A DNA stretch of 34,146 nt from Nitrincola sp. (GTDB taxonomy: Bacteria > Pseudomonadota > Gammaproteobacteria > Pseudomonadales > Balneatricaceae), in NCBI GenBank assembly GCA_007125745.1, contig SLCQ01000177.1:1-34146 (forward strand), written 5' to 3'. The notes beneath the pieces were generated by a model. That model was not told the origin of the DNA and searched no databases. It worked only from the letters and a program-made list of their open reading frames with translations. This document shows positions 1-34,146 of the stretch, piece by piece. Numbering within the stretch: position 1 is the stretch's first letter; every line of letters begins with the position of its first letter. A program made the translations under genes and the position numbers.

Positions 1-968
1 TCAGTTTCCCAGAAATTGAGAAGTTCGATAACTTACCAGCGCCACGCGCGGAAGGTGCTGAGGCGTTTGTATCCGTGATGGAAGGTTGCAGTAAGTATTG
101 CACCTTTTGCGTGGTTCCCTACACCCGCGGTGAAGAGGTTAGCCGACCCTTGCAGGATGTATTAAATGAAGTGCAAGAATTAGCGGAGCAAGGTGTACGT
201 GAAGTCAATTTGCTTGGTCAAAATGTCAATGCATACTGCGGTGCAACAGATGATGGTGTTGATGCTGATTTGGCAGAACTGATTCGTCGAGTAGCCGCTA
301 TAGAGGGTATTGACCGTATTCGCTTTACTACTTCGCACCCTGTTGAGTTTAGTGACAGCCTAATCGATGTCTATGCTGAAGTGCCCGAACTTGTGAGCCA
401 CCTTCACCTACCGGTACAAAGCGGTTCAGACCGAATTTTGATGGCAATGAAACGTGGCCATACGGCATTGGAATACAAATCTAAATTACGCCGTATACGT
501 AAATTGCGCCCTAATATCAGCTTCTCTTCAGACTTTATCATTGGCTTTCCTGGCGAGACAGATGCAGATTTCCAAGCCACTATGAAACTCATTGAAGACA
601 TAGGCTTTGATGCTTCTTTCAGTTTTATTTACAGCCGACGCCCTGGGACGCCCGCCGCTGATCTGCCAGACACGGTGACCGAAGATGAAAAAAAACAGCG
701 CCTAGGATTGCTTCAGCATCGCATCACGCAACAAGCGATGGAGATCAGTCGTCGTATGGTTGGTAACATCGAGTCTATTTTGGTTAATGGTTACTCCAAG
801 AAAGACCCAGGTCAGCTATCAGGTCGTACCGAAAACAACCGTGTGGTTAACTTCCGCTGTGATAACCCAGATCTGATCGGCCATTTTGCTGATGTAAAAA
901 TCGTTCAGGCATATGCCAACTCCTTAGTGGGTGAGCTGGTCAGCTCAGAGCTTGACACTACCCACTAA
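1..968 (+). CDS. miaB: tRNA-2-methylthio-N6-isopentenyladenosine methylthiotransferase MiaB (5' truncated)
   Basis: This radical-SAM enzyme adds the 2-methylthio group to isopentenyl-A37 of tRNAs that read UNN codons. The reading frame is open from base 3, so the start and the N-terminal UPF0004 domain lie outside the window. About 322 residues are visible, against roughly 474 for the E. coli protein. The radical-SAM cluster motif CxxxCxxC reads CSKYCTFC, with its three cysteine codons at bases 87, 99 and 108, followed by [18 protein letters not shown] and the [15 protein letters not shown] stretch are typical of MiaB. The C-terminal ~65 residues look like the TRAM RNA-binding domain. It is followed after 20 bp by ybeZ, the usual gammaproteobacterial miaB-ybeZYX-lnt order. 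The truncation is only a window-edge effect. Confidence 0.97.
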
Positions 969-988
969 TTGATTACCAGGAACTTGAA

Positions 989-1993
989 TTGTCAAATACC
1001 GATACGCTCAATTTTACCTTAGAACCCGACAACCCTAGTGCGCTTGCCAACCTCTGCGGCCAGCTTAATGAACATATTTTGCTGATTGAAGAGCGCACGG
1101 GCGTTGAAGTGCTTCACCGTGGCAGTCATTTTCAGCTATTAGGGAAACATGAAAAGTGTGCTCAAGTGAAGCCCATGCTGATTCAGCTTTATGACGATGC
1201 ATGCGCAGGAACAGAGCTCACACCTGCCCACGTTCATCTTGCGTTGAAAGCAACGGGTATTGAAAACCTGTTAAGCACCACAACACCCTATGACCGTGAC
1301 GTGACCATACGAACGCGCAAGATGCAAATTCGTCCGCGCAGTGATAATCAAAAACGCTATGTTGATTCTGTCCAACGCCTTGATATCAATTTTGGGATAG
1401 GCCCGGCCGGTACAGGGAAAACTTATTTGGCAGTTGCCTGTGCCGTTGAAGCGCTGGAACGCGAGGAGGTCAGCCGTATATTACTGGTGCGCCCTGCCGT
1501 TGAAGCAGGTGAAAAACTGGGATTTTTACCCGGTGACCTATCACAAAAAGTCGACCCCTATTTACGTCCGCTTTACGATGCTTTGTATGAGATGATCGGC
1601 ATTGAGAAGGTGGCGCGATTAATTGAAAAAAATGTCATCGAAATAGCGCCTCTGGCCTACATGCGCGGTCGCACACTCAACGGCTCATTTGTGATTTTGG
1701 ATGAATCCCAAAATACCACTCGCGAACAGATGAAGATGTTTTTGACCCGAATTGGCTTTGGCTCCACCGCCGTTATTACTGGCGATGTCACTCAGATTGA
1801 TCTGCCAAAAGGGGTTAAGTCTGGGTTAGTTCATGCCATAGAGGTGTTAAAAGATGTTGAAGGCATAGGCTTTACGCACTTCACTGCAAAAGATGTCGTC
1901 AGGCACCCATTAGTACAGCACATCGTTTTGGCCTATGATCGCTTTGAAAAGCAGGAAGCAAAACGCCAGTCAGCCGGAGAAAAGCGTGCATGA
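989..1993 (+). CDS. ybeZ: PhoH-like ATPase YbeZ
   Basis: This is a PhoH-family P-loop ATPase, a partner of the YbeY endoribonuclease in ribosome and RNA quality control in characterised relatives. The Walker A motif GPAGTGKT is at residues 138-145 and the Walker B-like FVILDESQN at 234-242, with DESQN being the PhoH signature. The N-terminal ~110 residues are the KH-like part found in YbeZ. The start is a TTG codon preceded by AGGAAC; no ATG lies upstream in frame after the miaB stop. Length is 334 residues, near the E. coli protein. Its TGA overlaps the ybeY ATG (ATGA), so the two are probably translationally coupled. Probably transcribed from upstream of miaB; no promoter is seen in the 20-bp gap. 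Confidence 0.95.
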   Translation: MSNTDTLNFTLEPDNPSALANLCGQLNEHILLIEERTGVEVLHRGSHFQLLGKHEKCAQVKPMLIQLYDDACAGTELTPAHVHLALKATGIENLLSTTTPYDRDVTIRTRKMQIRPRSDNQKRYVDSVQRLDINFGIGPAGTGKTYLAVACAVEALEREEVSRILLVRPAVEAGEKLGFLPGDLSQKVDPYLRPLYDALYEMIGIEKVARLIEKNVIEIAPLAYMRGRTLNGSFVILDESQNTTREQMKMFLTRIGFGSTAVITGDVTQIDLPKGVKSGLVHAIEVLKDVEGIGFTHFTAKDVVRHPLVQHIVLAYDRFEKQEAKRQSAGEKRA

Positions 1994-2445
1994 GCATCGA
2001 TGTAGATATTCAGATCGCTGTTGAAAATCAGTCCATACCAGAGATCACAGAGTTCCAGCACTGGGTGGCCTTAGCGCTTGAAAATCGCATGAATGAAGCC
2101 GAGCTGTGCATTCGCATTGTATCTTCATCAGAAAGCCAGGAACTCAACAAGACTTGGCGCGGTAAAGACAAGCCGACCAATGTGCTCTCTTTTCCTTTTG
2201 AAGCGCCACCTGGCTTCACCTCGGCTATGATCGGTGATTTAGCCATTTGCGCTGAAGTCGTTGCGACTGAAGCTCAAGAACAAAATAAATCCTTAACAGC
2301 CCATTGGGCACACATGGTGATACATGGGGTCTTGCATCTGATCGGATTCGATCATATAAAGGATGCTGATTCGGAAGAGATGGAAGCGCTGGAGATACAA
2401 CTCTTAGCGCAACTCGATATTCCCAACCCTTATATTTCCGCTTAG
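1990..2445 (+). CDS. ybeY: endoribonuclease YbeY (16S rRNA 3'-end maturation)
   Basis: YbeY is a single-domain zinc metalloprotein with endoribonuclease activity, needed for 16S rRNA 3'-end processing and 70S quality control. The zinc-binding signature H-x3-H-x5-H is complete: HGVLHLIGFDH, with histidines at residues 112, 116 and 122. The family motif TNVLSFPFE is also present. Length is 151 residues, typical for the family. The ATG overlaps the ybeZ stop by 4 bp. corC begins 8 bp after the stop, so the gene sits in the middle of a tight operon. Confidence 0.96.
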   Translation: MSIDVDIQIAVENQSIPEITEFQHWVALALENRMNEAELCIRIVSSSESQELNKTWRGKDKPTNVLSFPFEAPPGFTSAMIGDLAICAEVVATEAQEQNKSLTAHWAHMVIHGVLHLIGFDHIKDADSEEMEALEIQLLAQLDIPNPYISA

Positions 2446-2453
2446 AGGACAAC

Positions 2454-3293
2454 ATGAGCGAAGAGCGATCGGGAAGTACACAGAAAGGCTGGCTAGGAAA
2501 GATAGCGCAAGCCTTTTCGGATGAACCTCCAACACGTGATGATTTAGTTAACGGCCTGTATGAAGCCGCCGAAGCAGGCGTTTTGGATAACGATGCACTC
2601 ACGATTATTGAAGGTGCGATGCAGGTTTCTGACATGCGCGTGCGTGACGCGATGATTCCAAGATCACAGATGACCATGGTTCAAATCAACCAACGGCCCG
2701 TTGATTTTCTTCCCGTGATTATCGATACCGCCCACTCCCGCTTTCCAGTGTGTGGTGAGAATCCTGACGAAGTTGTTGGCATATTACTGGCCAAAGATTT
2801 ATTAACCTATGTCTTAGATGGCAATATGGAAAACTTCTCTATCTGTGATTGCTTAAGACCCGCTGTTTTCATTCCTGAAGGTAAACGTTTAAATGTCTTA
2901 CTTCGAGAATTTCGAGGCACACGTAACCATATGGCCATAGTGGTGGATGAATATGGCGGCGTATCTGGGCTCATTACGATTGAAGACGTGCTAGAGCAGA
3001 TTGTCGGCGAAATCGAAGATGAGCACGATGAAGATGAGAATGAGGGTAATATCAAAGCACTGGATGATAAAGGATATCTGGTCAAAGCCTTGACGCCCAT
3101 TGACGACTTTAACGAGTTTTTCAACACTGAGTTTTCAGATGGAGAATTCGATACAATCGGTGGAATCGTCACGCAAAGTTTTGGCCGCTTACCCAGCAAA
3201 GGGGAAAGTGTCAGTTTAGAAGGTATCAGCTTTAGTGTTCTATCAGCTGATACGCGTCGCGTGAAACTATTACAAGTCACCCCTGAAAACTAA
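2454..3293 (+). CDS. corC: CorC/YbeX family protein with paired CBS domains and transporter-associated domain
   Basis: This is a soluble CorC-type protein. The historical role is magnesium and cobalt efflux together with CorA; more recent work on E. coli YbeX links it to ribosome biology, so the precise function is open. Paired CBS motifs run from about residue 65 to 190 (VRDAMIPRSQM, then HMAIVVDEYGGVSGLITIEDVLEQIVGEIEDE, shown here only by its key residues VDEYGG and EDVLEQ). An acidic linker with several Asp/Glu repeats follows. The C-terminal ~80 residues, with DGEFDTIGG, are the CorC_HlyC transporter-associated domain. There is no N-terminal DUF21 membrane domain, so this is the short form. 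Start ATG has GAGGAC just upstream. Length is 279 residues. Confidence 0.93.
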   Translation: MSEERSGSTQKGWLGKIAQAFSDEPPTRDDLVNGLYEAAEAGVLDNDALTIIEGAMQVSDMRVRDAMIPRSQMTMVQINQRPVDFLPVIIDTAHSRFPVCGENPDEVVGILLAKDLLTYVLDGNMENFSICDCLRPAVFIPEGKRLNVLLREFRGTRNHMAIVVDEYGGVSGLITIEDVLEQIVGEIEDEHDEDENEGNIKALDDKGYLVKALTPIDDFNEFFNTEFSDGEFDTIGGIVTQSFGRLPSKGESVSLEGISFSVLSADTRRVKLLQVTPEN

Positions 3294-3360
3294 TGCTAAT
3301 CACCTTTTTTTGACACCACGTATTTTGAAAAACACTATTTCGAAAACGAGCCCGGCGTTC

Positions 3361-4875
3361 ATGTTTAAGTCTTTGCCAGCAAAAGCACTCACCGCCATTC
3401 TTGCTGGCGCCATCATGGTGCTTGCCTTTTCACCTTTTGATCTATTTTTGCTGATTCTCGTGGGGCCCGCAATCCTTTACTGGCTTTTGCTGAACTTGAG
3501 CACTCAGCGTCAAGCACTCCTAATCGGCTGGTGTTTTGGCTTTGGCTTGTTTGGCGCAGGGGTGTCATGGGTTTGGGTTAGTATTCATGTGTATGGCTAT
3601 ACCTCAGTGCCGATTGCTACGCTAGCCACACTTTTATTCGTCTCCGGCCTAGCACTTTTGTTTGCCATACAGGCCTGGATATTTTTCCGCTTTCTGAGAC
3701 AACGCGCCTACCCTTGGATAGGTTTTATTGCAGTGTGGGTACTCTTTGAGTGGCTTCGCAGTTGGTTTTTAACAGGCTTTCCATGGTTACTAACGGGTTA
3801 CGCATGGCTGGATACCCCCTTGAGTTCATTAGCCAATCTTTTAGGTGTATGGGGGCTTTCGCTCATGACCCTGTGCTTGTCCATTGCTGGATTTCAAGCA
3901 ATTAAGCACCGGTCTACTGCGGCTTTTATCATCGCATTAGCGCTACCTATGGTGGCTATCTTTTTACCCCAAGAATGGACTCACACTCGACCAGACAGTG
4001 AACTTAAGGTTGCTCTTATTCAACCGAACATTTCTCAGCATGATAAATGGGACAGACGGTTACTTGCTCCGATGCTTCAGCACTTAGTCGACTTGAGTCA
4101 ACCCTATCAGGATCATGATCTGATTGTGTGGCCTGAAACAGCCATACCATCACTCTATTTCCAAGCGGCGCCTTATATTGAACCTTTTTTTGCACAGCTA
4201 GAAAAGCGCAACACGACTTTGATGAGCGGCTTCCCTTACATGACCTACGATTCTCGCAACCCTGAAATTCGGCGCTTCCACAACAGCATCGGCATTTTTA
4301 GCCATGGCGATGGGGTCTACCATAAACAACGCCTAGTTCCTTTTGGAGAATATGTTCCCTTCGAGGATCAATTGCGTGGGTTGATTCATTTTTTTGACTT
4401 ACCCATGTCGGAGTTTAGCTTACCTGAAGATACTGAGTTGACGTTAAACGTTAAAGGTAGACGACTCGCCCCCTTAATCTGCTACGAAATAGCCTATCCA
4501 GAGCTGACTCGACGATCATCGAAACAAGCAGATATCATCATCACAGTGTCTAACGATGCCTGGTTTGGGGATTCTTTAGCGGCAGATCAGCACTTTCAAA
4601 TTGCCCGTATGCGTGCCCTAGAAAATGGTCGTTGGTTAATACGAGGAACCAACGATGGCATCACCGCTCTTGTGGCACCCAATGGCGACCTTGTCCAGCG
4701 TATTAGCCGTGAGCACGCTGGCGTATTAAGCGCCAGCGTACCTTCAATGGAAGGCCACACTCCCTATCAGCGCTGGGGTATTTGGCCCACCTTGTTAACG
4801 AGTCTGGTGTTACTTGTCATCGCTTTCTGGCCAGGGGCGCGGCAAACGGTCAAAGATAACACTATGGCAAGCTGA
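3361..4875 (+). CDS. lnt: apolipoprotein N-acyltransferase Lnt
   Basis: Lnt is an inner-membrane enzyme that adds the third acyl chain to the N-terminal cysteine of lipoproteins, the step before Lol sorting. The N-terminal ~200 residues hold about six to seven hydrophobic segments. They are followed by a nitrilase-like periplasmic domain and a C-terminal membrane anchor. Catalytic triad residues are visible: Glu259 in WPETAIPSL, Lys322 in YHKQRLVPFGEY and Cys374 in LICYEIAYPEL, counted from the ATG used here. The frame is also open from a TTG at 3310, which would add 17 residues. I prefer the ATG because the family N-terminus aligns there, but neither start has a clear Shine-Dalgarno. The 3' end overlaps a convergent gene by 66 bp. 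Confidence 0.96.
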   Translation: MFKSLPAKALTAILAGAIMVLAFSPFDLFLLILVGPAILYWLLLNLSTQRQALLIGWCFGFGLFGAGVSWVWVSIHVYGYTSVPIATLATLLFVSGLALLFAIQAWIFFRFLRQRAYPWIGFIAVWVLFEWLRSWFLTGFPWLLTGYAWLDTPLSSLANLLGVWGLSLMTLCLSIAGFQAIKHRSTAAFIIALALPMVAIFLPQEWTHTRPDSELKVALIQPNISQHDKWDRRLLAPMLQHLVDLSQPYQDHDLIVWPETAIPSLYFQAAPYIEPFFAQLEKRNTTLMSGFPYMTYDSRNPEIRRFHNSIGIFSHGDGVYHKQRLVPFGEYVPFEDQLRGLIHFFDLPMSEFSLPEDTELTLNVKGRRLAPLICYEIAYPELTRRSSKQADIIITVSNDAWFGDSLAADQHFQIARMRALENGRWLIRGTNDGITALVAPNGDLVQRISREHAGVLSASVPSMEGHTPYQRWGIWPTLLTSLVLLVIAFWPGARQTVKDNTMAS

Positions 4876-5364
4876 GCAGGGTTGAATCGCATCACTGCGA
4901 ATTAACAGTTGTTGCTCACCACAATTAACACAGACCAGCCTGCCCGGTAGCGTAATTTCACCTGCCAAATACTGTTGTTCATCATGGGTTAACTGCTCTC
5001 GAAGGAGCTCATGCTGTACACGCGTTTTATCAGCCAGATCCCAAATACGATTCATGACCGCATTTTCAAGAGCATTCAGATCGAAATTTAACCATGCGGC
5101 AATCCCTTCGCCAGTTTCATGCGCATAGTAACCGATCTGTTTCAAGTCTCGCTCAATATAGGCACTTAACAGATCCATCTCATCACGTGTCATCTCTTCG
5201 GCAGCCATTTCCAACTCAATCGCTTCGTGGATGCGCAACTGCAGTGATTCCCAAGTACTCTCACCGGCCTCATCAAGGCTTCGACGCAAACGATCTAAAA
5301 TACGATCATAGGCAGCTGGGGCTATTTCTGAGTGTTGTACAGGTTTTTTATTTGTATCGTTCAT
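4810..5364 (-). CDS. zinc-ribbon-containing protein, YbeL/DUF1451 family
   Basis: This is a soluble protein of the YbeL-like (DUF1451) family, whose molecular role is not established. The N-terminal ~130 residues are charged and predicted helical. The C-terminus carries a zinc ribbon with two cysteine pairs, CVNCG and CSACH, about 20 residues apart. The start is taken as the ATG at 5364, with TAAGGAG nine bases upstream. A GTG one codon earlier (5367) is equally in frame and also well spaced. The gene lies between lnt and leuS, a neighbourhood familiar from pseudomonads. Its last ~22 codons overlap the antiparallel lnt 3' end. Length is 184 residues. Confidence 0.85.
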   Translation of the reverse strand: MNDTNKKPVQHSEIAPAAYDRILDRLRRSLDEAGESTWESLQLRIHEAIELEMAAEEMTRDEMDLLSAYIERDLKQIGYYAHETGEGIAAWLNFDLNALENAVMNRIWDLADKTRVQHELLREQLTHDEQQYLAGEITLPGRLVCVNCGEQQLLIRSDAIQPCSACHSVIFDRLPRPWPESDDK

Positions 5365-8121
<2,757 letters not shown>

Positions 8122-8131
8122 GAGCCTTTAT

Positions 8132-8653
8132 ATGATGAATAGAGGATACCGAATGCAAAGTCATCAAAATAAGCTTATTGTTTTGATGATCTGTACGCTA
8201 ATGGTGATAGCGAGTGGCTGTGGATTTAAGCTTCGCGGACTTTATGATATTCCCAGTAGCTTAACGCATGTTGCTATAGTCACTGAAGATCGTAGTTCTG
8301 CTCTGGCTGATACACTTCAAGAGGCGCTGGAAAGCAATGGTGTGACAGTAGATAGCCAAGCGCCCTATCGTATAGAGATAGTGGAAGAGCGCATGACTCG
8401 CCGTACGTTATCATTGGATAGCAGTGCTCGTGCATCAGAATATGAACTAAGAGGCGAAGTGACCTTTCAGGTTACCGACCAAGATGATCAGTTGATTCTG
8501 ACACCACGGACTTTAGCATCAGAACGTTCATATGAAGTTGATAGCTCAAATATTACCGCGAGCGAATCCCAAGAACCTGTTCTACGACAACAAATTCGTC
8601 AAGACCTTTCTCAGCAGATCATGCGTCAGTATATCAGGATTCAAGTTCAGTGA
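8132..8653 (+). CDS. lptE: LPS-assembly lipoprotein LptE
   Basis: LptE is an outer-membrane lipoprotein that plugs the LptD barrel and helps insert lipopolysaccharide. A short basic N-terminus and hydrophobic stretch end in the lipobox ASGC, with Cys30 as the predicted lipidated residue. The mature protein begins CGFKLRG, matching the CGFxLRG start of this family. AGGAG lies seven bases before the ATG used here; another in-frame ATG at 8153 would shorten the signal peptide by seven residues. Length is 173 residues, near the E. coli protein. The stop overlaps the holA GTG (GTGA), implying translational coupling. The DsbA-like maturation machinery and lptD are not in this window. Confidence 0.93.
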   Translation: MMNRGYRMQSHQNKLIVLMICTLMVIASGCGFKLRGLYDIPSSLTHVAIVTEDRSSALADTLQEALESNGVTVDSQAPYRIEIVEERMTRRTLSLDSSARASEYELRGEVTFQVTDQDDQLILTPRTLASERSYEVDSSNITASESQEPVLRQQIRQDLSQQIMRQYIRIQVQ

Positions 8654-9684
8654 AGGTGAGAAGCGACCAGCTAGAGGCTGTGTTGCAGGGATATCAAGGT
8701 CCCAGCATCTTTTTGGTGCTAGGTGATGAGCCGCTACAATCACAGGAGGCTTGTGATTGTTTTCGACGATATTTAAAAACACTACACTATAGCGAACGTG
8801 ATCTGCACCACGTGGATGCAAGCTTCAACTGGGAAAGTGTACTCCTAAGTACCAATGCCCTGTCTCTTTTTGCTGAACGCAAACTGCTTGAAGTACGTGT
8901 GGGTAGCCATAAAATTAATAAAGCGGATGGCCAGTTCTTACTACGCTGGCTAGAGGATCCAGCGCCTGATACAGCACTGCTTATCATCATCGACAAACTC
9001 GACGGTGCGAGCAAAAAAACGGCCTGGTTCAAACACATTGAATCTAAAGGTGTCCTTGTTGAGGTACACAGCCCAGAGACGCATCAACTTCCTCAGTGGT
9101 TATCTAATCGCGCCAAATCGCTCGGTATCCAGCTTGATCATGAAGCCTTGCAAATTCTCTGTGAACGAGTAGAGGGAAATCTGCTTGCTGCGCATCAAGA
9201 ATTAGCTAAGCTTCAGTTGCTATATAGCAGTCATACCATTAGTGCCGAACAAGTAGTCGCGTCGGTATCGGACAGTTCTCGCTACGATGTTTTTGCCCTG
9301 ACTGAAGCTGCGCTGGCACATCAACCCGACCGATGCGAAAAAATCCTGAACGCATTGATGCATGAAGGGTTAGAGCCTCCCATTATTCTTTGGGCGCTGA
9401 CGCGGGAAATTCGTACACTCTATAATGTTCAACTGGCACTGCAACAGGGACAGTCATACGATAGCTTATGCCAAAAAGAGCGGATATGGGGTAAGCGCAA
9501 GATGCTGGTTCGCAAAGCCAGTCAACAAATACCCGCGACTGCACTGGAATCGATGCTCCAAACCGCCTCTCTTGCGGATCAGGCTATCAAAGGAATGAAT
9601 CGTGATAACCCATGGCTTATCCTTAGGCAAATGGCGTTACAATTGGCCGGGACTCCCCTATTGACCCAATCACTGAGTGGATAG
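8650..9684 (+). CDS. holA: DNA polymerase III delta subunit HolA
   Basis: The delta subunit of the clamp loader opens the beta sliding clamp. The N-terminal segment fits the family pattern: RSDQLEAVLQG, then FLVLGDEPLQSQEA in the position of the E. coli LLGNDPLLLQES stretch. Family-like features follow through the AAA+-like domain (LIIIDKLDGASKKTAWF) and the C-terminal collar domain (SSRYDVFALTEAAL, WALTREIRTLYNV). Length is 344 residues, matching E. coli (343). The start is GTG, overlapping the lptE stop by 4 bp; another GTG two codons later is also possible. The order leuS-lptE-holA is the enterobacterial one. In E. coli nadD follows, whereas here a cytochrome gene does. Confidence 0.95.
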   Translation: MKVRSDQLEAVLQGYQGPSIFLVLGDEPLQSQEACDCFRRYLKTLHYSERDLHHVDASFNWESVLLSTNALSLFAERKLLEVRVGSHKINKADGQFLLRWLEDPAPDTALLIIIDKLDGASKKTAWFKHIESKGVLVEVHSPETHQLPQWLSNRAKSLGIQLDHEALQILCERVEGNLLAAHQELAKLQLLYSSHTISAEQVVASVSDSSRYDVFALTEAALAHQPDRCEKILNALMHEGLEPPIILWALTREIRTLYNVQLALQQGQSYDSLCQKERIWGKRKMLVRKASQQIPATALESMLQTASLADQAIKGMNRDNPWLILRQMALQLAGTPLLTQSLSG

Positions 9685-9688
9685 TTAG

Positions 9689-10036
9689 ATGATTCGTTAT
9701 TCTTGGATTCTCTTCACCATCACTGCGTTATTACTGACCGGATGCGACCGCGAGCCCTCACCTCAAAATATGACTCGAGGTGACCAGCTTTATGCCTACT
9801 ACTGTAAAGAGTGCCATACCTATAAAGGATTAGGTGACGAACTACAAAACTTACCCCCAGGCGTCAGCCAACTTGAAGTTCATGATGTGGTACTCATTAT
9901 TAAACATGGTGCGCAACTAGGACATCCTATGGGCACCTTTCCTGGCCTTAGCGATGAGCAAGCCTTTACCGTTGCTGAGTATGCCGTTCAGATGCGTCGA
10001 CGGATACGTGAAGAACAGTTAACCCACTCTGACTAA
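9689..10036 (+). CDS. small lipoprotein c-type cytochrome
   Basis: This is a monoheme cytochrome c predicted to be membrane-anchored as a lipoprotein on the periplasmic side. The signal peptide ends in LLTGC, making Cys19 the lipidation site. The heme motif CKECH is at residues 39-43, and Met81 in GHPMGTFPG is the likely sixth ligand. Length is 115 residues, close to class I soluble cytochromes. It follows holA by 4 bp and overlaps the ntrC stop by 4 bp tail to tail. The electron-transfer partner cannot be deduced: no oxidase or dehydrogenase gene lies nearby. Confidence 0.88.
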   Translation: MIRYSWILFTITALLLTGCDREPSPQNMTRGDQLYAYYCKECHTYKGLGDELQNLPPGVSQLEVHDVVLIIKHGAQLGHPMGTFPGLSDEQAFTVAEYAVQMRRRIREEQLTHSD

Positions 10037-11463
10037 CTGTCTTCATCTTCTTCAAGGGTTTCCATACCCAAATCTTTGATTTTACGCGTGAGTGTATTTC
10101 GCCCCCAACCTAAAAGTTCAGCGGCATCGCGCTTTCGTCCCGCTGTATGCTTGAGTGCGACCTCAATCATCGCCTGCTCGAACAAGGGTAGAGCCTCATT
10201 TAAAATACCTTTTCGACCTCGAGATAGTTGTTGATCTGCCCAATTTCTCAGCATTTGATCCCAATTCCCTTCGAGCATGTGACTGGTTTCAGGGCGATCT
10301 AACAGTTCAGGAGGTAGGTCAGAAATCAACACTTCTCTTCCTGATGCCATCACTGTTAGCCATCGACAGGTATTTTCTAGTTGTCGAACATTACCTGGCC
10401 AAGGTAGTTCGCACATAAATTCTTCTGTTTCAGGTTTTAAGGTTTTTGGTTCAACATTAAGCTCTTCGGCTGATCGAGACAGGAAATATCGTGCTAAACG
10501 AGGAATATCTTCGCGGCGCTGGGATAAGCGCGGAATGTGAATACGAATAACATTCAAGCGATGAAATAGATCCTCCCTAAAGCGCCCCTCTTGCACTAAG
10601 TTTTCTAAGTTTTGGTGTGTTGCAGCAATGATTCGCACATCTACTTTGACCGGAGTATGGCCACCTACGCGATAAAACTCACCATCTGCGAGTACCCTCA
10701 ATAAACGGGTCTGAGTATCGGCTGGCATATCTCCTATTTCATCGAGAAACAGTGTTCCTCCATCAGCTTGCTCGAAGCGACCCCGTCGCGCAGCGGCCGC
10801 TCCCGTAAATGCACCTTTTTCATGACCAAAGAGTTCAGACTCAATTAAATCTTTTGGAATAGCCGCCATATTTAATGGAATAAATGGATGAGCGACACGC
10901 GGACTATGACGGTGAAGCGCATGTGCAACAAGCTCTTTACCCGTTCCAGAATCACCATTGATCAACACAGTAATATTGGATTGAGACAGGCGACCTATGG
11001 CACGAAACACTTCCTGCATGGCAGGTGCTTCGCCAATAATTTCTGCGGTATCTGTCTCCAATGAGGCAGGCACTGTTTGCCGCTGCTCATGTGCATGCAC
11101 AACCGCTCTAGAAACCAGTGCAACAGCATCATCAACATCAAAGGGCTTAGGCAAGTATTCGAACGCCCCTCCGCGATATGAAGCGACTGCGCTGTCTAAA
11201 TCGGAGTGCGCCGTCATAATGATAATTGGAATCAACGGATAATCTTTATGAATACGCTCTAACAAAGCCAAACCATCCATACCTGGCATACGGATGTCAC
11301 TGATGATTGCATCCGGCTGTTCTTGGTTTAATTTTTGTAATAACGGATCCGCACCCTCAAATAGCGTGGTTTTAAGCCCTGCAGAGGTTAATGCTTTATC
11401 AAGCACCCAGCGTATCGATCGGTCATCATCAACTACCCAGACGTTACCGTTTGTTTTCATCAT
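10033..11463 (-). CDS. ntrC: nitrogen regulation response regulator NtrC (NR(I))
   Basis: NtrC is a sigma-54-dependent activator phosphorylated by NtrB under nitrogen limitation. Domains in order are: a receiver with acidic pocket VVDDD and phospho-acceptor Asp56 in [12 protein letters not shown] (Asp55 if the second Met is used); an AAA+ domain with Walker A GDSGTGKE, the sigma-54-contacting GAFTGA loop and [10 protein letters not shown]; and a C-terminal Fis-type helix-turn-helix ([16 protein letters not shown]). Length is 476 residues against 469 in E. coli. Two ATGs are adjacent at the start, with GGAGA five bases upstream. The ntrB coding sequence overlaps the ntrC start by 20 bp. It presumably acts at the sigma-54 promoters found at 14258 and 22605-22827. 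Confidence 0.97.
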
Positions 11464-12517
11464 TTTTCTCCAGCGGAATTAGTAGTTGGAAACGCGTATT
11501 TCCAGGTTCAGTCGTGCATTCAATTAAGCCCTGATGACGATTAATAATCGACTGAGCAATCGACAAGCCAAGACCTGACCCCTCAGCACGACCTGTCACC
11601 ATCGGATAAAAAATAGACGATAAAAGATTGTCAGGAATACCTGGACCATTATCCATTATCTCTATTGCGCAGACTAAACGATGACGCTCAGTACCCAGCG
11701 TCATTTGGCGTAAAGCGCGTGTACGTATCGAAATACAAGGCGCTTCTGTTCCTGCTTCATGCATAGCCTGCATGGAGTTGCGTACTATGTTGAGTATGGC
11801 TTGAATGAGTTGCTCTTTATCTCCAGAAAACTCCGGAATACTGGGATCATAGTCTCGCTTTAATTCAATCTGGTCCGCAGACTCAGCTCGAACAAGACTG
11901 CAAACCCTTTCTAAAATAGCGTGAATATTGACATTTTCGAGATTGGGCAGTTTATGAGGCCCTAACAAGCGATCGACTAGGTTACGTAATCTATCAGCCT
12001 CATCGATAATCACTCGAGTATAATCATGCAACTCTTCATCGGCTAACTCTCTTTCCAGAAGTTGCGCGGCGCCTCGAATCCCGCCCAGCGGATTTTTAAT
12101 TTCATGCGCTAGCCCTCTGACCAAAGATCTCGCTGTTGCATGGCGTGTTAAAAGTTCCTCTTCACGCTCAATACGCATCAACCTATCCCGCGCCTGAATT
12201 TCAACCATCATTCCCAGACTGGGCGATAAATTCACGCTGTAGTCGATTAATGATTCATGCCCCATCGCATTCATCAAGCGCGCTTCCCGTTTGCTGTAGG
12301 GATGCATAGTCTTCATTGCATCTTTAAGCAATAGCAAGTCTTCTTCACTAAACATCAACCAATCTTGAATCGCTTTACCCCGAAGACGTCTGAGCGAAGC
12401 CTGTAACAGCATTTCAGCGGCAGGATTCATATACTGAATAAGCAATTGCTCATCCAATAAAATGACGGATGTTGTTAAATTATCTAACAACTGTTGATGA
12501 ATTGATCTCATGGGCAT
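11444..12517 (-). CDS. ntrB: nitrogen regulation sensor histidine kinase NtrB (NR(II))
   Basis: NtrB is the cytosolic kinase/phosphatase of NtrC, controlled by PII. An N-terminal PAS-like region (about residues 10-110, NLTTSVILLDEQ) is followed by the dimerisation domain with His138 in GLAHEIKNPLGG. The HATPase domain shows NIVRNSMQAM, DNGPGIPD and GSGLGLSIAQ. No transmembrane segment is present. I place the start at the ATG at 12517 because GAGGAG sits seven bases upstream. The frame continues upstream to 12559 but would add 14 unlikely residues. The resulting 357-residue protein is close to E. coli NtrB (349). Transcribed with ntrC from the promoter/operator at 12642-12656. Confidence 0.96.
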   Translation of the reverse strand: MPMRSIHQQLLDNLTTSVILLDEQLLIQYMNPAAEMLLQASLRRLRGKAIQDWLMFSEEDLLLLKDAMKTMHPYSKREARLMNAMGHESLIDYSVNLSPSLGMMVEIQARDRLMRIEREEELLTRHATARSLVRGLAHEIKNPLGGIRGAAQLLERELADEELHDYTRVIIDEADRLRNLVDRLLGPHKLPNLENVNIHAILERVCSLVRAESADQIELKRDYDPSIPEFSGDKEQLIQAILNIVRNSMQAMHEAGTEAPCISIRTRALRQMTLGTERHRLVCAIEIMDNGPGIPDNLLSSIFYPMVTGRAEGSGLGLSIAQSIINRHQGLIECTTEPGNTRFQLLIPLEKNDENKR

Positions 12518-12641
12518 TAAAACTCTCCTCTTGCAATTATCTAGCAAGAACAGTGCCATATAAAAAAACAGCTTTGATCCAAAAAAGTGCAGAAAACATC
12601 AGAGTCACTTTCTTTGATTACTTATCATACAGCGACGGTTC

Positions 12642-12656
12642 GCACCATTATAGTGC
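12642..12656 (-). promoter_or_regulatory. ntrBC promoter -10 overlapped by NtrC-type operator
   Basis: On the minus strand the sequence reads GCACTATAATGGTGC, nearly identical to the enterobacterial NtrC consensus (TGCACTAWAATGGTGCA type). It contains a perfect TATAAT (12647-12652) pointing toward ntrB. The -35 is weak, but another GGTGCA half-site lies at 12671-12676. In E. coli an NtrC site over the glnL promoter represses ntrBC; the same autoregulation is inferred here. Leader to the ntrB ATG is about 120 nt. Confidence 0.8.
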
Positions 12657-12722
12657 ATAAAAGCCATCTAGGTGCATGATTAACGCAACCTATTTAAGCA
12701 CTTCCAACAAAAACTCACAGGC

Positions 12723-12752
12723 AAAAAAAAACCTCCTTTCGGAGGTTTTTTT
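12723..12752 (-). terminator. Rho-independent terminator after glnA
   Basis: A six-base stem ACCTCC/GGAGGT with a four-base loop is flanked by an A-run and a T-run, ending 10 nt past the glnA stop. The symmetric A/T tails could terminate either strand, but only glnA reads into it closely. It separates glnA from ntrBC, so ntrBC expression needs its own promoter or readthrough, as in E. coli. Confidence 0.9.
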
Positions 12753-12762
12753 ATGGTCACAT

Positions 12763-14169
12763 TTACACTGAGTAGTAAAGATCAAACTCTACAGGGTGTG
12801 TAGTCATGTTTACGCGCTCAACTTCAGCACGTTTCAGACCAATGTACGCATCAAGCATATCCTTAGAGAACACACCACCACGGGTAAGGAACTCATGATC
12901 TGCTTCAAGCGCATCCAATGCTTCAGTCAAGCTCGACGCAACTGTTGGAATCGCAAGCGCTTCTTCCGCAGGAAGATCATAAAGATCCTTGTCTGCTGGA
13001 TCACCAGGATGAATCTTGTTCTGAATACCATCAATACCCGCCATCAACAATGCAGCGAAGCACAAGTATGGGTTCGCAGCTGGATCAGGGAAGCGAGCCT
13101 CAACACGACGAGCCTTAGGTGTAGTCGTGTAAGGGATACGCAAAGACGCTGAACGGTTACGCGCAGAGTAAGCCAACATAACAGGTGCTTCAAACCCAGG
13201 AACCAAACGCTTATAAGAGTTGGTTGAGGGGTTACACAGTGCATTCAGGGCTTTAGCGTGCTTGATGATACCGCCAATGTAGTAAAGTGCGTATTCACTC
13301 AAACCACCGTATCCGTCACCTGCAAAGATGTTTTTGCCATCTTTAGACATAGACAAGTGAACATGCATACCTGAACCGTTATCACCTACAAGTGGCTTAG
13401 GCATAAAGGTCGCTGTTTTACCATAGGCATGAGCAACGTTATGCACACAGTACTTCAGAATTTGTACTTCATCTGCTTTTTTGACCAACGTGTTACCGGC
13501 TACACCGATTTCACACTGTCCAGCGGTTGCCACCTCATGGTGATGTACTTCGATTTTAAGCCCCATGGCTTCCATCGCATCACACATAGCACCACGAAGA
13601 TCATGTAGAGAGTCGATTGGCGGTACGGGGAAGTAACCACCTTTCACACGTGGACGGTGACCGGTATTGCCACCTTCAATTTTGTGGCTAGACGCCCAAG
13701 ATGCTTCTTCAGATGCAATAGTATAGCCACATCCGCCGATATCAGCATGCCAAGTCACTTCATCAAATACAAAAAATTCAGGCTCTGGACCTAACATCGC
13801 AGAATCTGCAATACCCGTTGAAGCTAGGTATTGTTCTGCACGCAATGCAACTGAACGGGGATCACGATCGTAACCTTGGCCAGTTGCCGGCTCCACAATA
13901 TTACAACGAACAATGACAGTGGATGATTCAGAGAAAGGGTCCATAACAGATGCAGAGTCATCTGGCATCAGGATCATGTCAGATTCATTGATACCCTTCC
14001 AGCCTGCAATAGACGAGCCATCAAACATCTTACCTTCTTCAAAGAAAGAGTCACCCATGTCCGATACTGGAATCGTAACGTGTTGCTCTTTACCTTTAGA
14101 ATCCGTAAAACGAAGATCTACCCATTTGGCGTTATTTTCTTTGATCAGATTCAGAGTATGCTCTGACAT
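12763..14169 (-). CDS. glnA: glutamine synthetase type I (GlnA)
   Basis: GS makes glutamine from glutamate, ammonia and ATP, the main ammonia-assimilation enzyme under nitrogen limitation. Signatures include [13 protein letters not shown] near the N-terminus, [12 protein letters not shown], the ATP-binding [12 protein letters not shown] and [10 protein letters not shown]. The adenylylation site falls exactly at Tyr397 in [10 protein letters not shown], so regulation by the GlnE adenylyltransferase is expected (glnE is not in the window). Length is 468 residues, the same as in E. coli. The ATG is preceded by AGGAGCG-like sequence. Transcribed from a sigma-54 promoter about 78 nt upstream; divergent from typA, as in enterobacteria. 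Confidence 0.99.
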
Positions 14170-14257
14170 AGGACGCTCCTATTAATGTTCAAAATTAAGT
14201 TGCTCTAAGCCGGATCTGCCGGAATGCAAACCGACACGACTGCTTGTGATTATACAA

Positions 14258-14273
14258 AGCAATACCCGTGCCA
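14258..14273 (-). promoter_or_regulatory. sigma-54 promoter of glnA
   Basis: The minus strand reads TGGCACGGGTATTGCT, an exact match to the TGGCAC-N5-TTGC sigma-54 consensus. Counting 12 bases past the GC predicts a start at about 14247 and a 78-nt leader. It is the counterpart of E. coli glnAp2. Confidence 0.92.
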
Positions 14274-14286
14274 GAGTTATAAAGCC

Positions 14287-14301
14287 GCACTATTTCAGTG
14301 A
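14287..14301. promoter_or_regulatory. possible weak NtrC site near glnA promoter
   Basis: GCACTATTTCAGTGA is an imperfect palindrome of the NtrC type (GCACT-N5-AGTGM, one arm mismatched). Its centre is about 47 bp upstream of the predicted glnA start, a position comparable to the low-affinity 'governor' sites at E. coli glnAp2. Tentative. Confidence 0.45.
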
Positions 14302-14338
14302 GCTTGGCCAAATCACGCGCCACAAACACCGCATCAAC

Positions 14339-14353
14339 GCCCCATTATAGTGC
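14339..14353. promoter_or_regulatory. NtrC-type enhancer site upstream of glnA
   Basis: GCCCCATTATAGTGC differs by one base from the ntrB operator at 12642-12656. Its centre is about 99 bp upstream of the predicted sigma-54 start, the normal range for an NtrC enhancer. On the minus strand it also contains TATAAT, so a secondary sigma-70 promoter (glnAp1-like) is possible, though no good -35 is seen. Confidence 0.8.
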
Positions 14354-14451
14354 ATAGTATATATTTTTCGCCTCTTAATGAGGCATGCAGACCAAATATG
14401 AGCATTTCACCTCTAAAGTATGCCTGTAGAAGCTTTTAAGCAAGTTTTTCT

Positions 14452-14466
14452 GCGCTATAGCAGTGC
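14452..14466. promoter_or_regulatory. possible NtrC-type site between glnA and typA promoters
   Basis: GCGCTATAGCAGTGC is a palindrome with one mismatch to the GCACT-N5-AGTGC pattern. It lies 212 bp upstream of the predicted glnA start and about 79 bp upstream of the predicted typA start. It could be a distal glnA enhancer or affect typA. Sequence-only call. Confidence 0.45.
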
Positions 14467-14525
14467 AAACAACTGGGTGGGCAAATAATGAACAAACTTT
14501 CGTCGATTGTTGCGTCCGAGTCACG

Positions 14526-14531
14526 TATAAT
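14526..14531 (+). promoter_or_regulatory. typA promoter -10 element
   Basis: A perfect TATAAT lies 33 bp before the typA GTG. The -35 region at about 14503-14509 (tcgattg) is poor, so strength is uncertain. Its place downstream of the earliest in-frame GTG (14463) argues that typA really starts at 14565. Confidence 0.6.
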
Positions 14532-14564
14532 GCGCGACTTTACAAAGAAACTTGGAACACTCTT

Positions 14565-16373
14565 GTGATCGAAAACCTCCGAAATATCGCCATTATTGCA
14601 CACGTTGACCATGGTAAAACCACCTTGGTTGATAAACTTCTTCAACAGTCTGGCACGTTAACGCGTCGTGATGAGAGCGCTGAGCGCATCATGGACTCTA
14701 ACGACCAAGAACGTGAACGCGGCATCACCATTTTAGCGAAAAACACGGCTATTAAATGGAATGACTACCGCATTAACATTGTTGACACTCCTGGACACGC
14801 TGACTTTGGTGGAGAAGTAGAACGTGTTCTCTCCATGGTTGATTCTGTACTACTGCTAGTCGATGCCGTTGATGGGCCAATGCCGCAAACACGCTTCGTG
14901 ACGCAAAAAGCCTTTGCTCAAGGTCTGCACCCTATTGTGGTCATCAACAAGGTTGACCGCCCTGGTGCTCGCCCCGACTGGGTTATGGATCAAGTTTTTG
15001 ATCTATTTGACAACCTTGGCGCCACAGACGAACAGCTGGACTTCCCTGTTGTATATGCCTCAGCACTGAATGGTATTGCAGGTATGGATTATGAAGAGAT
15101 GGCCGATGATATGACGCCACTTTTCGAAGCTATTGTAAAACATGTTCACCCCCCCAGAGTTGATCCTGACGGCCCGCTACAGATGCAAATATCAGCATTA
15201 GACTATAACAGCTACGTTGGTGTTATTGGGGTTGGACGTATCAGTCGTGGCCGCTTAAAAACAAACACGGCTGTAAAAGTGATTGATAGTCACGCTGGAC
15301 TGCGTTCTGGTCGAGTATTGCAAATTATGGGATACCACGGATTAGAGCGCGTTGAAGTCAACGAAGCTGAAGCGGGTGACATTGTCTGTGTCACAGGCCT
15401 TGACCAGCTGAATATCTCTGACACTTTATGCGATCCGAATTGCGTTGAAGCACTGCCAGCCCTATCAGTCGATGAGCCGACTGTTTCGATGACTTTCCAG
15501 GTCAACGACTCTCCTTTCGCAGGCCAAGACGGTAAATTTGTCACCAGCCGTAACATTAAAGAGCGCCTAGAGCGCGAGCTGATTCATAATGTTGCATTAC
15601 GAGTAGAGCCCGGTGACACGCCTGAAAAATTTAAAGTGTCCGGCCGTGGCGAGCTTCATCTTTCAGTATTAATTGAATCAATGCGTCGTGAAGGGTTTGA
15701 ACTGGGTGTATCAAGACCAGAAGTTATCCAGAAAGAGATCGACGGTGAAATTCGTGAACCTTATGAGCTTGTGATGCTGGATGTTGAAGAGCAACACCAA
15801 GGTTCGGTGATCGAAGAACTGGGACGTCGTAAAGGCGATATGACCAATATGGAAGTGGATGGAAAAGGTCGAGTACGTGTCACCTTTATGATCCCTTCGC
15901 GTGGTCTGATCGGCTTCCGTAGCCAGTTTATGACACTGACCTCGGGAACTGGCATCATGACATCGGTATTCGACCACTATGGTCGCGTTAAAGATGGCGA
16001 CATGGGTGAGCGTAATAACGGTGTACTCGTTTCTATGGTCAACGGTAAAGTGCTGGCCTTTGCTCTGTTTAACCTGCAAGAGCGTGGACGCCTGTTTATT
16101 CCACCCAATATCGATGTTTATGAAGGCATGGTCATTGGTATCCACAGCCGTTCTAATGATCTGGTTGTTAACCCTACTAAAGGTAAACAATTGACCAACG
16201 TCCGTGCTTCAGGAACCGATGAGAATATTGTATTAACACCTCCTATCAAATTCTCGCTTGAGCAAGCACTTGACTTCATTGAAGATGATGAACTGGTTGA
16301 GGTAACTCCTAACCACATCCGTATCCGTAAGAAGTTGCTGAAAGAGAACGAGCGTAAACGTAGCAAGAAGTAA
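14565..16373 (+). CDS. typA: ribosome-associated GTPase TypA/BipA
   Basis: TypA/BipA is a translational GTPase of the EF-G type involved in 50S assembly at low temperature and stress responses. The protein begins [19 protein letters not shown], with the P-loop AHVDHGKT at residues 12-19. Other G motifs are [11 protein letters not shown] and [12 protein letters not shown]. The EF-G-like domains and BipA-specific C-terminal domain follow ([29 protein letters not shown] region). The frame is open to a GTG at 14463, but family length, the TATAAT at 14526 and GGAA seven bases upstream favour the GTG at 14565, giving 602 residues (E. coli 607). A terminator follows 20 bp after the stop. Confidence 0.97.
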
Positions 16374-16392
16374 GCTATAGTTACGCTGAGAA

Positions 16393-16417
16393 AGGCAACC
16401 TTTGGTTGCCTTTTTTT
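16393..16417 (+). terminator. Rho-independent terminator after typA
   Basis: A seven-base stem GGCAACC/GGTTGCC with a three-base loop (16394-16410) is followed by seven T residues. It lies 20 bp past the typA stop and ends typA transcription before the pip-dtd pair. Confidence 0.92.
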
Positions 16418-16454
16418 GTATCATACGACAGTGATGAATAAATTGGAGCCCAAT

Positions 16455-17405
16455 ATGCGCACCCTCTATCCTGAAATTACCCCCTATGCCGAGCATTGGT
16501 TTGAAGTAGATGCGACACATCGTCTATACGTTGAAGAAAGTGGCAACCCTGCTGGCATTCCAGTGATCTTTATTCACGGCGGTCCAGGTGGTGCAACCGC
16601 TCCTTCACATCGCTGTTTTTTCAACCCCGATCTCTATCGTATTGTGTTATTTGATCAGCGTGGTTGTGGGCGTTCTACACCTCACGCTTCACTGGACAAC
16701 AACACCACGCAACACCTGATCGAAGACATGGAAACAATACGCCAACAACTGCAGATCGACAAATGGATGCTGTTCGGTGGTTCCTGGGGGTCTACACTGG
16801 CACTTGCCTATGCAGAAACACACCCCGATCGAGTCTTAAGCATGATATTACGGGGCATCTTTCTGTGTCGTAAAGAAGATATAGACTGGTTTTATCAGCA
16901 TGGCGCCAGCGCGATTTTTCCAGACTACTGGCAAGATTATTTACAACCTATACCGGCTGATGAGCGACGTGATTTATTATCTGCTTATTACCAACGCTTA
17001 ACCTCAGATAATGAAATTGCTCGCATGGCCGCCGCAAAGGCTTGGTCTGTCTGGGAAGGACGTTGCTCAACACTTAAACCTAATGCTGACATCACCCAGC
17101 ATTTTGGTGAACCTCATGTTGCGCTTGCGATGGCTCGTATTGAAGCTCACTACTTCTATCATGGTTGCTTTATGAGAGAAAATCAGCTGATTGAAGAAGC
17201 GGCTTGCCTGAAAGATATCCCCATCACCTTGGTGCATGGTCGGTACGATATCGTCTGCCCTATCAAACAGGCTTTCGATCTACATAAAGCCATTCCTCAT
17301 GCGGAGTTCAACATTATACGTGATGCTGGACACTCTGCTTTTGAACCCGGAATCACAGACAACCTTCTGAGGGCGACTGACCACTTCGCCAGAAGGCACG
17401 CCTAA
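16455..17405 (+). CDS. pip: proline iminopeptidase (alpha/beta hydrolase, S33 family)
   Basis: This cytoplasmic serine peptidase releases N-terminal proline from peptides. The sequence shows the oxyanion motif HGGPGG, FDQRGCGRS (hallmark of the S33 prolyl aminopeptidases), the nucleophile elbow GGSWGST, an acidic residue in GRYDIVCP and the catalytic His in DAGHSAFEPG. The frame is open from a TTG at 16416 inside the typA terminator. The ATG at 16455 with GGAG six bases upstream is clearly better, giving 316 residues. dtd follows after 3 bp, so the two are co-transcribed; the same pair occurs in pseudomonads. No clear promoter is seen in the 37 bp after the terminator. Confidence 0.93.
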   Translation: MRTLYPEITPYAEHWFEVDATHRLYVEESGNPAGIPVIFIHGGPGGATAPSHRCFFNPDLYRIVLFDQRGCGRSTPHASLDNNTTQHLIEDMETIRQQLQIDKWMLFGGSWGSTLALAYAETHPDRVLSMILRGIFLCRKEDIDWFYQHGASAIFPDYWQDYLQPIPADERRDLLSAYYQRLTSDNEIARMAAAKAWSVWEGRCSTLKPNADITQHFGEPHVALAMARIEAHYFYHGCFMRENQLIEEAACLKDIPITLVHGRYDIVCPIKQAFDLHKAIPHAEFNIIRDAGHSAFEPGITDNLLRATDHFARRHA

Positions 17406-17408
17406 ACT

Positions 17409-17846
17409 ATGAAAGGACTGATTCAGCGCGTCAAATACGCATCTGTCGAGGTTAATAATGAATGCATAGGCTCGATAGGGCCCGGCATTCTTTTGTTACT
17501 GGGAGTTGAGCGGCAGGATACAGAAGCCAATGCTGACAAACTACTGCACAAAGTGCTCAACTATCGAATTTTTTCCGATAGTGAAGGAAAAATGAATCAA
17601 AGCCTGCTTCAGCAACACAAGGATTTACTCATCGTGTCGCAATTTACCTTGGTGGCGGATACCCAGAAGGGGTTACGCCCTGGTTTTTCACAAGGTGCGA
17701 CTCCTGAGCAGGGAGAGCGTTTATATGATTACTTTGTTGACCAGTCTAAACAATCCCCCATTCGGGTGGCCTGTGGACGCTTTGGCGCCGATATGCAGGT
17801 CAAACTCTGTAACGATGGCCCTGTTACTTTTTTACTGGAATTTTAG
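17409..17846 (+). CDS. dtd: D-aminoacyl-tRNA deacylase
   Basis: Dtd hydrolyses D-amino acids, and glycine mischarged on tRNA-Ala, from tRNA, a translation proofreading step. The catalytic [12 protein letters not shown] motif (SQxT) and the C-terminal NDGPVTF (the GlyCisPro/NxPVT motif) are both present. The N-terminus [15 protein letters not shown] is typical. Length is 145 residues, the same as in E. coli. It starts 3 bp after pip and ends 99 bp before the transporter gene. No terminator is visible in that gap. Confidence 0.97.
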
Positions 17847-17945
17847 ATAAAAGCGGTAGAATCACCTGACTATCAAGCCACTTTCATGTAACATCCCCAA
17901 GCTTTCATACTCCTTTAGTCTAAAATCAATAATGGATATCTAACC

Positions 17946-19379
17946 ATGAGTTCAACCAAAATTTGGACCCATAAAGGCACCTTTTTACTTGCGGCAGTCG
18001 GGTCTGCCGTAGGCTTAGGTAACCTATGGCGCTTTCCCTATCTAACCGGCGAAAACGGTGGTGGAGCATTTATTCTTGTGTATGCCCTAACCATCGCCAT
18101 TGTCGGGATACCCATTCTTATCGCTGAAACCTTACTCGGTCGTTCAAGTCGTAAAAGCCCGATTATGGGTATGCAGTATCTCACTAAATCACATAATACG
18201 AGTCGTCAATGGCAGGCGATTGGATGGATGGGTGCCTTAGCCGCGTTCATTATACTAAGTTTTTACTCAGTTATTGCTGGCTGGGCCATCCACTATACTG
18301 GCCTGATGTTTTCAGGCTCACTGGTGGGCGCTGATGCAGAGCAGATCGGAGACTCATTCGGCGCATTATTAGCATCACCTGGCCTGCTACTTACCTACCA
18401 CACACTGTTTATTTTAGTGTCCGGGCTTATCGTCGGCATGGGTATTCATAAAGGTATTGAAAACGGCCTGCGCTTTCTAATGCCTGCGCTGTTTTTTATT
18501 TTAATGATCGTGCTGGGCTATGGCGTTATCGCCGGTGACGTGGGCTCTGCTATAAGCTTTCTCTTCACCTTTAACCTTGCAGATTTAAGCCTTGAAGGCT
18601 GGCTTCAAGCCATGGGGCAGTCCTTCTTTACGCTAAGCCTTGGCATGGGCGCAATCATGGCCTATGGCGCATACATGTCCAGCGAAGCTTCTTTAACCCG
18701 GACCGCTGTCTCTATCGCTTTTGTGGATACGGCCATCGCTCTTTTAGCCGGCATCGCCATCTTCTCGCTCGTCTTTGGCAGTGGTTTAGAAGCAGGACAA
18801 GGGCCTGGCTTGATGTTCGTTACCTTACCTATCGCCTTTGCGGAGCTTCCAGCGGGTTGGTTAATCGGTGGCGTTTTCTTCGTTTTAGTGATCGGTGCCG
18901 CAGTCACATCATCTATTTCGTTGATTGAACCTGTCGCCGCCTATCTAGTAGAACGTTTTGGCTTGTCACGCCCCAAAGCTGTCGGATTAATGGTGACATT
19001 TTGCTGGTTGCTGGGCTTAATGACGGTATTTAGCTTTAACCTCTGGTCAGAAGGGACCCTCACACATAGATGGTTTAATCGCACACCTTTTGATGTATTA
19101 GAATTCATTACCAACATTCTGATGCCATTGGGCGGCCTGTTGATCGCTCTTTTTGCAGGATGGGCGTTGACTCGAGACGAAGTGCTTAAAGAGATGGCAA
19201 CAAACGATACATGGTTCCAAGTATGGCAGTTCCTTGTTCGTTTCGTCGCACCGACAGCGGTTGCGTTTGTGTTCTTACGAACCATTCCACAGATTGATGG
19301 CTACGTTATCCCGGCCGTTGGCTCGATTCTATTGATCGGAGCCTTCACGGCCGGTAGAACCTTTGTTAACCGATCTTAA
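17946..19379 (+). CDS. sodium-dependent transporter, NSS (SNF/LeuT) family
   Basis: This is an inner-membrane sodium symporter of the neurotransmitter:sodium symporter family, usually for amino acids; the substrate is not readable from sequence. TM1 carries GSAVGLGNLWRFPYL followed by GENGGGAFILVY, the unwound-helix signature that binds substrate and sodium. About 11-12 hydrophobic segments span 477 residues, normal for bacterial members. The ATG is preceded by a weak GGAT. It stands as its own unit 99 bp after dtd; a TAAAAT at about 17921 is a weak -10 candidate. The 3' end overlaps the convergent membrane-protein gene by 4 bp. Confidence 0.92.
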   Translation: MSSTKIWTHKGTFLLAAVGSAVGLGNLWRFPYLTGENGGGAFILVYALTIAIVGIPILIAETLLGRSSRKSPIMGMQYLTKSHNTSRQWQAIGWMGALAAFIILSFYSVIAGWAIHYTGLMFSGSLVGADAEQIGDSFGALLASPGLLLTYHTLFILVSGLIVGMGIHKGIENGLRFLMPALFFILMIVLGYGVIAGDVGSAISFLFTFNLADLSLEGWLQAMGQSFFTLSLGMGAIMAYGAYMSSEASLTRTAVSIAFVDTAIALLAGIAIFSLVFGSGLEAGQGPGLMFVTLPIAFAELPAGWLIGGVFFVLVIGAAVTSSISLIEPVAAYLVERFGLSRPKAVGLMVTFCWLLGLMTVFSFNLWSEGTLTHRWFNRTPFDVLEFITNILMPLGGLLIALFAGWALTRDEVLKEMATNDTWFQVWQFLVRFVAPTAVAFVFLRTIPQIDGYVIPAVGSILLIGAFTAGRTFVNRS

Positions 19380-20020
19380 TCAACATCTCTGTTGTCCGCC
19401 TGCCAGTGCAGGCGGGCAAAGAGTACAGAACCATAGAAAATTACCACATAGCCTAATAGCTCAAGTCCTTCTTGTACGGAGTTTTTCACCAAAGCCGGGG
19501 CTTGAACACCCGCACCACTGTCTAATATGGCACTCCACAATGAACCGGTTCCAAAAATACGACTAAAAAAGAGTACGATCGCCAGACCCGCCAAAATATA
19601 AGCAAAGGGGTAAGATCGAGTGGCATCAGCCATGGCTGGCACCACAGTTTTACGGAATATAGCGGCAAGCGTAAAGCTGACTAGGATCATCACTGTGACT
19701 GGATACTTCCAGAAGCCATGCTGTATATGATCGAACAAGTAATCAAGCTCCCTTAAGAACATACATGCCAACAATCCCGCTACTAAAAACAGGAAGCCGC
19801 GTTGATCATTGAGCTTAAACGCCATCACATACATCACGATTGTCGAACACAGAAGTATCAACTCTTGGCTGATTTCTGTCACGCCTGTTTCTGGCATACC
19901 GTGGCGAATCACCACGACATCCAAATAGACAGCCAGTGGTGCCCACAGCATGCCTAGTACCAGAAACAGATACAGCAGTGCCGCTTGCTTAATCCTCTTT
20001 AAATCATCTTGCCTTGCCAT
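19376..20020 (-). CDS. integral membrane protein of unknown function
   Basis: I do not recognise this 214-residue protein. It has about six hydrophobic segments (near residues 13-32, 50-65, 75-90, 108-125, 140-155 and 188-203) with short loops. The N-terminus is basic (MARQDDLKRIK), suggesting it stays in the cytoplasm. Motifs such as FLRELDYLFDH and PFAYILAGLAIVLFFSR are not diagnostic. Start ATG at 20020 has GAGAG about ten bases upstream. It lies 103 bp downstream of the alpha-E gene on the same strand, so it may be read with the left arm of the ATP-grasp cluster, but the gap allows a separate promoter. Its last codons contain a strong hairpin (19396-19415). Confidence 0.75.
   Translation of the reverse strand: MARQDDLKRIKQAALLYLFLVLGMLWAPLAVYLDVVVIRHGMPETGVTEISQELILLCSTIVMYVMAFKLNDQRGFLFLVAGLLACMFLRELDYLFDHIQHGFWKYPVTVMILVSFTLAAIFRKTVVPAMADATRSYPFAYILAGLAIVLFFSRIFGTGSLWSAILDSGAGVQAPALVKNSVQEGLELLGYVVIFYGSVLFARLHWQADNRDVD
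19396..19415. repeat. perfect 8-bp inverted repeat (hairpin) at convergent gene ends
   Basis: CCGCCTGC and GCAGGCGG flank a 4-base loop, just past the NSS transporter stop and inside the last codons of the membrane-protein gene. There is no T-run on either side, so it is not a standard terminator. It could slow polymerase or stabilise the 3' end of the transporter mRNA. Confidence 0.7.
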
Positions 20021-20123
20021 CTACACACTCTCATAGGGTTTTGTTCAAAACGCCTATTGTCATTGTATGACGCTGATTTGTCGAGGGAGCCAAGCATGAT
20101 CTCTTATAATGTCTAGTATTACC

Positions 20124-21101
20124 CTAGCCTTGACTTTGCGACAACTCAGCCAAGACGCGGCTTTCCTCTATAAGCCTGAACCAGGTGTCAGCAATTTGAT
20201 CATGCAATTGGCTGATATCTACCTGTATATCATCAATATATTGATGAAGTTTATCTGGCTCAGAGGCTAATAGTGATACATCGGCCTCTGTTAGATGCTG
20301 AATACAATGATCAGCCGCCGCTTGGGCTTTACTACCACCCGGTAAGGTATCTAGCTCTCGGCTGATGCGTGTAATACAGCAGGCAACCGCGCGCGGAAAC
20401 TGACGATCTTGTAATAAAAATCTAAGCACATCAGGTCCTCGAACACGTAAGCGAACATGTTGACGATACATCTGAAAACCGGTCAATGACTTCAGTACGC
20501 TAACCCACTGTAAGGTTTCGAAGGGGGTGAAGTCATCAGAGTTCCGAGGCAATAAATTAGCTGAGCGAACATCAATAATCCGCGTGGTCATATCGGCTCG
20601 TTCAATTTGGCGACCCAGCATGAGAAACGTACGGGTTTGGGTGTAACTGAGCGTACCCGCAATCATCCCATTAACCGCTTCACAGCTACGGATTACACGG
20701 TTTAAAAAGACATCCCGATTGCGAGAATTGATGCCGGATTCAGCTTGCTGTGACACAGCTAGATAAACCTGGTTGACCTCTTCCCAGATACGCTGAGGCA
20801 TAACATCTCGAGTCGTTCTTAGGTTTTCCCTTGCCGCGGCCAAGGATGAGATGATGGACCCTTGATAACGTCGATCACCGCAAAGAAAGTTAAGCACACT
20901 CACTTCATCACGTTGTTCATAATATTTATCGAACAACTCATCACTGCCCGAAATCGACACTAATGTAGACCAACCTAGGCGGGTAGCTTTTGGAAAATCG
21001 AGTAATAAGTGGCTATTGACACTAATCAGTCGAGCCGTATCTTCAGCACGCTCTAAATAGCGGGCTAACCAGTAAACACTTTCAGCAACTCTTGACAGCA
21101 T
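20124..21101 (-). CDS. alpha-E domain protein (DUF403)
   Basis: This all-helical protein belongs to the alpha-E family, which is almost always encoded next to circularly permuted ATP-grasp and transglutaminase-like genes; its own activity is unknown. The N-terminus MLSRVAESVYWLARYLERAEDTARL is characteristic (key residues RVAES-YW-RYLERAE). RNRDVFLNRVIRSCE and LGRQIERADMTTRI continue the family pattern. The internal W-R-Y-E-R-A-E and GRQIERAD copies suggest a duplicated helical unit. Length is 325 residues. It starts 3 bp after the ATP-grasp stop, so the two are translationally coupled. The same domain is fused to ATP-grasp in the protein at 26244-28853. Probably regulated by the sigma-54 promoter at 22605-22620. 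Confidence 0.93.
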   Translation of the reverse strand: MLSRVAESVYWLARYLERAEDTARLISVNSHLLLDFPKATRLGWSTLVSISGSDELFDKYYEQRDEVSVLNFLCGDRRYQGSIISSLAAARENLRTTRDVMPQRIWEEVNQVYLAVSQQAESGINSRNRDVFLNRVIRSCEAVNGMIAGTLSYTQTRTFLMLGRQIERADMTTRIIDVRSANLLPRNSDDFTPFETLQWVSVLKSLTGFQMYRQHVRLRVRGPDVLRFLLQDRQFPRAVACCITRISRELDTLPGGSKAQAAADHCIQHLTEADVSLLASEPDKLHQYIDDIQVDISQLHDQIADTWFRLIEESRVLAELSQSQG

Positions 21102-21104
21102 TGT

Positions 21105-22562
21105 TTAACCCTCATTCACATCGACAATCCAGGTGTCTTTACTGCCACCACCCTGGGAAGAATTGACAACTAACGAACCTTTTGTCATCGCAACACGTGT
21201 TAACCCACCCGTTGTCACATAGGTATCATGGCCACTGGATAAAATAAACGGACGCAGGTCAACATGCCTGGGTTCCATCGCATGACCACACAAGGTGGGC
21301 GCTGTTGACAGGTTTAAAGTGGGTTGCGCCATATAATTTCTAGGATTGTTTCGGATCAACTCGGCAAACGCTTTACGCTCCCGTTTAGTAGAATGCGGCC
21401 CAATCAACATGCCATACCCACCCGACTCATTGGCAGGCTTCACCACCAAGGACTCCAAGTTAGCCAGTACATATTCCTTATCTTCATCAAACATACACAG
21501 GTAACTGGGCACATTGGGAATTAAGGGTTCTTGGTCCAAATAGTAACGAATAATTTTAGGTACAAAAGCGTAGACCACCTTATCATCTGCAACGCCCGCA
21601 CCAGGAGCATTAGCCAGAGCCACCTTACCTGCTCTCCAAGACCGCATTAACCCTGGAACACCTAACATCGAGTCTGGATTAAATGCTTCTGGATCAAGAA
21701 ACATATCATCAATGCGTCGGTAGATAACATCCACGCGCTGAAGGCCATCTACGGTTTTCATATACACGCAGTCATCATCACCGACAATTAAGTCCGTGCC
21801 CTCAACAAGCTCAACACCCATTTGCTGAGCCAAATAAGAGTGCTCGTAATAAGCTGAGTTGTAGATACCCGGCGTAAGCACCACAATTTGCGGTTCATCA
21901 CCGGGACGTGGTGACATACTGGCCAGCATATCGAAAAGTTGATCGGTATAGTCATCGACTGGTTGAATTTGCCCAGTCGCAAACATATCGGGAAGTACAC
22001 GCTTGGTTACGTTACGATTTTCCAGCATGTAGGATACACCCGAAGGTACTCTAAGATTGTCTTCCAGAACATAGAGGGTTCCATCACTATCTCTGACAAG
22101 ATCGGAGCCGCAAATGTGAGCCCAGATGCGATGCGGCGGCGTTATACCGACACACTGTGGTCGAAAATTAACCGACTGAGCTAAGACTTCTGCCGGAAAA
22201 ACACCATCTTTGATGATACGTTGATCATGATATAAGTCATCGATAAACATATTCAGTGCTTGGACCCGCTGACGCAGTCCAGCCGCTGTTCTTTCCCATT
22301 CCGGGCGCGGAATAATTCTTGGTACCGGATCAAATGGCCATGCCCGGTCAATCATATTACCTTCCGAATAGACCGTAAATGTAATACCCATTGTTTGTAT
22401 CGCAACGTCAACTGCATGCTTATGCTCGATCAGTTCCGAAGCTTCTAAATCTTGGAAATAATCACATAGCATTTGTGCTTCTGGGCGAGGGGTTCCAGGT
22501 GATGCAATCAGCTCGTCATAAAATCCCTTGCACGCATAGTCTTGCCAATTTACTTTTATCAT
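21105..22562 (-). CDS. circularly permuted ATP-grasp protein, type 2 (DUF404/DUF407)
   Basis: This is a predicted ATP-dependent carboxylate-amine ligase of the circularly permuted ATP-grasp class, proposed from comparative genomics to form peptide or amide bonds; no substrate is known. Visible signatures are VLEDNLRVPSGVSYMLENR, the acidic VDVIYRRIDDMFLDP and the nucleotide-binding VVKPANESGGYGMLIGP (each conserved in DUF404/407). Length is 485 residues, full size. Start ATG has GGA about ten bases upstream. It forms a two-gene arm with the alpha-E protein and diverges from the transglutaminase-DUF2126 gene across a 317-bp control region with NtrC-like sites. A longer paralogue with alpha-E fused is at 26244. 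Confidence 0.94.
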   Translation of the reverse strand: MIKVNWQDYACKGFYDELIASPGTPRPEAQMLCDYFQDLEASELIEHKHAVDVAIQTMGITFTVYSEGNMIDRAWPFDPVPRIIPRPEWERTAAGLRQRVQALNMFIDDLYHDQRIIKDGVFPAEVLAQSVNFRPQCVGITPPHRIWAHICGSDLVRDSDGTLYVLEDNLRVPSGVSYMLENRNVTKRVLPDMFATGQIQPVDDYTDQLFDMLASMSPRPGDEPQIVVLTPGIYNSAYYEHSYLAQQMGVELVEGTDLIVGDDDCVYMKTVDGLQRVDVIYRRIDDMFLDPEAFNPDSMLGVPGLMRSWRAGKVALANAPGAGVADDKVVYAFVPKIIRYYLDQEPLIPNVPSYLCMFDEDKEYVLANLESLVVKPANESGGYGMLIGPHSTKRERKAFAELIRNNPRNYMAQPTLNLSTAPTLCGHAMEPRHVDLRPFILSSGHDTYVTTGGLTRVAMTKGSLVVNSSQGGGSKDTWIVDVNEG

Positions 22563-22604
22563 AGCGTGTATCCATCATTATCATCATTACGATAGTATTT
22601 TTAC

Positions 22605-22620
22605 TGCAAATGCTATACCA
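22605..22620 (-). promoter_or_regulatory. sigma-54-type promoter for the left (ATP-grasp/alpha-E) arm
   Basis: The minus strand reads TGGTATAGCATTTGCA. GG and GC are separated by exactly ten bases and the -12 half TTGCA is perfect; the -24 half differs from TGGCAC at two positions. Predicted start is near 22594, leaving a 31-nt leader to the ATG at 22562. The NtrC-like sites centre at -98 and -120 from this start. Confidence 0.68.
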
Positions 22621-22684
22621 AAACTCACGACCTTGATCAGACAGGAAATTGCGTTCAATAAATACGCACCCTTAAAGCACACGC

Positions 22685-22699
22685 GCACCAACCTTGTGC
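22685..22699. promoter_or_regulatory. NtrC-like enhancer site 1 in the divergent control region
   Basis: GCACCAACCTTGTGC, followed by A, closely matches the NtrC consensus (GCACC-N5-GGTGC), with one arm mismatch. It lies about 98 bp upstream of the left predicted start and 146 bp upstream of the right one. Confidence 0.72.
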
Positions 22700-22706
22700 A
22701 AAAACC

Positions 22707-22721
22707 GCTTTAATATTGTGC
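22707..22721. promoter_or_regulatory. NtrC-like enhancer site 2 in the divergent control region
   Basis: GCTTTAATATTGTGC has one good half-site (TGTGC) and a degenerate partner. It begins exactly 22 bp after site 1, about two helical turns, so both could be bound cooperatively on the same DNA face. Weaker than site 1 alone; the spacing is the main support. Confidence 0.55.
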
Positions 22722-22805
22722 GTGAACCCGTCACTTAATTTACTTTAGTTTGCTTCTATAAAGCCTTCAAATAGGATGATGAAGACTTTTATAGGTTTAT
22801 TTAAT

Positions 22806-22862
22806 AACAAGTGGCATATCTGTTGCTGATGAACCATCATAGGTAATTATTAGCCACTTGTT
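22806..22862. repeat. 10-bp inverted repeat spanning the right sigma-54 promoter and leader
   Basis: AACAAGTGGC (22806-22815) is exactly mirrored by GCCACTTGTT (22853-22862), 37 bases apart. The left arm covers the -24 element; the right arm sits 17 bases before the transglutaminase ATG. A transcript from the sigma-54 start would lack the left arm, so a DNA-binding operator is more likely than an RNA hairpin. Confidence 0.6.
22812..22827 (+). promoter_or_regulatory. sigma-54-type promoter for the right (transglutaminase) arm
   Basis: TGGCATATCTGTTGCT matches TGGCAC-N5-TTGC at all but one position, with correct spacing. Predicted start is near 22838, giving a 42-nt leader before the ATG at 22880. 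NtrC-like sites centre 124 and 146 bp upstream, comparable to the -108/-140 enhancers of E. coli glnA. Confidence 0.8.
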
Positions 22863-22879
22863 CAGCAAGGTAACTGATC

Positions 22880-25800
22880 ATGACGATTCGCGTTGCACTG
22901 AAGCACACCACTCGCTACGACTTTGACAAGCCGGTTGGCGTATCACCTCACTTAATTCGCTTAAGACCCGCTCCACATTGTCGAACGCCCATTGATGCAT
23001 ACTCACTCAAGGTGTCAGGGGGTGAATACTTTATCAATTGGCAACAGGATCCTTTTGGAAACCACTTGGCCAGGCTGGTGTTTCCGGAAAAGATCGATCA
23101 TTTAGAGGTGAGTGTAGAACTGCTTGCTCCAATGACAGTTATCAACCCTTTTGACTTCTTTGTTGAAGACTATGCTGAAAAGTTTCCTTTTAGCTACACA
23201 GATGGGCTGAAGAAAGAACTCGCACCCTATCTCGAAATTACCGAAAATGGCCCTTTACTCACCAAATGGCTTAAAGGCGTTACACAAAAACCTACGCCGA
23301 TTGTTGATTTTCTGGTTGCAATCAACCAGCGTCTTGAAGAGGATATTGAATACACCATCCGCATGGAACCTGGTGTCCAAACGGCCGAAGAAACACTCAC
23401 TAAACAGTTAGGTTCATGTCGAGATTCTGCTTGGCTAATGGTTCAAGTATTACGCCATCTGGGACTCGCGGCCCGTTTTGTATCCGGATATTTAATTCAG
23501 TTAACCGCCGACGTTAAAGCCCTAGATGGCCCATCAGGGACTGAAACCGACTTTACCGACTTGCATGCCTGGACAGAAGTGTTTATTCCAGGGGCTGGTT
23601 GGGTTGGCCTAGATCCAACATCAGGCTTGTTTGCCGGAGAAGGCCATATACCGCTTGCGGCAACCCCTGACCCATCCAGCGCGGCACCCATTACCGGAGC
23701 AACGGAACCATGTGAGGTCAGCTTTGACTTCAGTATGTCGGTCGCTCGTGTACATGAAGATCCACGGGTTACGAAACCCTATACAGAAGAGGCTTGGGAA
23801 GCGATCAATCAACTTGGCGAACAGGTTGATCAGGTGCTTGATGCTGAAGATCTACGACTCACCATGGGCGGTGAGCCCACCTTTGTGTCCATTGATGATA
23901 TGGACGCGGCAGAATGGACTATCGCCGCTCAAGGCCCCAACAAACGCCGTTTAGCAGAAGTTTTGATGCGACGTTTACGCCCACATTTTGCACCCAACAG
24001 CTTGATTCACTATCAACAGGGTAAGTGGTACCCAGGTGAATCCTTGCCACGTTGGGCGCTCGCTTGCTATTGGCGGAAAGATAACAAGCCCATGTGGCAA
24101 GAGAGTGAATGGCTGGCAGACATGTACAAGGACTATGGCTTCAACCAAAATGATGCCCGCATCTTTACCAAGCACCTGGTTCAGCGTCTGCGTATACACG
24201 ACAAACATATTATTCCTTGCTATGAAGATGCCTATTACTATTTATGGCTTGAACGAAAGCAACCCGTTGATATAGACCTAAGCAAAGAAGATCTCAAATC
24301 AGATGAAAACCGTCGTCGTTTGGCACAGCTTCTAGAGCGGGGCCTCGATGAAATCACAGGCTTTACACTACCACTGAGTCGAGATTTGAAATCAAAGCAC
24401 TGGCGATCAGGTCACTGGCAGGTGCGTCGCCGCCGACTCTATCTGATTCCCGGTGACTCACCCATGGGATATCGATTGCCATTAAATGAACTGCCTCTTG
24501 CAGGAAGAGAGGAGCTTCCTCAACCCGCATCTCTGTTTGAACTGAAACCACCGCTTCCCGATATGCATGGGGAAATTGCCAGCCGCTACAGCGCCTTACA
24601 GCAATCGTTCAACACGACCGCCATGAGTGATGACAAGCATCAGAATCTTCAGAAACAACAACTCGATGATTCAAGCGATAGCGTCCTACATACAGCATTA
24701 TGTGTTGAGCCGCGTGAAGGAAAACTCTTTGTCTTCCTCCCCCCGCTAGCAGAGCTTGAACACTATTTAGAGCTGTTAGTGCATATTGAAAACACGGCTA
24801 AGGCGCTACAGATGCCGGTCTGTTTAGAAGGCTATCCACCGCCCTCGGATACTCGAATTGAAAAATTTATGATCACGCCCGATCCCGGGGTGATTGAAGT
24901 GAACATCATGCCATCAAAAAGCTGGCAAGACTTGGTCAACACGACGACACGACTGTATGAAGAAGCACGACTGTCTCGTTTAGGGACAGAAAAGTTTATG
25001 CTTGATGGTCGTCATACAGGTACAGGCGGTGGTAATCATGTGACATTGGGTGGTGCTACGCCTGCTGATTCACCTTTTTTACGTCGCCCCAGCTTATTAA
25101 CCAGCATGATTACTTACTGGCAACATCACCCTAGCTTGTCTTTTTTATTCGCTGGCATGTTTCTAGGGCCTACCAGTCAAGCACCTCGAATTGATGAAGC
25201 CCGCCATGAAGCCTTGTATGAGTTGGAAATTGCGATTCAACAAATGCCTTTAGGCGAAGTACCGCAACCCTGGATGGTCGATCGTTTATTAAGAAACCTG
25301 TTGACCGATATTACTGGGAACACACACCGCGCTGAGTTTTGTATCGATAAACTTTTCTCACCTGACTCAGCCACAGGACGACTCGGGCTACTTGAGTTAC
25401 GAGGCTTTGAGATGCCTCCACATGCTCGAATGAGCTTGATGCAACAGCTGTTGATTCGCGCCCTTGTTGCGCGCTTTACCCGATCACCCTATCGCAAGAA
25501 ACTGGTACGTTGGGGTACACAACTGCATGACCGCTGGATGCTACCGCATTATTTGTGGAAGGACCTGCTGGATATACTTGATGATCTTCGTAGTTTTGGT
25601 TTTGACTTTAACCCTGAGTGGTTTGAACCTTTTCTCGAGTTCCGCTTCCCACAATATGGCGAGGTGATCTATGATCAGGTTCGCATTGAATTACGCCAGG
25701 CCATTGAGCCCTGGCATGTGTTAGGTGAGGAAGTGAGTGGCGGAGGAACGGCACGATACGTAGATTCTTCTGTTGAGCGCCTTCAGGTGAAACTCTTTGG

Positions 25801-26212
25801 CTACAACCCTGAGCGCCATGTTTTAACCTGTAATGGCAGGCGAGTACCTTTACAGCCGACAGGCGTCAACTCTGAAGCGGTCGCCGGTATTCGCTATCGT
25901 GCTTGGCAACCACCATCGGCACTTCACCCACTGATACCGGTTCATGCACCCTTAACGTTTGACCTGGTTGATACTTGGAATCAACGTTCATTAGGGGGGT
26001 GTACTTATCATGTTTCTCATCCAGCAGGACGGAATTACGAAACCTTCCCAGTCAATGCCAATGAAGCTGAAGCCAGGCGTTTATCGCGCTTCTGGGCTCA
26101 TGGTCATACACAAGGAAAACAATACATACCACCAGAGGACATTCCGGGCGAGTACCCTCATACGCTGGACTTACGATTTAACCACAGCAATCCTGGCGAG
26201 TCTGAGATATGA
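22880..26212 (+). CDS. transglutaminase-like protein fused to DUF2126
   Basis: This large fused protein has a bacterial transglutaminase N-terminal region (about residues 1-85, beginning MTIRVALKHTTRYDF). Next comes a papain-like transglutaminase core with Cys180 (QLGSCRDSAW), His229 (DLHAWTEVF) and Asp245 (GLDPTSG). From about residue 300 to the end is DUF2126 (LTMGGEPTFVSIDD; GTGGGNHVTLGGA; FLFAGMFLGPTSQAPR). The core fold cleaves or transfers amides; DUF2126 has been viewed by comparative genomics as a carboxylate-amine ligase-like unit, and its GGGNHVTLGG resembles the GSGMHVHLS loop of glutamine synthetase. Substrate unknown. 1,110 residues is normal for this fusion. AAGG lies nine bases before the ATG. 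It leads the right-arm operon. Confidence 0.93.
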   Translation: MTIRVALKHTTRYDFDKPVGVSPHLIRLRPAPHCRTPIDAYSLKVSGGEYFINWQQDPFGNHLARLVFPEKIDHLEVSVELLAPMTVINPFDFFVEDYAEKFPFSYTDGLKKELAPYLEITENGPLLTKWLKGVTQKPTPIVDFLVAINQRLEEDIEYTIRMEPGVQTAEETLTKQLGSCRDSAWLMVQVLRHLGLAARFVSGYLIQLTADVKALDGPSGTETDFTDLHAWTEVFIPGAGWVGLDPTSGLFAGEGHIPLAATPDPSSAAPITGATEPCEVSFDFSMSVARVHEDPRVTKPYTEEAWEAINQLGEQVDQVLDAEDLRLTMGGEPTFVSIDDMDAAEWTIAAQGPNKRRLAEVLMRRLRPHFAPNSLIHYQQGKWYPGESLPRWALACYWRKDNKPMWQESEWLADMYKDYGFNQNDARIFTKHLVQRLRIHDKHIIPCYEDAYYYLWLERKQPVDIDLSKEDLKSDENRRRLAQLLERGLDEITGFTLPLSRDLKSKHWRSGHWQVRRRRLYLIPGDSPMGYRLPLNELPLAGREELPQPASLFELKPPLPDMHGEIASRYSALQQSFNTTAMSDDKHQNLQKQQLDDSSDSVLHTALCVEPREGKLFVFLPPLAELEHYLELLVHIENTAKALQMPVCLEGYPPPSDTRIEKFMITPDPGVIEVNIMPSKSWQDLVNTTTRLYEEARLSRLGTEKFMLDGRHTGTGGGNHVTLGGATPADSPFLRRPSLLTSMITYWQHHPSLSFLFAGMFLGPTSQAPRIDEARHEALYELEIAIQQMPLGEVPQPWMVDRLLRNLLTDITGNTHRAEFCIDKLFSPDSATGRLGLLELRGFEMPPHARMSLMQQLLIRALVARFTRSPYRKKLVRWGTQLHDRWMLPHYLWKDLLDILDDLRSFGFDFNPEWFEPFLEFRFPQYGEVIYDQVRIELRQAIEPWHVLGEEVSGGGTARYVDSSVERLQVKLFGYNPERHVLTCNGRRVPLQPTGVNSEAVAGIRYRAWQPPSALHPLIPVHAPLTFDLVDTWNQRSLGGCTYHVSHPAGRNYETFPVNANEAEARRLSRFWAHGHTQGKQYIPPEDIPGEYPHTLDLRFNHSNPGESEI

Positions 26213-26243
26213 TATGGCGTTTTGATCATTGAACAAGGATAAA

Positions 26244-28853
26244 ATGACAGACTTTAGCCTGCTTAGCAGTGAAATGCAGCAACGACTGCTGGCCTATGTG
26301 ACCAGCAGACAGGCATTTGCTGACCCCTCGAATGGATTTGACGAGTTGTTAAGCACCTCTGGAAAGATTCGCTCTCAGTGGCAGCCTGTACTTGAAGAGC
26401 TAGCGAAACTAGACCGAGAAGCTTTACTAAACCGTTGCGAGGAAGCACAAAACCTGCTCCATGAAAATGGTGTCACCTTCAATACCTATGAAGACGACCC
26501 TGGCCAGCTAAGGTCATGGCAGTTGGACAGCTTACCCTACGTTATCAGTACTCAGGACTGGGAGTTTCTTGAAGGTGGACTAATGCAACGCTCTCGATTA
26601 CTGGAAGCGATTGTTGAAGATTTGCATGGTCCAAGATCATTGATAACTCAGGGATTGCTTCCGGCAGAGTTGATTCATAGTTTTCCCGGCTATCTTCTCC
26701 CGGCAGTCAGTGATCAACCCTTAAGAAGGCCCATGTTGATTTTTCATGGGACCGATGTCATACGCAACGCGATGGGAGAGTGGGAGGTACTTTGTGACTG
26801 GACACAGTCGCCCTCAGGAGCTGGCTATGCACTTGAAAACCGAATCACGCTCGCTAGAGCTTTTCCAAATCAATACCGTGAAGCGCCTCTAAAACGTTTA
26901 GCAGGGTTCTTACAAGCACAACACAGAGCGCTAGCATCTTTATGTACCAGCCAACGAGAGCAACCTAATATCGTATTGTTATCACCCGGGTCAGGTAGCC
27001 CAGGTTATTTTGAGCACGCATGGCTTGCCAATTATATGAATTTTTCACTAGTTGAAGGAGCAGACTTGGTCGTACGTGATGGCCAAGTGTCTATGCGAAC
27101 ACTAGGTGGACTCAGGCAAGTAGACGTGATTGTCAGGCACATCAATGATCCTTGGTGTGATCCATTAGAGCTTCGTGGAGACTCATTACTCGGTGTTCCA
27201 GGTTTAATGCAAGCGGCACGAGATGGTGAAGTCGAAATCGCTAATGCTCTGGGCACTGGCATCCTAGAAAACCCAGCTTTAGCGGCATTTTTAGATGAGA
27301 TATGTCAAACCTTGCTCGGCGAGTCGCTTTTAATTAAGCATCGCAAAACGCTATGGGGCGGTGATAGTGAACATCTCTCGCAAATACTCATGTCACCCAA
27401 TACCTGGCTGGTTCGAGATATTACCGAACCAGCCAAAGTGATAAAGCCCGAGGTATTAAACGATGGCGAGAGGCTCCAACTACTCGATAAATTACAATCC
27501 ACACCTTGGCGCTTTGTTGCTCAAGCCAAGTTAAGCGGTGCTACATCACCGATCTATAATAGACGCAAAGATATTTTCGAAGCCAATAACGTCAATTTAC
27601 GATTTTTTAGCTTGATTGAACCTGATCACCTGTTTATCACCCCTGCAGATCGCCGATACCGTATCATGCCTGGGGGGCTAGCCTGGGTTGGCGAGCCTGG
27701 CACCCTGTTAATGGAAAGCAGAACCGTTAAAGATATCTGGGTGATGGCACCTGTACCCCAGCCTCATATCAGCATGCTGAGCCAAGCCAGTGGTCCAATT
27801 GTTGTCACGCGAGACGGTACAGATCTCGCTTGCCGAGTCGCAGACAGTTTATTCTGGATGGGTCGATATGGTGAACGTTTAGATGTACGCTCTCGATTAC
27901 TTCGAGAAACGTTAGGGCGCTTCTTACAGGAAGATCAGTCTGCAGAAGAGAGTGGACTTCTACCCGATCTCTTTACAGCGCTTGAAATTCAACTACCTGA
28001 ATTAGCAATGGAAGAAGAGCGTCTATCCAATATTGAAGACCCCCAACGTCATCAGCAACTCTATCGCAGTTATCGCAATAGTCTACTGGAACTCTTTGAA
28101 GAAAATCACCCTGACGGCATGCCGTGGTTATTTAATCACTTTATCAGAAACTGCCGCTCGGTTCGTGATCATCTAGGTGATGATGCATGGCGTACCGTCA
28201 ACAATTTGCGCCAGCGCTTTAACGACATGCCCAGAACACAAGGCATCATCGTTGGACAACGCCAACTTGAAGGTGTCGTCACCGATCTGGCAGCCTTCTT
28301 TGGCCTATGTAACGAAACCATGCCACACCACTATGGCTGGCGCTTTTTAGATATTGGCCGCTTTATTGAGCGTGTTTTATATACACTGGAGTTGTTAAAG
28401 CTTGCGCTATTAAGTGCTCGACAACCTGGCATTGCGCTTTGTGAGGTCGTCTTAGCGACCACCGACAACTTTACCGTCTATCGTCGACGTTATCGTTCAC
28501 AGCTACACCCCAGCGCTATTCTTGACTTATTATTGTTCGATGAGACCAACCCCCGCTCTATTGGCTATATGTTAAAACGATTGGAAAGACAGATCCGGCG
28601 CTTGCCACAACCAAACCACTCGCCTTATCGTAACCTAGAGTCTAGACTGGTGATTCAGGCAACCAGTGCGTTGCACCTTGTGGATATCGATCGATTAAGC
28701 CAGATAGAGTCGAGTAAAGCATCACAAGTGGTGCTATCAACGCTTCTTGATCAGCTGATAGAGCCCTTATCTGAGTTGACCAATGCCATATCACATAGTC
28801 ACTTTAGTCATGTTGAAGCCCCTGTTCAACTGGTGACTATGCAATCATCATAA
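26244..28853 (+). CDS. fused circularly permuted ATP-grasp / alpha-E domain protein
   Basis: This protein combines in one chain what the left arm makes as two. Residues ~1-510 are a circularly permuted ATP-grasp ligase (VLCDWTQSPSGAGYALENR; VDVIVRHINDPWCDPLELRG; RIMPGGLAWVG). From about residue 527 onward is an alpha-E domain (CRVADSLFWMGRYGERLD; then WRFLDIGRFIERVLYTLELL). The ATP-grasp half lacks a clear copy of the VVKPANESGGYGML loop seen in the 485-residue paralogue, so its ligase activity may differ. The ATG at 26244 with AAGGAT just upstream is preferred over an in-frame TTG at 26229. It begins 31 bp after the transglutaminase-DUF2126 gene and ends 13 bp before the second transglutaminase. 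Confidence 0.92.
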   Translation: MTDFSLLSSEMQQRLLAYVTSRQAFADPSNGFDELLSTSGKIRSQWQPVLEELAKLDREALLNRCEEAQNLLHENGVTFNTYEDDPGQLRSWQLDSLPYVISTQDWEFLEGGLMQRSRLLEAIVEDLHGPRSLITQGLLPAELIHSFPGYLLPAVSDQPLRRPMLIFHGTDVIRNAMGEWEVLCDWTQSPSGAGYALENRITLARAFPNQYREAPLKRLAGFLQAQHRALASLCTSQREQPNIVLLSPGSGSPGYFEHAWLANYMNFSLVEGADLVVRDGQVSMRTLGGLRQVDVIVRHINDPWCDPLELRGDSLLGVPGLMQAARDGEVEIANALGTGILENPALAAFLDEICQTLLGESLLIKHRKTLWGGDSEHLSQILMSPNTWLVRDITEPAKVIKPEVLNDGERLQLLDKLQSTPWRFVAQAKLSGATSPIYNRRKDIFEANNVNLRFFSLIEPDHLFITPADRRYRIMPGGLAWVGEPGTLLMESRTVKDIWVMAPVPQPHISMLSQASGPIVVTRDGTDLACRVADSLFWMGRYGERLDVRSRLLRETLGRFLQEDQSAEESGLLPDLFTALEIQLPELAMEEERLSNIEDPQRHQQLYRSYRNSLLELFEENHPDGMPWLFNHFIRNCRSVRDHLGDDAWRTVNNLRQRFNDMPRTQGIIVGQRQLEGVVTDLAAFFGLCNETMPHHYGWRFLDIGRFIERVLYTLELLKLALLSARQPGIALCEVVLATTDNFTVYRRRYRSQLHPSAILDLLLFDETNPRSIGYMLKRLERQIRRLPQPNHSPYRNLESRLVIQATSALHLVDIDRLSQIESSKASQVVLSTLLDQLIEPLSELTNAISHSHFSHVEAPVQLVTMQSS

Positions 28854-28866
28854 TGACCATAACACT

Positions 28867-29772
28867 ATGAAATATCACCTTAAACATACTACTCGCTATG
28901 ACTACAGCAGTGATGTAACGCTCAGCCATAACGAGGCACGACTACTACCTCGCAGTCTACCTTGGCAACAAGTGAGCAGTGCTCAGCTGACGATTAACCC
29001 GCAACCGGTTCGTTTACGAGAACGCCTAGATTTTTTCGGAAATAGAGTCAGCTACTTCACCATTCAAGAGTTACATAGCTGTCTTGAAGTAACCTTAGAT
29101 TCTGAAATCACAACCTTGACACGACAAATGCCACCTCAGGGTATCAATATCAGCTGGAATGATGCTGTTGAACGGATGAAATCACAGCGTAGTTTCAATC
29201 CTCTTTTAGAGGATGCACGCTTAATGATGCTGGACTCTGACTTTGTTCAAAGCCACCCTTCATTAATGGAATATGCCAGCCAAGCATTTCAAAAAAATCG
29301 ACCCATTGTCGAAGCAATCCAAACCCTTAATCAGCAGATCTTTACCGATTTTACTTATGACCCTGAACACACAACCATTGCCACACCTGTACTGGATGTT
29401 CTCAATAGTCGGCGAGGAGTGTGCCAAGACTTTGCGCATTTAGCCATTGGTTGCCTTCGCTCAATCGGTCTTCCAGCCCGCTATGTCAGTGGCTATATGG
29501 AGACACTCCCACCTCCAGGACAGCCTAAACTACAAGGTGCAGATGCAACTCATGCATGGTTAGCCGTGGCAATTCCAGACTGGGGTTGGCTGGAAATAGA
29601 CCCTACAAATGGTACTTTGCCGGATGAGCGTTATTTAACCCTAGGCTGGGGGCGTGACTTTGCTGATGTTACCCCACTAAAAGGCGTGATGAATGGCGGT
29701 GGTAAAGACTCGCTTTCTGTTGCTGTCGACGTAACTCCTTTATCCGATAAACATATATTAGAGCTTTTTTAA
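28867..29772 (+). CDS. transglutaminase-like cysteine peptidase family protein
   Basis: This is a cytoplasmic papain-fold transglutaminase-like enzyme with the bacterial transglutaminase N-terminal region (MKYHLKHTTRYDYSSDV, about residues 1-90). The catalytic triad is complete: Cys186 (RRGVCQDFAHL), His229 (ADATHAWLAV) and Asp245 (EIDPTNG). RYVSGYMETL is typical. No signal peptide or membrane segment is seen, so action inside the cell on a peptide or amide product of the neighbouring ATP-grasp enzymes is inferred. Length is 301 residues. It lies 13 bp after the fused ATP-grasp gene and 6 bp before the EamA permease; its own Shine-Dalgarno is weak. Confidence 0.93.
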   Translation: MKYHLKHTTRYDYSSDVTLSHNEARLLPRSLPWQQVSSAQLTINPQPVRLRERLDFFGNRVSYFTIQELHSCLEVTLDSEITTLTRQMPPQGINISWNDAVERMKSQRSFNPLLEDARLMMLDSDFVQSHPSLMEYASQAFQKNRPIVEAIQTLNQQIFTDFTYDPEHTTIATPVLDVLNSRRGVCQDFAHLAIGCLRSIGLPARYVSGYMETLPPPGQPKLQGADATHAWLAVAIPDWGWLEIDPTNGTLPDERYLTLGWGRDFADVTPLKGVMNGGGKDSLSVAVDVTPLSDKHILELF

Positions 29773-29778
29773 CCTCTT

Positions 29779-30702
29779 ATGCTTTCATCATCGATCGACT
29801 GGCGTGCACGTCTGGCCTTGCTATGCGCCATGGCAATTTGGGGAAGCTCCTTTATTGCATTAAAAATCGCCGTTGACGCCATGCACCCTATGCAGGTGAT
29901 TTTTTTACGAATGTTGATTGGCAGTATGGTCTTTATCGCCATACTCCCCCTATGGAAACGAGGGTTTAATTACCAGAAAGGTGATTGGAAGTGGTTGCTG
30001 GCTATGGCGCTGTTTGAGCCATGTTTGTATTTTATATTTGAAAGCCTTGCTCTGAAATATACGACTGCAGGCCAAGCAGGCATGATCGCCAGTATCTTAC
30101 CGTTAATGGTTGCCATAGGTGCATGGCTATTTTTAAAAGAACGCATTTCAAAATATCAATGGAGTGGCTTTATCATTGCCGTGATTGGCGTAATCTGGAT
30201 GTCATGGGGAAGTGATGTCACCAGCCATGCACCCAACCCTCTACTGGGTAATAGCTTAGAAATGATGGCGATGGTGTGTGCAGTGGGTTATACCCTCGTT
30301 GTAAAGCGTTTAAGCGATCGCTATAGCCCCTTATTTTTAACCGCCTTACAAACCCTAATAGGCACCTTCTTTTTCTTACCTTTAGCACTCTCCAGCCCTA
30401 TTCCAGATTCCATTGAGCTCGAGGTATTCATCTATATTATTTACTTGGGAGTTTTCTCAACCTTAGGTGCTTATGGCCTATACAACTATGCGTTAAGTAA
30501 AGCCCATGCAAGTAAAGTGGCTGGGTATACCAACCTGATCCCAGTTTTCGCTTTACTATTTGCTTATGTGTTTTTAAACGAAGTGCTTAACCTGCAACAG
30601 GGCATTGCTATTTTAGTGGTCTTTGCTGGCATCATGCTAAGTCAGTATAGTCACCGAGGAAGAAAGGTCTTGACCGACATTCCACCAGGAACGGTTCAAT
30701 AA
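29779..30702 (+). CDS. EamA-family (DMT superfamily) permease
   Basis: This inner-membrane protein has about ten transmembrane segments arranged as two EamA repeats, each starting with a pattern such as AMAIWGSSFIALKIA and MVCAVGYTLVVKRLSD. GQAGMIASILPLMVAI GAWLFLKE-like and LIPVFALLFAYVFLNE motifs are standard for drug/metabolite transporters, which export amino acids or other metabolites. Length is 307 residues. It starts 6 bp after the transglutaminase stop without a strong Shine-Dalgarno, so it is very likely part of the right-arm operon and may move a substrate or product of that pathway. Substrate direction cannot be read from sequence. Confidence 0.88.
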   Translation: MLSSSIDWRARLALLCAMAIWGSSFIALKIAVDAMHPMQVIFLRMLIGSMVFIAILPLWKRGFNYQKGDWKWLLAMALFEPCLYFIFESLALKYTTAGQAGMIASILPLMVAIGAWLFLKERISKYQWSGFIIAVIGVIWMSWGSDVTSHAPNPLLGNSLEMMAMVCAVGYTLVVKRLSDRYSPLFLTALQTLIGTFFFLPLALSSPIPDSIELEVFIYIIYLGVFSTLGAYGLYNYALSKAHASKVAGYTNLIPVFALLFAYVFLNEVLNLQQGIAILVVFAGIMLSQYSHRGRKVLTDIPPGTVQ

Positions 30703-30732
30703 AGAGTCAATAGGAAGCCGACGTATAGCCGG

Positions 30733-32880
30733 CTACGCAGGCAAGTCTGTTTGATTATGTCTATTGAGTGAGCGCCAATGCTGGTTCTCATCCGATAAGA
30801 TCCGCGTCAACGTTGCATAGAGATCACGCAACTCTCGTGTGTGGCGCCAACTATTATGTGAACCAGTGTTTTGTTTTTTAACTAGAGTTCTCTGAAATTC
30901 GTTACAGGCTTCATTTAAAATAGTTAGTTCACCTGATACTTGACCCGCTAAGGATGACATACGCACTACCTCATTGTGATTCAAAATACCGTGGATCGCA
31001 GCACCCCAAGCAGGCAAGAATGCTGTAAAAATAAGTATCCAGGATATGTTCACAAAAAAGTGTAATGTCACCGCTATAAAGGTGATAAAAAACAGACTAA
31101 ATGACAAGCGGTGAAGATAGACATGATCTCTGTGTAAATTTTGATGACTGCGGGTAAAATATCGCCTGTGCTCATCGAGTACTTGTCGTAAATAGTCTGC
31201 CATCCCCATATTATGCTCAGTTAAACAGTAGCGCTTAGGGTTAGATCGACTCACCGGTAGACCTGAACTGATCAATACACGGTGCAATAACCAGTGCTCT
31301 GCACTAATAAGTTCACCGCCTCTTGCGTTAGATTTAGGCCCCCAAAAAGGCCGATTAAACGCCCGAGGAAGCACCAGCAAGGGAAAGCCTATGCGCAAAT
31401 AGCGCAACTGCTCCGCCAGATAGCGATAGCTCATCCAGTGACCATGCCAATCACGAAACCTTGCTTGCAATACGTGACTGACAATAAACCTGAGTAAAAT
31501 AAACTCCATCACCGCCCAAATCATCAATAAGCCAGGCATATTAGCCGGCCAAATTTTCAGTGCTCCTGCAACAGCACAAAAAACGGCAAAGGCAGCGGCA
31601 TAATAGATCATCCAGATCCCATCACGTTGCCGACGACCAAAGCAACTCGCTTGTGTCTCTGCCCAGTTAAAGATCTGTTCAAGATCAGGCTCATCTATAG
31701 GGTGCTTTTCCTCGTCAGCGGGCAATACCTGTTGATACCCCTTAGTCTGTCCAGGCAATCGCAACGAAGCTTTAAAGTCTTCATAATTTAAGCGTGCAAT
31801 GGAAGAACAAAACAGATGCAGGCGTCCGATTAATCTCTCTTTTACACTAAGAGCGTCCTGCCCTCGAGTCAACAACTCCAGCAAACGGCGAGCTTGCGAA
31901 GGGTTCGGAGGATTAAGCATCACTTTCAACCACAACTTAGCGCCAGACAACCACTGAAACAGATTAGGAGGCCGCTCCTTGACTGATGGTTGAAGGCAGT
32001 ATTGAATCCACAATATAACTAAGCCAAACAGGGACGCTTGTGAAGAGATACTCCTCAGGGTCTGATTTTCTATAGAGCCGTCTTGTGTTGCTGGTAAAAA
32101 AGGTAGCAGTAAAAGAGACATCCACTCTTGTAGTATCAGTTGACGTTGCTGAGTAGACGTAACTTCAGTGAAATACGCAAGAATTGACTCTGTATCCCGA
32201 CTTAAGGTTTCCAGCTCCAACAGTCGAGCATCAGTCAACCCCGATGGGCGATTAATCAGCAACTGAGGCTGATCCTTGGCTGGATCCAGCTTAACCAGCA
32301 AAATAGGTTTGCGCCGCATGAGCGCAGTCGAAATGATACGTGCCGTTCCGCTGGTGATGATAACGGGTTCCTGGGTGTCCCAAACTGCGATTAACAAATC
32401 AGAGAAGCTCAGCGCAATGTCATCGCGTAAAGAATAATCATCTTGGGTCAAAGGCTGATTCGTAATACTGGCTGACATACCCAATACCACTTTATGATCA
32501 GCTTCTTGTGGTCGTGGATGGCCGTCGCTTTCGTCAGCGGCCTCTGTTTGACGCACTTCTTGAGCGACCAATGTCGAGAGTTCATAGCCACTTTCGTGTG
32601 CAAGCTCTGCGGCCATTTGGTCAATACCTGTGGCTTCCCCCGTCACCAGCTTAAGCCGACTAGGTTCTGTAGCGTAAATATCATGAGCTTGCGAAAAAGC
32701 ATCATCTGCCGCCGTTTTAACATCGACTAGGAGTTGCTTGAGTATGACTCTCAAGTCATTTTCACGTACTTGAGAGTCTTTTAACCAGTGTCGGTGTAAG
32801 CGTTGCATTCGATGACCTGCGACCAACACACCAAAGTCTGGGCGCAAGCGAGGTCGTTGAAGCTGTTCTATAGAAGACAC
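30733..32880 (-). CDS. SLOG-like domain protein with C-terminal SLATT-like transmembrane hairpins
   Basis: The N-terminal ~200 residues look like a Rossmannoid SLOG (DprA/LOG-like) nucleotide-binding domain: GVLVAGHR at 17-24, LVTGEATGIDQMA at 78-90, SDLLIAVWDTQ at 160-170, then SGTARIISTALMRRKPILLVK region at 177-197. A linker of about 220 residues follows. The C-terminal third has two membrane hairpins (about 423-441 with 449-471, and 593-611 with 613-632). The first hairpin is followed by SYRYLAEQLRY (484-494), resembling the motif after SLATT hairpins. SLOG/SLATT proteins have been proposed as nucleotide-sensing, membrane-acting effectors; this assignment is my inference. Start is GTG without a clear Shine-Dalgarno, 9 bp after the upstream gene, suggesting coupling. 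715 residues. Confidence 0.7.
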   Translation of the reverse strand: MSSIEQLQRPRLRPDFGVLVAGHRMQRLHRHWLKDSQVRENDLRVILKQLLVDVKTAADDAFSQAHDIYATEPSRLKLVTGEATGIDQMAAELAHESGYELSTLVAQEVRQTEAADESDGHPRPQEADHKVVLGMSASITNQPLTQDDYSLRDDIALSFSDLLIAVWDTQEPVIITSGTARIISTALMRRKPILLVKLDPAKDQPQLLINRPSGLTDARLLELETLSRDTESILAYFTEVTSTQQRQLILQEWMSLLLLPFLPATQDGSIENQTLRSISSQASLFGLVILWIQYCLQPSVKERPPNLFQWLSGAKLWLKVMLNPPNPSQARRLLELLTRGQDALSVKERLIGRLHLFCSSIARLNYEDFKASLRLPGQTKGYQQVLPADEEKHPIDEPDLEQIFNWAETQASCFGRRQRDGIWMIYYAAAFAVFCAVAGALKIWPANMPGLLMIWAVMEFILLRFIVSHVLQARFRDWHGHWMSYRYLAEQLRYLRIGFPLLVLPRAFNRPFWGPKSNARGGELISAEHWLLHRVLISSGLPVSRSNPKRYCLTEHNMGMADYLRQVLDEHRRYFTRSHQNLHRDHVYLHRLSFSLFFITFIAVTLHFFVNISWILIFTAFLPAWGAAIHGILNHNEVVRMSSLAGQVSGELTILNEACNEFQRTLVKKQNTGSHNSWRHTRELRDLYATLTRILSDENQHWRSLNRHNQTDLPA

Positions 32881-32889
32881 TGAAATTGA

Positions 32890-33318
32890 CTATTTCATTA
32901 ACCGGGTAAAGAAATCCGGCATATCATAGCCAGCTGATTTAAGTTGATCCACTAATGACTCTGGCGCTTGTTGGTGCCGCTGACTTAAAGCCCAAAGCAT
33001 TCCACAACGTGCTCCAGAGCGACAAAAAGCCACGACTGGGGTGTCCGCTTTATTCAGTATCTCACCAAATTCATCGCCCTGTGCATCCTCTACCTGCCCA
33101 GAAATGACAGGCTGGTAATACCAGGTTAACCCCAAGCTTTCTGCGTAAGCTTGCAAGCTAGTGGAAGAGGGCTGTTCGGGTTCTTCAAAATCTGGGCGGT
33201 TGCAAATAAGTGTTTTAACACCTTCATCAGCCAAGGCTTTTATATCATCCTTCGATAATTGAGCACAGGCGCTTAAGCGATCAGTCAGTTTACGCATGGC
33301 AGGTAGTTGTTGTGGCAT
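32890..33318 (-). CDS. TIGR01244/BLH-type phosphatase-like (sulfur transferase family) protein
   Basis: This small cytoplasmic protein has the dual-specificity-phosphatase-like fold of the TIGR01244 (DUF442, beta-lactamase-hydrolase-like) family. The family name mentions sulfur transfer, but the reaction of stand-alone members is not established. The active-site-like loop is CRSGAR, with Cys99 and Arg104 (a C-x4-R, one residue shorter than the tyrosine-phosphatase C-x5-R). KTLICNRPDFEEPEQP is the family N-terminal signature. Length is 142 residues. ATG with GAGGAG at a normal distance upstream. It sits directly before the SLOG-like gene (9 bp) and 45 bp after the PqiC-like gene on the same strand. 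Confidence 0.85.
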   Translation of the reverse strand: MPQQLPAMRKLTDRLSACAQLSKDDIKALADEGVKTLICNRPDFEEPEQPSSTSLQAYAESLGLTWYYQPVISGQVEDAQGDEFGEILNKADTPVVAFCRSGARCGMLWALSQRHQQAPESLVDQLKSAGYDMPDFFTRLMK

Positions 33319-33363
33319 AGAACTCTCCTCAATAATCCGTGAGCGATCAATATTTCTTATAAG

Positions 33364-33972
33364 CTAAAGATAATGTAGTAATCGTTCACTTAAATCAACC
33401 AGCCATTTGTTGAGATAAGACTGACTGGCAGATGCTAAACCCTGTGCAGTCACCTCTGGCAACGCTTCTGATTGTTGCCACTGCCATGAAACAATGGGTT
33501 GGCCATTAGCCTTAATCAAATCGGCACTGATACCCACCAATAATCGCTGGGAGGTTTGATCTAAGTGCCACTGATGCAGATGAATTCGTAAACGATAGTC
33601 AGACAGTATGCCCGGTTGATCCATTAATACATTAACACCCTGCAAATGTGTACCTAAATACTCTGTCGCCAGTCTCTCCATCTGCAAAGGTAATGGCTCT
33701 GTCCAAATATGATCTCTAAAAGGGGTCAGCTGATGCGCACCTGTTTGATACCAAAGTGCACGACTATTTAAAGCAGTTGTAGCCAAGGGAGTCTCAACAA
33801 TCAGGGTACCCCGCTCTGCAGTCCAAACCGTTTCATTTAAGCTATCTTCTGTAATCGTTGAGATCAACTGTAACTGGTTTGGTGCGGGGCCTGCTTGGGG
33901 TAGTAGATTACAGCCAGCGAGTCCAAGCCCGACGACTAGCCCAACACATAGCTTTACAATTTTTATGCTCAT
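33364..33972 (-). CDS. PqiC-like ABC-transport auxiliary lipoprotein
   Basis: This predicted lipoprotein belongs to the PqiC/DUF330 family, accessory components of MCE-type (Mla/Pqi) lipid transport systems that act at the outer membrane. The signal peptide ends in the lipobox LAGC, with Cys21 lipidated; the residues after it (NLLPQAG) contain no Asp at +2, consistent with outer-membrane sorting. Family-like segments are WTAERGTLIVETPLAT, ALWYQTGAHQLTPF and VSWQWQQSEALP. Length is 202 residues. It starts 3 bp after the MCE-protein stop, so the two form an operon and probably a complex. Confidence 0.87.
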   Translation of the reverse strand: MSIKIVKLCVGLVVGLGLAGCNLLPQAGPAPNQLQLISTITEDSLNETVWTAERGTLIVETPLATTALNSRALWYQTGAHQLTPFRDHIWTEPLPLQMERLATEYLGTHLQGVNVLMDQPGILSDYRLRIHLHQWHLDQTSQRLLVGISADLIKANGQPIVSWQWQQSEALPEVTAQGLASASQSYLNKWLVDLSERLLHYL

Positions 33973-33975
33973 CTC

Positions 33976-34146
33976 TTACTCTCCAGGGCCAGCAGGCAAG
34001 GTACCTGGGCCTTTTATCAAGATATCACCTTGACGCTGTAACGTTTCACTTAAGGAACGTGTTTCTCTGATCAGCGGCGCCAGCTCTCTCGCCAGCACCT
34101 GGCTATCTCGAGACATCGCCATGAGTTGACGGTTAGTCTGTTCCAA
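33976..34146 (-). CDS. MCE/MlaD-type protein, C-terminal end (truncated at window edge)
   Basis: On the minus strand a frame is open from the window edge to a TAA at 33976-33978, giving about 57 residues. The sequence runs through MAMSRDSQVLARELAPLI and RETRSLSETLQRQGDIL to GPGTLPAGPGE. The helical stretch ending in a short G/P-rich tail (IKGPG, like 'LIxGxG') is typical of the C-terminus of MCE-domain proteins (MlaD/PqiB-like), and the directly following PqiC-like lipoprotein gene supports this. The MCE domain itself lies outside the window. Confidence 0.7.
   Translation of the reverse strand: MEQTNRQLMAMSRDSQVLARELAPLIRETRSLSETLQRQGDILIKGPGTLPAGPGE

Follow-up and report, generated by a model that had tools for sequence, protein, structure and literature searches.

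Does a protein assembled from the modules of bacterial conflict systems still serve conflict when its gene stands by itself among ordinary genes? This question is raised by one open reading frame in a stretch of 34,146 nucleotides of Nitrincola sp. DNA (the whole of which is called the window below). What is known of SLOG and SLATT modules comes mostly from predicted conflict systems; the founding paper is reportedly Burroughs et al. 2015. The SLOG–SLATT gene occupies positions 30733–32880 of the minus strand, begins with GTG and encodes 715 residues, exactly the frame that a preliminary description made from the sequence had delimited. All the motifs quoted there (VLVAGHR, TGEATGIDQMA, SDLLIAVWD, SGTARII, KPILLVK and SYRYLAEQLRY) were found in the translation. 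The gene and the predicted parts of its product are as follows.

30733..32880, minus strand: SLOG–helical insert–SLATT–SLATT protein, 715 aa (open reading frame, homologues, AlphaFold2 model)
32251..32841, minus strand: predicted SLOG-type Rossmannoid sensor domain, residues ~14–210 (AlphaFold2 model, Foldseek matches to DprA/ShosA/YspA-SLOG, kept motifs); within it, the motifs GHR 22–24, A83/G85/D87, AVWD 165–168 and SGT 177–179
31696..32232, minus strand: predicted helical insert, residues ~217–395 (alignment gap, hhalign, model helices)
31378..31680, minus strand: first predicted SLATT/DUF4231-type 2TM unit, residues ~401–501 (Pfam DUF4231 at 424–499, model, hydropathy)
30877..31224, minus strand: second predicted SLATT_1-type 2TM unit, residues ~553–668 (Pfam SLATT_1 at 563–661, NCBIfam SLATT, model)
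30733..30876, minus strand: C-terminal helix and conserved tail ENQxWRSL..HNxxDLP, residues 669–715 plus stop codon (homologue alignment, model)

Predicted architecture and selection

An AlphaFold2 model of the 715-residue protein, built with 23 aligned sequences, has a mean pLDDT of 86.4 and a pTM of 0.87. Its N-terminal domain is predicted to contain strands at residues 15–22, 75–80, 100–105, 129–132, 162–167 and 193–197 with helices between them, a three-layer Rossmannoid fold of SLOG topology. Foldseek matched this domain to the DprA-like protein ShosA and to DprA (probability 0.94–0.99) and to phage DprA-like and YspA/cpYpsA-SLOG proteins (probability 0.99–1.0). The pocket motifs of SLOG domains, i.e., a GxHR-type loop after strand 1, AxGxD, AxWD and (G/S)GT, are present and are matched in most distant relatives. 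Pocket residues R24, G85, A165, W167, D168 and G178 are kept in 21 of the 21 rows of the family alignment, and G22, H23 and D87 in 20 of them.

In the membrane half, the model predicts helices at residues 401–440, 454–476 and 478–501 for the first 2TM unit and at 553–610, 615–636 and 638–668 for the second, while hydropathy places transmembrane segments at ~422–440, 450–468, 592–610 and 615–633. Each unit is thus predicted to be a 2TM hairpin with helices on both sides, as in SLATT/DUF4231 domains, and paired segments recur among members of the family and in most of its distant relatives. A conserved WHxxWxxYRxxAEQLR helix comes after TM2 of the first unit, the last TM of the second contains PAWGAAIHG, and residues E459, H607 and H630, located in or near the TM helices, do not vary within the family.

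Profile matches of the window protein alone are weak. For the SLOG part, the YAcAr-SLOG and DprA models of Pfam gave E = 0.18, with scores under the curated cut-offs (12.1 bits vs. 28.2 and 11.4 vs. 29.6, respectively). For the membrane part, DUF4231 matched residues 424–499 with E = 0.0021, SLATT_1 residues 563–661 with E = 0.0016, and NCBIfam SLATT matched with E = 5.8e-7, again below the curated cut-offs (18.9 vs. 24.7, 18.9 vs. 26.3 and 29.5 vs. 41). Among the 23 homologues, 17 match DUF4231 and 11 match SLATT_1 at E <= 0.01. A PDB sequence search returned no match with the single protein, and a profile gave weak SLOG-like matches alone. TRPM2, alpha-pore toxins and ABC transporters also appeared among Foldseek matches and were dropped (E > 0.2, low probability). 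The SLOG/SLATT assignment is based on the agreement of predicted fold, motifs, family-wide matches and profile–profile homology. Taken together, the model and these comparisons show one chain that combines a predicted SLOG domain with a helical insert and, in tandem, two 2TM hairpins of SLATT type. The structure prediction and Foldseek comparison proposed in the preliminary description therefore bear out its Rossmannoid SLOG N-terminus (~14–210), with GHR, AxGxD and AVWD motifs common to relatives, and its two membrane hairpins, and extend the SLATT resemblance to both of them (401–501 and 553–668) through Pfam and NCBIfam profiles, homologue matches and Foldseek.

Full-length homologues at 38–74% identity were found in Nitrincola and other gammaproteobacteria. 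For the whole gene, dN/dS (NG86, five close pairs with finite overall dS) was 0.06, 0.10, 0.15, 0.07 and 0.27. In the same pairs the membrane half, at 0.02–0.16, is the most constrained part, and the SLOG half, at 0.09–0.35, evolves ca. 2–10 times faster. In two close pairs, where the gene has values of 0.06–0.10, the adjoining genes have 0.02–0.09, so that it is nearly, but not quite, as constrained as the core genes around it. Judged by these comparisons, the reading frame is a real, conserved coding gene under purifying selection and no chance frame.

The catalytic signature of LOG enzymes is PGGxGTxxE. It is absent in the window protein, where the corresponding loop reads SGTARII and no conserved Glu is found downstream, which favours a non-catalytic SLOG sensor. 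One may nevertheless suppose that the SLOG domain is an enzyme, i.e., a nucleotide/nucleoside N-glycosidase or an NAD hydrolase, and that the SLATT hairpins merely anchor it in the membrane. Some SLOG/LOG domains are enzymes (PMC9503650), and the GHR, AxGxD and AVWD motifs are kept in the family. We regard this reading as very improbable, given the missing signature, with an SGTA loop in its place, and the stronger constraint on the membrane half than on the SLOG half, which makes a mere anchor unlikely.

A wider family and its partner genes

Relatives of the same architecture are encoded elsewhere. A distant profile made from three proteins, two from Chlorobiaceae and one from a Caballeronia plasmid, was compared by hhalign with the window family; the two match over most of their length (probability 99.7, E = 4.9e-26). 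The same profile matches all three domains of the window protein in its own genome (E = 2e-6, 1.6e-5 and 7e-4) and also matches 16 other Pseudomonadota genomes of 399. A model of a Chlorobiaceae protein (pLDDT 75.6) has its elements in the order of the window protein but lacks the helical insert, which is mostly missing from these shorter TIR-linked relatives. A search of plasmids with the window protein retrieved one distant relative, and a search of phages retrieved no homologue.

Neighbouring genes were counted at 20 distant loci: 13 from the profile scan that have the paired-TM pattern, three from Chlorobiaceae, two from Caballeronia, one from Novosphingobium, and G378. Two further candidates, L086 and L087, match in the SLOG part only and have no 4-TM pattern; they were rejected as family members and excluded from the counts, although L087 has a TIR neighbour. 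A TIR, RyR or CHAT gene lies no more than two genes away at 12 of the 20 loci (TIR_2 at eight, RyR at three and CHAT at one). One of the eight TIR_2 domains is fused to SIR2, and three of these loci have an nSTAND1 gene, confirmed or homologous. Weaker or other partners are a TIR below the cut-off (L073), a WD40 protein (L082) and a DUF4062 protein (L084); none was recognised among the genes scanned at five of the 20 loci. With TIR, RyR or CHAT genes at most of its distant loci, the wider family would seem to consist of conflict effectors. Within it, profile homology and gene context place the window's protein as a stand-alone branch.

Several distant loci have arrangements of their own. At L046:4133-7772 the SLOG–SLATT–SLATT gene is followed by one for a SIR2_2–TIR_2 fusion protein, and at L045:5359-8867, on a Novosphingobium plasmid, it is overlapped by a CHAT protease gene by 4 bp. 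A protein with TrkA_N and RyR domains is encoded next to it at L075:3893-6031, which puts a regulator domain of the potassium-transport type beside a predicted nucleotide-gated membrane effector. In two related genomes (L074:5033-8742 and L076:2551-6221) a patatin-like phospholipase and an RyR protein are encoded directly before the gene, a possible three-gene conflict system.

Gene context and carriers of the stand-alone branch

In most Nitrincola genomes the SLOG–SLATT gene lies behind a MlaE–ABC–MlaD–auxiliary lipoprotein operon and a TIGR01244 sulfurtransferase gene (e.g., L015:6106-9975). Positions 32890–33972 of the window show the end of this order.

32890..33318, minus strand: TIGR01244-type sulfurtransferase/BLH phosphatase-like gene (profile matches; same order in L015, L017 and L018)
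33364..33972, minus strand: gene for an ABC transport auxiliary lipoprotein, PqiC-like (profile matches; last gene of a Mla/MCE-type operon in relatives)

The sulfurtransferase gene ends 9 bp ahead of the SLOG–SLATT gene, which makes co-transcription of the two possible in the window. As functional context, the linkage was rejected: a permease gene intervenes in N. tapanii and N. alkalisediminis, and the order is missing in N. alkalilacustris and was not seen outside Nitrincola. A GGDEF gene adjoins the SLOG–SLATT gene on the opposite strand in N. alkalilacustris, the sole case observed. Elsewhere in the window, at 22880–29772 of the plus strand, lies a predicted peptide-ligase type operon of three genes, encoding a transglutaminase plus DUF2126 putative amidoligase (1110 aa), a circularly permuted ATP-grasp plus Alpha-E protein (874 aa) and a second transglutaminase (301 aa).

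No partner of the TIR, RyR or CHAT type was found beside any member of the window branch examined. Its neighbours are core or metabolic genes (MetK, photolyase, MetE, pseudouridine synthase, a BCCT transporter, an MCP, RNase G with Maf, EF-P, a class II tRNA synthetase-like protein and permeases) and, mainly in Thioalkalivibrio, some genes with no Pfam match. Genome-wide searches for TIR, which used PF13676 alone, found no TIR_2 in the window's genome (completeness 84.85%), in 10 of the 11 Nitrincola genomes or in 12 of the 15 carriers searched across genera. The sole TIR_2 genes in Nitrincola were found in N. tibetensis (G008:C6:3004-3951), whose SLOG–SLATT gene is on another contig. SIR2_2 is absent from the window's genome, SMODS from all 11 Nitrincola genomes, the window's own included, and PADLOC gave no match. 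Neither a linked or genome-encoded TIR producer, as in Thoeris and other TIR-coupled systems, was found in the window's genome by the PF13676 search, nor a nearby SMODS nucleotidyltransferase, as in CBASS, in the genus. The earlier remark that no cyclase gene is adjacent thus holds, and the accompanying suggestion of a housekeeping or stress variant fits the core-gene neighbours, the lack of TIR_2 and SIR2_2 in the window's genome and the distribution described below.

Ten of the 11 Nitrincola genomes, including the window's own, carry the gene, and most share synteny around it. The only non-carrier (G010) is the marine N. iocasae, described from a marine cold seep; other cited Nitrincola with given sources come from saline-alkaline lakes and pans (PMC12394749). 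Culturable carriers include N. lacisaponensis, N. schmidtii and N. alkalilacustris. In the Marinospirillum group three of eight genomes carry the gene: M. celere and M. alkaliphilum, both named for or known as alkaliphiles, and a soda-lake MAG named CSBr16, a name series that stands for Cock Soda Lake (PMC6704655). The gene is also present in Natronospirillum operosum, a species described as a haloalkaliphile, in two Thioalkalivibrio and in MAGs whose names point, for some of them by inference, to the Cariboo soda lakes and the photobioreactor consortium of these lakes. Every carrier of traceable origin is haloalkaline; origins were traced for all but L011/G040, L020, L024 and L034. The L034 homologue (L034:10001-12111, G007:C135), from a low-coverage MAG, has several stops in the matched stretches, which may reflect sequencing error or a pseudogene. 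Two of the 30 genomes of the Thioalkalivibrio group carry the gene, which is therefore no requirement for haloalkaliphily. The copies of Thioalkalivibrio and of a Halothiobacillaceae MAG form one clade, a grouping consistent with transfer between lineages, as is seen for defence genes.

Defence genes are usually patchy in distribution and located in islands. One can therefore ask whether the protein is still an abortive-infection effector of phage defence, whose SLOG domain would sense a signal made in trans during infection by an unlinked or unrecognised NAD-processing enzyme, and whose SLATT pair would kill the cell. The TIR, SIR2-TIR, nSTAND1, RyR and CHAT genes that adjoin its architectural relatives speak for this, as do the patchy presence in the Thioalkalivibrio group, the grouping of copies across lineages and the faster evolution of the sensor half. 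The near-universal and mostly syntenic presence in Nitrincola, core-gene neighbourhoods in every genus examined, the lack of a PADLOC match and the absence of TIR_2 (PF13676) from most carriers speak against it, and we consider it rather unlikely.

The habitats raise another alternative, that the protein is a constitutive channel or transporter of ions and serves alkaline or sodium homeostasis. The SLOG domain would then be a metabolic gate responding to the cell's own level of NAD or ADPR, with no immune-type signal. The attraction of this reading is the haloalkaline origin of every traceable carrier, with the marine Nitrincola lacking the gene and the Marinospirillum group having it in two alkaliphiles and a soda-lake MAG, together with the invariant E459, H607 and H630. 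However, the gene is present in few Thioalkalivibrio-group genomes, exchange of genes between neighbours may account for the restriction to such habitats, and E459 also occurs in several TIR-linked relatives, so this residue is no haloalkaline adaptation. We consider such a channel improbable.

The explanation that we favour, and hold to be somewhat more probable than its negation, is that the protein is a SLOG-gated four-TM membrane-permeability effector, a branch of which became a resident chromosomal gene in haloalkaliphiles. The SLOG pocket would bind a nucleotide, most likely one derived from ADP-ribose or NAD. The signal, which in the window branch would not be made by a linked TIR, would reach the four TM helices by way of the helical insert, probably within a homo-oligomer, and these helices would open or assemble a structure that permeabilises the membrane or conducts ions. 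The ligand, the pore and the physiological role are all inferred. A resident role is favoured by the core-gene setting without partners and by the presence of the gene in nearly all Nitrincola genomes. As a resident chromosomal gene of haloalkaliphilic gammaproteobacteria, it would probably act in the control of membrane or ion stress rather than in a mobile defence island. Several findings count against our reading: the faster-evolving SLOG half could also suit an arms-race sensor, the Thioalkalivibrio and Halothiobacillaceae copies group across lineages, two of 30 Thioalkalivibrio-group genomes are carriers, and the domain scores are below cut-off.

Since the branch stands alone among ordinary genes and occurs almost solely in bacteria from alkaline salt lakes, the protein may be an immune-type module that has been retained for another job. 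More tentatively, an immune-type nucleotide-gated effector may have been domesticated into a nucleotide-gated channel for membrane, sodium or pH stress in soda-lake bacteria, its trigger coming from cell metabolism instead of an infection sensor. The habitat pattern bears on whether an immune-type effector was co-opted by organisms living at high pH and salt. Since a single-chain sensor with two SLATT units is conserved, outside any mobile or immune context, in culturable isolates, gating of SLATT by SLOG can be tested directly.

Comparison with known systems

TRPM-type channels have a SLOG/LSDAT-like N-terminus plus a pore. They resemble the window protein as a works-like analogy only, in that a membrane channel carries a SLOG-like nucleotide-binding N-terminus; Foldseek matched TRPM2 without significance (E 0.31, probability 0.11), and the membrane part has no shown homology.

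The closest counterparts are the TIR-linked SLOG–DUF4231 proteins of Caballeronia plasmids (pSBC2-4 and Lep1P3 p1) and Chlorobiaceae (L036–L038), which, where annotated, are named just "DUF4231 domain-containing protein". They share with the window family an N-terminal SLOG, two 2TM hairpins (hhalign probability 99.7) and the motifs GHR, AxGxD, AVWD, R..AEQLR and a C-terminal W. In contrast to the window family, they adjoin TIR and often nSTAND1 genes and have a GGT loop in place of SGT; the Chlorobiaceae versions are ca. 125–155 residues shorter than the window protein and have no helical insert.

In Thoeris, the SLOG domains of ThsA bind cADPR isomers made by TIR proteins, so that in ThsA (SIR2-SLOG), too, a SLOG domain is the sensor of a TIR-made nucleotide, while ThsA TM-macro couples a nucleotide sensor to TM helices (PMC11204291). 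Unlike ThsA, the window protein would have a 4-TM SLATT pair as effector instead of SIR2, and no TIR_2 partner was found in its genome; unlike ThsA TM-macro, its sensor is SLOG instead of macro.

SLATT domains are predicted membrane effectors responsive to nucleotide signals or ADPr derivatives, pore formation by them is still a prediction in the literature, and SLATT_1/DUF4231 effectors have the same 2TM hairpin between helices (PMC7159879, PMC9503650). Typical models have one 2TM domain and a signal that comes from a separate gene, whereas the window protein combines two units and the sensor on one chain. This combination of tandem SLATT and SLOG, without the usual linked signal producer and in mostly haloalkaline hosts, is what appears to be new here.
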